Positions 1 through 64,000 of a stretch of 64,000 nucleotides of DNA are shown in pieces. The notes below the pieces were generated by a model that did no database searches, had not been told where the DNA came from, and worked only from the letters and a program-made list of their open reading frames with translations. The first letter of the stretch is position 1; each line of letters begins with the position of its first letter. Source of the stretch: an uncultured Oscillospiraceae bacterium (GTDB taxonomy: Bacteria > Bacillota > Clostridia > Oscillospirales > Oscillospiraceae); assembly GCA_947599875.1 (NCBI GenBank), contig CANQFV010000006.1:22418-86417 (forward strand). The letters run 5' to 3'. Made by a program: the position numbers and the translations under genes.

Positions 1-953
1 ACCAGCCTGTCCCGGCCCGCGCCGCCCAGGAGCGCCACGGCGAAGGCCGCCGCCCAGACGCACAGGGGCGCCGTGCCGTACTTCATCAGCATATTCACGC
101 ACACGTTCAGATTCCCCACAAGCCTCCCCAGGGAGAACTCCGACTGCTTGGCCGCCAGCTCCGCGGGCATGGAGAGGAGCAGGACATACCCCGCCGCCGC
201 GGCGGCCACGGGGATCCACAGCCAGGTCTTCAGGGACTTCCCGTGGACGATCCGGTCGAGGAGCAGCAGCGCGGCGGCCAAAAACAGCGCCACGAAGGAG
301 GTGATCTCCGTGTACATCCCCAGCGGAAGGGCCAGCAGGCAGAAGATCACCTTCTGCCAGATCCTCCGGCAGCACTCCGTCCCGCCGGCAAAGCGCAGGA
401 CATAGGGCCGGACGTACAAAAGCCCGAAAAAAAGCGCCCACAGATAATTCACCGAGCCGATGGCCCACAGCGCCACCTGCCCGAAGCTGGGGGTGAACAG
501 CCAAAACGCCATCCCCACCCCCGCTAAGAGGAACCCGTCCCGCCTCCTGTCCAGCCTGGCAAGGCGGCAGACGAGCCACAAAAACGCCGTGTACACAAGG
601 GCGTTGACCACATCGAACACCGCCTTGGGCCAGAGCATAAACAGCTGCCCCAGGCCGTGGCTGATGAGCCTGCCGTTGAGCCTGCGGGCGTGTACGGCCA
701 TCGAGGGGAAGATGTCCGCTATGCCGGACAGCCGCTCCTTTGTGGAGAGGTCAACCATATACACAAAATCATCCGCCACATACGGGGTGAGCAGGTTCAG
801 CAGGAACATCCCGGCCGCTATTGCCGCCAGCAAAACCGCCGTCATCCCCCGGGAGGCACTGACGGCCCTGAGCCTTCCGCGAATATCCGGTTCTCTCCGT
901 TTCTCCATAGGCGTTTTCCTCCCGTTTTTGTCCAGATTGCCTGTGTCACCCAT
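1..953 (-). CDS. DUF6056-like polytopic membrane protein (3' part outside window)
   Basis: The 317 visible codons encode a multi-pass membrane protein closely resembling the complete protein at 4851-6173. Shared stretches include RLISHGLGQLFMLWPK and FGQVALWAIGSVNYLW, in the same order. The start at 953 is chosen because GGAGG lies 8 bases upstream; a second in-frame ATG at 908 has no comparable site. The first transmembrane segment follows a short basic N-terminus, and an ADDF motif comes right after it, as in the paralogue. The DUF6056 assignment is from memory of the family and its function is not established. It lies downstream of rpmB on the other strand. Its C-terminus runs off the left edge, so its completeness cannot be judged. 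Confidence 0.75.
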   Translation of the reverse strand, partial: MGDTGNLDKNGRKTPMEKRREPDIRGRLRAVSASRGMTAVLLAAIAAGMFLLNLLTPYVADDFVYMVDLSTKERLSGIADIFPSMAVHARRLNGRLISHGLGQLFMLWPKAVFDVVNALVYTAFLWLVCRLARLDRRRDGFLLAGVGMAFWLFTPSFGQVALWAIGSVNYLWALFFGLLYVRPYVLRFAGGTECCRRIWQKVIFCLLALPLGMYTEITSFVALFLAAALLLLDRIVHGKSLKTWLWIPVAAAAAGYVLLLSMPAELAAKQSEFSLGRLVGNLNVCVNMLMKYGTAPLCVWAAAFAVALLGGAGRDRL

Positions 954-1025
954 TTTATAGTACCTCCGCCCATTTGGCAAGTCCCCGCCCCCGGGAAAAA
1001 ATCTGATTTTCCGAAAAAATTTTTC

Positions 1026-1054
1026 TTGCATTTTCCGTCACAGTCTGCTATTAT
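1026..1054 (+). promoter_or_regulatory. Promoter of rpmB
   Basis: TTGCAT (1026-1031) and TATTAT (1049-1054) are separated by exactly 17 bases, about 40 bases before the rpmB start. This fits a housekeeping sigma-A promoter. Confidence 0.7.
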
Positions 1055-1092
1055 AGATAAGCTTATGAATTCACTGCAAGGAGGTGCAGCAG

Positions 1093-1281
1093 ATGGCAAA
1101 GTGTGAATTTTGCGGCAAGGGCGTCTCATTTGGTATTCAGGTGAGCCACTCCCACAGAAGATCCAACCGTACCTGGAAACCGAATGTCAAACGTGTCAAA
1201 GCCGTTGTTGACGGCAGCCCCCGCCACGTTTACGTCTGTACACGGTGCCTCCGCAGCGGCAAGGTCACCCGTGCGGTGTAA
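1093..1281 (+). CDS. rpmB: Large ribosomal subunit protein bL28
   Basis: This 62-residue protein is a component of the 50S ribosomal subunit. It begins MAKCEFCGKG and contains the family-typical SHSHRRSNRTWKPN stretch. Two cysteine pairs, CEFC near the N-terminus and CTRC near the C-terminus, show the zinc-binding form. The start at 1093 is preceded by AAGGAGG with normal spacing; a GTG nine bases earlier overlaps that site and is rejected. The gene stands alone on the plus strand between minus-strand genes, with its own promoter and a strong terminator, which is common for rpmB in clostridia. Confidence 0.97.
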   Translation: MAKCEFCGKGVSFGIQVSHSHRRSNRTWKPNVKRVKAVVDGSPRHVYVCTRCLRSGKVTRAV

Positions 1282-1363
1282 CCGGGAGAGCGATCTTTTT
1301 AAAACCGCAGATCTCCGGGATAGGCCCCGCAGCCCTTTCCGGCAAAGGAAAAAATGCAGGATG

Positions 1364-1397
1364 ATCCACGCGAATTTACGAAATTCGCGTGGATTTT
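1364..1397 (+). terminator. Intrinsic terminator of rpmB
   Basis: A perfect 14-bp stem (1364-1377 with 1381-1394) with a 3-base loop is followed by a short T tract, downstream of rpmB. Confidence 0.85.
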
Positions 1398-1448
1398 CTC
1401 TGCTCTCCGCCTTTCGCGGCGTCCAGAGACTATTTCCCGCACGTCCCC

Positions 1449-1507
1449 CTTGTTGAAAAAAGCCCCCAGGGCTTTTTCAACAAGCTGCCCCGTCCATTTG
1501 GACGGGG
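1449..1507 (-). terminator. Double hairpin ending the envelope-glycan operon
   Basis: Two adjacent hairpins (1449-1484 and 1488-1507) lie between the ends of the convergent rpmB and gtrA-like genes. The first has T-rich arms and can act in either direction. Confidence 0.65.
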
Positions 1508-1558
1508 ATCTTCTTTTATCACTTGATCACGCGCCGGCCCGCGCCTGTGGGGCGGCGC

Positions 1559-2017
1559 TTATTTATTCTCCTTTTTCCGGAAGACGATCAGCTTGCTTGT
1601 CAGGTAGTTTGCGATCACCACCACCACCTGGCCCGCCAGCTTGACCCAGGATTCGCTGAAATGGGCAAGCTCCACAAAGACCAGGAAGATCCCCTCCTCC
1701 AGCAGCAGGGAGAAGAGCCTGGCGGCGGTGAAATCCCGGATCTGGGGCCAGAGCGTCTTTTTGTCCCAGCCCCCGTCCTCAAACACAAAGGCCTTGTTTG
1801 TGGCGAAGGAGAAGGCCACGGCCCCCACCCAGGCGGGCACGTTGGCCACGATCCCCGGGGCAAAGCTGCTCACCGCGAAGAAAATGACCAGATTCACCGC
1901 CGTAGACAGGACGCCGAAGAACATGTAGCTGATGATCTCCTGGTATTTTAAAAAGAGGGGCCGCAGGAACCGGGGGATCACCGGCCGGAAAAACAGATAA
2001 AACTTGGACTCTTTCAA
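1559..2017 (-). CDS. GtrA-family membrane protein
   Basis: This 152-residue protein matches GtrA-like proteins in length and layout: four hydrophobic segments, with the diagnostic YMFFGVLSTAVNLVIFF region near residue 30. GtrA proteins are thought to flip undecaprenyl-phosphate-linked sugars across the membrane for use by an outer-face glycosyltransferase. It is the last gene of the operon and lies 10 bases after a family 2 glycosyltransferase with C-terminal membrane helices. Together with the polytopic proteins upstream this suggests a three-component glycosylation machine. The substrate cannot be read from the sequence. Confidence 0.85.
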   Translation of the reverse strand: MKESKFYLFFRPVIPRFLRPLFLKYQEIISYMFFGVLSTAVNLVIFFAVSSFAPGIVANVPAWVGAVAFSFATNKAFVFEDGGWDKKTLWPQIRDFTAARLFSLLLEEGIFLVFVELAHFSESWVKLAGQVVVVIANYLTSKLIVFRKKENK

Positions 2018-2027
2018 AAGGGACGCC

Positions 2028-2966
2028 TCACTTTTGCTCCTCCCGCCCGATGGGTTGAAGGTTCAGAATAAGCTCGTAAAGCTGCCGGTGCTTCTTGTTG
2101 ATGACAGCCAGGATCAGCCCCACCATCCACAAAAGCACCGCCACCACCAAAAGACCCACGGAGGCGATGAGCGTGGGGAACCTGGGCACAAGGCCGGTGC
2201 GGAAAAACTCCACCAGCACCGGGATAAAGGCCCCCAGTCCCCCTATGCCGAAGACGGCGCCCAGAAGCCCGAAGAACGTCATGGGCCGGTAGTCCCGGAA
2301 CAGGAGGAAGATCATCCGCAGCACCTTCAGCCCGTCCCGGACGGTGTTCAGCTTGGACACGCTCCCCTGGGGTCTGTCCCGGTAGTTGACCGGGATCTCC
2401 CGGAGGTAGAAGTTCTTGTCCAGGGCGTGGATGGTCATCTCCGTCTCAATCTCAAACCCCCGGGACAGGACGGGGAAGGTCTTGACAAACAGGGGGCTGA
2501 AGGCCCTGTAGCCCGTCATGATGTCCCGGACGGAGCTGTGGAACAGCAGGTTGATAAGGCCCCGGACCACGCGGTTGCCCATGTTGTGGAAGGGCCGCTT
2601 GTTCTCGGTAAAATAGGTGGCGGAGAGCCTGTCGCCGATGACCATGTCGGCGTTCTCCTCCAAAACAAGGCGCACCATCTCCGGGGCGTACTCCGCGGGG
2701 TATGTGTCGTCCCCGTCCACCATCACATAGCAGTCCGCGTCGATCTGGCGGAACATGGAGCGGATCACATTCCCCTTGCCCTGGCGGCGCTCATAGCGGA
2801 CAATGGCCCCGGCGCGGCGGGCGATCTCGTCGGTGCCGTCGGTGGAGTTGTTGTCGTAGACGTAGATGTCCGCCTCCGGCAGGGCGGCCTTGTAGTCGGC
2901 CACCACCTTGGCCACGGTCTTGCTCTCGTTGTAGCAGGGGATCAAAACCGCGATCTTGCTTTTCAT
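2028..2966 (-). CDS. Family 2 glycosyltransferase with C-terminal membrane helices
   Basis: The 312-residue protein starts MKSKIAVLIPCYNESKTV, the usual GT-A opening. A DGDD motif near residue 85 should bind the sugar nucleotide and metal, and FEIETEMTIHALD follows. The last third holds two hydrophobic helices (about residues 225-290), as in polyprenyl-phosphate glycosyltransferases of the DPM1/GtrB type. The likely reaction is transfer of a sugar from a nucleotide donor to undecaprenyl phosphate on the cytoplasmic face. Its start overlaps the stop of the upstream gene, and GtrA follows directly, so coupled translation and shared function are likely. Confidence 0.88.
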   Translation of the reverse strand: MKSKIAVLIPCYNESKTVAKVVADYKAALPEADIYVYDNNSTDGTDEIARRAGAIVRYERRQGKGNVIRSMFRQIDADCYVMVDGDDTYPAEYAPEMVRLVLEENADMVIGDRLSATYFTENKRPFHNMGNRVVRGLINLLFHSSVRDIMTGYRAFSPLFVKTFPVLSRGFEIETEMTIHALDKNFYLREIPVNYRDRPQGSVSKLNTVRDGLKVLRMIFLLFRDYRPMTFFGLLGAVFGIGGLGAFIPVLVEFFRTGLVPRFPTLIASVGLLVVAVLLWMVGLILAVINKKHRQLYELILNLQPIGREEQK

Positions 2967-4789
2967 GGATTATCCCTCCCTCTCATGGCTTTCCCTGTCC
3001 CGGAGTCCTTGGTAAAGGCGCAGATCCCCGTGAGCAGGGGCGTGGCGTAGATCACCGGCAGGGCGTAGCGCACCCCGTTGACGGTGTAGGTGGGGCCGCA
3101 CAGGCAGATGAGGATCCCCAGCACCGAGGGCAGCAGCAAAAACAGCCGCTTCTTATCCCGCCCGGCCAGGGCCGCAAGGACAAAGTACAGCGTCACCCAT
3201 GTGTGGAACCCCGCGCTCCCCAGGAGCATCAGTCCGGGGGCGGACTCGAACAGCGCCACATAGTCGTTTAAAAGTCCCTTCAGCCCCTTCAGGGCCTCAG
3301 GCTCATGAAATATCAGCTGATCCATATTCCAGGTGCCGGTGTAGAACACCAGATTCCGGGCGTTGGGGTAGTAGTAGCCGCAGGCGTTTGCCAAAGTTGC
3401 CTGAAAATAGTCCCCCGGGTGCCGGAAAAACTGCTTAAACCAGACGCCGAAGTACCGAATAAGCCCCTGCGTATCCCCGTGATAGGTGCTTTTTACCGGG
3501 TCGCTGAGATCCGGATCGTACAGCTCCGGCAGGGCCTCAACGTCCAAAACCCCGCCAATAACAGCCCTTTCCTCCTCCGTCACATCATCCGGATGATCCC
3601 GGAGATACCGGGCCGTCTGCTGAAAAGGCACCGACAGCGCCTCCGCCACCGATCCCGCCGGAATGTCCAGGGCCGGGAGGAGCAGCTTCTGATAGCCCAC
3701 GTTCAGAAGGCACGGCACGATCAGCGCCAGGGCCAACCGCCCCAGGCCACGGCCCCGGCGGACAATCGCCGCCACGGCCAGGATCAGGGCGCAGGGGATC
3801 AGCACATACGCCCCGTTGCTGCGCAGAAGGCACAAGAGGAGGCCGGACGTCCCCAGGGCCAGGAGCCGGCCCGGCCGGGGCCGGGTGTGGAGGCACAGGG
3901 CCAGGAGGGTGATAAGCAGCACCGTCACGGCGGAGAAGAGGGCGTCCTTCAGCACCGAGGTGAGATACCCGGAGAAGATGGTGGCCAGGGAATAGACTGC
4001 CAGGCACACCGCCTGCCAGCCCCGGGAGACGCCAAGCTCCTCAAGGGCGGGGATGGTGTAGGCCAGGACGGCGGAGCATACCGCCGCCTGGAACAGGACA
4101 AACAGGAAGACCCCCACATCCCAGGAGCCGAACACCGCCTTCCCCAGCCAGACAAAGCTCCCCATCAGCATGGAGGAGAAGGGGGGCCAGTGGGCGGTCA
4201 TGGGCCGGAAGCCCAAAAACTGCTCCATCTGGTAGTAGGCGTCGTACTCGATCCCGGCGGGGTAGCGTATGAGGGCGAAGGGGAGCCAGCACAGGAAGAT
4301 GACGGCCCAGGAGATCAAAAAGGGGTGATTCCGGAGGGGCTTGGGGAATTTCGGCTCCCAGGCGGCCAGGGCCCTGGCCGCCCCCTTCACCCACCGCAGG
4401 GCCGTGGCTGTGAAAAAGAGAAGCCCCGTATAGGTCACGGCGGACAGGAGGATATTGATCTTCCGGCCGAAGAGGATGCCCCACCCCTTTGTGGCGTTGA
4501 AGGCGTACCCCAAAAGCCACAGCAGGGCCACAGCGGCGGCGTACACATACTCCCACCCCCTGAGGGCGGGCCGGGGCGCCCTGAACACCGCCAGGAGGAT
4601 CGCCGCGGCCAGGGCCGTATTCAGAAGGTCGTAGGGGAACAGCTGGAAAATAAGATTCCTGATGCCCCACTCCCCGCCCAGGGACGAACCGGCGGCGTAC
4701 TGCAAAACATCGCCGGATAAGATCCGCACCGCGGCAAAGATCAGCGCCGCCTGAAAAACAGGCCAGACGTACTTCATCCGTTTTGTCAA
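2963..4789 (-). CDS. Large polytopic membrane protein (DUF6020-like, candidate glycosyltransferase)
   Basis: The 608-residue protein contains about a dozen hydrophobic segments. A conserved-looking extracytoplasmic loop IRYPAGIEYDAYYQMEQFLG follows roughly the sixth helix, a layout typical of GT-C-like enzymes that use lipid-linked sugars, where an acidic residue sits in the first large outer loop. A further soluble-looking region spans about residues 370-470. I connect it with DUF6020 proteins from memory; no enzymatic function is established. It lies within the glycan operon, overlapping the glycosyltransferase downstream by 4 bases. It could also be a polysaccharide polymerase. Confidence 0.7.
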   Translation of the reverse strand: MTKRMKYVWPVFQAALIFAAVRILSGDVLQYAAGSSLGGEWGIRNLIFQLFPYDLLNTALAAAILLAVFRAPRPALRGWEYVYAAAVALLWLLGYAFNATKGWGILFGRKINILLSAVTYTGLLFFTATALRWVKGAARALAAWEPKFPKPLRNHPFLISWAVIFLCWLPFALIRYPAGIEYDAYYQMEQFLGFRPMTAHWPPFSSMLMGSFVWLGKAVFGSWDVGVFLFVLFQAAVCSAVLAYTIPALEELGVSRGWQAVCLAVYSLATIFSGYLTSVLKDALFSAVTVLLITLLALCLHTRPRPGRLLALGTSGLLLCLLRSNGAYVLIPCALILAVAAIVRRGRGLGRLALALIVPCLLNVGYQKLLLPALDIPAGSVAEALSVPFQQTARYLRDHPDDVTEEERAVIGGVLDVEALPELYDPDLSDPVKSTYHGDTQGLIRYFGVWFKQFFRHPGDYFQATLANACGYYYPNARNLVFYTGTWNMDQLIFHEPEALKGLKGLLNDYVALFESAPGLMLLGSAGFHTWVTLYFVLAALAGRDKKRLFLLLPSVLGILICLCGPTYTVNGVRYALPVIYATPLLTGICAFTKDSGTGKAMRGRDNP

Positions 4790-4850
4790 ATCGGTCTCCT
4801 CCCCTCCCCCGGCGCGGGGTCATTTCCCGGAAAAAAGCTTACTCGTTCTC

Positions 4851-6173
4851 TCACCGGGTGATCCCCTTGATCCGGATCTTGTAGTAGGCGGACATATAAT
4901 TGTTGGGCCAGGCGGACGCGCTGTCCCTCAGATCAACAAGGCCCTGATAGGCGCTGTACTTGGTGGCGGGCCGGATCAGCTGCAGGGCGATCTCCTCCTG
5001 GCCGTCCTCCCGGGCCTCGGCAATGGCCGTCTCCCGGGCCGACCAGCCGGTGTGGGTGTTCCAGATGTCGTAGGTGCCGTTCACCAGCGCCAGGGCGGTG
5101 ACCACCGCCAAAACGGCTCCGGCGCAGGCGCACGGTTCCGCCGCGCCGGCGCGGAGAAGTCCCGGGATCAGCACGGCCACGGCCAGGATCAGCAGAGTCG
5201 CGGTGGTGCAGAAGCACCGGCCGGGGTAGTAGCTGGCCACGGCCAGCATATAATTGGCCGCCACGGCCCCGAAGGCCAGGACAGCGGACAGTGTCAGCCG
5301 GCCGGCGTCCAGCTTCCGGATAAGTCCCAGAGTCTCCGCCGCGGCCCAGGCGGCCAGGAGCGGCAGGCCGTAGGTCTTGATCGTCGCGGTACACGCGTTG
5401 ATGCGCTCCAGAAAACCGGCCAGATCCATCTGCGTGCTTTTTGCCCCCAGCTCCGCCGGCATGGACAGCATCAGCGCGTACCCCGCCGCCGCAAGGACAA
5501 GGGGGGCGATGAGCCAGGTTCTCAGGCCCGTCTTCTTCACAAGCCTGCCCAGGAGCAGCAGGAGCGCGGCCAGGAGGACGCAGATAAAGGAGGTGACCTC
5601 CGTATACATCCCAAGAGGCAGGGCCAGAACGCAAAAGAGGAGCTTCCTCCAAAGGGGCGTCTCCGTCCCCGCCCCGTCCTCAAACCGCAGAATATAGGGG
5701 CGCAGGAACAAAAGCCCGAAGAAAAGCCCCCACAGATAGTTGACGGAACCTATCTGCCACAGGGCCACCTGGCCGAAGGCGGGCAGGCAGTACCAGAGTG
5801 CGCAGAATATGGCCGCCAGCAAAAGGGCGTTTTCGCCCCGATTCCGGACGGCGAGCCTGTACATCAGGAACACAAGGCCCGAGAACACCCCGGCGTTGAC
5901 CAGGTCAAAAACCGGCTTGGGCCACAGCATAAAGAGCTGTCCCAGCCCGTGACTGACAAGCCTTCCGTTCATCACCCGGGCGTGGGTGGCCATCGAGGGG
6001 AATATGTCCCACACCGACCTGATCCAGTCCTGGGTCTTAAAGCTTATCCTGTAGGCAAAGTCGTCAGCCGCGTAGTGCGTCAGGAGGTTTAAGAGGAGCA
6101 TAAAGGCCCAAATGACCCCCAGGAGCAGGTACACGACTCTTTTCGACGAATTGATCCGTTTCAGCTTATCCAC
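4851..6173 (-). CDS. DUF6056-like polytopic membrane protein
   Basis: The 440-residue protein has about ten predicted membrane segments. An ADDFAYR motif lies after the first helix, and the acidic pair is placed as in GT-C glycosyltransferases, suggesting but not proving that activity. It is clearly paralogous to the truncated protein at 1-953, sharing NGRLVSHGLGQLFMLWPK. The C-terminus is a soluble tail rich in charged residues. It is separated by about 60 bases from its operon neighbours, both likely envelope-sugar enzymes. A role in building or decorating a surface polymer is inferred from context only. Confidence 0.75.
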   Translation of the reverse strand: MDKLKRINSSKRVVYLLLGVIWAFMLLLNLLTHYAADDFAYRISFKTQDWIRSVWDIFPSMATHARVMNGRLVSHGLGQLFMLWPKPVFDLVNAGVFSGLVFLMYRLAVRNRGENALLLAAIFCALWYCLPAFGQVALWQIGSVNYLWGLFFGLLFLRPYILRFEDGAGTETPLWRKLLFCVLALPLGMYTEVTSFICVLLAALLLLLGRLVKKTGLRTWLIAPLVLAAAGYALMLSMPAELGAKSTQMDLAGFLERINACTATIKTYGLPLLAAWAAAETLGLIRKLDAGRLTLSAVLAFGAVAANYMLAVASYYPGRCFCTTATLLILAVAVLIPGLLRAGAAEPCACAGAVLAVVTALALVNGTYDIWNTHTGWSARETAIAEAREDGQEEIALQLIRPATKYSAYQGLVDLRDSASAWPNNYMSAYYKIRIKGITR

Positions 6174-6204
6174 AGCTCATTCCCCCTGTCTCCGCCGGCC
6201 CGGC

Positions 6205-7122
6205 TCACCGGCCGCACTCCCTGGAAACGAGATAGCGGGGCCTGCCCAGGCTCCGGCGGTAGATCCTGCCCAGGTAGTAGCCCGCGATCCCCAGGCCCGC
6301 GAGAAGCAGGGCGATGCCCAGGACGGCAAGGCACCCCAGAAAGATCAGCCAGCCGCCGGGGCTGCGACCCAGGACGGCGTACAGGATGCCGGTGAGGACG
6401 GCGGCGAGGGCGAAGATCACGGCAAAAACCGTGACCAGCTGCATGGGCGCGGTGGAGAAGGCCGTAACCGACGATATGGCGTAGCGGACAAGGCTCCGGA
6501 AGGACCACTTGGACTGTCCGGCCGTCCGCTGGGCCACGTCAAATTCCACCTGCGTCCTCTCAAACCCCACGAAGGCCGTGAGGCCCCGGAAAAAGACCTC
6601 CTCCTCCGGGAAGGAGAGCAGCGCGTCCACCACCTTCCGGTCAAGGAGCTTGAAATCCGAGGAGTGCTTCATATCCAGCTTCGCCAGGCGGGAGATCAGG
6701 GCGTAAAAGCCCCCGGCGCACAACCTGTGCAGGGCGGACTCCTCCCCCCTGCCGCGCTTCACGCCCTCCACCACCTGAAAGCCCTGCTCCCACAGGGCGA
6801 ACATCCGGGGCAGAAGCTCCGGCGGGTGCTGGAGGTCGCAGTCCATCACGGCCGCGCATTCGCCCCGCGCCCGGGAGAGGCCCGCGAAGATCGCCCGATC
6901 CTTGCCGAAATTCCGGGAGAAGCCCACTCCCCGGACGCCATCGTCCGCCTCATGGGCACGGAGGATGGACTCCCAGGTTCCGTCCCGGGAGCCGTCGTCC
7001 ACGAAAATCAGCTCATAGGCGATCCCGGCGTCCCGGAGGACGCCGGCCACAGTCCGCGCCGCCTGCTCCACCGTGGCCTCCTCATTATAGGCAGGTATGA
7101 TAACCGAGAGAAGCTTGTCCAT
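6205..7122 (-). CDS. Family 2 glycosyltransferase (GtrB/DPM1-like)
   Basis: The 305-residue protein begins MDKLLSVIIPAYNEEATV and carries FVDDGSRDGTWE near residue 40 and a DCDLQHPPE motif near residue 94, all typical of the GtrB/CsbB branch. Two C-terminal hydrophobic helices (about residues 225-285) anchor it. Family members load a sugar onto undecaprenyl phosphate, which is then flipped by GtrA-like proteins. It lies directly downstream of the LtaS-like sulfatase, an arrangement consistent with glycosylation of lipoteichoic acid. The donor sugar is unknown. Confidence 0.9.
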   Translation of the reverse strand: MDKLLSVIIPAYNEEATVEQAARTVAGVLRDAGIAYELIFVDDGSRDGTWESILRAHEADDGVRGVGFSRNFGKDRAIFAGLSRARGECAAVMDCDLQHPPELLPRMFALWEQGFQVVEGVKRGRGEESALHRLCAGGFYALISRLAKLDMKHSSDFKLLDRKVVDALLSFPEEEVFFRGLTAFVGFERTQVEFDVAQRTAGQSKWSFRSLVRYAISSVTAFSTAPMQLVTVFAVIFALAAVLTGILYAVLGRSPGGWLIFLGCLAVLGIALLLAGLGIAGYYLGRIYRRSLGRPRYLVSRECGR

Positions 7123-7179
7123 TTCTGACCTTCCCCTCCGTCCAAACAGGCCCCGGTCTCCCCGGGGCCAGAATGCCCG

Positions 7180-9072
7180 TCAGTCCAGATGCCGGTAGTA
7201 GTCCGTATCCAGAATGGTGTCGTTTATCTCATACGTCCTGCGGACGTACACGTTCATGCGGTCAATGTCCTCCTGGGAGAGGCCGTCATTCCACACCACC
7301 GTGCCCTCCCTCACATACGTCCCGCCGGAGATCCACGTCCCGCCGGGGAAGATCACATACCCCTCGTACATGGGGTCAAAGGCGTCCCGGCCCATGACGC
7401 GCTCCGGGACGGGAAGTCCGAAGAGGTTGGCGAGGGTGGGGGTGATGTCCACGCTCCCCACGGTCTTGTCCACGGTCATCTTCCCCAGATCCCGGCTCCA
7501 GATGATGAAGGGGGTGCGCTGAAGGATGGAGCTGCCCGCCTTGACGGATTCCTCCAGCAGAAGCTGCTGATCCGACAGGGCGTAGGCGTAGTGGTCGGCG
7601 AAGGCCACGATCACCGTGTCGTCCAGAAGCCCGTCCTCCTCCAGCCTCCGGAGGAGCAGGGCGAACATGTCGTCCGTCAGGCGCGCCTTGGCCTTCAGAA
7701 CCTGAAGCTCCGTCAGCTCCCCCTGGGCGTACTCCGGGTGGGCCGCCAGGGCGTCCTGGGTCAGGGGGTCGGTGTCGTCATAGGGCAGATGGGGGCTGTA
7801 GGTGATGACGAAATCCAGAAACGGCTCCGACTCCGTCATATCCCGGTAGAGGTCGTCGCACTCCAGCAAAAACCGGTCGTCCTCCCGGGTGACCTCAGGC
7901 CCGGAGTAGGCGTAAAACCCGTGGTATTCCTCATATCCGAAGGCCCCGTGCATAATGCCCCGGTTGTAGAAGTCCGGGTTGCTCCGGTGGTAGGACTCCG
8001 TCCGGTAGCCGGCCTGGGCGAAGAGATTCGCCAGGGACAGGGGGAAGGCGTTCCCCGCCAGTCCGTAGGCCGCGTTGGAGTTGGTGTACGGGTAGACTCC
8101 CACATGGGCGGCAAACTCCGTATTGAAGGTGTAGCCGTTGGCGTACTCCGGGGTGTACATCTGCTCAAAGCTCATCCCGTGTTCCCGGAGCCAGTAAAGC
8201 GCCGGGGTATCCTCCGGGGTGATCAGCCAGTCGTCCATGCTCTCCATCATCACCACGATCACGTTCTTCCCGGCGAGAAGTCCGGTCATCTGGTTGTCCT
8301 GATGGGCGGGGCGCTCGTCAAAATACGCGTCCACGGCCCGGATCCCCTCCGCCGTCCCGCCGGCGTTCAGGATCCCGGCGTGCTGCAAGGACAGCACCAC
8401 GTTCTTAAATGCGTACTGGTACAGGCCCGTAAGCTCCATGTCCTCCGTGGAGTTGATAAACTTGTCGTATTCAAAGGCCATCGTGTTGTAGGAGTCCCAG
8501 CTGTCGTCCCTGTACTCGCCGTAAAGGCCCGGGGTGAGGCAGATGCCCGCCACGCTCAGGGCCAAAATTCCGCCCTTCACCCCCAGCTGCAGCCCGCCCT
8601 TCAGCGGGCGGGGAAAGAGGAGGATCCCCGCGACCCCCAGCAGAATCAGCGCCGCGATATGCGCCGCGAAGCGCAGATCCAGCACCCGGGTCACATAGGT
8701 CAGGTAGTCGCTGCCCTCCCCGGCGTAGAGGAAATCGCTGAAATAGAGGAAGGAACCCATCAGCTGGTAGTACACATCCTGCACCACGGCGAAGGTCGCC
8801 GAGACGAAGTACAAGATCCCGTAGACCACCCGCCCCCACGTCCGGTTGGGGATCACCAGGGCCGCCACGGAGAACAGCGCCGCCCAGCAGACCGTGAAGA
8901 GGATGGCCGGCCGGAAGAACAGGGGATATTTCCCGATGCTCCTTGTGACGTGCCGGATCCACAGATCCAGCGCCACGAAGGAGACGAACACCAGCGCGGT
9001 TCCCACCGCGTCCCAGACGGCCCGGCGCCGCCTGGCGGCAAAGGGATTTTTGAGAGGACTTATCTTTTCCAT
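7180..9072 (-). CDS. LtaS-like sulfatase-fold phosphoglycerol transferase
   Basis: The 630-residue protein has five N-terminal membrane segments (roughly residues 15-190) followed by an extracellular sulfatase-like domain, the LtaS layout. Visible motifs are VVMMESMDDW for the first metal site, GYTFNTEFAAH containing the presumed nucleophile threonine, YHRSNPDFYNRG, and FADHYAY for the distal metal site. LtaS enzymes polymerise glycerol phosphate from phosphatidylglycerol on the outer membrane face. It is the first gene of the operon and has a consensus promoter directly upstream. Orthology to LtaS itself is not proven; related enzymes add phosphoglycerol to other glycans. Confidence 0.88.
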   Translation of the reverse strand: MEKISPLKNPFAARRRRAVWDAVGTALVFVSFVALDLWIRHVTRSIGKYPLFFRPAILFTVCWAALFSVAALVIPNRTWGRVVYGILYFVSATFAVVQDVYYQLMGSFLYFSDFLYAGEGSDYLTYVTRVLDLRFAAHIAALILLGVAGILLFPRPLKGGLQLGVKGGILALSVAGICLTPGLYGEYRDDSWDSYNTMAFEYDKFINSTEDMELTGLYQYAFKNVVLSLQHAGILNAGGTAEGIRAVDAYFDERPAHQDNQMTGLLAGKNVIVVMMESMDDWLITPEDTPALYWLREHGMSFEQMYTPEYANGYTFNTEFAAHVGVYPYTNSNAAYGLAGNAFPLSLANLFAQAGYRTESYHRSNPDFYNRGIMHGAFGYEEYHGFYAYSGPEVTREDDRFLLECDDLYRDMTESEPFLDFVITYSPHLPYDDTDPLTQDALAAHPEYAQGELTELQVLKAKARLTDDMFALLLRRLEEDGLLDDTVIVAFADHYAYALSDQQLLLEESVKAGSSILQRTPFIIWSRDLGKMTVDKTVGSVDITPTLANLFGLPVPERVMGRDAFDPMYEGYVIFPGGTWISGGTYVREGTVVWNDGLSQEDIDRMNVYVRRTYEINDTILDTDYYRHLD

Positions 9073-9113
9073 ATCTCTATTCGCCCCGAAAACAAATTCA
9101 CCGGTTTAACGCG

Positions 9114-9142
9114 ATTATACCACCCGTGCCAACAGGTGTCAA
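9114..9142 (-). promoter_or_regulatory. Promoter of the envelope-glycan operon
   Basis: Read on the minus strand, TTGACA (9137-9142) and TATAAT (9114-9119) are separated by 17 bases. Both hexamers match consensus. It drives the sulfatase gene starting at 9072 and probably the operon down to 1559. Confidence 0.88.
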
Positions 9143-9152
9143 CCGGAGAGGC

Positions 9153-10478
9153 TCACGTCTCCCGCTCCCCCCGCTCCCGGATCACAAGCCGGATGGGCGT
9201 GCCCGTAAGGCCGAAGGTGGAGCGCAGCTGGTTCTCCAGATACCGCTGGTAGGAGAAGTGGAACAGCGACGCGTCGTTGCAGAAGACCACGAACGTGGGG
9301 GGCCGGACGCTGACCTGGGTCATGTAGAAGATCTTCAGCCGCTTGCCCTTGTCGGAGGGGGGCTGGACCCTGGCCTGGGCGTCCGCCAGCACGTTGTTGA
9401 GAAGGCCCGTGGTGATCCGCCGGTTGGCCTGCCGGTTCACCTCGTTGGCCAGAGCGAAGATCCGGTCCACCCGCTGCCCCGTCACGGCGGAGACAAACAG
9501 GATGGGCGCGTAGGGCATGAAGGAGAGATCCCGCCGGATGTCGGCGCGCATCTTGTCCATCGTCCCGCCGTCCTTCTCCACCAGATCCCACTTGTTCACC
9601 AGGATGACGGCGGCGCGCCCCGCCTCGTGGGCCATGCCGGCCACCTTGGTGTCCTGCTCAGTGACGCCCTCCCGGGCGTCCAGCATGATGAGGCACACGT
9701 CCGCCCGCTCAATGGCGAGCTGCGCCCGCATGACGGAGAATTTCTCCACCCTGTCCTCCACGCGGGACTTCCGGCGCATACCGGCGGTGTCGATGAGGAC
9801 GTATTTTCCAACCTCGTTTTCAAAGGGAGTGTCCACGGCGTCCCGGGTGGTGCCCGCCACGTCGGAGACGATGACCCGCTCCTCCCCCAGGATCCGGTTG
9901 ACGATGGAGGATTTGCCCACGTTGGGCTTGCCGATGAAGGCCAGCTTCACCGCGCCGGCGTCCGTCTCCTCCTCGTCCCGGGGCGGGAAATATTTCAGAC
10001 ACTCGTCCAAAATGTCCCCCGTGCCGTGGCCGTGGAGGGCCGACAGGGCGATGGGGTCCCCCAGGCCCAGGGCGTAAAACTCGTAGATCTCCGGGTCCAC
10101 CGGCCCCGTGGCGTCCATCTTGTTCACCGCCAGGACAACGGGCTTCCCGCTGCGCTGGAGCATATCCGCCACCTCCTGATCGGCGGCGGTGACGCCCGTG
10201 GTGATGTCCCCCACAAAGACCACCACCGTGGCGGTGTCAATGGCGATAAGGGCCTGCTCCCGCATAAAGGCCAGGATCTGGTTGTCCGTGTCCGGCTCGA
10301 TGCCGCCTGTGTCCACGATGTCAAACGTCCTGCCCGCCCACTCGCAGGGGGCGTAGATCCGGTCCCGGGTGACGCCGGGGGTGTCCTCCACGATGCTCAG
10401 ACGCTGACCGGCCAGCCTGTTGAATAAGAGGCTCTTGCCCACGTTGGGGCGGCCCACAATGGCAACTAAGGGTCTCAT
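9153..10478 (-). CDS. der: Ribosome biogenesis GTPase Der (EngA)
   Basis: The 441-residue protein has two tandem GTPase domains and a C-terminal KH-like domain, unique to Der. The first domain shows GRPNVGKSLLFNRLAG, DTPG and NKMD; the second shows GKPNVGKSSIVNRI, DTAGM and NKWD. Der binds the 50S precursor and is needed for subunit maturation. The start at 10478 (MRPLVAIVG) has GGAGG six bases upstream; an in-frame TTG twelve bases earlier lacks a site. It is transcribed away from the glycan operon promoter, whose -35 lies just past its stop. Confidence 0.97.
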   Translation of the reverse strand: MRPLVAIVGRPNVGKSLLFNRLAGQRLSIVEDTPGVTRDRIYAPCEWAGRTFDIVDTGGIEPDTDNQILAFMREQALIAIDTATVVVFVGDITTGVTAADQEVADMLQRSGKPVVLAVNKMDATGPVDPEIYEFYALGLGDPIALSALHGHGTGDILDECLKYFPPRDEEETDAGAVKLAFIGKPNVGKSSIVNRILGEERVIVSDVAGTTRDAVDTPFENEVGKYVLIDTAGMRRKSRVEDRVEKFSVMRAQLAIERADVCLIMLDAREGVTEQDTKVAGMAHEAGRAAVILVNKWDLVEKDGGTMDKMRADIRRDLSFMPYAPILFVSAVTGQRVDRIFALANEVNRQANRRITTGLLNNVLADAQARVQPPSDKGKRLKIFYMTQVSVRPPTFVVFCNDASLFHFSYQRYLENQLRSTFGLTGTPIRLVIRERGERET

Positions 10479-10551
10479 GTCTTCCTCCAAATTGATAAAT
10501 TCCCCAAATGGGGGCGGTGTCTCTGACGGATACTCTGCAAACGGGGCCGGT

Positions 10552-11100
10552 CTAATTGGCCCTGTCCATGATCTCCTTCGCCCTTTTCAGGATAGGCAGC
10601 TCCCTGTTGGCGATGAGATTTCCCAGCCTTGTGGATGAGCATCTGCCGTATTCCTCCACCGCCTCACGGTAGGACAGCCTCAGCGTTGACAGATGAAAGC
10701 TCTCGCTCTCCTCCCGGGTCAGATTTCTGCTCCCGAAGGAGGTTATTTTACAGAGGAAATAGTGGTTTAAATTGTGCCGGTGGATCAGGTTGTAGTAGTC
10801 GCTGACCACCCCGATCTTGCACAGGACATCCACCTGGACGCCCAGCTCTTCTCTGAGTTCCCGCTTGACGGCGGAGATAAGGCTCTCCCCCGTCTCCACA
10901 CCGCCTCCCGACGTCTCGATCAGGGTCGCCCTGCCGAATTCGTCGTCGCGGCGCACCCGCACAAAATAGGTATACCCCGCAGAGTCAAATACCACCGCCC
11001 TCGCGATCCGCCGGTCGTGGTCGATGTATTCCAGGGGCCACTGGGTATCAAACAGGTCAAGCCTGAGGATAGGCTCGCCGTCTATTGGCTGATCGGCCAT
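10552..11100 (-). CDS. NUDIX hydrolase
   Basis: The roughly 182-residue protein has a complete NUDIX box: glycine, ETGE, then RELREELGV with the standard spacing, near residues 75-97. Such enzymes cleave nucleoside diphosphates linked to another group, but the substrate here cannot be deduced. The N-terminal 60 residues form a beta-rich region; the C-terminal part contains a short helix-rich tail. The ATG at 11100 is preferred over 11106 because a G-rich ribosome site abuts the latter. It lies between der and the DUF512 gene on the same strand. Confidence 0.85.
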   Translation of the reverse strand: MADQPIDGEPILRLDLFDTQWPLEYIDHDRRIARAVVFDSAGYTYFVRVRRDDEFGRATLIETSGGGVETGESLISAVKRELREELGVQVDVLCKIGVVSDYYNLIHRHNLNHYFLCKITSFGSRNLTREESESFHLSTLRLSYREAVEEYGRCSSTRLGNLIANRELPILKRAKEIMDRAN

Positions 11101-11175
11101 AAACATCCCCCCATCACAGGTATGCCGGCGCTGTTTTTTTAGGAATCGCCGATGGCTGAGGCGGCGCCGTCGCCT

Positions 11176-12483
11176 CTACGCCAAAAACACCTGCAAAAGC
11201 TGCTCTCCGCCGTTTTCCATCGGCGTCACCGGAACGCCCAGGGCGCGGCTCGCCTCCTCCACGGTGACGTCGTCCAGAAACACGTCCTCCCCGTCCCGGA
11301 GCATACGGTTTGTGATGTACACCCGCTCCCCCAGGTCACGGGAGCGCAGCTGGGCGATCAGGTCTCTCCCCGTGATGAGACCGGCCACGTCGATGGTGTG
11401 GCCGAAGAAGTCGTTGACAATGGGGATGACCTCCACCCGGATGCCGGGATATTTCGTCCTCGCCAGGTCCCGAAGCTCCGTAAGCGTCCTGGCGGCGGAG
11501 ACGCCGGTGGCGATGACGGCCCGGGTGCCCTTGGCGGGGGCGGAGCAGTTTTCCAGCGCCTCCTCAAAATCGGTGTGCAGGAGGCGGAGCATCCCCACGC
11601 CGTTTTCCAGCTGGGGGTAGCCCTCGTAAAAGTCGTCCGGGGGAATGGGCAGATCCGCCTTCAGGTACATTTCATCGGAGCAGAAGAAGATCCGGCTGCC
11701 CCGGCGCTTTAAGCACCGCTCCCCGAAGCGCTCCACCTGCTCCACGGTCTTTCTGGCCAGCTCCCGGTCAAAGGGCTTTAAGGGGAAAAGCCCCTCCCGG
11801 AATTTTGTCAGGCCCACGGGGATCACGGAGCAGCTGTTCACCTGGGGGGCGAGTCTTGCCAGCCTTCGCATGGTGCGCCAAAGCTCCCTGCCGTCGTTAA
11901 GGCCGGGGCAGCAGACGATCTGGCAGTTGAGCTGGATCCCGGCGCGGGCGAAGCGCTTGAGGATCTCCAGGCCCCGCCCGGCGTTTTTGTTCCCCAGCAT
12001 CCGGCAGCGCAGCTTGGGATCCATCGTGTGGACGGACACGTTGATGGGGGAGATCTTCAGGTCGATGACCCGCTGCACCTCCCGCTGGCCCATGTTGGTC
12101 AGGGTCAGGTAGCTGCCGGTGAGGAAGCTGAGGCGCACGTCGTCGTCCTTGAAATACAAGGTCTCCCGCATCCCCGGGGGCATTTGATCCACAAAGCAGA
12201 AAACACAGTTGTTGGCGCAGGAGCGGGCCGAGTCCATGAGGTACTCCTGAAAATCCAGCCCCGCGTCCTGCCCCGCCTCCTTGGCGACGGCGACGGTGAT
12301 CTTCTCCCCGTCCCGCTCCAGGGTAAATTCGCTCTGGGCGTCGTAGGCGTAGTACATGTAGTCGAGAACATCCAGGATCCGGTTCCCGTTCACGGCCAGG
12401 AGCCTGTCCCCCGGTTTGATCCCCGCCCTCTCCCCCGGACTCCCCGGGGCCACGGATTGAATTCTGTTTCGTTCTCCCGACAC
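11176..12483 (-). CDS. DUF512 protein with PDZ and radical-SAM-like domains
   Basis: The 435-residue protein begins with a PDZ-like segment (VAPGSPGERAGIKPGDRLLAV variant, residues 10-70). A radical-SAM-type cluster motif, CANNCVFC near residue 90, follows, and then the DUF512 C-terminal domain. This architecture is conserved in clostridia and cyanobacteria, often next to der as here, but its reaction is unknown. The start is a GTG with AAGGG about nine bases upstream. The der neighbourhood hints at a role in ribosome or RNA biology, which is only inference. Confidence 0.88.
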   Translation of the reverse strand: MSGERNRIQSVAPGSPGERAGIKPGDRLLAVNGNRILDVLDYMYYAYDAQSEFTLERDGEKITVAVAKEAGQDAGLDFQEYLMDSARSCANNCVFCFVDQMPPGMRETLYFKDDDVRLSFLTGSYLTLTNMGQREVQRVIDLKISPINVSVHTMDPKLRCRMLGNKNAGRGLEILKRFARAGIQLNCQIVCCPGLNDGRELWRTMRRLARLAPQVNSCSVIPVGLTKFREGLFPLKPFDRELARKTVEQVERFGERCLKRRGSRIFFCSDEMYLKADLPIPPDDFYEGYPQLENGVGMLRLLHTDFEEALENCSAPAKGTRAVIATGVSAARTLTELRDLARTKYPGIRVEVIPIVNDFFGHTIDVAGLITGRDLIAQLRSRDLGERVYITNRMLRDGEDVFLDDVTVEEASRALGVPVTPMENGGEQLLQVFLA

Positions 12484-12509
12484 GCTTGATCACCCTTTTC
12501 AAAGAAATA

Positions 12510-12530
12510 ACGGCGGGGTAAGCCCGCCGT
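12510..12530 (-). terminator. Terminator after rpmF
   Basis: ACGGCGGGG and its partner (12522-12530) form a stem followed on the minus strand by a TTATTTCTTT tail, 18 bases beyond the rpmF stop. Confidence 0.7.
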
Positions 12531-12547
12531 CTTTCTCAAGATCGCTA

Positions 12548-12730
12548 TTACTCTTTCCCGGACTCGACTTCACGGCCATTGTATGTGCCGCAGGCCTTGC
12601 AGGCTCTGTGGGGCAGATGAAGCTCGCCGCACTTGGGGCAAGCCACGAGAGCGGGGACGCTCAGCTTCCAGTTGGAGCCGCGACGCCTGTCTCTCCTTGC
12701 CTTGGACACTTTCCCCTTCGGTACCGCCAT
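12548..12730 (-). CDS. rpmF: Large ribosomal subunit protein bL32
   Basis: The 60-residue protein begins MAVPKGKVSKARRDRRRG, the L32 signature, and has four cysteines in two CxxC pairs (CPKC and CKAC) that should bind zinc. It is a 50S subunit component. It lies 14 bases after the YceD-like gene, the standard bacterial pairing, and shares its consensus promoter. A strong ribosome site (GGAGG) precedes the start. Confidence 0.97.
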   Translation of the reverse strand: MAVPKGKVSKARRDRRRGSNWKLSVPALVACPKCGELHLPHRACKACGTYNGREVESGKE

Positions 12731-12744
12731 GATGACACCTCCTG

Positions 12745-13245
12745 TTATTTTTCACTCTCCAGAAGCTGCCCTAAAGCGAGCCATCTGGGATCCAGGTCCC
12801 TGCCGCAATCACAGGGGCCATCGTTTAAGTCCTTGCCGCACCTGTCGCACAGGCCCTTGCAGTCCTCCCTGCACAGGATCCTGTTGTCAAAATTGAGGAA
12901 AACGAGATCCCTGACGATCTGGCCCATGTCGGCCGCCCCGTCCTCCAAGAGGTAATACTCCTCGCTGTCCTCATCCTCAAGCTCCTCGGTGAGGTACGCG
13001 GCCCCCTCGATCCGAAGCTGTTTTGGAAACTCCTTCAGGCATCTGGCGCACTGACACAGCATGTCCGCCGTGATGACCAGGCGCGCCTCAAGCAGCCCCG
13101 CGTGGTTCTCCACCCGGCCGGTGACGGTCACGGGGGAGCGGTAGGCCAAAAGCCCGCGGAACATAAGCTCCTCAGGGTCCGGCTCAAAGGTAAAATCCTG
13201 AGCTTTGCCGGGCGAGGCGATAAGCTCCCGCAAATCAAGCAGCAT
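12745..13245 (-). CDS. YceD/DUF177 family protein
   Basis: The 166-residue protein resembles the YceD (DUF177) family, which nearly always precedes rpmF and has been linked in plants and bacteria to 23S rRNA accumulation. A central CQCARC motif is followed by an acidic stretch, and the C-terminus has a second cysteine cluster (CREDCKGLCDRCG) that probably binds a metal. It is the first gene of a two-gene operon with rpmF and has a perfect sigma-A promoter. Confidence 0.92.
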   Translation of the reverse strand: MLLDLRELIASPGKAQDFTFEPDPEELMFRGLLAYRSPVTVTGRVENHAGLLEARLVITADMLCQCARCLKEFPKQLRIEGAAYLTEELEDEDSEEYYLLEDGAADMGQIVRDLVFLNFDNRILCREDCKGLCDRCGKDLNDGPCDCGRDLDPRWLALGQLLESEK

Positions 13246-13275
13246 CGCAATCCCCTCCCCAAGTCGCGCTATGGT

Positions 13276-13304
13276 ATTATAGTTGAATTTTCCGGGGTTG
13301 TCAA
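13276..13304 (-). promoter_or_regulatory. Promoter of the yceD-rpmF operon
   Basis: On the minus strand, TTGACA (13299-13304) and TATAAT (13276-13281) are separated by 17 bases. Both hexamers match consensus. Confidence 0.9.
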
Positions 13305-13344
13305 GCCTTTTTTCTCAGGGACCCATGAATTTCTCGGCAGGCGG

Positions 13345-13403
13345 CAAAAAATAAGGGAGGCTGTGAAAGGCGCAGCCGCAAGCGGCCCGGTTTCCCAGCC
13401 TCC
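13345..13403 (-). terminator. Terminator of the LRR/SLH protein gene
   Basis: GGAGGCTG (minus-strand reading from 13403) pairs with CAGCCTCC (13355-13362), enclosing a GC-rich inner hairpin. A TTATTTTTT tail follows on the minus strand, just past the stop at 13419. Confidence 0.78.
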
Positions 13404-13418
13404 ATAAGGGGATTTTGT

Positions 13419-14852
13419 TTATTTACCCAGGTTCCGCCACAGGAAGGTCACAATATCGCCACGCGTGCAGTTCTTTTTGGGCGCGAAGGTGGTGCTTGTG
13501 ACGCCGGTGGTGATCTTCTCCTCCACAGCCCATTTCACCGCGTTGCTATAGAAGGCGCCGGTGGAAACATCGGTAAAGGCGACGGAGCCGGAAGCGGCCG
13601 GCTTTTTCGCTGCGCGCCACAGGAAGGTGACCGCCTCGCCGCGGGTGCAGACCCCATTGGGGTTAAAGGTGTTCTTCCCCGTCCCGGTGGTGATCCCCTC
13701 CTCCACCGCCCAGAGGATGGCCTTGTACGCAAAGGAGCTGGCCTTCACGTCGGTGAAGGGGTTCACGGTCGTGGTGGGTTCCGGCTGGCCCTTAGCCCGC
13801 CACAGGAAGGTAACGATCTCGGCACGGGTGCAGTCTTTCCCGGGGGAGAAGGTGGTTTTGGAGGTTCCGTTGGTGACCTCCTTTTCCACCGCCCATTTTA
13901 CCGCGTCCGCATAGTAGGCTTTGGCGGAGACATCGGTGAAGCTTACGGCGGCGGGGCTTGATCCTCCCGGCTGTACGTCAGAGGGAGAAGAGGGGCCAGA
14001 GGGATTAGAGGGTTCAGGGGTGTCAGCGGGATCGGAGGGATCGGAGGGAACGTTTCCTTTGCCGCTGAAGTGGACGGTCACCTTGCTGAGATCCACATCC
14101 CCCTGGTATGCATCGAACAGCCGCTGTCCGTCCCCGGCCAGTGCCGTCCACTCCCCCTCTGTCCCGTCAAAATAGATGTCCCTCAGAGAGGCGCATCTGA
14201 AAAAGATATTGTCCTCCAAGCTTGTCACGCTGCCGGGAATCGAAATAGATGTGAGGCCATTGCAATGCATAAAGGCGCTTCCTTTTATGGTCTTGACCGT
14301 ATCAGGGATCGTTACATTGGTGACCTCGCTGTACGCGAATGTGCTGTTCTCTATGGCCGTCACGCCCCTGGGGATCGTGAAGCTCTTGACGCCCGCGCCC
14401 TTCAGGAAGTTCGATCCTATATAGGTGACGCTGTCGGGGAGGACAAGGGTCTCCAGAGATTCGCAGTCACGAAATGCGTTTTGGCCTACACGCGTCAGGC
14501 CGCTCGGAAGCGAAATGCTGGTCAGCTCTTCGCAATACTCGAAGGCATAGTCCGCAATTTCCGTCACGCCGCTGGGGACAGTGACGTGTGTGAGTTCCAG
14601 TCTGAGGTCAAAAGCATTTGCGCCTATTCTTTTCACCTTCACGCCGTTGATCTCCTCCGGGATATTGGCGGAGGTAACTGCCTCATCAGAGCCTGTGACA
14701 GTTCCGGTTTCAAGGTCGAAATAAATGTTTCCGCCTTCAACCGGGTAGGGCACGTCGTCTTCATCCCATTCATCGCCGCTTATCGCCAGCACCGTGGGGG
14801 CCAGGCTTACACAAAGGGCGAGGGCAAGGATCCAGCTGAGAATTTTTTTCAT
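13419..14852 (-). CDS. Surface protein: leucine-rich repeats plus three SLH domains
   Basis: The 477-residue protein starts with a clear signal peptide (MKKILSWILALALCVSLAP, cleavage near ALA). Six or more BspA-type leucine-rich repeats follow (units such as LTSISLPSGLTRVGQNAF, about residues 70-250). A proline/serine-rich linker (about residues 265-300) then leads to three S-layer-homology domains (FTDVSAKAYYADAVKWAVE, FTDVKASSFAYKAILWAVE, FTDVSTGAFYSNAVKWAVE), each with a TFxP...CTRxExVTFLWR half. SLH domains bind pyruvylated wall polymers, so the repeats should face outwards as an adhesin or scaffold. The start at 14852 has AAGGAGG upstream; an upstream in-frame extension lacks a signal peptide and is rejected. 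Confidence 0.93.
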   Translation of the reverse strand: MKKILSWILALALCVSLAPTVLAISGDEWDEDDVPYPVEGGNIYFDLETGTVTGSDEAVTSANIPEEINGVKVKRIGANAFDLRLELTHVTVPSGVTEIADYAFEYCEELTSISLPSGLTRVGQNAFRDCESLETLVLPDSVTYIGSNFLKGAGVKSFTIPRGVTAIENSTFAYSEVTNVTIPDTVKTIKGSAFMHCNGLTSISIPGSVTSLEDNIFFRCASLRDIYFDGTEGEWTALAGDGQRLFDAYQGDVDLSKVTVHFSGKGNVPSDPSDPADTPEPSNPSGPSSPSDVQPGGSSPAAVSFTDVSAKAYYADAVKWAVEKEVTNGTSKTTFSPGKDCTRAEIVTFLWRAKGQPEPTTTVNPFTDVKASSFAYKAILWAVEEGITTGTGKNTFNPNGVCTRGEAVTFLWRAAKKPAASGSVAFTDVSTGAFYSNAVKWAVEEKITTGVTSTTFAPKKNCTRGDIVTFLWRNLGK

Positions 14853-14995
14853 TTGTTTTTTTCCTCCTTGAAAATGTTTTCCCCTCCGGTATTGCCGGGA
14901 GAAAAATCCAGCTTCCCCCGGAAACACCTTCGGAGATAACAAAAATCGCGCATGACGGGCAAGGAGACCCAACACACGCGAATACAGCTACACGA

Positions 14996-15042
14996 ACATT
15001 GTACTTGGTACTTGCAAAAGAAGAAAATGTAAGGTACAATGT
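14996..15042. promoter_or_regulatory. Inverted repeat upstream of the LRR/SLH gene, possible operator
   Basis: ACATTGTAC (14996-15004) and GTACAATGT (15034-15042) form perfect 9-bp inverted arms 29 bases apart, about 150 bases before the surface-protein start. The stretch 14853-15206 holds no credible gene; besides this repeat it contains the hairpin at 15093-15122. Confidence 0.4.
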
Positions 15043-15092
15043 CCTTGGTGCAGAATAATTCTGTTGTGTGGGTGGTCACAGCACCCGCGCAG

Positions 15093-15135
15093 GCCCGGAG
15101 GGGGCCCTAATCCCCTCCGGGCTGCCGCCATTTTT
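15093..15135 (+). other. GC-rich hairpin followed by T tract in the rluA upstream region
   Basis: GCCCGGAGGGG (15093-15103) pairs perfectly with CCCCTCCGGGC (15112-15122), with TTTTT at 15131-15135. It lies between two divergent genes, so it is either an attenuator before the pseudouridine synthase or a remnant terminator. Confidence 0.4.
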
Positions 15136-15206
15136 GCTATCCTAATCGTATTTTAACGCATATCGTCATAAATGGCAAGTATTATTTTGGGCTTCACGGG
15201 GATAAA

Positions 15207-16157
15207 ATGAAAGAATTTATCATCAATCAGAACGACGCGGGGCAGAGGCTCGACCGGTTTGTGGAAAAGGCCGTGCCGCTGCTGCCGGAGGCGCTGCTGC
15301 AAAAATACATCCGCATAAAGCGGGTGAAGGTCAACGGAAAGGGCTCCCGGCGGGACGTGCGTCTCGGCCCCGGCGACGTTGTTCAGATGTACATCAACGA
15401 CGAATTTTTTGAAAAGCCCACGGAGGACACGCTGTGGCGGAAGGTGAACATCCCCCGGGTCAGGGTGATCTACGAGGACGACAACATCCTGCTGGCCGAC
15501 AAGCCCGCCGGGATGCTGTGCCACGCCGGGGACGGCGGGGAGTGGAACACCCTGATCTCCCACATCAAGGCGTACCTCTACCGGAAGGGGGAGTGGGATC
15601 CCGCCCGGGAGAACTCCTTCTCCCCCGCCCTGTGCAACAGGATCGACCGGAACACCCAGGGCATCGTCATCGCCGCGAAAAACGCGGAGGCCCTGCGGAT
15701 CCTGGACGAGAAGATCCGCAACCGTGAGATCCGGAAGCTCTACCTGGCGGCCGTCCACGGAAGGCCGGAGCCGCCCCAGGGGGAGCTGACGGGGTTCCTC
15801 TTTAAGGACGCGGTGAAAAACCGGGTCTACGTCCGGAGCCGGCCGGAGCCGGGGGCCAGGACAGCCAGGACGCTGTACAGGACGTTGAAGACGAAAAACG
15901 GCCTGTCCCTCTTAGAGTGCGAGCTTCTCACCGGCCGCACCCACCAGATCCGCGCCCAGCTGGCCGCGGCGGGGTATCCCCTTTTAGGGGACGGGAAGTA
16001 CGGCACGGACAAGGCGACGGCGGATCTGCCCGGCCAGGCGCTGTGCGCCTACAAGCTGATTTTTACGTTCACCACCGACGCAGGTTCGTTAAATTATCTG
16101 AATGGGAGGGCCTTTTCGGCGGCAAATCCCGTTTTTGTCGAAAAATATTTTATTTGA
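15207..16157 (+). CDS. RluA-family 23S rRNA pseudouridine synthase
   Basis: The 316-residue protein has an N-terminal S4-like RNA-binding domain (ALLQKYIRIKRVKVNGKGS, residues 30-50) and an RluA catalytic domain. The catalytic aspartate is in NRIDRNTQG, where the family consensus is HRLDxxTSG; the first histidine is replaced by asparagine here. LADKPAGMLCH and LTGRTHQIRAQLAAAGYPLLG are further family motifs. It should isomerise specific uridines in 23S rRNA (RluC/RluD type), but the target position cannot be told. It is followed by the polyamine operon, which has its own promoter. Confidence 0.93.
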   Translation: MKEFIINQNDAGQRLDRFVEKAVPLLPEALLQKYIRIKRVKVNGKGSRRDVRLGPGDVVQMYINDEFFEKPTEDTLWRKVNIPRVRVIYEDDNILLADKPAGMLCHAGDGGEWNTLISHIKAYLYRKGEWDPARENSFSPALCNRIDRNTQGIVIAAKNAEALRILDEKIRNREIRKLYLAAVHGRPEPPQGELTGFLFKDAVKNRVYVRSRPEPGARTARTLYRTLKTKNGLSLLECELLTGRTHQIRAQLAAAGYPLLGDGKYGTDKATADLPGQALCAYKLIFTFTTDAGSLNYLNGRAFSAANPVFVEKYFI

Positions 16158-16169
16158 CCCCGATACCGG

Positions 16170-16198
16170 TTGACAACCGGGTGTCAAATATGTATATT
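16170..16198 (+). promoter_or_regulatory. Promoter of the polyamine transport operon
   Basis: TTGACA (16170-16175) and TATATT (16193-16198) are separated by 17 bases, about 108 bases before potA. The leader between them and the gene contains an 8-bp perfect stem (16210-16217 with 16245-16252). Confidence 0.85.
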
Positions 16199-16305
16199 TA
16201 ATACGATTTATCCGTGAGGAGTCTTGGTTGGAAGCTGGGGGTCTTCACGGATATTCTTAATCTGTTCGGCCGCCCCGGCGCGGCCGGGAAATGAGGGGGA
16301 GGATA

Positions 16306-17484
16306 ATGTCCAAAGAACTGATACGTCTCAAGGACGTAACCATGTCCTTCGACGGGGAGACCGTCCTGGACAACCTGAACATCTACTTCAACGACAAGGA
16401 ATTCCTTACGCTGCTTGGCCCGTCGGGCTGCGGCAAGACGACCACCCTGCGGATCATAGGCGGCTTCCAGACGCCCACCTCCGGGGATGTGTTCTTTGAC
16501 GGCGTGAGGATCAACGATGTCCCGCCGCACCTGCGCAAGGTGAACACGGTGTTCCAGAAGTACGCTCTGTTCCCGCACCTGAACGTCTACGACAACGTGG
16601 CCTTCGGCCTTCGCATCCCCAAGGAGGCTGACGGCGGGGCCGATAAACCGGGAAAACGTCAGACGGTAAAGCTCTCCAAGTCGGAGATCGACGCCCGCGT
16701 CCGTGAGATGCTGGAGATCGTCTCCCTGAAGGGGTTTGAACACCGCTCCGTCACCTCCCTTTCCGGCGGTCAGCAGCAGCGGGTGGCCATCGCCAGGGCG
16801 CTGGTGAACCGGCCCAAGGTGCTTTTGCTGGATGAGCCTCTGGGGGCGCTGGATATGCGCCTGCGCAAGGACATGCAGCAGGAGCTGAAGCGCATCCAGC
16901 AGCAGATGGAGATCACCTTCATCTATGTCACCCACGATCAGGAGGAGGCCCTGGCCATGTCCGACACCGTGGTGGTGATGAACGAGGGGAAGATCCAGCA
17001 GATCGGCACGCCGGAGGACATCTATAACGAACCGAAAAACGCCTTTGTGGCGGACTTTATCGGGGAGTCCAACATTGTGGACGGCATCATGCGGGAAGAC
17101 CGGGTGGTGGAGATCTTCAACCGCCGCTTTGCCTGCCTGGACGCCGGCTTTGAAAAGGACGAGCCGGTGGACGTGGTGATCCGGCCCGAGGATGTGGACA
17201 TTGTGGGCGAGGCCGAGGGCCAGCTCCGGGGTGTCGTCACCTCCGTCACCTTCAAGGGCGTCCACTACGACACCATTGTGGACTTCTACGGGTTCAAATG
17301 GCTGATCCAGACAACGGACTACTGCCCCGTGGACTCCCACATCGGCATCCGCATCGACCCCGACGGGATCCATGTGATGAAAAAGAGCAAGTATTCCGGC
17401 ATGTTCGGGGACTACTCCTCCTATTCTGAGGAGTACGACGAGATCAACAGGGAGGAGCCGGAGGTGAGCGGGGATGAAGAATAA
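16306..17484 (+). CDS. potA: Spermidine/putrescine ABC transporter ATP-binding protein
   Basis: The 392-residue ATPase shows Walker [13 protein letters not shown], signature [15 protein letters not shown], Walker [13 protein letters not shown] and an H-loop (VTHDQEEA). A C-terminal regulatory TOBE-like domain follows (from about residue 240), giving the length of PotA. It energises uptake of polyamines with PotB, PotC and PotD, whose genes follow with overlapping ends. The start at 16306 ([11 protein letters not shown]) is preferred over the ATG at 16291, which lacks a ribosome site and adds an unusual extension. An insertion of about 15 residues lies before the helical domain ([13 protein letters not shown]). 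Confidence 0.95.
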
Positions 17485-18349
17485 GCGCTCGCTCTTCGCG
17501 GTGCCCTACGTCATCTGGATGGCGCTCTTTGTGGTCATCCCCATCATCATCATGCTGGTCTACTCCCTGACCGTCACCGTGGACACCGCCCAGGGGGAGG
17601 TTCTCCAGGGTTCCCTCTCCAACTTCACGGGCATGACCCTGTACGCCTCGGTCTTCGGCCGCTCCTTTTGGCTGGCCCTGGTGGCGACGCTGATCTGCCT
17701 GGCCCTGGGCTACCCCGCGGCGTATCTCATGAGCCGGGAGGGGGAGGGCTTCAAGCGCGTGGCGATGGCCCTCATCATGCTGCCCATGTGGATGAATTTC
17801 CTCCTGCGCACCTACTCCTGGATGGCGATTTTGGAGAACAACGGCCTTCTCAATCAGCTTCTCCGCAAGCTGGGGATCATCGCCCTCTATAACCGGCTCA
17901 CCGGCTCGGATATCGAGTATTTCCAGATGATCCGCACCCCCGGGGCCGTGGTGCTGGGCATGGTGTACAATTACCTGCCCTTTATGATCCTGCCCATCTA
18001 CACCGTCCTGACCAAGCTGGACCCCAAGCTCATCGAGGCGGCTCAGGATCTGGGGGCCAACTCCGCCACGGTCTTCCGGCGCGTCACCCTGCCCCTGAGC
18101 GTCTCCGGCATCGTCTCCGGCGTGACGATGGTCTTTGTCCCGTCGGTGTCCACCTTTGCCATCTCCCGGCTTCTGGGGGGCGGCACGCAGATGATGCTGG
18201 GCGATCTCATTGAAAATCAGTTCCTGGGCGGGGCGTACAATCCCCACCTGGGCGCCGCTATCTCGATGGTGATGATGGTCATCGTCGTCATCTGTATGCT
18301 GGTGATGAACCACTTCGGCGACGGCGAGGGAGAGGCGGTGATGCTCTGA
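17474..18349 (+). CDS. potB: Spermidine/putrescine ABC transporter permease PotB
   Basis: The 291-residue protein has six membrane segments and the inner-membrane component motif [20 protein letters not shown], which docks onto the ATPase. The order (potA, potB, potC-potD) and strong similarity in layout to PotB support the assignment. Its start overlaps the end of potA by 11 bases and its stop overlaps the next start, indicating translational coupling. The C-terminal tail is acidic. Confidence 0.93.
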
Positions 18350-20358
18350 TGAAGAAAAACGGCGTGGGAGGGCGCTCCCTCATCGGTCTGTGCCTTCTGT
18401 TTCTGTATCTCCCCATCTTCCTGCTGATCTTCTTCAGCTTCAACGCCGGGGATTCCTCCGCCGTGTGGAAGGGGTTCTCCCTCCACTGGTACGCGGAGCT
18501 TTTCCGCAACCGCCTGGTGATCGAGGGGCTGGCCACTACCCTGCTTGTGTCCCTTCTGGCCACGGCCATTTCCACCGTCGCCGGCACCTTCGCCGCCATC
18601 GGCATCTATAACCTGACCAAGAAGTGGCGCGACCCCATTCTGGTGGTGAACGACCTCCCCATGATGAACGCGGATATCGTCACCGGCGTCAGTCTGTGCC
18701 TGTTCTTCGTGGCCTTCTTCCACGGATGGGGCTCCATCGCCGCCTGGTTAAACTCCTGGCAGAGCCTGATCCGGTTCCCCACCCGCCTGACGCTGGGTCT
18801 GGGGACGCTGCTCATCGCCCACGTCTCCTTCAACATCCCCTACGTCATCCTCAACGTGTCCCCCCGGCTCCGGCAGATGGACCGGAATCTGGTGGAGGCG
18901 GCCCAGGATCTGGGATGTACCTGGTTCCAGGCGTTTTACAAGGTGATCCTCCCGGAGATCAAGCCCGGCATCGTATCCGGCGCGCTTATCGCCTTTACCA
19001 TGAGCGTGGACGACTTCGTCATCAGCTACTTCACCGCCGGGTCCTCCACCCAGACCCTGTCGATGGTCATTTACGGCATGACAAAAAAGCGCGTGACGCC
19101 GGTGGTGAACGCCGTCAGTACCCTGATGTTCCTGGCGGTGCTGGTGGTGCTGGTCATCAACAACATCCGCTCGGCCCGTCAGGCCCAGCTGGCCGCCAAG
19201 AGGGCGTCCTTTGAGCCTGTCCCGGAGAGTCCCCGGGTCCAGCGGATCAAGGAGTGGGCCGCCACCCCCAAGGGGCGGCTGACCCGCCGCATTGTCGCCG
19301 GCGTGCTGTGCGCCGCCTTCGTCACCGTGACGGTGTTCCTCACCGCCTTTACCACAAGCCGCCCCGTGGTCAACGTCTGCTCCTGGGGGGAGTATATTGA
19401 CGAGGATCTTATCGACGAGTTTGAGGAGCAGACCGGCATCCGGGTGAATTACCAGACGGCCGAGTCCAACGAGGCCCTGTACTCCCTGCTCAGCAACGGC
19501 GGTGCGGACTACGACGTGGTCGTCCCGTCGGACTATATGATCTCTCAGCTTATCGAGGAGGGGATGCTGGAGGAGCTGGACTACTCCCAGATCCCCAACT
19601 TTGAGAAGATCAGCGACCGGTTTAAAAATCTCCCCTACGATCCGGAGAACAAGTACACCGTCCCCTACACCTGGGGCACCGTGGGCATCATCTACAACGA
19701 AAGCCTGGTGGATGAGGAGATCCACAGCTGGTCGGCCCTGTACGACGACAAGTACGCCGGCCAGGTGCTGCTCATCAACAACTCCCGTGACGCCTTTGGC
19801 ATCGCCCTGAAGTACCTGGGCTACTCCATGAACACCACGGACGAGGGTGAGATCCGCCAGGCCTACGAGCTGGTGCGGGACGCCTACGAGCGGGGCATCT
19901 TCCAGGGCAAGGTGATGGACGAGGTGTTCCAGACGATGGAGGGGGGCAACGCCTCCTTCGCCACCTATTATGCCGGGGACTATCTGTCCATGCTGGAGAA
20001 CAACGAGGATCTGCGCTTCGTCGTTCCGGACGAGGGGTCTAACTGGTTCGTTGACGCCATGTGCGTCCTGAAGGACGCCCCCAACTACGAAAACGCCCTG
20101 AAGTGGATCAACTTCATCGCCTCCACCGATTCCAACCTGCGGAATATGGACTACATCTGGTACGCCAGCCCCAACGAGGAGGCCCTGGAGCTGTATCCGC
20201 AGTGGTACGAGGAGCAGTACGGCGAGGAGCTGGACCCGGAGATCTACTCCATTATGGCCGCGCCCCAGGAAGTCCTGGATCGGTGCGAGATGTATGTCTG
20301 CCTGCCCAAGGCCACCCGCGCCCTCTACAATGAGCTTTGGATCCGGCTGGGGATCTGA
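18349..20358 (+). CDS. PotC-PotD fusion: polyamine permease joined to its binding protein
   Basis: The 669-residue protein combines two parts. Residues 1 to about 275 are a PotC permease with six membrane segments and EAAQDLGCTWFQAFYKVILP. A cytoplasmic linker and an extra membrane helix (about residues 315-335) follow. Residues 345-669 are a PotD-type binding domain beginning VNVCSWGEYIDEDLIDEF. The extra helix would place the binding domain outside while tethering it to the permease, so no lipoprotein signal is needed. No frameshift or stop interrupts the frame. Such fusions occur in some Firmicutes. The operon ends with the strong terminator at 20427-20467. Confidence 0.93.
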   Translation: MKKNGVGGRSLIGLCLLFLYLPIFLLIFFSFNAGDSSAVWKGFSLHWYAELFRNRLVIEGLATTLLVSLLATAISTVAGTFAAIGIYNLTKKWRDPILVVNDLPMMNADIVTGVSLCLFFVAFFHGWGSIAAWLNSWQSLIRFPTRLTLGLGTLLIAHVSFNIPYVILNVSPRLRQMDRNLVEAAQDLGCTWFQAFYKVILPEIKPGIVSGALIAFTMSVDDFVISYFTAGSSTQTLSMVIYGMTKKRVTPVVNAVSTLMFLAVLVVLVINNIRSARQAQLAAKRASFEPVPESPRVQRIKEWAATPKGRLTRRIVAGVLCAAFVTVTVFLTAFTTSRPVVNVCSWGEYIDEDLIDEFEEQTGIRVNYQTAESNEALYSLLSNGGADYDVVVPSDYMISQLIEEGMLEELDYSQIPNFEKISDRFKNLPYDPENKYTVPYTWGTVGIIYNESLVDEEIHSWSALYDDKYAGQVLLINNSRDAFGIALKYLGYSMNTTDEGEIRQAYELVRDAYERGIFQGKVMDEVFQTMEGGNASFATYYAGDYLSMLENNEDLRFVVPDEGSNWFVDAMCVLKDAPNYENALKWINFIASTDSNLRNMDYIWYASPNEEALELYPQWYEEQYGEELDPEIYSIMAAPQEVLDRCEMYVCLPKATRALYNELWIRLGI

Positions 20359-20380
20359 CCCTGAAACAAAAAAACATGGA

Positions 20381-20419
20381 ATTCTGTCGGAAAAGCCCAC
20401 AGGGCTTTTCCGACAGAAT
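20381..20419. terminator. Perfect 18-bp hairpin after the pot operon
   Basis: Arms 20381-20398 and 20402-20419 are fully complementary with a 3-base loop. It lacks a T tract on the plus strand, so it is perhaps a processing or stability hairpin; on the minus strand it is followed by a T-rich stretch. Confidence 0.55.
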
Positions 20420-20426
20420 AAAAAAA

Positions 20427-20467
20427 CCGGGGGATCTGCCCATAAGGGCCGGTCCCCAGGTTTTTTT
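20427..20467. terminator. Bidirectional terminator between pot operon and zinc-ribbon gene
   Basis: An interrupted GC-rich stem (20427-20441 with 20446-20460) is followed by seven T on the plus strand; on the minus strand TTTTTTTATT follows. It serves both convergent units. Confidence 0.8.
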
Positions 20468-20475
20468 CGCTTTTT

Positions 20476-20880
20476 TCAGGTTTTTCCGGAGAAGCGGTTG
20501 CCGCACTTGCGGCAGGTGATGGTGATCTTCCCCTTCCCCTTGGGCACCCGCAGCAGTGTGTGGCAGGTGGGACAGGTGAAGAACTTATACTCCCGGCGCT
20601 GGGCGTACCGGGTCTTCAGATCCCGGAATTTCATGCGGATCCCGGCGGTGCGCGTCAGATACCGGCTGTTCTCCTGGGAGCGCTTGTACACGTTCCGGGA
20701 ACACACCCGCCACCAGGTGTACACAAGCAGGAGCAGCGCCAGCGTCTGCATGATGAACCCGAAGATCCCCCCGAAGAACGACAGCAGCAAAAAGACGATG
20801 GTCAGGATCCAGGTGAACCTGGCCAGGTTGTCAAAGCCGTTGCGTCCCTGGAAGAAGTTGTATAAAAACCGTCTTATCAT
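20476..20880 (-). CDS. Small membrane protein with C-terminal zinc ribbon
   Basis: The 134-residue protein has two hydrophobic helices (about residues 25-55), a basic middle (FRDLKTRYAQRREYKFF) and a C-terminal treble-clef-like pair of cysteines (CPTC and CRKC, 20 residues apart) that should bind zinc. I do not recognise a characterised family. The layout suggests a membrane-anchored protein exposing a nucleic-acid or protein-binding ribbon in the cytoplasm. It is monocistronic between the pot operon and ftsZ. Confidence 0.75.
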   Translation of the reverse strand: MIRRFLYNFFQGRNGFDNLARFTWILTIVFLLLSFFGGIFGFIMQTLALLLLVYTWWRVCSRNVYKRSQENSRYLTRTAGIRMKFRDLKTRYAQRREYKFFTCPTCHTLLRVPKGKGKITITCRKCGNRFSGKT

Positions 20881-21019
20881 AAAAAGACCTCTTGATACAT
20901 ATCTGATACATCATATTGTAGACAATTATCACGGCGGTTGTTTTAATAATCTGTAAATTTTCTTGACAAATCCTTATCCCACCCCCTTGCCAAAAAGGCC
21001 TCCGGCCTTTTGGGCAATA

Positions 21020-21051
21020 AAAGCCGCCGGAAGTTCCCTCCCGGCGGCTTT
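21020..21051 (-). terminator. Terminator of ftsZ
   Basis: AAAGCCGCCGG and its complement (21041-21051) enclose a 10-base loop; TTTTATT follows on the minus strand, 25 bases past the ftsZ stop. Confidence 0.85.
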
Positions 21052-21076
21052 CATCAAAGAAGTGACGATTTACCTG

Positions 21077-22198
<1,122 letters not shown>

Positions 22199-22257
22199 TT
22201 TATATCCTCCTCGGGGCGCTGTGGCCGCGCCCACTATTTGTCTATAATTCTGTGTCT

Positions 22258-22286
22258 ATTTTAACCTGTTTTTCTGCGGAGGTCAA
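22258..22286 (-). promoter_or_regulatory. Promoter of ftsZ
   Basis: On the minus strand TTGACC (22281-22286) and TAAAAT (22258-22263) are separated by 17 bases, about 60 bases before ftsZ. Confidence 0.75.
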
Positions 22287-22338
22287 GAGTATAATGGAAT
22301 TTTTTATTTACTGCTGGGGAAGAGCCGGGTTTTTTCCG

Positions 22339-23088
22339 TCATTCCCTGAAATAGAGCGACCTCGTATCCTCGTCGTAGATCAGGGCCTGGCCCGTTCCCG
22401 GATCGGGGTATTCACTTAAAAATTCGTTGAATTTTGAGAGCTTCGTGTCCAGATCGCCGGATGTACCGAAGTTCACCTTGTAGCCGTTGTACTCAAAGCT
22501 CACGGCGGAGAGGTTGCTCACATCCAATTTTGTGGTCTTGTCCAGCTTCCCGTCCTTGTTCAGCGCCGTCAGCATCGCAACGAGGGCGTCCAGCCGGACG
22601 GCGTCCTCCGAGCCGAAGCTCAGGGTCTTGCCCACCTGGGGCGACAGGGGTGTGGCGCCTGTCACCTCCACGCCCGCGGCGGAGCCGACGGACGTCTCCT
22701 CCAAGATCCTGGCGCTCAGGTCGATGATGTACGCCTTTTCGCCGGCCGTCACATACCCCACGGGGACGCTCTCCGTCACCCGGATCACCACGGTGCCCGG
22801 CAGGCGGCGCTCCACCTTCACCCCGTCAATGTAGGGCAGGGCCGTCTTGATGTCCACCTCCGCCCCGCCGGTATCCATGAAGAAGATACTGCTGTCCAGC
22901 TCCAGGCCGGAGGCGTCCACGATCTGCTGGACGGTATATTTTGAGGCCCCCTCCACGGTGATCTCGGAAACCTTGAAAAACAGCGCCATTGCCGTTATCA
23001 GTACGATCAATATCAGCGCCACAGTCAGCGTGACATACAACGCCGTGTCCCTTGTGTTTCTTCTGAAGCTTCCGTTCGGGTTAGCCAT
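22339..23088 (-). CDS. ftsQ: Cell division protein FtsQ/DivIB
   Basis: The 249-residue protein has a short basic cytoplasmic tail, one membrane helix (about residues 17-40) and a POTRA domain starting at VSEITVEGASKYTVQQIV. A beta-rich domain with FtsQ-type spacing (VRVTESVPVGYV-like) follows. It belongs to the divisome complex with FtsL and FtsB. The ATG at 23088 is chosen because AAAGGA lies at normal distance; an upstream TTG is too close to it. It follows murA, as in many clostridial dcw clusters. Confidence 0.88.
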   Translation of the reverse strand: MANPNGSFRRNTRDTALYVTLTVALILIVLITAMALFFKVSEITVEGASKYTVQQIVDASGLELDSSIFFMDTGGAEVDIKTALPYIDGVKVERRLPGTVVIRVTESVPVGYVTAGEKAYIIDLSARILEETSVGSAAGVEVTGATPLSPQVGKTLSFGSEDAVRLDALVAMLTALNKDGKLDKTTKLDVSNLSAVSFEYNGYKVNFGTSGDLDTKLSKFNEFLSEYPDPGTGQALIYDEDTRSLYFRE

Positions 23089-23103
23089 CTTTCGCAAGTC
23101 CTT

Positions 23104-24357
23104 TCAATCTATTCTCTCGGCCTCCGCCCCCACTGACCGGAGCAGATCCGCAATCTTTTCGTAGCCTCTGTCGATGTGCCGCATCTGGGTGATGATGCTC
23201 TCTCCCTCGGCGGCCAGCGCCGCCACCATCAGGGCGGCGCCTCCCCGCAGATCCGGGGCCTCCACCCTGGCGCCGTGAAGCCGCCCAGGTCCCTGGGCAA
23301 TGGCCACCCGGCCGTCCACCTTGATGTCCGCCCCCATCCGCCTCAGCTCCGGCACATGCCGGAAGCGGCTTTGAAAGACGGTCTCCACAAAAACGCTGAT
23401 CCCCTCCGCCCCCAGGCAGGCCGCCATCAGCGGGGGCTGGGCGTCCGTGGGAAAGCCGGGATACGGGCCGGTAGTGACTGTCCCCGGCGAGCGGAGCTTC
23501 CCCCGGGAGAGGACGCGCATGGTGTCTCCGCACTCCCGGATCTCCACCCCCATGCGGGAGAAGGCGTCAAGCACCGCCCTCATGTGGTCCCCCGCAACGC
23601 CGGTGAGGGTCAGATCCCCTCCCGATGCCGCGGCTGCGGCGATAAAGGTTGCCGCCGCGATCCTGTCCGGGATAATGGTGTGTTGACAGCAGGGAGCAAA
23701 GCCCCCGCCCTCCACGCTCACCGTGGAGGTCCCTTCGCCCCGGATCTTTACGCCCAAGGCCCGCAGATACCGGCCCAGGTCGCCGATCTCCGGCTCCCTG
23801 GCCGCGTTGGTGATCAGGGTCTCCCCCTGTGCCCCGGAGGCGGCGATCATGGCGTTCTCCGTGGCGCCCACACTGGGGATGCTCAAATCGATCCTCCCGC
23901 CCCGAAGGCCGTGGGATCGGAGGAGCAGGTTGCCTCCCCGGGTCTCCAGCTCGGCTCCCAATCGCTCCATCGCCAGCAGGTGCAGGTCGATGGGTCTGGG
24001 GCCAAGCTCGCATCCCCCGGGCATGGAAAGCTTCGCCTCCCCGGCCCTGGCCAAGATCGCCCCCAGAAAGATCACCGACGAGCGCATCCGCCGCATCAGC
24101 TCATCCGGGATGTCGCATCTTGTCATGGTGGAGGAGTCCACATACGCCGTGCCCTGGGTAAATTCCGCCCGGCAGCCCAGGTGTCGAAGGATGTCAATGG
24201 CCGCGTCCACGTCGGAAAGGGCCGGGCAGTTATGTATCACCGTCTCGCCGCCCGATAGGAGAGACGCCGCTAAGATGGGCAAAACGCTGTTCTTCGCGCC
24301 CTGTACATGGATCCGGCCGCAAAGCGCCCGTCCGCCCACTATCTTCAAGCCGCTCAT
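23104..24357 (-). CDS. murA: UDP-N-acetylglucosamine 1-carboxyvinyltransferase MurA
   Basis: The 417-residue enzyme transfers enolpyruvate from PEP to UDP-GlcNAc, the first committed step of peptidoglycan synthesis and the target of fosfomycin. The substrate-binding QGAKNSVLPILAASLL and the catalytic cysteine loop MPGGCELGPRPIDLHL are both intact; the cysteine predicts fosfomycin sensitivity at the target. The start at 24357 (MSGLKIVGG) follows a GGGGGT site. It lies between murG and ftsQ in the dcw operon. Confidence 0.95.
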   Translation of the reverse strand: MSGLKIVGGRALCGRIHVQGAKNSVLPILAASLLSGGETVIHNCPALSDVDAAIDILRHLGCRAEFTQGTAYVDSSTMTRCDIPDELMRRMRSSVIFLGAILARAGEAKLSMPGGCELGPRPIDLHLLAMERLGAELETRGGNLLLRSHGLRGGRIDLSIPSVGATENAMIAASGAQGETLITNAAREPEIGDLGRYLRALGVKIRGEGTSTVSVEGGGFAPCCQHTIIPDRIAAATFIAAAAASGGDLTLTGVAGDHMRAVLDAFSRMGVEIRECGDTMRVLSRGKLRSPGTVTTGPYPGFPTDAQPPLMAACLGAEGISVFVETVFQSRFRHVPELRRMGADIKVDGRVAIAQGPGRLHGARVEAPDLRGGAALMVAALAAEGESIITQMRHIDRGYEKIADLLRSVGAEAERID

Positions 24358-24415
24358 AGGTACCCCCGAAATCAATTTACTTTCAGGTCATACTATGCGT
24401 GGCTGAAAATGCCTG

Positions 24416-25540
24416 TTACTTTTGGAGAAAGTCCAAAATATTCTCCACGATCCTGCTGCAGGCGTCCTTGACGCCCAGGGCCGCGCTCCCCCGCTCAAGG
24501 CTGAGGATGCGCTCCTTATCCCGCAAAAGGCCCACCACGGTGTTGTAAAGTCTCTCCCCCGTCAGGCCCTCCTCCGTCAGCACAACGGCGCCGCCGGCCT
24601 TCTCCAGCTCCCGGGCGTTTTTCGTCTGCTGATCGTTTGTCACGTTGGGGCTGGGCACTAAGACAGCCGCCCGGCCCAGGGCCGTGATCTCCGCCAGGGT
24701 GGAGGCGCCGGCCCGGCAGAGGATCAGATCCGCCGCCGTCATCTCCGTACCCATGTTGTCAATGTAGGGCATGATGTCCACCCAGTCCGGCAGTCCGTAG
24801 ACGCCCAGGGTGCCCAGGCGCTCGATCATCCTCTTGACGCCGGCCTCTCCGCTGCCTGTGGCGTGGAGGTGGCGCACCGCGCCGCTCCGGCAGTTCAGGC
24901 GTATAAACTCCGCCATCTTGCTGTTCATGTCGTCCGCCCCCAGGCTCCCCCAGAAGGAGACGACCAGTGGCTTCCCGGAGACGCCCAGACGGCGCTTGGC
25001 CTCCTCCCGGGTGTACCGGAGGAAGTCCTCCCGGATGGGTGTGCCGGTGATGACCACCCGCTCCGGCCTCTTGCAGTGATCCCGCACCGAGGGGAAGGCC
25101 GCCATCACCCGGTCCACACGGCCGGACAGCATCTTGGTGGTCAGCCCCGGCACGGCGTTGGACTCGTGGATCAGCGTGGGGATATGGCGCTTGGCCGCGT
25201 TTTTCAGCACCGGCCAGCACACATAGCCGCCTGTGCCGATCACCGCGTCCGGCGCAAACTCGTCCAAAATGGCCTTACATTCCCGATCCGATACGGACAG
25301 GTTCCGCAGTGTCTTCAGATTGTGCTTGATATCGCCGGGTTTGACCCCCCGGGCAAAGCCCGTGATGGTGATATTCTTCAGATCAAACCCCGCCGCGGGG
25401 ACAAGGCGTTTTTCCAGCTCCCGCCCGGAACCCACGAAGAGAAACCCGGCGTCGGGGAAAAGCTCCCGGAGCTTTCCCGCCACGGCGAGAGCCGGATTGA
25501 TGTGACCTGCCGTCCCGCCGCACGCAAAAAGAAATCTCAT
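24416..25540 (-). CDS. murG: UDP-GlcNAc:lipid I N-acetylglucosaminyltransferase MurG
   Basis: The 374-residue GT-B enzyme converts lipid I to lipid II on the inner membrane face. It has GGTAGHINPALAVA at the N-terminus and a donor-site region with ADLILCRAGASTLAEITALG. Its length is typical for the family. The start overlaps the ftsW stop by 4 bases. Neighbours ftsW and murA confirm the dcw context. Confidence 0.97.
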   Translation of the reverse strand: MRFLFACGGTAGHINPALAVAGKLRELFPDAGFLFVGSGRELEKRLVPAAGFDLKNITITGFARGVKPGDIKHNLKTLRNLSVSDRECKAILDEFAPDAVIGTGGYVCWPVLKNAAKRHIPTLIHESNAVPGLTTKMLSGRVDRVMAAFPSVRDHCKRPERVVITGTPIREDFLRYTREEAKRRLGVSGKPLVVSFWGSLGADDMNSKMAEFIRLNCRSGAVRHLHATGSGEAGVKRMIERLGTLGVYGLPDWVDIMPYIDNMGTEMTAADLILCRAGASTLAEITALGRAAVLVPSPNVTNDQQTKNARELEKAGGAVVLTEEGLTGERLYNTVVGLLRDKERILSLERGSAALGVKDACSRIVENILDFLQK

Positions 25541-26757
25541 TTTTCCCCGTTCTCCTCATTTTTCCGTTTTCTCAGGGGGATCTCCCTGGATATGGCCAAA
25601 ACGATCCCCATTTCCACCAGCTGCACCAGCAGCGCCGTGCCTCCGTAGCTGAAGAACGGCAAGGAGATACCGGTACACGGGACAAGATTCGTCACCACCG
25701 CCACGTTGAGGAAAACCTGGATCGCCAGCTTACTGGTGATCCCCACGATGACCAGGGCGCCGAATCTGTCCCTGGAGTGGATGGCCAGCCAGTAGCCGCG
25801 GATGATCAGCAGGGCGAAGAGGACGAGGATGAGCATAGCGCCCACAAAGCCCAGCTCCTCGCAGGCGATGGGGAAGATAAAGTCGTTGTGTTCCTCGGGG
25901 AGGTACATGTATTTCTGGCGGCTCTGCCCCAGGCCCACGCCCAGAAGGCCTCCGGAACCGATGGCGTACAGGGACTGGATGGTCTGAAGGCCGGAGTCCA
26001 GCGGGTCTGACCAGGGATCCAGCCAGGCGGTGATGCGGGAGGAGGCGTAGGCCATCTTCGTCACCACCAGGTATCCCACCAGGCCCACCACCACGATCCC
26101 CACCGCGAAATACTGCCAGCGGGTGCCCCCGGCGAACATCATAATGGCTCCCAGGGCGATGACGATCACCGACGCGGAGATGTGCGGCTCCAGCATCAGG
26201 AGGGCCACGGTGACGATCAGGATCAGGGCGAAGGGGACGACGCCGTACTTAAAGGTCCCCATCTGGTTTTTGTAAATACAGATCATATGGGCAAAGGCCA
26301 GGACAATGGCCACCTTGGCGATCTCGGAGGGCTGGAACTGGGTGATGCCCAGGTCGAACCAGCGGTTGGCGCCCACCTGGCTCTTTCCGGTGCCGAAGAA
26401 GGGCACCAGCGCTAAGAGGAAGAGGGAGACCATCAAAAGCGGCATGGCCATGCGCCTATAAAAGGAGGAGTTGAACCGGGAGGCCACCAGCATCAGCGCC
26501 ACCCCCGCCACGGCGAAGAAGAGCTGCCGGACAAAATACTTTGTGGCGTCGTTCTCCTTGTAGTAGGCCCGGGCGAAGCTGGCGGAAAGCACCATGATCA
26601 CCCCGATGGTGAGGATCAGCAGGGTGAGAAGCAAAAACGGAAGGTCGATAGGCCCCCTCTGCACAGCGCGGCTCTCCGCCGTCCTGTCCCGAAGCTCCCT
26701 GGCGGCATACTCAGGCTGCGCGCCGGTATTTCCCTCTGAGGGCGAATAGCTGTCCAT
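25537..26757 (-). CDS. ftsW: SEDS peptidoglycan polymerase FtsW
   Basis: The 406-residue protein has ten membrane helices preceded by a cytoplasmic N-terminus of about 40 residues. The SEDS signature is visible around GVGLGQSRQKYMYLPEEHND and FIFPIACEELGFVGA. FtsW polymerises lipid II glycan strands at the septum with its cognate class B penicillin-binding protein, presumably the one encoded at 29330. It sits between mraY and murG; murD, which usually precedes it, is missing. Confidence 0.95.
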   Translation of the reverse strand: MDSYSPSEGNTGAQPEYAARELRDRTAESRAVQRGPIDLPFLLLTLLILTIGVIMVLSASFARAYYKENDATKYFVRQLFFAVAGVALMLVASRFNSSFYRRMAMPLLMVSLFLLALVPFFGTGKSQVGANRWFDLGITQFQPSEIAKVAIVLAFAHMICIYKNQMGTFKYGVVPFALILIVTVALLMLEPHISASVIVIALGAIMMFAGGTRWQYFAVGIVVVGLVGYLVVTKMAYASSRITAWLDPWSDPLDSGLQTIQSLYAIGSGGLLGVGLGQSRQKYMYLPEEHNDFIFPIACEELGFVGAMLILVLFALLIIRGYWLAIHSRDRFGALVIVGITSKLAIQVFLNVAVVTNLVPCTGISLPFFSYGGTALLVQLVEMGIVLAISREIPLRKRKNEENGEK

Positions 26758-26791
26758 TTTTCTTCCTCCTCCCGATGGATTTCCTGTCTGC

Positions 26792-27817
26792 TCAGCCGGA
26801 GATCATTCCGGTAAAACGCGTCCTCACGGCAAAATAGGTGAGGATCGCCACAGCCGTGGATACGGCGGTAAATACGGTGAAGATCCGTCTCTCCCCCCAT
26901 CCGGAAAGCTCCAGGTGGTGGTGGATCGGCGCCATTTTAAAGATGCGCTTCCCGTGGGAGAGCTTAAAATATGTGACCTGAATAATGTCCGACAGGGTCT
27001 CCACGATATAGATGAGGCCCAGCGGCACGAGAACCAGGGGCATATCCAGGGCGAAGGCCGTGGCGCAGACGGCGCCGCCCAAAAACAGCGAGCCGGTGTC
27101 ACCCATAAACACCTTGGCGGGGTAGAAATTGAAGATCAGGAATCCCACAAGCCCCCCGGCCATCGCGGAGCTGAAAAGGCCCACGGAGCCGTAGCCCGCC
27201 CCCGCGGTCCCCGCGCTCCAGGCGGCGCTGATGGCGGCATAGCACAGCGCCACGGGCACGGACACCCCGGCGGCCAGACCGTCGATGCCGTCCGTGATGT
27301 TCACGGCGTTGACACAGCCCACGATGATGAACACCGCCAGCACCAGGTAGACCGGGTACGGCAGACGGACGGTCACGTTGAAGAAGGGCACATACAGGTT
27401 GGAGCTGAGGTGTCCCTCCAGCCGGAGCAGAAAGATGAGGACTGCCGCCGCAGCCGTCTGGAGCGCCAGCTTCTGAAGGGCCGTCAGCCCCAGGTTCCGC
27501 TTCTTCTTCACCTTTTCATAGTCGTCTAAAAATCCGATAAGGCCGAAGAGCAGGGAGAACACCAGGATGATGATGTGCCGGTAGTCCCCGGCGGCGATCT
27601 CGTCGATCCCGCCCAAAAGGCACATGGCCGTGATCCCCGCGATGAACATGAGTCCCCCCATTGTGGGCGTCCCCTGCTTGGAGGCGTGCCAGGTGGGGCC
27701 GTCCTCGCGTATGGTCTGACCGGCTTTCATTCTCCGGAGCGCCGGGATCAGGACAAGGCCCGTGATCACTGTCACCAAAAAGGATCCCGCAAAGCCCAGG
27801 ATAAGGTGGATGTACAT
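26792..27817 (-). CDS. mraY: Phospho-MurNAc-pentapeptide translocase MraY
   Basis: The 341-residue, ten-helix membrane enzyme attaches phospho-MurNAc-pentapeptide to undecaprenyl phosphate to make lipid I. It shows the FLDDYEKVKKKRNLGLT loop, VNITDGIDGLAAG and FMGDTGSLFLGG with catalytic aspartates, and the histidine-rich MAPIHHHLELSGW loop. It starts 14 bases after murE with no room for murF. Confidence 0.97.
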   Translation of the reverse strand: MYIHLILGFAGSFLVTVITGLVLIPALRRMKAGQTIREDGPTWHASKQGTPTMGGLMFIAGITAMCLLGGIDEIAAGDYRHIIILVFSLLFGLIGFLDDYEKVKKKRNLGLTALQKLALQTAAAAVLIFLLRLEGHLSSNLYVPFFNVTVRLPYPVYLVLAVFIIVGCVNAVNITDGIDGLAAGVSVPVALCYAAISAAWSAGTAGAGYGSVGLFSSAMAGGLVGFLIFNFYPAKVFMGDTGSLFLGGAVCATAFALDMPLVLVPLGLIYIVETLSDIIQVTYFKLSHGKRIFKMAPIHHHLELSGWGERRIFTVFTAVSTAVAILTYFAVRTRFTGMISG

Positions 27818-27831
27818 TTGCCTACCTCGCT

Positions 27832-29283
27832 TTATGCTTTAGCTTTCAGCGCCTCGAAAACAACCTCTCGCTCGTCAAAATGGCGCTTGTCGTGTCCCAC
27901 GATCTGGTACGTCTCGTGGCCCTTTCCGGCCAGGACAACCACGTCGCCGGGCTGGGCGATCTCCAGCGCCCTGGCAATGGCCCGGCGCCGATCCACGATC
28001 ACCTCGTAGGGCGTATCCATATCCGAGGCCTCCACGCCCGTGAGAATGTCCCGGATAATGGCCTCCGGCTCCTCGGTGCGGGGGTTGTCGGAGGTGACGA
28101 TCACATAGTCGGCGCGCTCCATCGCGATCTGCCCCATGATGGGTCTCTTGGCGCTGTCCCGGTCGCCGCCGCAGCCGAAGACCAGGACAGTCCTGTTCTT
28201 GGCGAACTCGCTGACCGTGTCCAGGATGTTGTCCAGGGCGTCCGGCGTGTGGGCGTAGTCGATGAGTACCGTGTAAGGGGTGTTTGTGGGCACCACCTCC
28301 GCCCTGCCCTTCACGCCCCGGCACTGGCTCAGGGCCTGGGCGATGCGGTCAAGCTCCACCCCGGCACACAGGGCGGAGGCCGCGGCGGCCAGGGCGTTGT
28401 AGACGGAGAACATCCCCGGGATCCCCAGCCTCATTTTCTCCAGCTTCCCTGTCATCAGGGCGCAGAAGCTGACGGAATCCAGGTGGAGCTTAATATTTCT
28501 GGCAGTGAGGTCGGCCCTGTCGTATCTGGCCGAGTATGTGAAGACCCGGCCGCCGGCGCGCTCCTCCATCACCGGGCACCAGGGATCGTCCAGATTCAAA
28601 ATAGCCGTGTCGCACATGGAGAAGAGCCGGGCCTTGGCGGCGGCGTAATCCTCCATCGTCTTGTGAAAGTCCAGGTGATCCTCGGTGAGGTTGGTAAAGA
28701 TCCCCTGGGCAAAGCGGATGCCGTACACCCGGTCCAGACACAAAGCGTGGGAGGAGACCTCCATCACCGCCCAGGTGCATCCGGCGTCTGCCATCCGCCG
28801 CAAAAGGGCGTGAAGCTCCAGGCAGTCCGGCGTGGTGCGGGCCGTCTCCAGCTCCTCCTGCCCGATCATGTTCCGGTTGGTGCCGATGAGGCCCACCTTC
28901 GCCCCCAGAGCCGTCTCCAAAATCTGTTTGATAAGGTTTGTGGTGGTGGTCTTGCCGTTGGTGCCGGTGACGCCGATCATGTTCAGGCGCCGGGCGGGAT
29001 TGCCGTAAAAGTTCCCCGCCGTCACGGCCATCGCCCTGCGGGAGTCCTCCACCAGGACGTAGGGGACGCCCTCCGGCGGCTCCTCCGCGATGACAACGGC
29101 CGCCCCTGCCGCCACGGCGGCGGGGATGAACCGGTGTCCGTCCGTCTCGTAGCCCCGCACGGCGATAAACGCACAGCCGGGCGTAACGCGCCGGGAATCC
29201 GACACAAGATCCGTGATCTCAAGCTCCGGATCCGCCGTGACCTCCACGGTCTCCAGATTTTCAATAAGCTCGGAAAGCCTCAT
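27832..29283 (-). CDS. murE: UDP-MurNAc-tripeptide ligase MurE (meso-DAP type)
   Basis: The 483-residue ligase adds the third amino acid to UDP-MurNAc-dipeptide. ATP binding is at GVTGTNGKTTTTNLIKQIL and the conserved lysine region at GRLFSMCDTA-like residues. The substrate-specifying DNPRTEEP motif near residue 405 is the form selective for meso-diaminopimelate, so mDAP-type peptidoglycan is expected. It follows the penicillin-binding protein gene and precedes mraY. Confidence 0.95.
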   Translation of the reverse strand: MRLSELIENLETVEVTADPELEITDLVSDSRRVTPGCAFIAVRGYETDGHRFIPAAVAAGAAVVIAEEPPEGVPYVLVEDSRRAMAVTAGNFYGNPARRLNMIGVTGTNGKTTTTNLIKQILETALGAKVGLIGTNRNMIGQEELETARTTPDCLELHALLRRMADAGCTWAVMEVSSHALCLDRVYGIRFAQGIFTNLTEDHLDFHKTMEDYAAAKARLFSMCDTAILNLDDPWCPVMEERAGGRVFTYSARYDRADLTARNIKLHLDSVSFCALMTGKLEKMRLGIPGMFSVYNALAAAASALCAGVELDRIAQALSQCRGVKGRAEVVPTNTPYTVLIDYAHTPDALDNILDTVSEFAKNRTVLVFGCGGDRDSAKRPIMGQIAMERADYVIVTSDNPRTEEPEAIIRDILTGVEASDMDTPYEVIVDRRRAIARALEIAQPGDVVVLAGKGHETYQIVGHDKRHFDEREVVFEALKAKA

Positions 29284-29329
29284 ATTTCCCCCGTTTCCTC
29301 CAAATCCACCGCTGTGACGGGTTTCGGCA

Positions 29330-31663
29330 TCAGTATCTCCCCAGGTTGGAGCTGTCCACCAGCGTCACCTGGATGACGGCCCCGTAGGGGACGGTCTGGC
29401 CGCTGTCGATGATCTGGGACGCCACCTTCACCCCGGAAATGGCCGGGGACGCCCCCGCCGTATCCAGGAACAGCCCCAGATTCTGGAGGACGTTTCTGGC
29501 CTGATTCACCGTCATGCCGGTGAGATCCGGCACGGTCACTTCCTCCTGGGGAGCCGACTGGCCCAGATAGATGATCATCTGGCTCCCGGCGGCGATCTGC
29601 GCTCCCGGTGAGGGCAGCTGGGCGGTGATCTCGTCGCCCTCCCCCACCTCGCGCAGGGTGATGCCCATCTCCTGGGCCTTGAGCCTGGCGCTGAGCAGGT
29701 CAAGATTCGTAAGCCTGGGGACGGTCACGTCCAGGAGGGCCTCCTCCTCGGCGGTGTAGATGGGCTGGACGCCCAGATAGGGCAGAACCTCGCTCATGAT
29801 CATCCCCACATAGGGGGCAGCCATCTGGCCGCCGCCGATGTAGATGCCGGACTCGCTGCTGGGATTATCCAGCACTAAGAGTACCGCGATTTCCGGGTCG
29901 TCACAGGGGGCCACGCCGCAGAAGGAGACCATGTACTCCTTCCGGTTCTCGGCCACCTCGATGGTCGTCTTTGTGGTGGTACCGGTCTTGCCGCCCACTC
30001 TGTATCCGGGCACATAGGCGTTGGAGCCGGTGCCGCCCTTGTCGCCCACCACGGATTCCAGGATGTCCGCCACCAGGGCGCTGGTCTCCTCGCTGATGAC
30101 CTGGCGCACCACGGTGGGTTCCTTGGAGTAGACCACCTCGCCGTCCTCGTTCCGGACTTCCTTCACGATGTACGGCTCCATCAGGTATCCGCCGTTCACC
30201 GCGGCGGACACGGCCGTGATCATGCCGATGGGCGTGACGTTAAAGGTCTGTCCGAAGGCGGCGGAGGTCAGGGAGGACATGTTGTTGGGGTCCTCGAAGT
30301 ATTTCTTATCCCACCACTGGCTGGCGGCCTCGCCGGAGAGATCCACCCCGGTCTTGCTGCGCATCAGCCCGAAGGCCTCCACATACTCGTCGTACTTTTC
30401 CGCCCCGATCTTCATGCCGATGTTGGCGAAGGCCACGTTGCACGAGTGCATGGCCGCCTCCCGAAGGGTCTGGTTGCCGTGGCCGGCGTGCTTCCAGCAG
30501 TTTAAGTCGGTGATTCGCCCGGGGATGCCGCCCACGGGGATCTTGCCGCCGCAGTAGAAGTTGTCATTCTCCTTGACCACGCCCTCCTCCAGGCCGATGG
30601 CCATTGTGATGATCTTGAACACCGATCCCGGCTCATAGGTGTCGGAGACGGCCATATTGCGCCACTGGGCCATAAGGGCCGCCGTCCTGGCGGCGGAGCG
30701 CTCCTCCTCGTCGGGGATCAGGGCCAGCTGCTCCTGAACCTCCTCCGGGAGCGCCCAGGGGTCGTTGAGGTCGTAGCTGTTGGCGTTGGCCAGGGCCAGG
30801 ATCTCCCCGGTCTTTACGTTCATAACGATGACGCAGCCGCCGTTTTGAATATAGTTTGCCTCCATCGCCTGCTGTAAATACTTCTCCGCGATGGCCTGGA
30901 TGTTGCAGTCCAGCGTCAGGGTCAGGTCGTTCCCGTCAATGGCGTCGTTGTAGTTTTGGTAGTTCTCAAAAAGCATCTCCGTGCCGTTCTGGGCCACGAG
31001 ACGCACCACCGAGCCGTTTGTCCCCTCCAGCCTCTCGTCGTACAGGGCCTCGATGCCCTCCAGGCCGTAGTTCTCCGTGCCCACAAAGCCGATGACGTGG
31101 CAGGCCAGATCCCCGTTGGGGTAGTAGCGCTTGGAGTCCTCCTCGATGTGGACCCCCGCCAGATTGTATTCGTCGATGAAGGCCCGAACCTCGTCGGCCA
31201 GATCCGCCTCGATCTTTGTGGCCACGGTCTTGTACCAGCTCTTTGTGTCCTTCATCTGCTCCAGGAGCTTGTCGTGGTCGGCCCCTAAGATCCGCTCCAG
31301 GCCGGAGGCGATCAGCTCCGGGTCGTCGCCGTAGTGGATCTCCTTGGGCTTATATTCCTTGGTGGAGTAGAGCTGGATCTCGTAGGGGGAGATAAAAACG
31401 GTGTAGGCCGTGGCGGATTTGGCCAGCGTCCGGCCGTTGGTGTCATAAATCGTCCCCCGGGAGGCGGCCACGGCCACCGTCCGCGTCTGCTGGCGGATGG
31501 CCTTCTCCTCGTAGAAGTCATGGTCACGGATCATGATGTTGTACAGCTGTACGGCCAGAACAGAAAAGGCAACTATGCCGCACACTACTGCCAATACAAG
31601 TGTGCGGCGGAGTATCATCGCGTTGGGCCTCTGCCCCTGTTTTTTCCTTTTGGATCGTGCCAT
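29330..31663 (-). CDS. Class B penicillin-binding protein with two PASTA domains (FtsI/SpoVD-like)
   Basis: The 777-residue transpeptidase has a cytoplasmic basic N-terminus and one membrane helix (about residues 20-42). A dimerisation domain and a transpeptidase domain follow, with active-site YEPGSVFK (SxxK), SCN (SxN) and GGKTGTTTKTT (KTG). Two C-terminal PASTA domains follow, starting at VPRLTNLDLL and VPDLTGMTVNQA. It should cross-link septal peptidoglycan with FtsW. PASTA-bearing homologues include SpoVD (sporulation) and vegetative PBP2x-like proteins, and the sequence alone does not decide between them. The start at 31663 has AAGGGG upstream. Confidence 0.93.
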   Translation of the reverse strand: MARSKRKKQGQRPNAMILRRTLVLAVVCGIVAFSVLAVQLYNIMIRDHDFYEEKAIRQQTRTVAVAASRGTIYDTNGRTLAKSATAYTVFISPYEIQLYSTKEYKPKEIHYGDDPELIASGLERILGADHDKLLEQMKDTKSWYKTVATKIEADLADEVRAFIDEYNLAGVHIEEDSKRYYPNGDLACHVIGFVGTENYGLEGIEALYDERLEGTNGSVVRLVAQNGTEMLFENYQNYNDAIDGNDLTLTLDCNIQAIAEKYLQQAMEANYIQNGGCVIVMNVKTGEILALANANSYDLNDPWALPEEVQEQLALIPDEEERSAARTAALMAQWRNMAVSDTYEPGSVFKIITMAIGLEEGVVKENDNFYCGGKIPVGGIPGRITDLNCWKHAGHGNQTLREAAMHSCNVAFANIGMKIGAEKYDEYVEAFGLMRSKTGVDLSGEAASQWWDKKYFEDPNNMSSLTSAAFGQTFNVTPIGMITAVSAAVNGGYLMEPYIVKEVRNEDGEVVYSKEPTVVRQVISEETSALVADILESVVGDKGGTGSNAYVPGYRVGGKTGTTTKTTIEVAENRKEYMVSFCGVAPCDDPEIAVLLVLDNPSSESGIYIGGGQMAAPYVGMIMSEVLPYLGVQPIYTAEEEALLDVTVPRLTNLDLLSARLKAQEMGITLREVGEGDEITAQLPSPGAQIAAGSQMIIYLGQSAPQEEVTVPDLTGMTVNQARNVLQNLGLFLDTAGASPAISGVKVASQIIDSGQTVPYGAVIQVTLVDSSNLGRY

Positions 31664-31727
31664 AGTGAATCCCCTTGAGTCTCGCCAATGTGCCAAATGC
31701 CGTGTTCCCTTTAAGCTTATAGGCCTC

Positions 31728-32315
31728 TCACCGGAAATATTCCGGCAGCTCCTTTAAAAATCCCTTGATCCTGGCAAACAGCCCCGCCGTCTCATCCTCG
31801 GCCAGGATCTCCGCCCGGTCGGATCTGTACACCGCGGTGTAGCCGGTGCTGCTGTCATAGCCCCTGGTCATCCCCAGGATGTTCACGGCGTAGGTCTCCA
31901 CCTCAGCCATGTTGAAGGCGGCCTCGTATTTCACGGACAGGGCCTCGCCCCTGTCCTCCAGCGTCTCGATGGAGGAGCGCACGTCCCGGATCTGGCCGGA
32001 GATCCCGGCAAGCTCGATATAGCTCATCAAAACGGCGATCATCAGCACGGCGGCGGCGATCACGCCCATGATGCCCACCACGGGGACGCCGAAGACCTGG
32101 AGCCTGCTTTGCTCCTTGGCCCTGGCCTGCTCCCGCTGGCGCAGTCTCTCCTGGATGCGCTGGCGCTGAAGCTCCTCCGGAGAGGGCTGCTGTTCCGGCT
32201 CCTCCTCCGGGAGGGGGACCGCGCCCATCACCCGGTCAAGATCGTATGCCGCGCTTCCGTTGAAGGCATCGGTGTAGTAGCCTCTCCCGGCATATTCCGC
32301 TCTTGCTGCTGCCAT
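31728..32315 (-). CDS. FtsL-like divisome protein
   Basis: The 195-residue protein lies between rsmH and the penicillin-binding protein, the standard position of ftsL. It has a long charged cytoplasmic region rich in Gln, Arg and Glu (about residues 35-75), one membrane helix (about residues 80-100), then a short coiled-coil (SGQIRDVRSSIETLEDRGEA) and a tail. FtsL acts with FtsQ and FtsB to activate septal synthesis. FtsL is poorly conserved, so the call rests on layout and position. It is longer than the usual 100-130 residues because of the cytoplasmic part. Confidence 0.78.
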   Translation of the reverse strand: MAAARAEYAGRGYYTDAFNGSAAYDLDRVMGAVPLPEEEPEQQPSPEELQRQRIQERLRQREQARAKEQSRLQVFGVPVVGIMGVIAAAVLMIAVLMSYIELAGISGQIRDVRSSIETLEDRGEALSVKYEAAFNMAEVETYAVNILGMTRGYDSSTGYTAVYRSDRAEILAEDETAGLFARIKGFLKELPEYFR

Positions 32316-32357
32316 TTTCTTTAGTCCTTTCGGGGTAAATGTCTCTGTCTCAGGGGT

Positions 32358-33290
32358 TTACAGCCTCTCCGCCACCCGGAGCTTGGCGCTCCTGGCCCGG
32401 GGGTTGTCCGCCGTCTCGCCGCTGTCCGGCGTTATGGGTTTTCTTGTCACGCTCTTCATGGTCTTGACGAAGCCGCACACGCACACCGGAAATTCCGGCG
32501 GGCAGGTACAGCCGTTCTCCCTGGCCCTGATGGCGTTCTTTACGATCCGATCCTCCAGGGAGTGGAAGCTGATCACGCAGAGCCTGCCCCCCGGCGCCAG
32601 GGCGTCCATCGCCGCCTCCAGCCCGTCCCGCAGGGCCTCCAGCTCGTCGTTCACCGCGATCCGCAGCGCCTGGAAGCACCGCTTGGCCGGATGCTGCTTC
32701 TCCCGAAGGGCGGCGGCCGGCATGGCGGACTTGATCACGTCCACAAGCTCCAGGGTCGTCTCAAGGGGCCGCTCCGCCCGCCGCCTGACAATGGCGGCGG
32801 CGATGGCCCGGGAGTACCGCTCCTCGCCGTACTCGAAAAAAATCCGTCTCAGCTCCTCCTCGCTCCGGCCGTTGACGATGTCCCGGGCCGTCACCGGGGA
32901 GGATCTGTCCATTCTCATATCCAGCGGCGCGTCGGAGACGTAGGAAAAGCCCCGGCTGCCGTCGTCCAGTTGCGGGGAGGAGACGCCAAGATCGAGAAGG
33001 ACGCCGTTTACCCGGCCGATGCCAAGTTCCCTCAGGATCCCGGTCATATCCCGGAAATTCCCCTGAACCAGCTTTACCTTCCCGCCGTAGGGACTCAGCC
33101 GTTCCCCGGCCTCCCGGATGGCCGCGTCGTCCTGATCGATGCCGATCAGCGTCCCGGTGGTCAGCCGCTCCGCAATGGCCTGGGAGTGTCCGCCCCGCCC
33201 CAGCGTCCCGTCAACGTAGACGCCGCCGGGGGCGATATTCAGCCCCTCCAGGCACTCCTGAAGAAGCACCGGAACATGCTTCCCCACCAT
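32358..33290 (-). CDS. rsmH: 16S rRNA m4C1402 methyltransferase RsmH (MraW)
   Basis: The 310-residue SAM-dependent enzyme methylates C1402 of 16S rRNA. It begins KHVPVLLQECLEGL and has GTLGRGGHS in the SAM-binding loop, the family motif LDLGVSSPQLDDGSRGFSY and ISFHSLEDRIVK. Its start overlaps the mraZ stop by one base. It is the second gene of the dcw operon. Confidence 0.97.
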   Translation of the reverse strand: MVGKHVPVLLQECLEGLNIAPGGVYVDGTLGRGGHSQAIAERLTTGTLIGIDQDDAAIREAGERLSPYGGKVKLVQGNFRDMTGILRELGIGRVNGVLLDLGVSSPQLDDGSRGFSYVSDAPLDMRMDRSSPVTARDIVNGRSEEELRRIFFEYGEERYSRAIAAAIVRRRAERPLETTLELVDVIKSAMPAAALREKQHPAKRCFQALRIAVNDELEALRDGLEAAMDALAPGGRLCVISFHSLEDRIVKNAIRARENGCTCPPEFPVCVCGFVKTMKSVTRKPITPDSGETADNPRARSAKLRVAERL

Positions 33291-33712
33291 CAGAAATCCA
33301 ACTCCTGAAGCACCTCGGCGATGTTCTCCGGCGTGGTCTCCACCACGTCAATGGCGTTCCAGGCATCCTCGTCCCAGAACTCGGCGCACTCGCCGGTGCC
33401 CACCACGGCCACGTTCTTATCCAGGGCCGCGAAATCTCTCAGCGCCTGGGGGATCAGCACTCTCCCCTGGCTGTCCAGCTCGCACTTGGCCGCGTGGGCG
33501 AAGAGGGGCCGCATCTTGTTCTGCTTCACCCTGGGCATGGCCTTGATCTTCTCCATGAACCTGTCCCAGCTCTCGGAGGAGTAGGCCGTCAGGCACTTCT
33601 CCATTGAGATGGTGACGTAAAAGACCTCGCCCAGCTCCTCACGGATACGCGAGGGAATGGCCAGACGGCCCTTGGTATCGATGGTGTGTCTGTATACGCC
33701 TGTCACGGTCAT
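33290..33712 (-). CDS. mraZ: Transcriptional regulator MraZ
   Basis: The 140-residue protein contains two AbrB-like half domains, each with a DxxGR motif (DTKGRLAIPSRIREEL and DSQGRVLIPQALRDF). MraZ forms a ring and represses its own dcw operon by binding TGGG repeats. The start at 33712 (MTVTGVYRH) follows an AGGAGAG site; an upstream in-frame extension of 30 residues would begin inside the operator region and is rejected. Candidate MraZ boxes lie about 35-60 bases upstream. Confidence 0.95.
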   Translation of the reverse strand: MTVTGVYRHTIDTKGRLAIPSRIREELGEVFYVTISMEKCLTAYSSESWDRFMEKIKAMPRVKQNKMRPLFAHAAKCELDSQGRVLIPQALRDFAALDKNVAVVGTGECAEFWDEDAWNAIDVVETTPENIAEVLQELDF

Positions 33713-33745
33713 GCCCTCCTCTCCTGGGATTCGTGTGGGCATTTG

Positions 33746-33771
33746 GGCCATTATTCCCCACTTTGCCCCAC
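33746..33771 (-). promoter_or_regulatory. MraZ operator boxes
   Basis: On the minus strand GTGGGG occurs at 33766-33771 and again at 33756-33761, and a degenerate third copy (ATGGCC) at 33746-33751. The spacing is 10 bases start to start, one helical turn, as known for MraZ boxes in other bacteria. They follow the promoter and precede mraZ. Confidence 0.75.
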
Positions 33772-33784
33772 AACGGTTGTCTTT

Positions 33785-33813
33785 ATTATAAAAGCCTGCC
33801 ACACAAATTGCAA
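33785..33813 (-). promoter_or_regulatory. Promoter of the dcw operon (mraZ)
   Basis: On the minus strand TTGCAA (33808-33813) and TATAAT (33785-33790) are separated by 17 bases. The region 33814-34019 beyond it holds no gene that can be supported. Confidence 0.85.
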
Positions 33814-34019
33814 GAAGAAATTTTCAAATTTACAGACTTTTTTTGGGTTCTTGTGTTGACATAAAAGTTGTACCACAAGATATTCCAATTTCCCTCCCCA
33901 CAGCCGCTTCCGCCGCCTCCCCGGTGGACATAATCAGACAGAATAAAGAAGCCGCCCTTATGGATCCTGTTGCCGCCCTTCGATGGACGCCTGCTGCCGC
34001 CCTTCGGTAAACGCGCCGC

Positions 34020-34048
34020 TTGACAATTCCCGGCTTTCGTAGTATAGT
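34020..34048 (+). promoter_or_regulatory. Promoter of the ABC-F resistance gene leader
   Basis: TTGACA (34020-34025) and TATAGT (34043-34048) are separated by 17 bases. A transcript would start near 34055 and carry a leader of roughly 190 bases before the ABC-F start. Confidence 0.85.
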
Positions 34049-34076
34049 GTCCCCATCATGATCTGGGGGTGAAAGG

Positions 34077-34097
34077 ATGCGTATTCTTATCGCTTAA
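34077..34097 (+). CDS. Leader peptide MRILIA upstream of the ABC-F gene
   Basis: A six-codon frame, MRILIA then stop, begins 22 bases after the predicted transcription start. A GGGGGTG sequence about eight bases upstream can serve as ribosome site. It precedes an intrinsic terminator (34195-34230) and a possible antiterminator strand (34144-34152). That is the layout of ribosome-mediated attenuators in front of antibiotic-resistance ABC-F genes: a drug-stalled ribosome on the leader changes RNA folding and permits read-through. Translation of the peptide is inferred, not shown. Confidence 0.6.
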   Translation: MRILIA

Positions 34098-34194
34098 AGA
34101 AGCTGGCGCTTTTGAGGGGCGTAGTGTGCCCTGGGCGCCGGAAGCGGGAAGATAAGACATCCGATCACGCTCCGGGGGCGTATGGCGCCTTTTT

Positions 34195-34230
34195 GAGCTG
34201 CGGGATTCTTCCCGCGGCTCCTATTTTTTT
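34195..34230 (+). terminator. Intrinsic terminator (attenuator) inside the ABC-F leader
   Basis: GAGCTGCGGGA (34195-34205) pairs with TCCCGCGGCTC (34210-34220) with one T-G wobble and a 4-base loop, followed by CTATTTTTTT. It lies upstream of, not after, a gene and so should block expression by default. GCGGGAAGA at 34144-34152 can pair over 9 bases with 34207-34215, disrupting it. Confidence 0.85.
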
Positions 34231-34243
34231 GAAAGGCGCTGAT

Positions 34244-35746
34244 ATGATGCTGATAGACGTTACAAATTTTACCTTTTCCTACCCCGGCAGCTTTGACAAT
34301 GTGTTTGAGAACGTGAGCTTTCAAATGGACACCGCCTGGCGTTTGGGCTTCACCGGGCGCAACGGCAGGGGGAAGACGACCTTCCTGCGCTGTCTTCTGG
34401 GGGAGCTTGCGTATACGGGCTCCATTTCGGCCCCGGGACTGCGGTTTGCGTATTTCCCCGCACGGGTGGAGGACATGGCCGCGCCCACCCTCCGGGCGCT
34501 TTTGGAGGCCGTCCCCGGGGCGGAGGAGTGGGCCATTTTGCGGGAGCTGTCCAGGCTCGGCATCCGGGAGGAGATGCTGGCCCGGCCCTTCGGGACCCTC
34601 TCCAGCGGCGAGCGGACACGGGCGGCGTTGGCGGCCCTCTTCGCCCGGCCCGACGGCTTTCCCCTTATCGACGAGCCGACAAACCACCTGGATATGGGGA
34701 TGCGGGAGATGCTGGGGGAGTACCTTGCGAAAAAGCGGGGGTTTATCTTAGTGAGCCACGACCGGACGCTGCTGGACAGGTGTACCGACCACACCCTCAG
34801 CATCAACCGCACGAATATTCAGGTGACACGGGGGCCTTTCTCCGTCTGGTGGGAGCAAAAGCGGCTCCGGGACGAGTTCGAGCTTTCGGAGAATGAGAAG
34901 CTCCGGGGCGAGATCGCAAGGCTCAACGACGCGGCCCGGGAGCGCGCCCGGTGGTCGGAGAAGGCGGAGCGGTCAAAATACGTCTCCCACACGGACAAGG
35001 CCGACGTGAAGCACGGCTGGGCACCGAAGCAGGCCGCCAAGGCCGCCAAGCAGCAAAAGCGCGCCAAGGCCATTGAGGGGCGCCGGGAGCGTGCCATCGA
35101 GGACAAGTCCAAGCTCCTCCACGACCTGGAGCGGGATGAGGAGCTGAAGCTCTCGCCCCTCACCCACCGGGCCAAGAGCGTTGTCTCTTTTCGGGACGTG
35201 TCGGTAATCTACGGGGATCGCCCCGTTGTGAGCCATGTGACCTTTGAGATCGCCCCCGGGGAGCGGGTGGCCCTCATGGGGCGCAACGGCAGCGGAAAAT
35301 CCAGCCTGATAAAGCTCCTTTTGGGGGAGGACATCCCGCACACCGGGGAGATCTGCGCCGCTTCCGGTCTCAAGCTCTCCTACGTCAGCCAGGACACCGC
35401 GGAGCTGCGCGGGGGCGTGAGGGAGTACGCGGAGAGCTGCGGCGTGGACAGGAGCGTCTTTCAGTCGATTTTGCGCAAGCTCGGCTTTGAGCGTGCCCAG
35501 TTTGAAAAGCCCCTGGAGTCCTGGTCTATGGGCCAGCGGAAAAAGGCGCTTCTGGCCCGGAGCCTTTGCGAGAAGGCGCACCTTTACATCTGGGACGAGC
35601 CGCTAAACTATGTGGACGTCATCTCCCGGATGCAGATCGAGGAGCTTCTGCGGGCCTTCACCCCCACCATGCTCTTCGTGGAGCATGACCGGGCCTTTGT
35701 GGACGCCATCGCCACCCGCCGGGTGGAGCTGCCGCCGGATAATTGA
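34244..35746 (+). CDS. ABC-F ribosomal protection-type ATPase (Lsa-like)
   Basis: The 500-residue protein has two ABC domains and no membrane segment. The first shows GRNGRGKTTFLR, LSSGERTR and PLIDEPTNHLD; the second shows GRNGSGKSSLIK, WSMGQRKK and LYIWDEPLNYVD with the catalytic glutamate. Between them is a charged interdomain linker (about residues 180-290) that would reach into the ribosome. Wording such as FTFSYPGSFDNVFENVSFQ and the WSMGQ/WDEPLNY pair recall the Lsa/Vga group, which displaces lincosamides, streptogramin A and pleuromutilins. The start at 34244 has GAAAGG upstream. The attenuator leader supports drug-inducible control. Actual resistance is not shown by sequence. Confidence 0.88.
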   Translation: MMLIDVTNFTFSYPGSFDNVFENVSFQMDTAWRLGFTGRNGRGKTTFLRCLLGELAYTGSISAPGLRFAYFPARVEDMAAPTLRALLEAVPGAEEWAILRELSRLGIREEMLARPFGTLSSGERTRAALAALFARPDGFPLIDEPTNHLDMGMREMLGEYLAKKRGFILVSHDRTLLDRCTDHTLSINRTNIQVTRGPFSVWWEQKRLRDEFELSENEKLRGEIARLNDAARERARWSEKAERSKYVSHTDKADVKHGWAPKQAAKAAKQQKRAKAIEGRRERAIEDKSKLLHDLERDEELKLSPLTHRAKSVVSFRDVSVIYGDRPVVSHVTFEIAPGERVALMGRNGSGKSSLIKLLLGEDIPHTGEICAASGLKLSYVSQDTAELRGGVREYAESCGVDRSVFQSILRKLGFERAQFEKPLESWSMGQRKKALLARSLCEKAHLYIWDEPLNYVDVISRMQIEELLRAFTPTMLFVEHDRAFVDAIATRRVELPPDN

Positions 35747-35771
35747 ATATTGATAAATATATAAGATATAA

Positions 35772-35807
35772 GGAATCACCGCTTCCCCTCTGGGAAGCGG
35801 TGATTCC
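35772..35807 (+). terminator. Hairpin after the ABC-F gene
   Basis: A perfect 16-bp stem (35772-35787 with 35792-35807) with a 4-base loop follows the stop by 25 bases. The T tail is weak. Confidence 0.65.
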
Positions 35808-35821
35808 AATTTGCCCCACAA

Positions 35822-36027
35822 TCAATATTTTTTGCGGGGCTTTGCCTCGCAAAAAATCCCTCTTGCCGCGCAAGTGTCCAGTCCGCAGACTGGTCGCGCA
35901 GCGCGGCAGCAGGAAAAGCTCCCTGGAATTCCGCAGAATTCCAGGGGGCTTTTCCGCACGCATCCTAATTGGCAGAAAAAGGGTTTCGGGTTCTCGTCAG
36001 AGAACCCAAAACCCTTTTTCGCCAGTG
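35822..36027 (+). repeat. Structured dispersed repeat, copy 1
   Basis: This element shares long stretches with 61355-61596. It has a TTTTTTGCG/CGCAAAAAA hairpin, a CCCTCTTGCCGCGCAAGTGT segment pairing with GCGCGGCA, then hairpins whose sequences differ between copies, a TCCTAATTGGCA block and a closing hairpin. The last hairpin (35976-36019) also acts as terminator for the gene ending at 36029. Apparent reading frames here are by-products of the structure. Confidence 0.8.
35976..36019 (-). terminator. Terminator of the gene ending at 36029
   Basis: A 20-bp near-perfect stem with arms 35976-35995 and 36000-36019 and a 4-base loop has T-rich flanks on both strands. It lies 10 bases beyond the stop. 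Confidence 0.8.
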
Positions 36028-36028
36028 A

Positions 36029-36544
36029 TCAAAGTTCGATATCCGTCTGGCTGGCGGATTCCCTCGTCTCCCTCTGGGGCATAGCGGCGGCGGACACCGT
36101 CTTAAAGCGGGAGCGGGAACCGCGAACCTCGTTCAGCGCCTCGGAAATGGCCTCCTCGGTGCGTCTCAGGGCGTCGTCGGCGTAGTCGTTGGCCACGCGC
36201 TTTAACTCGTTGGCCTTGGCCTCGGCGGTGGAGATGATCTCGTTGGCCCGGATCTTGGCGGCCCGGACGACCTCCTCCTGATCCACCAGCTGCCGGGCGC
36301 GCTGCTCGGCCACCTTGCGCATGGACTCGGCCTCGCGCTTGGCGTTGTTCACATACTCGGTGCGGGAGGAGACCAGCCTCTTGGCCTCGGCCAGCTCCGT
36401 GGGCAGCTGGGCCTTGATCTCGTCAAGGAGGTCAAGCACCTTGTCCCGCTCGATAACGCACTTCTCCGCGCCCAGGGGCAGGCCCCAGGCGTCCGTTATC
36501 ATGTTATACAGCATATCTATGAGTTCCTGAACATCGTTACCCAT
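36029..36544 (-). CDS. Coiled-coil protein of unknown function downstream of coaD
   Basis: The 171-residue protein is predicted to be almost wholly helical. Residues 40-140 form a long coiled coil rich in Ala, Glu and Arg (ERARQLVDQEEVVRAAKIRA-like), preceded by a short N-terminal helix with MLYNMITDAW and followed by a basic, then acidic tail. Similar proteins in clostridia are often labelled ATPase or V-type subunit-like, but no nucleotide-binding motif is present. It follows coaD and precedes a terminator, so it is the last gene of the uvrC-rsmD-coaD operon. A DivIVA-like scaffolding role is possible but not supported by motifs. Confidence 0.78.
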   Translation of the reverse strand: MGNDVQELIDMLYNMITDAWGLPLGAEKCVIERDKVLDLLDEIKAQLPTELAEAKRLVSSRTEYVNNAKREAESMRKVAEQRARQLVDQEEVVRAAKIRANEIISTAEAKANELKRVANDYADDALRRTEEAISEALNEVRGSRSRFKTVSAAAMPQRETRESASQTDIEL

Positions 36545-36588
36545 CTTATCCTTATCCTTTCTGATCTGTGAGTTTGTTCTTTTCTATG

Positions 36589-37074
36589 TCAGATGTCCCG
36601 GCGAAGCCGGGCCAGCACATCCCCGGTGATCTCCCGGGGAACCACCTTTGAGATATCCGCGTTGTAGGTGGCCATCTCCCGGGCAATAGTGGAGGAGAGG
36701 TAGGTGTACTTCTCGTCCGCCGTCAAAAAGACCGTCTCGATCTCCGGCGCCAGCTTCTTGTTCAGCAGGGCGATCTGGAACTCCATCTCAAAATCCGACA
36801 CGGCCCGCAGGCCCTTGATGATGAACCCGGCATTCTTGGCCCTGGCGAAATCCACCAAAAGCCCCTCGCAGGTGTCCACCTCCACGTTGCCGTACTTCCC
36901 CGTCACGCGGCGGACGAAATCCGCCCGCTCGGCCAGGGTGAAGCAGGGCTTTTTTGAGGAATTCACCGCCACGCACACATAGACCTTGTCAAAGATCCGC
37001 GAGGCCCTCTTGATGATGTTGAGATGTCCCAGGGTGATGGGGTCAAAGCTGCCTGGATAAACGGCGATCTTCAT
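36589..37074 (-). CDS. coaD: Phosphopantetheine adenylyltransferase
   Basis: The 161-residue enzyme makes dephospho-CoA from phosphopantetheine and ATP, the penultimate step of coenzyme A synthesis. It begins YPGSFDPITLGHLNIIKRA with the HxGH-type nucleotide motif (TLGHL), and has YLSSTIAREMA for the second signature. Length is typical. Its ATG overlaps the rsmD stop, a common pairing in Firmicutes. Confidence 0.96.
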   Translation of the reverse strand: MKIAVYPGSFDPITLGHLNIIKRASRIFDKVYVCVAVNSSKKPCFTLAERADFVRRVTGKYGNVEVDTCEGLLVDFARAKNAGFIIKGLRAVSDFEMEFQIALLNKKLAPEIETVFLTADEKYTYLSSTIAREMATYNADISKVVPREITGDVLARLRRDI

Positions 37075-37616
37075 GGCTCCAGCCTTTCGTAAATCGTGAG
37101 CCTGATCCTGCCGTAAGAATACTCCCGGGCGGAGAAGCGCTCCTCCGGCAGGGCGGGCAGGATCTTGTCCTTCGGACTTTCCGCCACTATTATACCATTT
37201 TTCTTCAATATGTCAAACCGATTTATGAGTTTTATGGCGTTTTCCAGTGTGTCGTCGGCGTAAGGGGGATCTAAGAAGATCAGATCCACGTCCCGCAGGC
37301 CCTCCAGCACCGCCAAGGAGTCGCCCTTTATCACCCGCGCCCTGTCCGCAAGGCCCGTGGCGCGCAGGTTCTCCCCCACGATCTTGATGGCCTCCGGACT
37401 TCTGTCTACAAAGACGCAGCTTGCCGCCCCGCGGCTCAGCGCCTCGATACCCAGCTGGCCCGTTCCGGCGAAGAGATCCACGCAGGCGGCGCCCTCCACC
37501 TTAAACTGGAGGATATTGAACATGGCCTCCTTCACCTTGTCCGTGGTGGGCCGAATGGCGTAGTTGGACGGCTCCCGGAGTCTCCTGCCCCTGGCCGTCC
37601 CGGTGATAACTCTCAT
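37071..37616 (-). CDS. rsmD: 16S rRNA m2G966 methyltransferase RsmD
   Basis: The 181-residue SAM-dependent enzyme methylates the 2-amino group of G966 in 16S rRNA. It starts MRVITGTARGRRL, has the SAM-binding loop VDLFAGTGQLGIEALSRG and the catalytic LDPPY. The start at 37616 has GGGGAGGGGG upstream and overlaps the uvrC stop (ATGA). An in-frame upstream extension is rejected. Confidence 0.95.
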   Translation of the reverse strand: MRVITGTARGRRLREPSNYAIRPTTDKVKEAMFNILQFKVEGAACVDLFAGTGQLGIEALSRGAASCVFVDRSPEAIKIVGENLRATGLADRARVIKGDSLAVLEGLRDVDLIFLDPPYADDTLENAIKLINRFDILKKNGIIVAESPKDKILPALPEERFSAREYSYGRIRLTIYERLEP

Positions 37617-39442
37617 GTCTCCCCCTCCCCGCTGTGAAAATGCCGGTAAACCGCGCCGGCCGCGTCCCTGGGCACCACGGCACAAAGCTCCTCAAGTCCG
37701 GCCGCCTCAATGGCCTTGATGCTCTTAAAGGCCCGGAGCAGCTCCGCCTTCCGCTTCTCTCCCACCCCGGGGATGCCGTCAAGCCGGGATTTCTTCACCC
37801 GCTTTGACCGCAGGCTCCTGTGGTACTCGATGGCGAAGCGGTGGGTCTCCTCCTGGATGTTCCCGATAAAGGCGAAGACGGCGGGGTTGGCCTGTATGCC
37901 GATCTCCCGTCCCTCGGCTGTCACCAAGGCCCGGGTGCGGTGCCGGTCGTCCTTCACCATGCCGAAGATGGGCACGTCCGCCCCGGCCTCCCGCATGGCC
38001 TCCCTGGCCGCCGCGGCGTGCCGGTCCCCGCCGTCGATGAGGAGCAGATCCGGCAGGGGCGCGAAGCCCGCGTCCCCCTGGGCGCGGCGCTTGAATCTCC
38101 TGCCCACGGCCTCCCGCATGGAGCCGTAGTCGTCCTGCCCCTCCACGGTTTTGATCTTGAATTTCCGGTAGTCCCCTTTTTTCGGCCGGCCGTGTTCAAA
38201 GACCACCATTGACGCCACCACGTCGTCCGCGCCGGTGTTGGAGATGTCGAAGCTCTCCACCCGGACGGGCGCCTCGGGAAGGCCCAGGGCGTCCCGGAGC
38301 CACAGGGCCGTCTTGGAGATCCGCTCCTCCTGGGTGGTACTGCGCTCCGTCTCCTCCCGGGCGTTCTCCTGGGCGGCCAGGAGAAATTCCCGGTACATCC
38401 CCCTCTGGGGGACGTACACCTCCACCTGGTGTCCGGCCCGCTGGGTGAGAAATTCGCCCAGCTCCTCCATATCCTCCGTCTCCACCGGCAGGAGGATCCT
38501 GCCCGGGATCAGCTCCGCGTCGGCGTAAAACTGGCGCACAAGGCTGGATACGCTTTCCTCCGCCTCCCCCAGGGGGTCGTCAAAGAGGCGGCAGTCCTTG
38601 GCCAGCAGCTGGCCGCTGAAGTAGTGCAGCACCGCGAAGGCGCTCTTTACCGCGCCCTGGAAATAGCCCACGGCGTCCGTGTCGGCGGAGCCCTTCATCA
38701 GCACCGTCTGGCGCGTCTCCAAAAGCTCCAGGGCCTTCACCTGATCCCGGAGCCTGGCGGCCTCCTCAAAGCGCAGCTCCTCCGCCGCGGCGGTCATGCG
38801 CTGTGTCAGCTCCTGCACCAGCTCCCGGCCACGGCCCTTCAGCACCATGACGGCCTGGTCGATCCTGGCCCGGTACTCCTCCTGCCCCGGCGTCCCCCGG
38901 CACCAGGCGTCGCATACGCCCATGTGGTGGTTGAGGCACGGCCTCTCCCGCCCGATATCCCCGGGGAACCGCCGGGAGCAGGTTGGCAGGCGCAGGCATT
39001 TCAGCAGCGCCTCCACCGCCGCCTTGGTGTTCCCCCGGGAGGCGTATGGCCCAAAGTACTCCGCCCCGTCGTTGGCCCGCCGGGAGGCCAGGGAGAAGCG
39101 TGGATAGGGGCTTTTCACATCCAGGCGCACAAAGGGGTAGCCCTTGTCGTCCTTCAGCAGGATGTTGTATTTGGGGGTGTGGTGCTTGATCAGAGAGTTC
39201 TCCAGCACCAGGGCCTCAAACTCGGACTTGGCGATGATGACCTCAAAATCCCGGATGTTGGAGATCATCGCCTCGGTCTTGGCGTTGTGGGAGCCGTGGA
39301 AGTAGGAGCTGACCCGATTCTTCAGCGCCTTGGCCTTCCCCACATAGATGACCGTCCCGTCGGCGCCGCGCATGATATAACAACCGGGCTTCAGGGGCAG
39401 GGCGTTGGCCTTCTCCCGCAGCTCGTCAAGTTTCGGATTCAT
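37613..39442 (-). CDS. uvrC: UvrABC excinuclease subunit C
   Basis: The 609-residue nuclease makes the dual incisions in nucleotide excision repair. The N-terminal GIY-YIG domain shows GCYIMR and IYVGKAKALKNRVSSYF. A UvrB-binding domain lies at about residues 200-240 (RFEEAARLRDQ), then an RNase H-like nuclease with SFDISNTGADD and LLIDGGDRH, and two C-terminal helix-hairpin-helix motifs (IPGVGEKRKAELLRAF). The start at 39442 follows GAGGAGG; a 33-residue upstream extension has no ribosome site. Confidence 0.96.
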   Translation of the reverse strand: MNPKLDELREKANALPLKPGCYIMRGADGTVIYVGKAKALKNRVSSYFHGSHNAKTEAMISNIRDFEVIIAKSEFEALVLENSLIKHHTPKYNILLKDDKGYPFVRLDVKSPYPRFSLASRRANDGAEYFGPYASRGNTKAAVEALLKCLRLPTCSRRFPGDIGRERPCLNHHMGVCDAWCRGTPGQEEYRARIDQAVMVLKGRGRELVQELTQRMTAAAEELRFEEAARLRDQVKALELLETRQTVLMKGSADTDAVGYFQGAVKSAFAVLHYFSGQLLAKDCRLFDDPLGEAEESVSSLVRQFYADAELIPGRILLPVETEDMEELGEFLTQRAGHQVEVYVPQRGMYREFLLAAQENAREETERSTTQEERISKTALWLRDALGLPEAPVRVESFDISNTGADDVVASMVVFEHGRPKKGDYRKFKIKTVEGQDDYGSMREAVGRRFKRRAQGDAGFAPLPDLLLIDGGDRHAAAAREAMREAGADVPIFGMVKDDRHRTRALVTAEGREIGIQANPAVFAFIGNIQEETHRFAIEYHRSLRSKRVKKSRLDGIPGVGEKRKAELLRAFKSIKAIEAAGLEELCAVVPRDAAGAVYRHFHSGEGET

Positions 39443-39583
39443 CCCGCGGCCTCCTCTTCGACTCCGTTCGCCGTCCCCTCCGCGCAAAAAGGCCCGCGGC
39501 CCAATCCCGCAAAGGGGGACATGCGGTTTATTCCAAGGCACACGTCCTTTGGAAAAAACGAATTGTTTTTTGACAAACTGAAG

Positions 39584-39614
39584 CGGCCTGTTTCATTATT
39601 TCTGAAACAGGCCG
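39584..39614. terminator. Terminator after the HPr-like gene
   Basis: CGGCCTGTTTCA (39584-39595) pairs perfectly with 39603-39614, followed by TTTTTATTT on the plus strand. It separates the HPr-like gene from the uvrC operon, both on the minus strand. Confidence 0.75.
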
Positions 39615-39633
39615 TTTTTATTTGGTGGTTTTC

Positions 39634-39897
39634 TTACTCGGCAAAATCGTGGGAGATAAGCTCGCAAAGGGTATCCACGGCGCGCTCCTCATCCTCGCCG
39701 TCGGCCACGATGCTGACCGTCATGCCCTTGATGATCCCAAGGGACAAGACACCCAGAAGGCTCTTGGCGTTGACACGGCGCTCCTCCTTCTCGATCCAGA
39801 TGCCGCACTTGAACTCGTTGGCTTTCTGGGTAAAGAACGTGGCGGGTCTGGCACGAAGACCGACCTGATTCATGACCTCGACTGTTTTAACAAACAT
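39634..39897 (-). CDS. HPr-like protein lacking the phosphoryl-accepting histidine
   Basis: The 87-residue protein has the HPr fold and length. The active-site loop reads GLRARPATFF where HPr has GIHARPA, so His15 is replaced by arginine and PEP-dependent phosphotransfer cannot occur there. The regulatory serine region NAKSLLGVLSLGI is intact, so HPr kinase could still phosphorylate it. This is the pattern of Crh, the catabolite-repression paralogue in Bacillus, which has glutamine at that site. It may act as a CcpA cofactor or metabolic sensor. It has its own promoter and terminator and no PTS genes adjacent. Confidence 0.88.
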   Translation of the reverse strand: MFVKTVEVMNQVGLRARPATFFTQKANEFKCGIWIEKEERRVNAKSLLGVLSLGIIKGMTVSIVADGEDEERAVDTLCELISHDFAE

Positions 39898-39955
39898 TGA
39901 TGCCCCTCCTTGTAAGTGCGCGAATGGACGCGTCCAATCATCATACCTACCGTGT

Positions 39956-39984
39956 ATTTTACCAAACCGCCCCGTACCCGTCAA
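39956..39984 (-). promoter_or_regulatory. Promoter of the HPr-like gene
   Basis: On the minus strand TTGACG (39979-39984) and TAAAAT (39956-39961) are separated by 17 bases, about 60 bases before the start. Confidence 0.75.
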
Positions 39985-40066
39985 TAAATAATTGTGTTGA
40001 ATATTGTCCTGATTTTGGGGTTTTTTAGGGCGATTTTGACAAACCGCCCGGAAGCGGGCCGGCGTC

Positions 40067-42433
40067 TCACCGGATCTCCACGATGGTGACGCCGCTCTCT
40101 CCCTCCCCAAAACGGCCCAGCCGGTAGGATTTTACCTGTTTGGAGCGCTTGAGGCAGTCCTGGACGGCCTTGCGCAGGACGCCCGTCCCCTTGCCGTGGA
40201 TGATGGTCACTTCGTTTACATGGCGCATCTGGCAGCCGTCGATGAACCGCTCCACAAGGGCCACCGTCTCGTCCGCCGTCATGCCCCGGACATCCAGGGT
40301 GGACTTGGCGCCCTCGGTGGACAGGGGCACCGACACGGACGCGGCCTTGACGGACACCTTCTCCCCCTGGGTCACCCGCACCTCGCTCTGCTTGGCAGTG
40401 ACCTTCATGATCCCGGCCTGGAGCTGGAGGCTCCCGTCGGGGTTGACCTTCAAGACCTGTGCCTTCGTCCCGATGGAGAGGATCTCCACCGTGTCCCCGG
40501 CCACGGCGTCCCGGGTCTTGGGCTGCTCCACCGGCGCGGACCGCTCCGGCGTCACCCTGCTCTGGGCCTCGTTCAGCTGGCGGCGCAGCTTGGCCTTGGC
40601 CTCGTTGAAGCGCTGCCAGTCCGTCTCGTCCGCCGCCTCCCGGCGAAGGCGCTCGATCTCCCGGAATGCCTCGTCCGCGGCGTTCCGGGCGTCCTCTAAG
40701 ATGCGCTCCGCCTCGCCCCGGGCGTTCCGGGTGAATTTCAGCCGCTCCTCCTCCGCCTTTTTCCGCTCCTTCTCCGCCGCGGCCAGATCCTCCTTGGCCT
40801 TTAAAAGGGCCGTCTCCGTCTCGGCGCGCCGCTCCTCCGCGGCCTTCCGGTTCTCCTCCAGCTTGGACAGGGCGTCCTCAAAGTCCTTGTCCCCCTTGTC
40901 CATCCGGCGGCGGGCGTCGTCGATGATATGCTCCGGCAGACCCAGCCGCTGGGAGATGGCAAAGGCGTTGGACTTCCCTGGGATCCCCAGGAGGAGCCGG
41001 TAGGTGGGCTTCAGGGTCTTCACGTCAAATTCGCAGGAGGCGTTCATCACCCCCGGTTCCGTCATGGCGTAGATCTTCAGCTCCGCGTAGTGGGTGGTGG
41101 CGGCGATGTGTGTCCCCAGGGAACGGGCGTACTCGATGACGGCCACGGCCAGGGCGGCGCCCTCCGCCGGGTCGGTCCCGGCGCCCAGCTCGTCAAACAG
41201 GGCCAGCGTCCCCTCCCCGCACTCCTCCAGTATCCCCACGATATTCGTCATGTGGGAGGAAAATGTACTCAAAGACTGCTCGATGGACTGTTCGTCCCCG
41301 ATATCCGCCAGAACCTTTTGGAAGAGGGGGATCCGGCTCCCGTCCCCGGCGGGGATGTGAAGTCCGCACTGGGCCATCAGGCACAGAAGGCCCAGGGTCT
41401 TGATGCTCACGGTCTTTCCGCCGGTGTTGGGGCCGGTGATGACCAGGGTGTCAAAGTCCCCGCCCAGCTCGATGTCTATGGGGACGGCCTGGGACTGGCG
41501 CAGCAGGGGGTGTCGGGCCTTTTTCAGCACAAGCTCCCCCCTGTCGGAAAGCTCCGGCTCCCCGCAGTTCAGCTGATAGCTGAGCTTCGCCTTGGCGAAG
41601 ATCAGATCCAGCTGTGTCAGCACGTTGTAATCCAGGGTAATATCCTCAGAGAAGTCCGACGCCTCGGCGGAAAGCTCCCGGAGGATCCGCTCGATCTCCC
41701 GCTCCTCCCGGGCCAGAAGCTCCCGGATCTCGTTGTTGGCCTTCACGGCGCTCATGGGCTCGATAAACAGCGTCGCCCCGGAGGAGGATATGTCGTGGGT
41801 CAGCCCCGGGACGGCCCCCTTGTGTTCGGCCTTCACCGGCACCACATAGCGGCCGTTTTTCATGGTGATGATGGGCTCCTGGAGAACCTTGGCGTAGGTG
41901 GGCGATGTGATGATCTTTTGCAGGGCCTCCCGCACCTTGCTCCCGGCCACACGCATGGCCCGCCGGATGTCCGCCAGCTCCGCGGAGGCGGAGTCCGCCA
42001 GCTCCCCGTCCCCCACGATGGAGTTGGTGATCCTCTCCTCCAGATACTTGTTGGCGTGGAGCGCGGAGAAGAGGCCGCCGATGGAGCCGGCCCCGCCCTC
42101 GTCCCCGGAGGCGTAGGCTATGGCGCTGCGGGCCTCCCGCAGAACCTGGGCGATCTGGGTAAGCTCCCGGGTGTTCAGCATTCCCCCGGCGTCGGCCCGC
42201 TTCAGGCTGTCCCGGATGTCCTTCACCCCGGAAAAGGAGGGGGAGGAATACAGCGTCATCATGCGCTTGGCGTCCGTTGTCTCCGCCAGGCGCCGCTCCA
42301 CCTCCGCCCTGTCGCTCACGGGCGCAAGGTGTTTCGCCATCTCCTTGGCCCCGTCGGACACCGCCTGGTCGGAGAGAAGCGCCAAAACGTCCGGCAGCTC
42401 CAAAATCGCCTGAGATTTTTCGTATAACGTCAC
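40067..42433 (-). CDS. mutS2: Endonuclease MutS2
   Basis: The 788-residue protein carries a MutS-type core and ATPase domain with GPNTGGKTVSIKTLG, and DELGAGTDPAEG for Walker B. A long coiled-coil insert (about residues 510-630) and a C-terminal Smr nuclease domain (LDVRGMTADETVALVE, HGKGTGVLRKAV) follow. MutS2 suppresses homologous recombination and, in Bacillus, rescues collided ribosomes. A GTG start at 42433 (MTLYEKSQAILEL) with GGGGGTG upstream is preferred; a GTG at 42460 would add nine residues but lacks spacing. Confidence 0.93.
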   Translation of the reverse strand: MTLYEKSQAILELPDVLALLSDQAVSDGAKEMAKHLAPVSDRAEVERRLAETTDAKRMMTLYSSPSFSGVKDIRDSLKRADAGGMLNTRELTQIAQVLREARSAIAYASGDEGGAGSIGGLFSALHANKYLEERITNSIVGDGELADSASAELADIRRAMRVAGSKVREALQKIITSPTYAKVLQEPIITMKNGRYVVPVKAEHKGAVPGLTHDISSSGATLFIEPMSAVKANNEIRELLAREEREIERILRELSAEASDFSEDITLDYNVLTQLDLIFAKAKLSYQLNCGEPELSDRGELVLKKARHPLLRQSQAVPIDIELGGDFDTLVITGPNTGGKTVSIKTLGLLCLMAQCGLHIPAGDGSRIPLFQKVLADIGDEQSIEQSLSTFSSHMTNIVGILEECGEGTLALFDELGAGTDPAEGAALAVAVIEYARSLGTHIAATTHYAELKIYAMTEPGVMNASCEFDVKTLKPTYRLLLGIPGKSNAFAISQRLGLPEHIIDDARRRMDKGDKDFEDALSKLEENRKAAEERRAETETALLKAKEDLAAAEKERKKAEEERLKFTRNARGEAERILEDARNAADEAFREIERLRREAADETDWQRFNEAKAKLRRQLNEAQSRVTPERSAPVEQPKTRDAVAGDTVEILSIGTKAQVLKVNPDGSLQLQAGIMKVTAKQSEVRVTQGEKVSVKAASVSVPLSTEGAKSTLDVRGMTADETVALVERFIDGCQMRHVNEVTIIHGKGTGVLRKAVQDCLKRSKQVKSYRLGRFGEGESGVTIVEIR

Positions 42434-42538
42434 GATCGTCACCCCCTGGGGTAGTTTCACTCCCTAATGGCACAATCATACCATATCTTCCTCGGATTTT
42501 CAAGCCATATGCAGGCAAGGGTAAGGGGGACGGAAGAA

Positions 42539-42566
42539 GGCCCTGAATTTTGCGAAATTCAGGGCC
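42539..42566 (-). terminator. Terminator of the GntR-ABC operon
   Basis: GGCCCTGAATTT (42539-42550) pairs perfectly with 42555-42566. It lies just past the permease stop at 42598 on the minus strand. Confidence 0.65.
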
Positions 42567-42597
42567 TCTTCTCTCATTTCTTTTTTGTCACAGGGCT

Positions 42598-43398
42598 TTA
42601 ATCTAAATTCAGGCGGTGCTTCATAAACCACGCCGTCACCGCGTACAGGATCGCCGCGTACACCACCAGGTGGCCCGCGGCCAGGCCCATCGCGGCGCGC
42701 CACGCGCCAATGATGAAGGTGTCCTGTGCGATGGGGAAGATGTCCAGGGTGCGGAGAAGCTCACTGGAGACGGAGGTCAGCACGTTGAACAGCACGATAA
42801 AGGCCACAAATATGCACTCGCTCAGCCCCATTTTCCTCTTGGAGAAGGCGTGCCCCACGGCCAGGGAGGCGTAGAGCATAAGGCTCAGGAAGATCCCGGC
42901 CAAGACCATGACGCCCAGAAGCTCCAGCAGGATCTCCACATTCCGGACATTCCCCATGACGGCGTGGAAAAGCTCCCCGAAGATCTTGCCCATATCCCGA
43001 ACGAACTCCACATCCGCCGCCATCAGCAGGACGGACAGCACAAGGGCCGCCGCCGACAGGGCATACCAGAGGCCGGACACGATGACCTTGGCCCAGATCT
43101 GGGCGTGGATGCTCACCGGCAGGGTGTGCATGATGTACCCCTCGTCCCGCAGCAGGTTCCGCCTGAAGCGCTGAACCATCATCCACAAGGTGACGATCCC
43201 CACGGTCATGACCCCCACCATAAAGAGGATCAGGAGGATCACGCAGATCACGCTCACGATGGGCGGCAGCTCCCGGCTCCCGTTCAGGCCGCGCATGGCC
43301 AGATTCGTCAGGGCCGAGACAAGCAGAAGCAGGCCAAACAGCGGCAGCATCGTCCTGGACGTGGCCTGAAGCTCGTGCTTTAAAAGCTTTCCTAACAT
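42598..43398 (-). CDS. ABC transporter permease
   Basis: The 266-residue protein has about six hydrophobic segments. It begins MLGKLLKHELQATSRTMLP, as in ABC-2-type permeases of YtrA-linked operons. The substrate is unknown. Its start overlaps the end of the ATPase gene, and a GntR repressor precedes both, so it forms a classical regulator-ATPase-permease operon. Comparable Bacillus systems respond to cell-wall antibiotics. Confidence 0.85.
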   Translation of the reverse strand: MLGKLLKHELQATSRTMLPLFGLLLLVSALTNLAMRGLNGSRELPPIVSVICVILLILFMVGVMTVGIVTLWMMVQRFRRNLLRDEGYIMHTLPVSIHAQIWAKVIVSGLWYALSAAALVLSVLLMAADVEFVRDMGKIFGELFHAVMGNVRNVEILLELLGVMVLAGIFLSLMLYASLAVGHAFSKRKMGLSECIFVAFIVLFNVLTSVSSELLRTLDIFPIAQDTFIIGAWRAAMGLAAGHLVVYAAILYAVTAWFMKHRLNLD

Positions 43399-44087
43399 TT
43401 GAACACCTCCCGGAAAATCTGATCCACGCTCTTGCCCTGCTGCTCCCGCAGCTCGTCCGCCGGGGCGCTGAGCACAATATGGCCGTTGTTGATGAAGATC
43501 ACGTCGTCCAGCACCTTCTCCACGTCGGAAATCAGGTGGGTGGAGATCACCACGCTTGCGGTGGGGTTGTAGTTGGAGATGATGGTATCCAGGATATAGT
43601 CCCTGGCCGCCGGGTCCACGCCGCCGATCGGCTCATCCAAAAGGTAGAGCTTTGCCCGCCGGGACATGACCATAATGAGCTGGAGCTTCTCCCTGGTGCC
43701 CTTCGACAGGTGCCGGATCTTGGCCTTCGTGTCGATCTCCAGCCGGGCCATCATATTCTCCGCCGCCTGGCGGTCAAAATCCCCGTAAAAGTCGGCGTAG
43801 AACCCCGCCAGCTGCCCGGCGCTCATCCAGTCCGGCACGCAGGACCGCTCCGGGAGAAAGGACACGATCTTCTTCGTCTCCACCCCCGGCGCCAGGCCGT
43901 TCACCAGAATTTGTCCGGCGGAGGGCACAAGCAGCCCGTTTGCCAGCTTGATAAGCGTGGTCTTCCCGCTGCCGTTGGGGCCTAAAAGGCCCACGATGCG
44001 CCCCGGCTCCACCTTCAGATCTACCCCGTCCAGGGCCTTCTTGGAGCCGAAGGACTTGGACAGACCCTTACTTTCCAGAATCGCCAT
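43392..44087 (-). CDS. ABC transporter ATP-binding protein
   Basis: The 231-residue ATPase shows GLLGPNGSGKTTLIKLANG, a variant signature (LSKGTREKLQLIMVMS), and LYLLDEPIGGVDP with Walker B. The signature LSKGT rather than LSGGQ is typical of ABC-2 exporters of this branch. The start at 44087 (MAILESKGLSKSF) has AAGGAGG upstream and overlaps the GntR gene end. It powers the permease encoded next. Confidence 0.92.
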   Translation of the reverse strand: MAILESKGLSKSFGSKKALDGVDLKVEPGRIVGLLGPNGSGKTTLIKLANGLLVPSAGQILVNGLAPGVETKKIVSFLPERSCVPDWMSAGQLAGFYADFYGDFDRQAAENMMARLEIDTKAKIRHLSKGTREKLQLIMVMSRRAKLYLLDEPIGGVDPAARDYILDTIISNYNPTASVVISTHLISDVEKVLDDVIFINNGHIVLSAPADELREQQGKSVDQIFREVFKC

Positions 44088-44451
44088 TTTTTTCCTCCTT
44101 CTCTGCCACAAGCAGTTTGATGATCCCTTCCTTGTCTATGCCAAGCCTTGTCATGGCCTCCATGAACTTCTGGACAGTCTCCTCCGCCATCTCTCTCCTG
44201 GCCCGGGCCACAGTCCTGTCGCTCTCCGTGACGAAGCGGCCCGATGTGCGCTGGGCGAACACCAGCCCCTGGCGCTCCAGCTCCGCCAGCGCCCGCTGCA
44301 TGGTGTTCGGATTGACGCCGGCCTCCAGCGCCATCTCCCGCACCCCGGGAAGTCTCTCCCCCGGCGCCAGCTCCCCTGACGCGATAGCCAGCTTCACCGC
44401 GTCCACGATCTGCGTGTAAATAGGCGCAGAGCCGTCAAACCGCCATTCCAT
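44068..44451 (-). CDS. GntR-family (YtrA-like) transcriptional regulator
   Basis: The 127-residue protein has an N-terminal winged helix (PIYTQIVDAVKLAIASGELA, VNPNTMQRALAELERQGLV) and a short helical C-terminus, as in the YtrA subfamily, which lacks a large ligand domain. It should repress its own operon. The promoter overlaps an imperfect palindrome (44472-44491) that fits a YtrA-type operator. The start at 44451 has GGAGG upstream. Confidence 0.92.
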   Translation of the reverse strand: MEWRFDGSAPIYTQIVDAVKLAIASGELAPGERLPGVREMALEAGVNPNTMQRALAELERQGLVFAQRTSGRFVTESDRTVARARREMAEETVQKFMEAMTRLGIDKEGIIKLLVAEKEEKNGDSGK

Positions 44452-44471
44452 ATGGCACCTCCTTGTGTTGT

Positions 44472-44491
44472 TGTATTAGGCAATTAGTACA
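44472..44491. promoter_or_regulatory. Candidate GntR operator
   Basis: TGTATTA and TAGTACA form arms matching at 6 of 7 positions around a 6-base centre, just downstream of the -10 box. A second, perfect 10-bp inverted repeat (44493-44502 with 44517-44526) overlaps the core promoter. Confidence 0.6.
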
Positions 44492-44517
44492 ATAACACAC
44501 CCCTGGACGTTTGTCAA
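44489..44517 (-). promoter_or_regulatory. Promoter of the GntR-ABC operon
   Basis: On the minus strand TTGACA (44512-44517) and TATTGT (44489-44494) are separated by 17 bases. Confidence 0.8.
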
Positions 44518-44569
44518 GGGGTGTGTTCAACTTTTTTCAAAAAATCTTTTGCCGTCCCGGCGTGCGGGG

Positions 44570-46858
44570 TCAAAGGGCACCGCGGATGATCTTCACATCC
44601 CGCTTCCCCTCCAGCATGTCCGCCTCCCGGCTGTGGCAGGTAAAGAGGATGATCTGGCGCTTTTCGGCCAGGCGGCGCAGAAGCTCCAGGGACTTCCGGC
44701 ACCTGTCGTCGTCAAAGTTTGCCAGCGCGTCGTCCAGCACGATGGGGCAGGGGTCGTCCCCGCCCAAAATCAGCTGGCACAGCGCCAGGCGGAGGGAGAG
44801 ATAGATCTCATCCCCGGTCCCGTCGGACAGGGCGATGACCCGCCTCATCTCCGGGGAGGCGGCCTCCTTGGCCCCGGCGTCAAAGCCCTTGTCAAAATAG
44901 AGCTTCTCGTACCGCCCGCCGGTAAGCTCCGCCATATATTCCCCGGCCAGGCGGCTGACCTCCGGGGAGAACCGGGCCTGCAGGTCGGCGTTGGCCTGGG
45001 ACAGGGTCTCCACGGCCAGCGTCAGGGCGGCGTAGCGCCTGTTCTCCTGGGCAAGCAGCTCCGTCAGGCGCTGGATCCGCCCCTCGATCACCGCCGGATC
45101 CCCCAGTGTCCGCTGGGCGCCCACGGCCAGGTCATAGGCGCGGGTGGCCTCGGCCAGCTGGGCGCGGCTGCGCTCCAGGGCCGCCACGGTGTCCTCCCGG
45201 TTGCGGATGGGCACGGGCAGGTAGGTGTCCTCCTCCTGCTCCTCCCCGTCGTACCCGGCGGACAGCGTCTCATACACGTTCCTGGCGGACACGGCGTCAA
45301 ACTCCGCCTTTGTCAGGCTGTCGATCAGCCGCTCCGTCTCGTTGAGGGCGTCCATGATCTCCTCGCCGGAGGTGACGCCGGGCATAAAGGCGGACAGCTT
45401 CTCTACGGCCCTCTCCCCGGCCTCCTGGGCGGCGGCGCCGGCGCTCTCATACGCCGCCCTGGCGGCGTCGCGGGCCGCCCGCCGCTGCTCCTCCTCCCGG
45501 GTCGTCATGGCGTAGCCCTCCCGGAGGGATTCCAGCTTCTCCACGGACTGGACGCCGTATTTGGCCAGAAGCTCCGCCAGCTCCTCCCCGGCGCCCCGCT
45601 TCCGGGGGAGCTTCAGGAAGAACAGCACAAGCCCCACGGCCCCCACGGCCAGGGACGCCGCCACGCCGGGCAGATTGAAGCGGAGGATGTCCGGGACCGT
45701 CTCCCGGAACAGAGGCGTCAGAAGTCCCGTGGTCAGCACAAGCCCCGCCACGGCCAGCACCCACAGAAGGATGGGGATGATCCGGGGGATCCGGGGCTCC
45801 TTCACGTCCCCGGCCCGGCTCTCCAGCTCCCGGCCCCGGGCGATGTCCTCCGCCACGGTTTTCTCCTCCGTGCCGTACAGGGGGGAGGCGGTGCGCCTGG
45901 TGTTGGCGTCCACCAGCTCCTTCTCCGCCCGCCACAGGGCGCGCTCCGCGTCCTGAGCCACCTTCTTTAACGGCATCACCGCCGCGGCCGTCTCCCGGAT
46001 CTCGTTGATGTCCTCCCGGGTCATCTCGTGGCCGTTTTTCGTGATGGCCGCCTTCAGCTCCTCCACGCGCCGGGCCGTCTCGGCGGCGTTTTTCTCCGCC
46101 TCCCGCAGCCGGCGGGAGGCCGCGCGCCTGTCAAGCTGGTCGTGGATCTCCAGATCCCGCTCCATCAGCTGGATCTGCTTCTCCTGCCGCTCCATGCCGG
46201 AGCGGAGATTGGCGATCTCCTCGTTGGAGCTTTCGATCAGCTCCAGGGCGTGGCGGGCGTCCCGCAGCTCCTGCTCCAGCTGGGGGATGGAGCCGGACTT
46301 GTTGTACCGGAGCTTCCTCTGCCAGCGGCGCAGGGCCGCGTCGGAGTCGGTGAAGGACGTGTCCTCGTCCCCGGAGGACACGATGGCGTGGATCTTCCGC
46401 TCCAGCTCGGAGGTCTGTGTCACCCGGATATCCGGCCTGCGCACAAAGGCTGTGCGCTCAAAGACCTGCCTGGACACGCCGGTCAACGTCTCCCCGGCGT
46501 TTTCGCCGTTCATCTCCTCGATAAAATCCGCCGTGCCCGTGTAGACGGCGATAAAATTCTTCATGGGGCTGGCGCCCTTGGAGGTGCGCTGGACGGTGAT
46601 CTCCCGGCCGTCCTTCTCCAGCTCCATCGTCCCCACCATGCCGCCGCCGTCCCAGGGGCGGTAGCGCGTCTTGACGCTGAGGATGCCGGCCTTGTCCCGT
46701 TCGGAGGTATCCACCCCGTAGAGCATGGCGTTTAAAAAGGCGCACCAGGTGGTTTTGCCGGACTCGTTGGGGGCGCTGATCACCGTCAGCCCCTCCCCCG
46801 GCTCCAGGGTCTGATTTTTCAGCTTTCCAAAGGTGGCCGTAAGCTTCCGGATCTTCAC
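44570..46858 (-). CDS. YhaN/Rad50-like ATPase with coiled coils and membrane helices
   Basis: The 762-residue protein begins MKIRKLTATFGKLKNQTLEP and has Walker A SAPNESGKTTWCAFLNAML. Long coiled coils surround two hydrophobic helices (about residues 365-415). A C-terminal half follows with the signature LSDGTGDEIYLSLRLALCQL and Walker B PIVLDDALANFDD, then LFTCHSRE. This is the SMC/Rad50 head layout with an apex membrane hairpin, as in Bacillus YhaN. It pairs with the nuclease encoded upstream (overlap of 4 bases). The pair should process DNA ends, but tethering to the membrane sets it apart from SbcC. Confidence 0.88.
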   Translation of the reverse strand: MKIRKLTATFGKLKNQTLEPGEGLTVISAPNESGKTTWCAFLNAMLYGVDTSERDKAGILSVKTRYRPWDGGGMVGTMELEKDGREITVQRTSKGASPMKNFIAVYTGTADFIEEMNGENAGETLTGVSRQVFERTAFVRRPDIRVTQTSELERKIHAIVSSGDEDTSFTDSDAALRRWQRKLRYNKSGSIPQLEQELRDARHALELIESSNEEIANLRSGMERQEKQIQLMERDLEIHDQLDRRAASRRLREAEKNAAETARRVEELKAAITKNGHEMTREDINEIRETAAAVMPLKKVAQDAERALWRAEKELVDANTRRTASPLYGTEEKTVAEDIARGRELESRAGDVKEPRIPRIIPILLWVLAVAGLVLTTGLLTPLFRETVPDILRFNLPGVAASLAVGAVGLVLFFLKLPRKRGAGEELAELLAKYGVQSVEKLESLREGYAMTTREEEQRRAARDAARAAYESAGAAAQEAGERAVEKLSAFMPGVTSGEEIMDALNETERLIDSLTKAEFDAVSARNVYETLSAGYDGEEQEEDTYLPVPIRNREDTVAALERSRAQLAEATRAYDLAVGAQRTLGDPAVIEGRIQRLTELLAQENRRYAALTLAVETLSQANADLQARFSPEVSRLAGEYMAELTGGRYEKLYFDKGFDAGAKEAASPEMRRVIALSDGTGDEIYLSLRLALCQLILGGDDPCPIVLDDALANFDDDRCRKSLELLRRLAEKRQIILFTCHSREADMLEGKRDVKIIRGAL

Positions 46859-47943
46859 GGTCTGGCCTCCTCTCTGCCCTCAAGGGCCGCCGCGCCGTAG
46901 CGCGCCGCCATACTGATGATCTCCCGCTCCTCCTCGTCCGCCGCGGACTCGTACTTCTCCCGGAGGTCTTTCAAAAAGATCCCGGTGAGGGTGTCCTCCC
47001 CCGCCCCGTCCCAGAGGCCCCGGGGCTGGCGGAGTTCGTCCTTCACCGTCAGGTGGAAGAACCTGTCCCCCACCGCGTCTAAAATGGCCTGCGCGTCCGC
47101 GCCGCCCTCGTACTCCCCCTTCAAAATGAGGCGCGCCACGTCCCGGGGGAACCCCTCCCCCACAGCCGCCTGCGCGGCCTCCACGGCGTCGGCCGCGCCG
47201 GTGAGATCCAGGTCGATGATCCGGTACTGCCTGCCGCCGATGGGCACAAAGTCCAGCTCCGCCGCGCCCTTGCCCACGGCGCCCTTGATGTAGCCCTTCT
47301 CCCCCGTCTCGTCAAAGCCGCGGCCCTCCAGACACCCGGGGTAGGCGTAAAAGGTCTCCCCCGCCTTTTTGATGCCGGAGAAGGCGTGGACATGCCCCAG
47401 GGCCAGGTAGTCCAGGTCTGAACGGGCGATCTCCTCCTGTGTCAGGGCGTTGTAGCGGCTGCTGGCCGCCACGTCGCCGTGGAGAACGGCCAGCTCAAGC
47501 CAGTCGCTCTTCCCCAGGCTGAAGTGGGACAGCATGGGGTCGGCGTAGGGGGCGGAGAACCCGGCGCCCCACACCCGGACGCCCAGCTCCGGCAGCTCCA
47601 CAGGCCGCAGCTGAGGCGTTTTGAAGATATGTACGTTCTCCGGCAGCTCCATAAAGGCGTAGGGCGACCGGGCGGTGTAATAGTCATGGTTCCCCGGGGC
47701 GATAAACACCTTGGCCCGGATCTGGCCCAGCACCCGGGTGAGGGTCTGCGTCGTCTCCCAGTACCCCGCGCCGGAGTCGAAAAGGTCCCCGGCCAGCAGG
47801 ACGATATCCACGTCCTCTGCCGCCGCGGCCAACTTGTCCAAAAGCTCCCGCTGTTCCCGGCGTCTCTGGACGGCCTTCTCCTCCGTCAGCGCGTAAAACG
47901 GCGAATCCATGTGAAAATCCGCCGCGTGAAGAATTTTTACCAT
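46855..47943 (-). CDS. YhaO/SbcD-like DNA exonuclease
   Basis: The 362-residue metallophosphoesterase has all metal-binding motifs: HAADFHMDS, LAGDLFDS, APGNHDYY, LHGD and GHVH. This is the Mre11/SbcD arrangement, acting on DNA ends with the ATPase encoded next. A C-terminal domain of about 100 residues should contact the partner. It is the first gene of a two-gene operon. Confidence 0.9.
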   Translation of the reverse strand: MVKILHAADFHMDSPFYALTEEKAVQRRREQRELLDKLAAAAEDVDIVLLAGDLFDSGAGYWETTQTLTRVLGQIRAKVFIAPGNHDYYTARSPYAFMELPENVHIFKTPQLRPVELPELGVRVWGAGFSAPYADPMLSHFSLGKSDWLELAVLHGDVAASSRYNALTQEEIARSDLDYLALGHVHAFSGIKKAGETFYAYPGCLEGRGFDETGEKGYIKGAVGKGAAELDFVPIGGRQYRIIDLDLTGAADAVEAAQAAVGEGFPRDVARLILKGEYEGGADAQAILDAVGDRFFHLTVKDELRQPRGLWDGAGEDTLTGIFLKDLREKYESAADEEEREIISMAARYGAAALEGREEARP

Positions 47944-47988
47944 AGGCGTAACCTCCGTATCCCCCTATTTCCCTGTCCCGGGCCAAGC

Positions 47989-49563
47989 TCACATCAGGGG
48001 CGCCACGATCTTCAAAAGTCCCCCGAAAAACCGGACGTGGAATTTCTCGTGGGCCACCGTCTCCCGCGTCACCTCCTGGCACTTGGCCAGGGTCTCGTCA
48101 AAGTCCCTGCGGATGTCCCGGATGGCCGGGACACCGCACAGCAGCGCCGCGCACTCGAAGTGGTGATAAAAGCTGCGGTAGTCAAAGTTGATCGTCCCCA
48201 CCACGGCCCTTTTCCCGTCGGCCAGCACCACCTTGGCGTGGATGAAGCCGGGGGTGTACTCGTAGATCTTCACCCCGGCGTCCAGAAGCTCCGCATAGTG
48301 GCTCTTGGCCAGCCAAAAGGCGTACTTCTTGTCCGGGATGTGGGGCAGGATCAGTCTCACATCCACCCCCCGCTTGGCCGCGAAGGTGATGGCCGTGGTG
48401 GCCTCCCCGTCCAGGATGAGGTAGGGCGACATGATGTACACATACTCCCTGGCGGTGTTGATGAGCTGCAAATAGGTAAGCTCCCCCACCCGCTCGCCGT
48501 CCATCGGGCTGTCCCCGTAGGGGGTGACGAATCCCTCCGCCTCCTGCCCGATCTCCTCCGGCTCCGGCAGGTAGCGGTCATAGCAGCACCCGCCCACCCG
48601 CTCGGTGGAATTCCACATCTCCAGGAACATCAGGGTAAAGCTGCGCACCGCCTGGCCCCGGAGCATAATGGCCGTGTCCTTCCAGTGGCCGAAGCGTGGC
48701 TTTTCGTTGATGTACTCGTCGGCCAGATTCACCCCGCCGGTAAAGGCCACCTTCCCGTCCACCACCAGGATCTTCCTGTGGTCCCGGTTGTTGTAGTGGG
48801 TGGACACAAAGGGGCGCACCGGGGCGAACATCTTGCACAGGATCCCCTTTTTCTCCAGCTCCTCCGGGTAGGAGTAGGGCACGTCGGCGAAGGCGCACGT
48901 CCCGTCGTACATGAACCGCACCTCCACCCCCGCCCTGGCCTTCTCCACAAGGACATCCAGGATGGTGTCCCACATCCTGCCGGAGGAGACGATGAAATAC
49001 TCCATGAAGATAAAATGCTCCGCCTTTTTCAGCTCCTCCAGCATGGCGGCAAATTTGTCCTCCCCCAGGGGGAAGTAGGTGACCTCGGTGCCCTTGTAGG
49101 TGGGGTAGCCCGCCGTGTCCCGCAGGTATCTGGCGGCCGCGCCGCCGTCCGGGTCCTCCCGGTTCAGCTCCTCCGCGGGGTCTGACTCCCTCTCCGGCGC
49201 GGGGTAGAAGGGCCTCGTCTCCCTCATGCACCGGCTGATGGCCCTCTGGACCGTCCTGTGGCCCAGGTCTGTCTTGATAAAGAAATACAGCAGGATCCCC
49301 ACCACCGGCACCAGGGCGATGACAAAGCACCAGGTGAGCTTTACCGTTGGGTCGCTTCTGGAGTTGGTCACATAGATGAGCATGGGCGCCGTGATGAGAA
49401 CGGAGCTTAAATGGACGTACTCCCCCAGCCGCTGAAAGCCCCACAGCAAAAGGCCTAACTGCGCCGCCAAAAGCGCCGCGATGAGGAAGGTTCGCCCGGT
49501 CACGACAGTCAAAAACCCGCGTTTGATTTTCTTTTTGTTGTCTGTATTCACAGGGGCCGACAT
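47989..49563 (-). CDS. cls: Cardiolipin synthase
   Basis: The 524-residue protein has two N-terminal membrane helices (about residues 20-65) and two phospholipase D catalytic motifs, DHRKILVVDG (about residue 250) and FIHAKVVLADGKRAVVG (about residue 435). It should condense two phosphatidylglycerol molecules to cardiolipin and glycerol on the membrane. Length and layout match Bacillus ClsA. It is monocistronic with a promoter at 49596-49624. Confidence 0.95.
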   Translation of the reverse strand: MSAPVNTDNKKKIKRGFLTVVTGRTFLIAALLAAQLGLLLWGFQRLGEYVHLSSVLITAPMLIYVTNSRSDPTVKLTWCFVIALVPVVGILLYFFIKTDLGHRTVQRAISRCMRETRPFYPAPERESDPAEELNREDPDGGAAARYLRDTAGYPTYKGTEVTYFPLGEDKFAAMLEELKKAEHFIFMEYFIVSSGRMWDTILDVLVEKARAGVEVRFMYDGTCAFADVPYSYPEELEKKGILCKMFAPVRPFVSTHYNNRDHRKILVVDGKVAFTGGVNLADEYINEKPRFGHWKDTAIMLRGQAVRSFTLMFLEMWNSTERVGGCCYDRYLPEPEEIGQEAEGFVTPYGDSPMDGERVGELTYLQLINTAREYVYIMSPYLILDGEATTAITFAAKRGVDVRLILPHIPDKKYAFWLAKSHYAELLDAGVKIYEYTPGFIHAKVVLADGKRAVVGTINFDYRSFYHHFECAALLCGVPAIRDIRRDFDETLAKCQEVTRETVAHEKFHVRFFGGLLKIVAPLM

Positions 49564-49595
49564 ATCGTACCTCCAGAAAATATTACTTCTATTTT

Positions 49596-49624
49596 ATTAT
49601 AGCACATGCCGGCGAAACTTCAAA
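49596..49624 (-). promoter_or_regulatory. Promoter of cls
   Basis: On the minus strand TATAAT (49596-49601) lies 17 bases after a weak -35, TTTGAA (49619-49624). Confidence 0.6.
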
Positions 49625-49711
49625 CATTTTTTGACACAGGGCAATTATTTGCCTAAAAAAGGTGTGCAGGGGCCGCCATAACCCCCCGGGCCGCCGTGGG
49701 CGACGGCCCCT

Positions 49712-49885
49712 GCGGCGCAATTTGGGGCTTCCGTAATCCCTGTACGGGCCGCCGCCCACGGCGGCCCCTGCGGCGTAATTTGGGGCTTCCATAATCCCTG
49801 TACGGGCCGCCGCCCACGGCGGCCCCTGCGGCGTAATTTGGGGCTTCCGTAATCCCTGTACGGGCCGCCGCCCACGGCGGCCCGC
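49712..49885. repeat. Three tandem copies of a 58-base unit
   Basis: Three copies start at 49712, 49770 and 49828, differing at only a few positions. Each contains AATTTGGGGCTTCC and a GGGCCGCC/GGCGGCCC hairpin. A degenerate fourth lies at 49670-49711. The 444-base stretch 49564-50007 has no gene; it also holds a palindrome at 49940-49961 and the hairpin after the 64-residue gene. Confidence 0.85.
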
Positions 49886-49975
49886 GTTTTGTTGACGAAT
49901 GTGTTCCGTTTTATCGCGCCGGCCCCATCCCCCACCTTCGGGCCGATGAGGTCATCGGCCCCTACAGGCAAACTG

Positions 49976-50005
49976 TGTGCCGCCCTCCTGACGGAAGGCG
50001 GCACA
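49976..50005 (-). terminator. Hairpin after the 64-residue gene
   Basis: TGTGCCGCC (49976-49984) pairs perfectly with 49997-50005, two bases past the stop. The T tail is weak (GTTTG). Confidence 0.6.
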
Positions 50006-50007
50006 AA

Positions 50008-50202
50008 TCATCGTCCGGCCCTATTCTTCTCGTAATTTCTCCCCCGGCGAAAGCCGTAATTGTAACACGCTGCTAAGGCGTAGGTTACGTCGCCCCTGTA
50101 AGCAAGGAAGGACATAACCTGGGACACCAGGAGCTTATACCCTCTTGGCGGCTTATCGTCCAGCTGTTTTTTCACCCAAGCGTCATCGTATTCGTGCGGC
50201 AT
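50008..50202 (-). CDS. Small protein divergent from an XRE regulator
   Basis: The 64-residue protein is charged and basic at both ends with a central helix (LLVSQVMSFLAYRGDVTYAL). No known family is recognised. A GGAGGT site seven bases before the ATG and a divergent arrangement with an XRE repressor across a palindromic operator make it likely to be a real gene. The layout recalls toxin-antitoxin or prophage-remnant control regions, but no toxin motif is visible. Confidence 0.65.
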   Translation of the reverse strand: MPHEYDDAWVKKQLDDKPPRGYKLLVSQVMSFLAYRGDVTYALAACYNYGFRRGRNYEKNRAGR

Positions 50203-50220
50203 TATAATACCTCCAATCGC

Positions 50221-50279
50221 ATAGTATAGAAATATTAGACTTGTTGGTGATCTAAAGTATAGTATAAAATTACTATACT
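50221..50279. promoter_or_regulatory. Palindromic operator between the divergent genes
   Basis: AGTATAGTA (50256-50264) and TACTATACT (50271-50279) are perfect inverted arms around six bases. ATAGTATAG at 50221-50229 is a related half-site nearer the small gene. The palindrome overlaps a TATACT -10 box for the XRE gene, so autorepression is likely. Confidence 0.7.
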
Positions 50280-50304
50280 GTCAACCACATTATGGAGGTA
50301 CATA

Positions 50305-50508
50305 ATGCTCGGGAAAAGACTAAATATGGCCCGCAAGGAAAAGGGCTATACAGCTCAGCAAATGGCGGATATGCTGGATATTACCATCAGCGCTTATCGG
50401 TTTTATGAGAGCGAAAAGGCAAGACCTACTCTGGACAAGCTGGTGCAAATCGCCGATATCCTTGACGTGACAACGGATTATCTCCTCTGCCGGGATCAGA
50501 ACAAATAA
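50305..50508 (+). CDS. XRE-family helix-turn-helix regulator
   Basis: The 67-residue protein is a single Cro/C1-type DNA-binding domain: MLGKRLNMARKEKGYTAQQM, then DITISAYRFYESEKARPTLD and TTDYLLCR. It has no sensor domain. GGAGGT lies at proper distance. It should bind the palindrome just upstream and control itself and the divergent 64-residue gene. Confidence 0.92.
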   Translation: MLGKRLNMARKEKGYTAQQMADMLDITISAYRFYESEKARPTLDKLVQIADILDVTTDYLLCRDQNK

Positions 50509-50512
50509 GCCT

Positions 50513-50538
50513 GCCGGGCGGCCTTCGGGCCGCCCGGC
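50513..50538 (+). terminator. Terminator of the XRE gene
   Basis: GCCGGGCGGCC (50513-50523) pairs with 50528-50538 around a short loop, followed by ATTTG, five bases past the stop. Confidence 0.75.
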
Positions 50539-50573
50539 ATTTGAAGGCCTTCAGGCTTTCAAGCCCGCTTGCC

Positions 50574-50897
50574 TTAAAATATCCCTTTGTTGTACTTATT
50601 TTGCACTTTGATCATACAGACGACCCCGATGCACAGGCCTATGATGAGGATCGCGACCGCGGCTGCCCCTATCGAGCCGGTTTTCGCGAACAGTCCAACG
50701 ATCCCGCTGAGCAGCATCGCCAGCGCAAAACAAAGCAGCGCCTTCCCAAAGGCCCTCCCGTAAGCGGCCTTGTCCTGGACCCTGGTCTGGTGATACTCGT
50801 GGATCAAATCCGTCCTGCCCCGGTAAACCGCTGTGCCAAGCGCCGCAAATCCGGCGGCGCCCAAAAACATGATGATGGAATACGGCAGCACGCCCAT
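50574..50897 (-). CDS. Small membrane protein (DUF3784-like)
   Basis: The 107-residue protein has three hydrophobic segments (about residues 5-22, 50-68 and 74-95) with a hydrophilic loop between the first two. Size and layout resemble DUF3784 proteins of Firmicutes, whose function is unknown. It lies just after the flotillin gene on the same strand with a terminator in between. Confidence 0.6.
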   Translation of the reverse strand: MGVLPYSIIMFLGAAGFAALGTAVYRGRTDLIHEYHQTRVQDKAAYGRAFGKALLCFALAMLLSGIVGLFAKTGSIGAAAVAILIIGLCIGVVCMIKVQNKYNKGIF

Positions 50898-50949
50898 ACG
50901 CCTCCCTTTCCGTCCGCGGGGGCAGTCTCCCCCTTTTTTCGCCGAAGCC

Positions 50950-50979
50950 CCCGGGGCGGGATGAAAATCCCGCCCCGGG
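50950..50979 (-). terminator. Terminator of the flotillin gene
   Basis: A 13-bp perfect stem (50950-50962 with 50967-50979) with a 4-base loop lies 12 bases past the flotillin stop. Confidence 0.75.
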
Positions 50980-50990
50980 TTCCTCTTTAC

Positions 50991-52397
50991 TTACTCCTTC
51001 TGCTCACCGGCCGCACGGGCGCCCAGGAAGGACGCCAGCAGTGTGGCAAGGTCGATACCGGTGGACTCCTTCATCCCGTCCACCACCTGGTTTGCGGTTG
51101 ACATAACGTCCTTGATCAGCTTTGTGGAGTTGCCGTCGCCGTACATGACGATCCTGTCGGTCTGAGCCAGAGGCGCGGCGGCGCTGCCCACCACCTGAGG
51201 CAGGGCGTTGAGGTACATTTCCAGAATGGACGCCTCGCCCATCTTCTTCTGGGCCTCGGCCTTCTTCTCGATGGCCTCCGCCTCGGCCACGCCCTTGGCG
51301 CGGATACCCTCGGCCTCCTGCTCCATCGCGTAACGGAGGGCCTCCGCCTCGGCGCGTTTGGCCTCCGCCTGCTGCTCGGCCTCGTAACGCTGGGCCTCCG
51401 CCTCCCGCTGACGGCGGATGAGGTCGGCCTCGGCCTCCTTCTCCGCCTTGTACTTCAGGGCGTCCGCCTCCTTGCGCACCTCGGCGTCCAGCTTCCGCTC
51501 CCGAAGGGCGATCTCCCGCTCGGCAAGCTCCGCCTCCTTCTCCCGGCGGGCGATATCGGCGTTGGCCCTGGTGACCTCGATGGTCTTGCGCTGCTCCTCC
51601 TGCTGGATGGAGTAGGCCGCGTCGGCCTCGGCCTTCTTCGTGTCGGCGCGCACCTGCATTTCCGCCTGCTGGACGGCAAGCTCTGCGTTCTGCTCGGCGA
51701 TCATCTTGTCGGCCTGCACCTTTACGGCGTTGGCCTCCTGCTCGGCGTTGGCGTTGGCGATGGCGATGTCCCTCTGGGCGTTGGCCTTGGCGATCTGGGC
51801 GTTCTTGCGGATCTGCTCCACATTGTCGATACCCATGTTCTCAATGGTTCCGGCGCCGTCCTTAAAGTTCTGGATATTGAAGTTCACCACCTCGATACCC
51901 AGCTTCTGCATGTCGGGCACCACGTTTTCCGTGATCTTCTTGGCCACGCCCTGGCGGTCCTGGACCATCTCCTTCAGGCCCACGGAGCCCACGATCTCGC
52001 GCATGTTGCCCTCCAGCACCTGGGTGACCAGGTTGATCATCTCCTGGCGGTTCATGCCCAAGAGGGCCTCGCTGGCCTTTTTGAGCAGCTCGGGGTCGGA
52101 GCTGATCTTGATGTTGGCCACGCCGTCCACGGTCACGTTGATGAACTCGTTTGTGGGCACAGCCTCGCTGGTCTTCACGTCCACCTGCATGACCCGCAGG
52201 GACAGTTTGTCCACCCGCTCAAAGAACGGGACGCGCCACCCGGCCTTGCCGATGAGGATGCGCTTTTTTCCGAGACCGGAGATGATGTACGCCGTGTCCG
52301 GGGGCGCCTTCAGATAACCCAGAACCAGCAGCAGTACAACGACGGCTCCGGCCAGTACGCCGATAACGGCACCGATGGGGATTTGGATGTTTGGCAT
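50991..52397 (-). CDS. floT: Flotillin-like SPFH-domain protein
   Basis: The 468-residue protein has an N-terminal membrane helix (GAVIGVLAGAVVVLLLVLGY) and an SPFH/band-7 domain (about residues 35-210). A long heptad-rich coiled coil follows (about residues 215-380) with many Ala-Glu repeats (AEAEAIEKKAEAQKK), then a flotillin C-terminal tail with MYGDGNSTKLI. Flotillins scaffold membrane microdomains and affect fluidity and wall-enzyme mobility. Its leader carries a predicted manganese riboswitch and terminator (52453-52573), an unusual control element for this family. AAGGAGG precedes the start. Confidence 0.93.
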   Translation of the reverse strand: MPNIQIPIGAVIGVLAGAVVVLLLVLGYLKAPPDTAYIISGLGKKRILIGKAGWRVPFFERVDKLSLRVMQVDVKTSEAVPTNEFINVTVDGVANIKISSDPELLKKASEALLGMNRQEMINLVTQVLEGNMREIVGSVGLKEMVQDRQGVAKKITENVVPDMQKLGIEVVNFNIQNFKDGAGTIENMGIDNVEQIRKNAQIAKANAQRDIAIANANAEQEANAVKVQADKMIAEQNAELAVQQAEMQVRADTKKAEADAAYSIQQEEQRKTIEVTRANADIARREKEAELAEREIALRERKLDAEVRKEADALKYKAEKEAEADLIRRQREAEAQRYEAEQQAEAKRAEAEALRYAMEQEAEGIRAKGVAEAEAIEKKAEAQKKMGEASILEMYLNALPQVVGSAAAPLAQTDRIVMYGDGNSTKLIKDVMSTANQVVDGMKESTGIDLATLLASFLGARAAGEQKE

Positions 52398-52452
52398 GTT
52401 TCTTCCTCCTTAAAAAATAATATAATATGGTGTTCCCCGGGAGCGGATAAAC

Positions 52453-52487
52453 AAAAAAGACGCTCACGCCCTGACGGCGTAAACGTC
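52453..52487 (-). terminator. Riboswitch expression-platform terminator
   Basis: On the minus strand a continuous stem including G-T wobbles (52487 towards 52459) is followed by TTTTTT (52458-52453). Its 5' arm contains GTTTACG (52484-52478), the same bases that form the 3' side of aptamer stem P1. The two structures are therefore mutually exclusive. Confidence 0.82.
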
Positions 52488-52572
52488 TCGCGATTTATCT
52501 GCGCACCCGGATCCCAAAAGGGATCGTCCTGACGGGCGCGCCCCCCTTTCGGGGCGCTACTCCCTGTTTACG
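52478..52572 (-). ncRNA. yybP-ykoY-type manganese riboswitch upstream of flotillin
   Basis: On the minus strand CGTAAAC (52572-52566) pairs with GTTTACG (52484-52478) to close P1. The loop AGGGAGTAGC near the 5' end and GCGAGACG at the 3' end match the conserved yybP-ykoY strands. Between them are a GCCCC-GAAA-GGGGGGC hairpin and a P3 arm with CGTCA on one side and CCGG on the other, as in the Mn2+ aptamer. Binding of Mn2+ should stabilise P1 and prevent the overlapping terminator, giving an ON switch. Assigned from remembered consensus, not a covariance search. Confidence 0.82.
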
Positions 52573-52577
52573 TTAAA

Positions 52578-52606
52578 AATATAACACACTTCCCCCCGGC
52601 TGTCAA
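52578..52606 (-). promoter_or_regulatory. Promoter of the riboswitch-flotillin unit
   Basis: On the minus strand TTGACA (52601-52606) and TATATT (52578-52583) are separated by 17 bases. Transcription would start at the first bases of stem P1, so the aptamer is at the very 5' end. Confidence 0.88.
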
Positions 52607-52689
52607 GGGGGTTTGACAAAAAATTATCAATATTTTTTGAAAAAGTTTTTCTCCCCCGGCGGGGATTTCCCGATTTTTGTCTTGACAGG

Positions 52690-52700
52690 GATGATATACT
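52690..52700 (+). promoter_or_regulatory. Extended -10 promoter of the DUF3737 gene
   Basis: TGATATACT forms an extended -10 element (TGN then TATACT at 52695-52700), 34 bases before the start. A TTGACA at 52683 is too close to be its -35. Confidence 0.45.
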
Positions 52701-52733
52701 GAAATTATCCACGACACGAAAGGAACAACCTGC

Positions 52734-53594
52734 ATGAGCAACGAGATCCGTGCCCAGCGCCTCACCGGGGAGCGGGCGCTTTTTATGAGCCGCGGCCTGA
52801 AGATTTACGACACCATCTTTGACGACGGGGAGTCCCCCCTGAAGGAGAGCCGGGACATTGAGCTTACAAATTGCAGCTTCAAGTGGAAGTACCCCCTGTG
52901 GTACTGCCAGGACATCACGGTCAACGACTGTCAGTGGTTTGAGATGGCCCGGGCCGGGGTGTGGTACACCCGGTCTATCGCCGTGAACCGGGCCGTCATT
53001 GAGGCGCCCAAGAATTTCCGCCGGTGCCGGGATCTGACGCTGCGGGACGTGGACATGCCCAACGCCTCCGAGACGCTGTGGAGCTGCGACGGGGTGACGC
53101 TGGAGAACGTCTCTGTCCGGGGGGATTACTTCGCCATGAACTCCTCCCGGGTCTCCGCGGACAATCTGCGGCTGGTGGGGAACTACGGCTTTGACGGGGC
53201 CAGGGACGTGACCCTCACCAACTCCCGCCTCCTCACCAAGGACGCCTTTTGGAACTGCGAGAACGTGACGGTGCGGGACAGCTTTATCAGCGGAGAGTAC
53301 CTGGGCTGGAACAGCAAGAATCTGACCTTTGAAAACTGCACCATTGAGAGCCTCCAGGGCATGTGCTACATCCAGAACCTGACGCTGCGAAACTGCAAGC
53401 TTTTAAACACCACCCTGGCCTTTGAGTACGCCAGCGTGGACGCGGACATCCAGGGCCGGGTGGACTCGGTGATCAACCCCACCTCCGGCACCATCCGGGC
53501 CGACACCATCGGGGAGCTGATCCTGGAGCGGGACAAGATCGACCCCGCCAGGACCAGGATCATCCTCCGGGATCAGGAGGCGCGGGTCGGATGA
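52734..53594 (+). CDS. DUF3737 family protein (beta-helix)
   Basis: The 286-residue protein consists of about 12 short right-handed beta-helix coils, seen as repeating hydrophobic-x-N-C/D patterns (IELTNCSFKWKYPLWYCQDI, LTNSRLLTKDAFWNCENV, FENCTIESLQ). It matches the DUF3737 family, widespread in gut Firmicutes and Bacteroidetes and of unknown function. No signal peptide is present, so it is probably cytoplasmic. It overlaps the PatB-like gene by 4 bases, suggesting translational coupling. Confidence 0.88.
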   Translation: MSNEIRAQRLTGERALFMSRGLKIYDTIFDDGESPLKESRDIELTNCSFKWKYPLWYCQDITVNDCQWFEMARAGVWYTRSIAVNRAVIEAPKNFRRCRDLTLRDVDMPNASETLWSCDGVTLENVSVRGDYFAMNSSRVSADNLRLVGNYGFDGARDVTLTNSRLLTKDAFWNCENVTVRDSFISGEYLGWNSKNLTFENCTIESLQGMCYIQNLTLRNCKLLNTTLAFEYASVDADIQGRVDSVINPTSGTIRADTIGELILERDKIDPARTRIILRDQEARVG

Positions 53595-54766
53595 CGGATT
53601 TTGACAACGTCCCCTGCCGCCGGGGGACCGGCTCTTTGAAGTGGGACGAGTGCCGGGAGGGGGAGCTGCCCATGTGGGTGGCGGATATGGACTTCCCCAC
53701 CGCCCCGGCCATTCGCCAGGCGCTGGAGGCGCGGGCCGCCCACGGGGTCTTCGGCTACAACACCGTCCCCGACGCGTGGTATCAGGCGTATGTGGACTGG
53801 TGGCGCACCCGCCACGGCTTTACGATGGACCGGGAGGGCCTTATCTTCTGCACCGGCGTGGTGCCCGCCATCTCCTCCTGCGTGCGCAAGCTCACCACGC
53901 CGGCGGAGAAGGTGCTGATCCAGACGCCGGTATACAACATCTTCTTCAACTCCATTTTAAATAACGGCCGCGTGCCCCTGGAGTGCCCCCTCACCCGGGA
54001 CGGCGCCGGGTACGGCATAGACTTTGACGCCCTTGACCGGGCCATGTCCGACCCGCAGGTGAGCCTTATGATCCTGTGCAACCCCCACAACCCGGTGGGG
54101 CGCATCTGGAGCCGGGAGGAGCTGGCCCGGATCGGCGAGCTGGCCCGGAGCCACGGCATCACCGTCCTGTCCGACGAGATCCACTGCGACATCACCGACC
54201 CCGGGGAGGCTTATGTCCCCTTCGCCTCCGTGTCGGAGGCGTGCCGGCAGATCTCCGTCACATGCCTGGCCCCCACCAAGGCCTTCAACATCGCGGGGTT
54301 ACAGACGGCGGCGGTCTACGTCCCGGAGCCGCACCTTCGCCACAAGGTCTGGCGCGGCCTGAACACCGACGAGGTGGCGGAGCCAAACTCCTTCGCCGTC
54401 TGCGCCGCCGTGGCCGCCTTTGAAAAGGGCGGTCCCTGGCTGGACGAGCTGCGGGAGTACCTCTATCAGAACAAGCTCCTGGCCCTCCGGTACCTGTCTG
54501 ACCGCGTCCCGGAGGTGAGGCCCACGCCCTCCAGGGCCACCTACCTGCTGTGGCTGGACTGCTCGGCCCTCACCCACGACACCGGCAGGCTGTGCGCCTT
54601 CATCCGGGAGGAGACCGGCCTCGTCCTCTCCCCCGGCGCCCAGTTCGGCGGGGACGGCGGGGACTTTGTCCGGGTGAACCTGGCCGCCGCCCGGGAGAGC
54701 CTGCTGGACGGCCTGGGCCGCCTGGAGCGGGGCGTCAGGGCCTTCGCCGAGGCCTCGAATCAATGA
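53591..54766 (+). CDS. PatB/MalY-like cystathionine beta-lyase
   Basis: The 391-residue fold-type I PLP enzyme has the pyridoxal lysine in CLAPTKAFNIAGLQ and the nucleotide-like contact SDEIHCDI (Asp and Ile-His). GVVPAISSCVRKLT and RVNLA, with the carboxylate-binding arginine, are also visible. PatB/MalY enzymes cleave C-S bonds of cystathionine or cysteine conjugates, giving homocysteine or thiols. The exact substrate is not determined. It is the second gene after the DUF3737 gene and is followed by a strong terminator. Confidence 0.93.
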   Translation: MTDFDNVPCRRGTGSLKWDECREGELPMWVADMDFPTAPAIRQALEARAAHGVFGYNTVPDAWYQAYVDWWRTRHGFTMDREGLIFCTGVVPAISSCVRKLTTPAEKVLIQTPVYNIFFNSILNNGRVPLECPLTRDGAGYGIDFDALDRAMSDPQVSLMILCNPHNPVGRIWSREELARIGELARSHGITVLSDEIHCDITDPGEAYVPFASVSEACRQISVTCLAPTKAFNIAGLQTAAVYVPEPHLRHKVWRGLNTDEVAEPNSFAVCAAVAAFEKGGPWLDELREYLYQNKLLALRYLSDRVPEVRPTPSRATYLLWLDCSALTHDTGRLCAFIREETGLVLSPGAQFGGDGGDFVRVNLAAARESLLDGLGRLERGVRAFAEASNQ

Positions 54767-54782
54767 AATGAATAGAAGCTCA

Positions 54783-54826
54783 CAGCCCCTGGCGGGATCT
54801 TTCCGGATCCGCCAGGGGCTGTTTTT
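54783..54826 (+). terminator. Terminator of the DUF3737-patB operon
   Basis: CAGCCCCTGGCGG (54783-54795) pairs with 54809-54821 around an inner hairpin, followed by TTTTT. Confidence 0.88.
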
Positions 54827-54907
54827 CTTGCAAGAAACCCACTTTGCATGATACAGTGGGGTCATCAGAAAATAATCTGTGTCAAAACACAAAGGAGGAT
54901 CATTACC

Positions 54908-55828
54908 ATGACAACTCGCACCATCACACCGGAGGCTGTGGCGGGATTCCGGGCACAGCTCATCTCCAACTCGTGCAGCGTCCACACCATTGGGCGCTAT
55001 CTCCACGACGTGATCAGTTACTCCGCCTTTTTAGGCGGGCAGGAGGTCACATCGGAGACAACCTACGCGTACAAGCAGAGCTTAGTTGACCGGGAGTACA
55101 AACCCTCCAGCATCAACACGATCCTGGCATCCCTCTTCGCGTTCTTCAGTTTCATGAAGTGGATTGACTGCGGCACACAGCGGATGATCATTCAGCGAAC
55201 CACCTACCTCCCGGAGGACAAGGTCTTGACCGAGAAGGAGTACGAGAAGCTCTTAAAGGCCGCCAAGAACCCCCGGGACAGGCTGCTCTTAGAGACTCTC
55301 TGCTCCAGCGGCATCCGCGTCTCCGAGCTTCGCTACTTCACCGTGGAGGCCGTGAAGCGGCGGGATGTGGGGGTGCTGTGCAAGCGCAAGAATCGAAGCG
55401 TCCTCATGCCGGAGGCGCTTTGCGTCAAGCTTGAGAAATTCGCAAAGGAGCGGGGCATCACATCCGGGGTCATCTTCCGGGGCCAAAAGGGGCGGCCCTT
55501 AGGCCGCCAGCGCATCTGGGCCATCATGAAGGAGACGGCCGAGCGGGCCGGGGTTTTGGCCTCCAAAGTCCACCCCCACAACCTGAGAAAATTATTTGCA
55601 AGAACCTTCCTCAAAAACGGCGGGGACATGCCCCAGCTCTCCGACGTTTTAGGCCACAGCAGCATCGAGACCACCAGAATCTATATCAAGTCCACAGGAG
55701 ATGAGCATCGGAAGCTCATCAACAGCTTAGGACTTCTATATCGGGAGGAGGAGACACCAAAAACAGTAACAAAGAACCCCTCCCGGAAGAAGCCCAGGAG
55801 GGGGAAGAAGAAAAAGAGACATTATTGA
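54908..55828 (+). CDS. Tyrosine recombinase (likely invertase of the adjacent switch)
   Basis: The 306-residue protein has an N-terminal SAM-like DNA-binding domain (residues 5-90) and a tyrosine recombinase catalytic domain. The catalytic set is complete: SSGIRVSELR with the first Arg, a lysine in CKRKNRS, HPHNLRKLFAR with His and Arg, LGHSS and TTRIYIK with the nucleophilic Tyr. The C-terminus is a highly basic tail. The start at 54908 follows AGGAGG. The last codons and stop overlap the left inverted repeat (55818-55841), so the enzyme gene and its substrate form one unit. It probably inverts the segment before the pilin gene; no phage or transposon genes are nearby. Confidence 0.93.
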   Translation: MTTRTITPEAVAGFRAQLISNSCSVHTIGRYLHDVISYSAFLGGQEVTSETTYAYKQSLVDREYKPSSINTILASLFAFFSFMKWIDCGTQRMIIQRTTYLPEDKVLTEKEYEKLLKAAKNPRDRLLLETLCSSGIRVSELRYFTVEAVKRRDVGVLCKRKNRSVLMPEALCVKLEKFAKERGITSGVIFRGQKGRPLGRQRIWAIMKETAERAGVLASKVHPHNLRKLFARTFLKNGGDMPQLSDVLGHSSIETTRIYIKSTGDEHRKLINSLGLLYREEETPKTVTKNPSRKKPRRGKKKKRHY

Positions 55829-55841
55829 TATAATGTCCATT
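55818..55841 (+). repeat. Left inverted repeat of the invertible segment
   Basis: A 24-base site, identical to the reverse complement of 56090-56113. It contains arms GACATTA and TAATGTCCATT around the asymmetric spacer TTGATA (55825-55830). Arm-spacer-arm is the core layout of tyrosine recombinase sites, and the spacer direction defines inversion rather than deletion. Confidence 0.9.
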
Positions 55842-56103
55842 AGGTCGCGATGGGGAAGCGCAAGCCTAACGAAATTCTTCGGTACTTATTATAGCCGAAA
55901 ACCTTAAAATGTCAAGTGCCGTTAGGCAAATTCCCCGAAAAAAATGAAAAAGACCACGCCGCGACGCACTCTGGAGCTTTCCGGAAAACGGAAAGGGGCC
56001 AGGGTGAGCGTCAGCGTACCCTCAGGTGTTCACCTCGCTAAAGTACGAGTGGAAGAAGTACCTAAGACAACCCAAGAGAACGACAGAAAAATGGACATTA
56101 TAT
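55828..56103. mobile_element. Predicted invertible DNA segment (phase-variable promoter)
   Basis: The segment between opposed 24-bp repeats is about 276 bases long, measured from spacer to spacer. It contains a consensus promoter oriented to the left and no credible gene. A GCCTAACG/CGTTAGGC inverted repeat (55864-55871 with 55920-55927) surrounds the promoter. The right half contains several small hairpins, such as CTTTCCG/CGGAAAG near 55977, which could reduce read-through into the pilin gene in this orientation. The stretch 55829-56222 has no other gene. Confidence 0.85.
55888..55915 (-). promoter_or_regulatory. Invertible promoter, now pointing away from the pilin gene
   Basis: On the minus strand TTGACA (55910-55915) and TATAAT (55888-55893) are separated by 16 bases. 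Both hexamers are perfect. In the present orientation it would transcribe antisense to the recombinase; after inversion it would read into the gene at 56223. Confidence 0.85.
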
Positions 56104-56113
56104 CAATAATGTC
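56090..56113 (-). repeat. Right inverted repeat of the invertible segment
   Basis: Perfect reverse complement of 55818-55841, with spacer TATCAA at 56101-56106. At this site the outer arms extend to 11 bases on each side. Confidence 0.9.
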
Positions 56114-56222
56114 CATTTTTCGCGTGGGGAGGGGCAGGTCAAAAGGCGATTCTTCCATCTTTTTATGCACCAAGACGAGGCCGGAGGAGGAGCCTCCGGG
56201 AAAGAACATCAGGAGGGCAGAC

Positions 56223-57674
56223 ATGAAACAAAATTCTTCAACAGAAAAGAGCAAAAACAGGGGCTTCACCTTGGTGGAGCTGATCGTCGTGATCGCGATC
56301 TTAGCGATCCTCTCCGCCGTGGGCGCGGTGGCCTACACGGGGTACATCGAACACACCAAGAAGGGGCTGGACAAGCAGACGGTGGGGGAGATCATGCGGG
56401 CAATCGAGCTTGCGGACTATTCTGACCCGACGCTGTTCGGGGAAAATGGCGGTGCGATGATTGCCCTGACGAATAAAGGTGTCCAGGCCGCCGGAGGACT
56501 TGAGGGTTCGGACATTGAGGGGGCGCTGAAGGATGCTTTCGGGGACCTCACGTCAACGAAACTGAGCTATGATAAATGGAGCGGCACGCCCGATATGGGA
56601 GTTTTCAGTGAGCTTGGTAAAACAGGTTCAAAAATTAACAGTTATCTGGAAACAACTAAAGGCGGCGGTGCGGCAAGCTTTGCAAACGAGATTGACCAAA
56701 TCTGGGAGGCTGTGGGTAAATATAAAGCTATGTATGCCAATGGCCTTGGCAGAGTTGTGCAAGATACCGAAACCTATCAGGACACAATCGAAGAGTACTG
56801 GAGCGGTAGTGGCGTTACCACAGGTACCGGTCTTTTTCAAGAAGCGGCAGGGATTGACACGACAGTTGCCCAGGCTGCTGAGATTGCCCGTACATATGCG
56901 TTTATCAGTTATGCGGAAAAGCAGACGGGTTTGACGGAGGACATGAAAAAGCAGCTTGCAGACGAGAAGGCTAAAATCATTGACCCAAGGAATGGTATGC
57001 CAGGCGCTTATTTTGCAATCTTTAATAACAGTGATTGGAATAGCATAATATCCAGCTACAAAAATGACGGTCAGGCAAAAATTGACGCAGAAGCGTATCT
57101 TGGTTTGTTGGAGGCTGCAAAAGCAGTTAAGACAACCGACATGGACGACGATGCCTTACTGAATAAGATGTCAGATTATGTTGGGATGGTCGGAAATGTC
57201 CTCACTCGTGCGACCGACTTGAGTGCAATTCAGGCTTTAGCTGGGGAGATTGGCAATAATCCCGCCGTCGTAGTTAATGTCACAAAAAGCGCGGGTAAAT
57301 TGGCGATTTCCGTTTCGCCCAAGGACGCCGATCCGAGAAATGGCAGTGAAGAAGGTGGAGGCAGCAGTTTCAACCCGGCGGACTACACAGCGACACTTAC
57401 GTTTGACAGCAGCGGAAAAACGTATGTCGGGCCTATTGTCCTGAGCATGTCTGATCCATCCTATCAAAAATGTACCATAGTAGACCCTGATGCCGGCGAA
57501 TATGTCTTGGTCAGTAGTGTTACACCATCCAATAGCGGCGTTGTTACAGCAGGATCAAATGGTTCCTCTTGGGAAGTTTCCGCAGTTGGAGCAGGTGAAA
57601 CCGATATCACCATTACTTGGGACTACGATGGCGAGGATCAAACCTCTTGCACCGTTCATGTAATTGTTTATTGA
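56223..57674 (+). CDS. Large type IV pilin-like protein with Ig-like C-terminus
   Basis: The 483-residue protein begins with a 13-residue leader and a prepilin cleavage/methylation motif, KNRGFTLVELIVVIAILA, so a prepilin peptidase should cut after the glycine. The glutamate at position 5 of the mature form is present. The soluble part is much longer than usual pilins (150-200 residues). The last 50 residues (SGVVTAGSNGSSWEVSAVG) resemble a bacterial Ig-like domain. Codon and base use become AT-richer from about 56430 onwards. AGGAGGG precedes the ATG at 56223; an upstream extension through the right repeat is rejected. No pilus assembly genes are nearby. Confidence 0.88.
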   Translation: MKQNSSTEKSKNRGFTLVELIVVIAILAILSAVGAVAYTGYIEHTKKGLDKQTVGEIMRAIELADYSDPTLFGENGGAMIALTNKGVQAAGGLEGSDIEGALKDAFGDLTSTKLSYDKWSGTPDMGVFSELGKTGSKINSYLETTKGGGAASFANEIDQIWEAVGKYKAMYANGLGRVVQDTETYQDTIEEYWSGSGVTTGTGLFQEAAGIDTTVAQAAEIARTYAFISYAEKQTGLTEDMKKQLADEKAKIIDPRNGMPGAYFAIFNNSDWNSIISSYKNDGQAKIDAEAYLGLLEAAKAVKTTDMDDDALLNKMSDYVGMVGNVLTRATDLSAIQALAGEIGNNPAVVVNVTKSAGKLAISVSPKDADPRNGSEEGGGSSFNPADYTATLTFDSSGKTYVGPIVLSMSDPSYQKCTIVDPDAGEYVLVSSVTPSNSGVVTAGSNGSSWEVSAVGAGETDITITWDYDGEDQTSCTVHVIVY

Positions 57675-57678
57675 TGAG

Positions 57679-57721
57679 ACACCGGGACGGTTCTTTTGGA
57701 TACACCGGGACGGTTCTTTTG
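57679..57721. repeat. Two direct repeats of a 20-base motif
   Basis: ACACCGGGACGGTTCTTTTG occurs at 57679-57698 and 57702-57721 (period 23) directly after the pilin stop. Confidence 0.8.
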
Positions 57722-57745
57722 TATCATTGCTTGCAATTTAACGAA

Positions 57746-57779
57746 AATCAAGGGCGGGGGTAAAACCCCGCCCTTGATT
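57746..57779. terminator. Hairpin after the pilin gene
   Basis: A 14-bp perfect stem (57746-57759 with 57766-57779). T-rich sequence follows on the minus strand and CT-rich on the plus strand, so direction is uncertain. Confidence 0.6.
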
Positions 57780-57914
57780 CTCTCTCCCCCGGGGCGCCGC
57801 CTTTGGCCCCCCGGGGATACCATTTCTCTGTGTCGGCGTGATACTAACGCGCCTCTCCCCTGCCCCGCACTTGCATTTGGGACAACGGGCGGCGCTGCCG
57901 CCGGCATACGCAGC

Positions 57915-58055
57915 TCACTTCCAGAATTCAGGATTCCGAAGCCGCTCAACGCTGCCGATGACGGCCACGAAATTCAACCCGCCCTTCAGCTCGCGCTCAA
58001 GGCCCACGGTATTTCTTCTGGCGTTTTCCTTTCTTTTAGTATCATGCTTTTTCAT
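57915..58055 (-). CDS. 46-residue hypothetical protein
   Basis: The short frame begins MKKHDTKRKENARRNTVGL and ends with NPEFWK. A GGAGG lies eight bases upstream and a TATAAT box at 58103-58108 (minus strand) precedes a small hairpin. The N-terminus is strongly basic and the middle is hydrophobic (LNFVAVIGSV). It has no recognised family. The good ribosome site and separate position argue that it is real, but it could be spurious. Confidence 0.5.
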   Translation of the reverse strand: MKKHDTKRKENARRNTVGLERELKGGLNFVAVIGSVERLRNPEFWK

Positions 58056-58239
58056 AGTAAATTCCTCCAAAGATTAGTTGCGTCGTCCCTGACGACACCG
58101 CATATTATAGGCTTTTTTTGCGCAATGAAAATAGTGTAAGTTGCGGTTAAACATTGCGTTTCTTGCGGTATGCGCGGCTCATCTTTGGTCAAACCTATCA
58201 AACCCGCGCCCGCCCGCGAAGGGAGGGCGCGGAATCTCT

Positions 58240-61209
58240 TTACTCTGTGCGCAGGGCCTCCACCGGATTCTTATTGGCCGCCACATGGGAGGGCACAAGC
58301 CCCGCGATGAAGGTGAGGAGCATGGAGATGCCCACCAGGATCACGCCGGCGGCGGCCGGCAGCACGGCGGACAGATCGTCTATGCCCGTCAGGTGGTGCA
58401 GCACCATGTTGATGGGCAGGATGATCAGCAGCGACGCGCCGATACCGATGACGCCGGCGCCGAAGCCCACGATCAGGGTCTCGGCGTTGAACACCCGGCC
58501 CACGTCCCGCTTGGAGGCGCCGATGGCCCGCAGGACGCCGATCTCCTTCGTCCGCTCCAGGACGGAGATGTAGGTGATGATGCCGATCATAATAGAGCTG
58601 ACCACCAGGGAGATGGCCACAAAGGCGATGAGTACATAGCTGACGGCGTTGATGATGGTGGTGACGGAACTCATGAGCAGGGCCACATAGTCGGTGTAGT
58701 CAATCTTGTCGTCCTCCTCCACCCCGTCGTTGTAGGCCCGGATCAGATCCGCGATCTTGTCCTTGTCCTCAAAGCTCACGGCGTACAGGGCCACCTGGCT
58801 GGGACTCTCCGGGACGGCGTAGCCCAGGGCGTCCAGGTTCTGCTCGTAGTTGGCGTCGGAGACCGTGGGGGGCATAAAGGCGTCATAGAAGGCCGCGTAC
58901 TGGCCGTCGGTGAAGGCGGCGTTCTCCATCATCGCCGCCAGCTGCTGGGCGGGGAGCTGGCCAAGCTGCGCCGTCACCTGCTGGGCATACGCCTCGGCGG
59001 CCATCTGACGGATCCCCTGCTCCGCCATCTGGAAAAGCTCCTCATCCGTCATCTTGGCAAAGTAGCTCTCGATCTGGCTGGTGTCGGAGACGCCCATCTG
59101 CTGGGCGTAAGAGTTTTTCATCATCTCCTCGATGCTCGCCCGGTCAAGGCCGGCCATCTGCTGCTCCACGGCGTCGGAGAGGTACTCCTCCGTGGGAATG
59201 GCGGACATCCGAACAAACAGCTCCGCCTTCTTCTCCCCGTCCAGGCCGTCGAAGTACGCCTTGAAATCCTGGGCCTTTACGCTGTCCTCAGGCTCTGTAT
59301 ACTCCGGCGTCCGGAAGGGCAGGCCGGTGAACACGTCCACGGTGTCATCCGCCAGCTGCTTCTTCACGATCTCCTGCTTGCCCGTCTCCTCCATCGCGTA
59401 CTGGGTCAGGGCTGCGGTGTAGCCGATGCTGCCGGAGACCCCGCCGTTGTCCTCCGTGGGACGGACAATGCCCACCACCTTCAGGGGCACGCCCACGTCC
59501 TCGCTGTCGTACAGGTACTTCATGCCCGTGTCCGTGGCGGACAGGTCGATGTAGCTCCCCGTGGCGGGATCCCACTGGTAATATTCGCTGGGCAGGATGA
59601 ACTTAAAGTCGGTGTCGCACAGCTCCTCATAGCTCCAGCTGAGAACCTCCGACTTCACCGGCTCCCCGTTCATCATGGCCTTCATGGTCTCGTTCATGTC
59701 GTCGGTGCTGATAAAGCCCAGGGAGTAGAGCATCAGATCCGAGATCTCGTTGCGCCGGTCCACGAAGATGACGATCTCGTCATAATTCTCCGGCCACTTG
59801 CCGTAGAGCAGCTCATACTGCTCCTTTGTGGAGTCCGCCACGCCCTGGCCGTCGGCCTCCGGGAGAAGCTCGTTCCACACGTTGAACTGCTGGTACATCT
59901 GGCCCATATTGTCAAAGTACGCGGAGTAATCCCCGCCGAACATCCCCGTCATGGCCTCCTGCATCATGGCCATAGCGTCGGATTTCACCACATTCCCGTC
60001 GGCGTCCTTGGTGTACACGTCGAATTTAAAGTCGTAGGTGTAGTGGACACGGGCGATATCCATGATCCCGTTGCCGCCCTCGTCCAGGAACTTCTTGAAG
60101 GCGGTGAGGTCGTTGGTCTTTGTTCTGGCGTTCATCATGGAGCTGAGCATGTCGTACATCACCGTGGCCGAGTACACCCGGTCGGGATCCCGCTCCTCCT
60201 CGTAGGCCTCCTGCCGGGAATTCATAAAGCTCAGGAGCATGGAGGACATATCCACGCTCTCCGCCTCGATAGTGATGGGATAGCTGGACAGGGTGTCCTC
60301 CTGCACCTTGTCGATGTACGCCTGGAAGCCGGCGGAGACAGAGAGGATCAGGGCGATGCCGATGATGCCGATGGACCCGGCGAAGGAGGTCAGGAAGGTG
60401 CGCCCCTTTTTCGTCATCAGGTTGTTCAGGGAAAGGCTCAGGGCGGTGAAGAAGGACATGGACTTTTTCTTCTTCTCGCTCTTGTGCTTCTTCTGCTCCT
60501 TCTTCGTGAGGACCTTCGCCACGCTGTCATCCACATAGGGGTCGGAATCGTCGATGATCTTGCCGTCCAGCAGCTTCACGATGCGGGTGGAGTAGCGCTG
60601 GGCCAGCTCCGGGTTGTGGGTGACCATGATGACGAGCCGGTCCTTGGCAATGTCCTTCAAAAGCTCCATCACCTGGATGGAGGTCTCGGAGTCCAGCGCC
60701 CCGGTGGGTTCGTCGGCCAGGAGAATATCCGGGTTGTTGATCAGCGCCCTGGCGATGGAGACGCGCTGCATCTGGCCGCCGGACATCTGGTTGGGCTTTT
60801 TGTGGATGTGTTCCTCCAGCCCCACGGCCTTCAGCGCCTCGATGGCCCGCCGGCGCCGCTCGGACTTGCTCACGCCGGACAGCGTCAGCGCCAGCTCCAC
60901 GTTGGAAAGGACGGTCTGATGCGGGATCAGGTTGTAGCTCTGGAAGACGAAGCCCACGGAGTGGTTGCGGTAGGTGTCCCAGTCGGCGTCGTTGTACTCC
61001 TTGGTGGATTTGCCGTTGATGATCAGATCCCCGTCGGTGTACTGATCCAGCCCGCCGATGATGTTCAGAAGCGTGGTCTTTCCCGAGCCGGACGGCCCCA
61101 GGACGGAGACAAATTCGTTCTTCCGGAAGGAGATGGAGATCCCGTCCAGCGCCTGCTGCTTCAGGTCCCCGGTGACATAGGTCTTGGTGATGTTGTGTAG
61201 TTTAAGCAT
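58240..61209 (-). CDS. Fused ABC ATPase-permease with large extracellular domain (MacB/FtsX-like)
   Basis: The 989-residue protein has an N-terminal ATPase (residues 1-235) with GPSGSGKTTLLNIIGG, MSGGQMQRVSIARALI and ILLADEPTGALD. A lysine-rich linker leads to the first membrane helix (about residue 290). An extracellular region of more than 500 residues follows, with three C-terminal helices of the FtsX type (SYVLIAFVAISLVVSSIMIG, GVLRAIGASKRDVGRVF motif). MacB-type proteins work as mechanotransmitters, often for peptide or antibiotic efflux or wall-stress response. The start at 61209 (MLKLHNITKTY) matches family starts. No partner or two-component genes lie nearby. Confidence 0.93.
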   Translation of the reverse strand: MLKLHNITKTYVTGDLKQQALDGISISFRKNEFVSVLGPSGSGKTTLLNIIGGLDQYTDGDLIINGKSTKEYNDADWDTYRNHSVGFVFQSYNLIPHQTVLSNVELALTLSGVSKSERRRRAIEALKAVGLEEHIHKKPNQMSGGQMQRVSIARALINNPDILLADEPTGALDSETSIQVMELLKDIAKDRLVIMVTHNPELAQRYSTRIVKLLDGKIIDDSDPYVDDSVAKVLTKKEQKKHKSEKKKKSMSFFTALSLSLNNLMTKKGRTFLTSFAGSIGIIGIALILSVSAGFQAYIDKVQEDTLSSYPITIEAESVDMSSMLLSFMNSRQEAYEEERDPDRVYSATVMYDMLSSMMNARTKTNDLTAFKKFLDEGGNGIMDIARVHYTYDFKFDVYTKDADGNVVKSDAMAMMQEAMTGMFGGDYSAYFDNMGQMYQQFNVWNELLPEADGQGVADSTKEQYELLYGKWPENYDEIVIFVDRRNEISDLMLYSLGFISTDDMNETMKAMMNGEPVKSEVLSWSYEELCDTDFKFILPSEYYQWDPATGSYIDLSATDTGMKYLYDSEDVGVPLKVVGIVRPTEDNGGVSGSIGYTAALTQYAMEETGKQEIVKKQLADDTVDVFTGLPFRTPEYTEPEDSVKAQDFKAYFDGLDGEKKAELFVRMSAIPTEEYLSDAVEQQMAGLDRASIEEMMKNSYAQQMGVSDTSQIESYFAKMTDEELFQMAEQGIRQMAAEAYAQQVTAQLGQLPAQQLAAMMENAAFTDGQYAAFYDAFMPPTVSDANYEQNLDALGYAVPESPSQVALYAVSFEDKDKIADLIRAYNDGVEEDDKIDYTDYVALLMSSVTTIINAVSYVLIAFVAISLVVSSIMIGIITYISVLERTKEIGVLRAIGASKRDVGRVFNAETLIVGFGAGVIGIGASLLIILPINMVLHHLTGIDDLSAVLPAAAGVILVGISMLLTFIAGLVPSHVAANKNPVEALRTE

Positions 61210-61354
61210 GATACATCCCGTTTCACAAAATTTATTCATTGTAATTATACTCTCCCCGCCCCATAAAGAGTGAACAAAGAATGAATATTCGTTGAAATAA
61301 AGAGTTCCCCAATCGCCAAAAGCTCAATTTCCTCAGAATTGCCAAAACCCAATT

Positions 61355-61596
61355 TCAATATTTTTTGCGGGGCTTTGCCTCGCAAAAAATCCCTCTTGCC
61401 GCGCAAGTGTGCGGCCCTACGGGCCGTGCGCGCAGCGCGGCAGCAGAAAGACCCGGCGTGAATTCCGAAAAATTCACGCCGGGTCTTTCGCACGCGTCCT
61501 AATTGGCATTGGAAGGCCGCAGGGGTTTACCGCCAGGGCAGGAGAGGCGCGGAAAGCTCCCGCGCCAGAAGGCCCCCGCGGCCTTTCAAGCCAGTT
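61355..61596 (+). repeat. Structured dispersed repeat, copy 2
   Basis: Counterpart of 35822-36027. The first 50 or so bases (61355-61410) match almost exactly. The internal hairpins (CGGCCC/GGGCCG, then a long stem around 61449-61492) differ in sequence from copy 1 while keeping complementarity. The TCCTAATTGGCA block and a closing GGCCGC hairpin are present. The stretch 61210-61599 has no gene. Confidence 0.8.
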
Positions 61597-61599
61597 ATC

Positions 61600-62829
61600 T
61601 TACGCCTCCGGGCAGAAAATGTGGTACGGCTGTCCCTCGATGTAGATGGGAGTCAGCTCCGCCTGGATCAGGGGACGGGCGTAGTTGAGGAAGGCCGGGA
61701 GCATATCGGTGAAGTTCTCGTTGACCCAGTCCAGGGGCACCTTCTTCTCCAGATTGGCCACCTCGCTGATGGGGTGAAGCTCCGTGACGCACTGGTAGGG
61801 CTTGTTGCTGACACGGCGCAGGGCCACCATCTCCCCGGTGTGGCCGTGGAAGGCCGCCTGGGCCGCGGCGCCGCCCACCTGGTACGCCTCGGTGATATCC
61901 GTGCGGCTGGTGAGGTGTGAGGCGCAGCGCTGCAGGGTGGAAAGCTCGATGGAGCGGGTCTTGGTGTCCAGGTTGCGCTCCACCACGCCGGCCAGATACC
62001 GGGCCGTGCCGGTGAGGTTCTTATGGCCGAAGGCGTCCACGCGCCGGGGGTCGTCGCTGAGTTCGCACACATACCGGCCGTCCTCCAGCTTCACGCCCTC
62101 GGAGACGGCGATGACGATGCTGGGCTTCTTCTCCTGCATGACCCGAACCTTCTCCACAAACCGGTCCACATGGAAGGGCACCTCGGGCAGGCAGATCATG
62201 TCCACGCCCTCGCAGTCCTCGCCCCGGGCCAAAGCGGCGGCGGCGGTGAGCCAGCCGGCGTTGCGGCCCATGATCTCCACGATGGTCACATATTTTGTGC
62301 CGTAGACCGTGGCGTCCCGGATGATCTCCTTCATCACCACGGAGATATACTTGGCCGCGGAGCCGTAGCCGGGGGTGTGGTCCGTGATCATCAGGTCGTT
62401 GTCGATGGTCTTGGGCACGCCCATAAAGCGGATGCCGGAGGCCACATGCTCGCCGTAATCGGCCAGCTTCCCGATGGTGTCCATCGAGTCGTTGCCGCCG
62501 ATGTACAGGAAGTAGCCCACATCCAGCTCCTCCAAAAGGGCCAGCAGCTTCTTATAGGGGGCCTCGTCCTCCCGCCAGTCCGGGAGCTTGTAGCGGCAGG
62601 ATCCCAGATAGCTGGAGGGGGTGCGCTTCAAAAGTTCGATCTCCAGCCCGGTCTTGAATTTCTCGCACAGATCGATGTACTTCCCCTGCAAAAGGCCCTC
62701 CACGCCGTGGAGCATACCGTACACATGCTCCGCGCCCCTGGCGCGGGACGCCTCAAACACCCCAGCCAGGGAGGAGTTGATCACCGAGGTCGGCCCGCCC
62801 GACTGACCTACCATCACGTTGTTGCCCAT
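61600..62829 (-). CDS. 6-phosphofructokinase, probably pyrophosphate-dependent
   Basis: The 409-residue enzyme phosphorylates fructose 6-phosphate in glycolysis. VGQSGGPTSVINSSL is the N-terminal nucleotide-site motif. GGNDSMDT has Asp where ATP enzymes have Gly (GGDGS), and PKTIDND has Lys where ATP enzymes have Gly; both substitutions are characteristic of PPi-using PFKs. EIMGRNAGWL and the substrate motif are present. Its length fits the long clade in clostridia. The reaction would be reversible and save ATP. It is monocistronic with a good promoter. Confidence 0.9.
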   Translation of the reverse strand: MGNNVMVGQSGGPTSVINSSLAGVFEASRARGAEHVYGMLHGVEGLLQGKYIDLCEKFKTGLEIELLKRTPSSYLGSCRYKLPDWREDEAPYKKLLALLEELDVGYFLYIGGNDSMDTIGKLADYGEHVASGIRFMGVPKTIDNDLMITDHTPGYGSAAKYISVVMKEIIRDATVYGTKYVTIVEIMGRNAGWLTAAAALARGEDCEGVDMICLPEVPFHVDRFVEKVRVMQEKKPSIVIAVSEGVKLEDGRYVCELSDDPRRVDAFGHKNLTGTARYLAGVVERNLDTKTRSIELSTLQRCASHLTSRTDITEAYQVGGAAAQAAFHGHTGEMVALRRVSNKPYQCVTELHPISEVANLEKKVPLDWVNENFTDMLPAFLNYARPLIQAELTPIYIEGQPYHIFCPEA

Positions 62830-62901
62830 GCTGCAGCCTCCTTAAAATAATTTTTATTGATTTTACCCGTTTCACCTGGACAAAGACGCCCATTTTTATA
62901 C

Positions 62902-62930
62902 ATTATAACAGCGTCGCCGGAAATGTGCAA
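62902..62930 (-). promoter_or_regulatory. Promoter of the phosphofructokinase gene
   Basis: On the minus strand TTGCAC (62925-62930) and TATAAT (62902-62907) are separated by 17 bases, about 70 bases before the start. Confidence 0.82.
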
Positions 62931-63009
62931 CAACCATTCCTGAAAAAATCCGCAAATTTATAATATTTTGACGGATTTTCCATATTTATCGTTTTTCGAT
63001 AAATTTTTA

Positions 63010-63038
63010 TTGACAATCAAGACATCCTGTGGTAAACT
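63010..63038 (+). promoter_or_regulatory. Promoter of the DUF2975-HTH operon
   Basis: TTGACA (63010-63015) and TAAACT (63033-63038) are separated by 17 bases, 24 bases before the DUF2975 start. Confidence 0.85.
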
Positions 63039-63062
63039 GCCCCATGAAAGGGGACGTGTAAC

Positions 63063-63554
63063 ATGAGTCAAAAGGAATTGTCCGTACTTCTCAAGGTCGT
63101 GGTGGCGGTGCTGGCGGTATTTTTGGCCGCGGTGCTTGTGTTTTTTGTGCCCATGCTGGGGCGCAACGTGGCGGATTACTACGCCGGGAACCCGCTGAAG
63201 GAGGCGGTTTTCGGCTACGCGGTGCCCGGGATCGTGGCGCTGTCCTCCCTCCCCGGGTTTATCGCCCTGTGGCTGGCGTGGCAGATCTTCACCCAGATCG
63301 GCCGGAACAACAGCTTCTGCGTTGAGAACGCCGGGCGGCTCCGGCTCATCAGCCGTCTGGCCCTGGGGGACACCTGCGTCTATGTGATCCTGGCCGTGGC
63401 GGTGCTGGCCCTGGGGCCGAAGCACCCCTCGGTGCCCCTGATCTTTATCGCCCTCACCCTCTTCGGGGCCGCCGTCACCATCGCCTGCGCGGCCCTGAGC
63501 CACCTGACGCAGAAGGCCGCCGATCTGAAAAACGACAACGACCTTACCATATGA
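63063..63554 (+). CDS. DUF2975 family membrane protein
   Basis: The 163-residue protein has four membrane helices (about residues 10-32, 55-75, 100-120 and 125-150). A conserved-looking WQIFTQIGRNNSFCVENAGRL loop lies between the second and third, matching DUF2975. The family nearly always precedes a small XRE-type regulator, as here (10-base gap), and is suspected to act as a membrane sensor for it. Function is unproven. Confidence 0.88.
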   Translation: MSQKELSVLLKVVVAVLAVFLAAVLVFFVPMLGRNVADYYAGNPLKEAVFGYAVPGIVALSSLPGFIALWLAWQIFTQIGRNNSFCVENAGRLRLISRLALGDTCVYVILAVAVLALGPKHPSVPLIFIALTLFGAAVTIACAALSHLTQKAADLKNDNDLTI

Positions 63555-63563
63555 GGTGGAGCT

Positions 63564-63776
63564 ATGGCAATTACCGTGAATCTTGACGTGATGCTGGCAA
63601 AGCGAAAAATGAGCCTCACCGAGCTGTCCGAAAAGGTTGACATAACTATGGCCAACCTCTCCGTTTTAAAGACGGGCAAGGCCAAAGCGGTGCGGTTTTC
63701 CACCCTGGACGCCCTGTGCCGCGCCCTCCGCTGCCAACCGGGGGATATTTTGGAGTTTACGGAGGACGTGGAGTGA
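63564..63776 (+). CDS. YozG-like helix-turn-helix regulator
   Basis: The 70-residue protein is a single Cro/C1-type domain: MAITVNLDVMLAKRKMSLTE, then the helix MANLSVLKTGKAKAVRFSTL and the C-terminal LCRALRCQPGDILEF. This is the YozG family that pairs with DUF2975. It probably regulates the operon under control of the membrane partner. Confidence 0.93.
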   Translation: MAITVNLDVMLAKRKMSLTELSEKVDITMANLSVLKTGKAKAVRFSTLDALCRALRCQPGDILEFTEDVE

Positions 63777-63783
63777 GTAGCAT

Positions 63784-63903
63784 ATGATCCTCTCCCTCCT
63801 TCTGATCCCCGGGCTCTTATTTGCCATAGCCCGCCTCCAATGGCGGCTGCCCATCTTTGTGATGGAGCGCTTGGGCGTCCCCTGGTTTCCGGCCCAGCGG
63901 TGA
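63784..63903 (+). CDS. 39-residue small membrane protein
   Basis: The frame begins MILSLLLIPGLLFAIARLQW and ends with FPAQR. One hydrophobic helix is followed by a basic-amphipathic stretch. It starts 8 bases after the HTH stop with a weak GGAGTGAG site, and lies within a run of co-oriented genes. It may be translated by coupling; no family is recognised. Confidence 0.4.
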   Translation: MILSLLLIPGLLFAIARLQWRLPIFVMERLGVPWFPAQR

Positions 63904-63928
63904 TGGCCATATCCGAAAGGAGTTTATT

Positions 63929-64000
63929 ATGAAGAAAATATTGATCCAATTCCTATGCTTCACTCTTCTTTTGTCTGTGCTGACGGCCTGTGAGGGAAAG
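63929..64000 (+). CDS. Lipoprotein, N-terminus only
   Basis: The frame begins MKKILIQFLCFTLLLSVLTA followed by CEGK, a lipoprotein signal with lipobox LTAC. GAAAGGAG precedes the ATG. The rest lies beyond the right edge, so the function cannot be told. Confidence 0.75.
   Translation, partial: MKKILIQFLCFTLLLSVLTACEGK

Follow-up and report, generated by a model that had tools for sequence, protein, structure and literature searches.

Candidate promoter inversions at many loci, with their own tyrosine recombinases and prepilin-like outputs, in an uncultured Oscillospiraceae bacterium

In Bacteroides fragilis, many invertible promoters of a single genome control the cell surface and depend on one global invertase, Mpi. 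In Moraxella bovis it is reportedly the pilin genes themselves that invert. Titles cited in PMC11868660 and PMC5903667 present inversion of DNA as altering pilin expression in this organism. The E. coli fim system, outlined in part in passages of PMC11868660, includes the tyrosine recombinases FimB and FimE together with a short invertible promoter which drives the pilin of type 1 fimbriae. For cwpV of C. difficile (RecV), an intrinsic terminator at the left repeat has been proposed to end the OFF transcript 60–70 nt after its start (passages of PMC2784873). Among Clostridia, inverton group 139 and invertase group 35 are described in extracts of PMC11892184 as having reads in both orientations near tyrosine recombinases; the words "pilus", "pili" and "prepilin" are absent from the main text of that source as extracted.

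The stretch of DNA analysed here (64,000 nt, referred to as the window) is from an uncultured Oscillospiraceae bacterium. A sequence-only reading had proposed that it carries a recombinase, an invertible promoter and a pilin-like output forming a phase-variation cassette which is now OFF. We read this arrangement, from its sequence organization, as a fim-like, multi-locus phase-variation system. In the 12 cassettes of this genome in which two repeats are present, it is likely (a probability of roughly 0.87) that the recombinase inverts the promoter segment and switches the downstream prepilin-like gene, and that the window copy is OFF. The earlier reading had missed the scale of the system, with 15 recombinases and 17 prepilin-like proteins of cassette type, as well as possible features at the RNA level. 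If our reading is right, a fim-like switch has been amplified to 15 loci, every one of them beside a recombinase of its own, and the different prepilin-like protein at each locus where this can be seen would provide a large combinatorial surface repertoire.

The tyrosine recombinase would invert a promoter segment of about 250–300 bp between ACATTAT-N4-ATAATGT sites, turning the downstream prepilin-like gene on or off. In the ON orientation the promoter would transcribe the pilin gene, and the pilins would be exported by the type IV pilus machinery encoded in the genome. Many loci with a different pilin body at each would let cells vary the surface protein that they show.

Organization of the window cassette

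The recombinase gene (54908..55828, plus strand) encodes a 306-aa tyrosine recombinase, the likely invertase of the switch, with matches to PF00589 (Phage_integrase, E 1.7e-28) and PF02899 and a Xer-type alignment. Residues R137, H224, R227, H250 and Y259 fall in the stretches aligned with Xer enzymes and, with a lysine in the expected hairpin, form what we take, by eye, to be the catalytic set. The family is large: of the 8000 best candidates scored, 7512 match at E 1e-40 or better. The window recombinase is not of the FimB/FimE type, as it scores 38 bits with the NCBIfam model PRK09870 (cut-off 221) and 33 bits with PRK09871 (cut-off 222). Seven close recombinase copies (21 pairs) have dN/dS values of 0.015–0.080 at dS 0.25–0.54, which indicates that they have been kept functional. 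The flipping of each segment is presumably performed by the neighbouring recombinase.

Immediately 3' are two perfect 24-bp inverted repeats (left, 55818..55841, plus strand; right, 56090..56113, minus strand) which bound an invertible segment of 248 bp (55842..56089), homologues of which are known both ways round. Each arm includes a core site ACATTAT-N4-ATAATGT (55819-55836 and 56095-56112), and the two spacers, TGAT (left) and ATCA (right), are of opposite direction. In the 64-kb window this is the sole perfect inverted repeat of at least 18 bp with a gap of 100–1000 bp, and in 20 control sequences generated with a first-order Markov model there were 0 at 18 bp and on average 0.1 at 14 bp. 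A weaker perfect inverted repeat of 16 bp occurs at 49687-49884.

The segment carries a sigma-A promoter, TTGACA-16-TATAAT, on the minus strand (55888..55915, read from 55915 to 55888). It matches the consensus at 12/12 positions and points at the recombinase gene, the OFF orientation. A scan of the plus strand between 55192 and 56367 gave no promoter-like site of at least 9/12. A G+C-rich imperfect hairpin is predicted at 55955..56019 and its start, CACGCCGCGACG, can be seen by eye in most cassettes.

The output gene (56223..57674, plus strand) encodes a prepilin-like surface protein of 483 aa with an N-methylation motif (N_methyl, PF07963, E 3e-9), a helical body and a C-terminal Ig-like domain, as described with the help of an AlphaFold2 model (mean pLDDT 83) and a fold comparison. 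TIGR02532, the type IV prepilin N-terminal motif, scores 32.9 bits against a cut-off of 16.3, and N_methyl is the only Pfam match at E 0.1. The parts listed by the sequence-only reading, that is, a recombinase with its catalytic set and an adjoining switch of about 250 bp, a perfect promoter directed away from a pilin-like gene at 56223 and no other promoter for that gene, were thus all recovered. Its distance after inversion, about 100 bases plus leader, is refined by arithmetic to a leader that would be about 173 nt long.

Several other features of this region were observed. In the OFF state the pilin frame continues upstream without a stop codon (55944-56222) into part of the invertible segment, probably by chance. 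A dispersed repeat with GGGACGGTTCTTT is present in tandem 3' of the pilin gene (57676-57737) and has copies in C20 and C66, and an inverted pair related to it sits in the leaders of C45, C36 and C13. A second dispersed repeat (with GAAAGACCCGGCGTGAATT), at 61330-61499, has copies on several cassette-bearing contigs. An Rfam scan gave four matches at E up to 1, every one under its gathering score.

Copies, orientations and a natural inversion

The genome is a 2.73-Mb draft assembly of 89 contigs which presents one orientation per locus. It includes 15 related recombinases at E 1e-60 or better, eight of them 98–100% (rounded) and seven 47–64% identical. At 12 of the 15 loci both repeats lie in one contig and three loci are cut by contig ends. 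The pilin gene is in the same contig in 11 of the 12 complete cassettes; the contig of the other, C61, stops 3 nt past the right core and its pilin is out of view. Matches to the recombinase at E 1e-60 are found in 17 of 34 genomes of the genus (this one included). The 16 others provided 56 matches, from which 28 loci were examined with flanks of up to 1.5 kb. Ten have an ACATTAT-type repeat pair followed by the N_methyl motif; the remaining 18 include 11 with other or related repeats and seven where none was found, and at none of these 18 does the stretch examined contain the N_methyl motif. A further set of 15 wide regions from relatives, chosen because their recombinases are most like that of the window, has both repeats in 14 cases and one cut. 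A second group of recombinases is also present in relatives within the genus (L081-L090, L095-L102; 39–46% identical by tblastn). Other short inverted repeats, mostly 222–305 bp apart, occur at 11 of these 18 loci, and the downstream genes appear, by eye, to encode large secreted proteins, a helicase-like protein and one of chain-length type.

All 25 exact ACATTAT-N4-ATAATGT sites of the genome are in cassettes, and the pattern is present in nine of the 34 genus genomes, while the same pattern written backwards, used as a control, gave one hit in one genome. Across cassettes the repeat arms are perfect over 18–29 bp and the cores are 213–302 nt apart. The spacer is TGAT in nine of the 12 complete cassettes of this genome, where AGAT and AAAT also occur, and GGAT and AGGA are found in relatives. 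By analogy with other tyrosine recombinases, the spacers may set which loci are compatible; the TGAT, AGAT and AAAT differences make the site specificity of the recombinases and the insulation between loci directly testable. ACATTAT arms with yet other spacers (CCGC, GCGG, CTGC) are present at G025:C12, G030:C29 and G030:C43, the last with two right-hand sites 32 bp apart, and no prepilin motif was seen in the examined loci of these three.

The genome has 25 N_methyl matches, 24 above cut-off. Among them are 17 large prepilin-like proteins of cassette type (408–544 aa), 14 of one body class and three of another, which have their N-termini in common while the bodies are 12–35% identical to that of the window protein. 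Such sizes are large for a major pilin and the cassette pilins may be tip or surface adhesins. The genome also encodes two clusters, each with T2SSE ATPases and a T2SSF protein, and has two prepilin-peptidase matches, so that both the peptidase and the assembly ATPase expected for a type IV prepilin-like protein are present. Of the two type IV pilus clusters, one follows the ON cassette C2 (G000:C2:80132-81800) at a distance of about 5 kb. Elsewhere, L074:5997-17243 is an open frame of 3749 codons with a prepilin-type N-terminus at its start, near pilus genes.

In this genome the promoter faces away from the pilin side in ten cassettes and toward the pilin in two (C1 and C2); among relatives, 12 are OFF and two ON (G024_C33 and G024_C40). 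The search of related genomes which the sequence-only reading had suggested found the same layout in both orientations: in total, 26 two-repeat cassettes in seven genomes have a common layout, 22 OFF and four ON. Together with one exact ON/OFF inversion between species, this supports the description of the arrangement in the window as a phase-variation cassette in its OFF state.

This inversion is between G024_C33 (ON) and G017_C33 (OFF), cassettes of two species of the genus other than that of the window, and is a difference between species and not within a strain. When one segment is inverted, 97.9% of the 289 nt between the cores match, whereas without inversion no more than 108 columns can be aligned; the 200-nt flanks are collinear (left, 92.0% over 174 columns; right, 93.5% over 199 columns). 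G024_C33 also matches C61 (OFF) of the window's genome at 97.9% of 290 nt when inverted, with a left flank at 94.0% and the right flank missing, and G015_C25 and G024_C37 at 92.8% and 93.4% inverted, with right flanks at 96.5% and 95.5% and left flanks at 75.9% and 75.0%. Three control OFF-OFF pairs align on the same strand at 92.4–97.9%. We regard the ON/OFF pair as the strongest evidence for flipping at the repeats. Both orientations also occur among paralogues of the window's genome; for C1 and C2 no close counterpart facing the other way was found. What the sequences themselves show is a layout common to the cassettes, copies in either orientation and, in one homologous pair from two species, an exact inversion. 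Because matching segments face opposite ways, it is likely that the bacterium flips promoter segments and so turns different surface pilins on or off.

Other explanations of these observations can be weighed against local inversion. It is unlikely that the recombinases act mainly between loci, via like core sites, and rearrange switches or pilin ends in the manner of a shufflon or Vpma. Such a role would fit the TGAT spacer common to most of the complete cassettes, and also a 455-nt block (55794-56248) which has zero differences across five loci even though their pilins diverge from codon 9 on and their recombinase DNA is 83–100% alike (75-nt windows). The inversion observed between species, however, is confined to one cassette and runs exactly from one of its cores to the other, and the identical block extends past both repeats. 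Three further copies break inside it. The block could stem from gene conversion, from exchange through the sites or from collapse of short reads in assembly; conversion or collapse fits it as well as action between loci does, and collapse may be part of the reason why the switch is identical in five loci. The notion that the switches are relics, flipped once and now differing in orientation by history only, would account for the OFF state of all five complete near-identical copies of the window's class (window included), inside which no flip is seen. We consider it very improbable, in view of the strong purifying selection on the recombinase copies, the perfect arms and the difference of only about 2% in the segment of the inverted pair. 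Least probable of all is that the dispersed unit is a mobile element with the recombinase as its integrase and the repeats as attachment sites: near-identical units are indeed present at many places in the genome, but the repeats sit past the recombinase gene and enclose the promoter segment only, similarity among copies begins just upstream of the recombinase and fades within the pilin gene, and a promoter-bearing segment has been found turned round between the cores that bound it.

The predicted OFF-state RNA and the pilin leader

In the OFF orientation the promoter would produce an RNA of 71–76 nt which stops at a hairpin formed by the core, followed by a T-run outside the left repeat; this stop would keep antisense transcription off the recombinase gene. 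With the start taken as 7 nt after the -10 box, the window RNA is predicted to be 71 nt (55811..55881, minus strand), with its end at the hairpin of the left repeat and the five T in a row there, and lengths of 71–76 nt are obtained in all 24 cassettes with a T-run (of 26). On the outgoing strand, within 24 nt past the left core, there are 6–8 T in 16 of 26 cassettes and 4–5 T in eight, and no run in C1 and C2. Past the right core the longest T-run is five in the five window-class loci and at most three in 20 others, C61 being cut. A terminator scan of the window, which requires G-C-rich stems, did not list the left-repeat hairpin. Terminator-like sites on the plus strand that would stop read-through from the recombinase gene in the OFF state are present in only seven of the 26 cassettes.

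The 17 distinct natural OFF transcripts have the core hairpin in common, together with a 5' part that is nearly invariant. Their consensus fold scores z = -5.5 against column shuffles, owed largely to the palindromic core; its outer stem includes up to four pair types, yet some cells are unpaired. In the ON orientation the same 5' sequence would head the pilin mRNA and pair with the leader beyond the right repeat (56113..56150, plus strand, in the window). Predicted duplexes between the two are -37 to -55 kcal/mol in 23 of 24 cassettes and -29.8 kcal/mol in C2. Shuffled sequences did as well in at most 6/200 cases in 22 cassettes, in 11/200 in C1 and in 162/200 in C2, the complementarity being weak in C1 and none in C2. 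Cognate pairs scored 10.8 against 8.7 (0/5000 permutations), a statistic that ignores relatedness.

The match between the inside of the left repeat and the outside of the right one may instead act at the level of DNA, as an accessory binding site for the recombinase or a partner, and to this we give rather less than even odds. It adjoins the cores in the 25 cassettes readable on both sides, although it is poor in C1 and C2. Pairing in a transcript, on the other hand, predicts that differences between the two sides keep G-U pairs, and these are kept 80 times and broken 11 times, with 62 transversions, in a count over 19 distinct but related cassettes. With a G-rich right-hand copy and related cassettes, this count is inconclusive between RNA pairing and a DNA element.

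If the pairing is one of RNA, the 5' part could act as a silencing RNA when the switch is OFF and as a leader stem when it is ON. We think it doubtful that the OFF switch is in effect a small-RNA gene whose 71–76-nt product silences pilin mRNAs of its own and other loci. Were this so, many OFF cassettes would restrain the few ON ones, so that few pilins are shown at once, and each flip would fuse the sequence to the head of a pilin mRNA and convert a repressor RNA into a leader. Such an RNA would tie DNA inversion to RNA silencing in one element.

Two related proposals were dropped. Pairing of a 5' GAAGAAT with pilin codons 4-6 gained little from a duplex test, in which z values were -3.0 to +1.8 (G029_C53 left out). 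Codons 5-6 are TCT TCA in all 24 NSS/DSS pilins among the 31 listed, and in this class shuffles of the start region were as good in 1–19/200 cases in OFF cassettes of the window's genome and in 53–196/200 in relatives. A clean contrast between ON and OFF folds was likewise rejected: natural ON leaders have z values of -5.5 to -7.7 in three of four cases (own_C2, -0.9) and OFF transcripts -1.0 to -3.1 in 16 of 18 distinct ones, and the pattern is broken by own_C2 and also by own_C12 (-5.8) and own_C7 (-7.5), with a second hairpin in the fold.

Comparison with described switches

The cassettes have the properties of invertons in that inverted repeats bound a promoter and both orientations are found, within one genome among paralogues and, between species, in homologous cassettes. 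In the titles, starts of abstracts and passages searched, which cover subscription literature thinly, no report was found of a Firmicutes prepilin switch that has its own recombinase. Inverton group 139 and invertase group 35 of Clostridia are similar by description in extracts of PMC11892184, with a short inverton near a tyrosine recombinase. As for cwpV, a hairpin with a T-run is predicted (in 24 of 26 cassettes), but on the transcript of the other direction; and while the cwpV promoter lies outside the inverting region, that of the present cassettes is within it and, in the OFF state, points in the opposite direction. Like the Mpi system of B. fragilis, this one would include many invertible promoters controlling the surface in one genome, but with a recombinase gene beside each switch and with prepilin-like outputs. 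DNA inversion altering pilin expression would be a feature in common with M. bovis, except that here the promoter would invert, and at many loci.

A further parallel is with fim, where a tyrosine recombinase likewise lies by a short invertible promoter driving a pilin. In contrast to fim, there is one full-length recombinase per locus, there are many loci, and the outputs are type IV-type prepilins; that of the window carries the type IV prepilin N_methyl motif and is not a type 1 fimbrial subunit. The cassette would work like the fim switch but is not of FimB/FimE type by the marks tested. It is a real multi-copy variant of known invertible-promoter switches.
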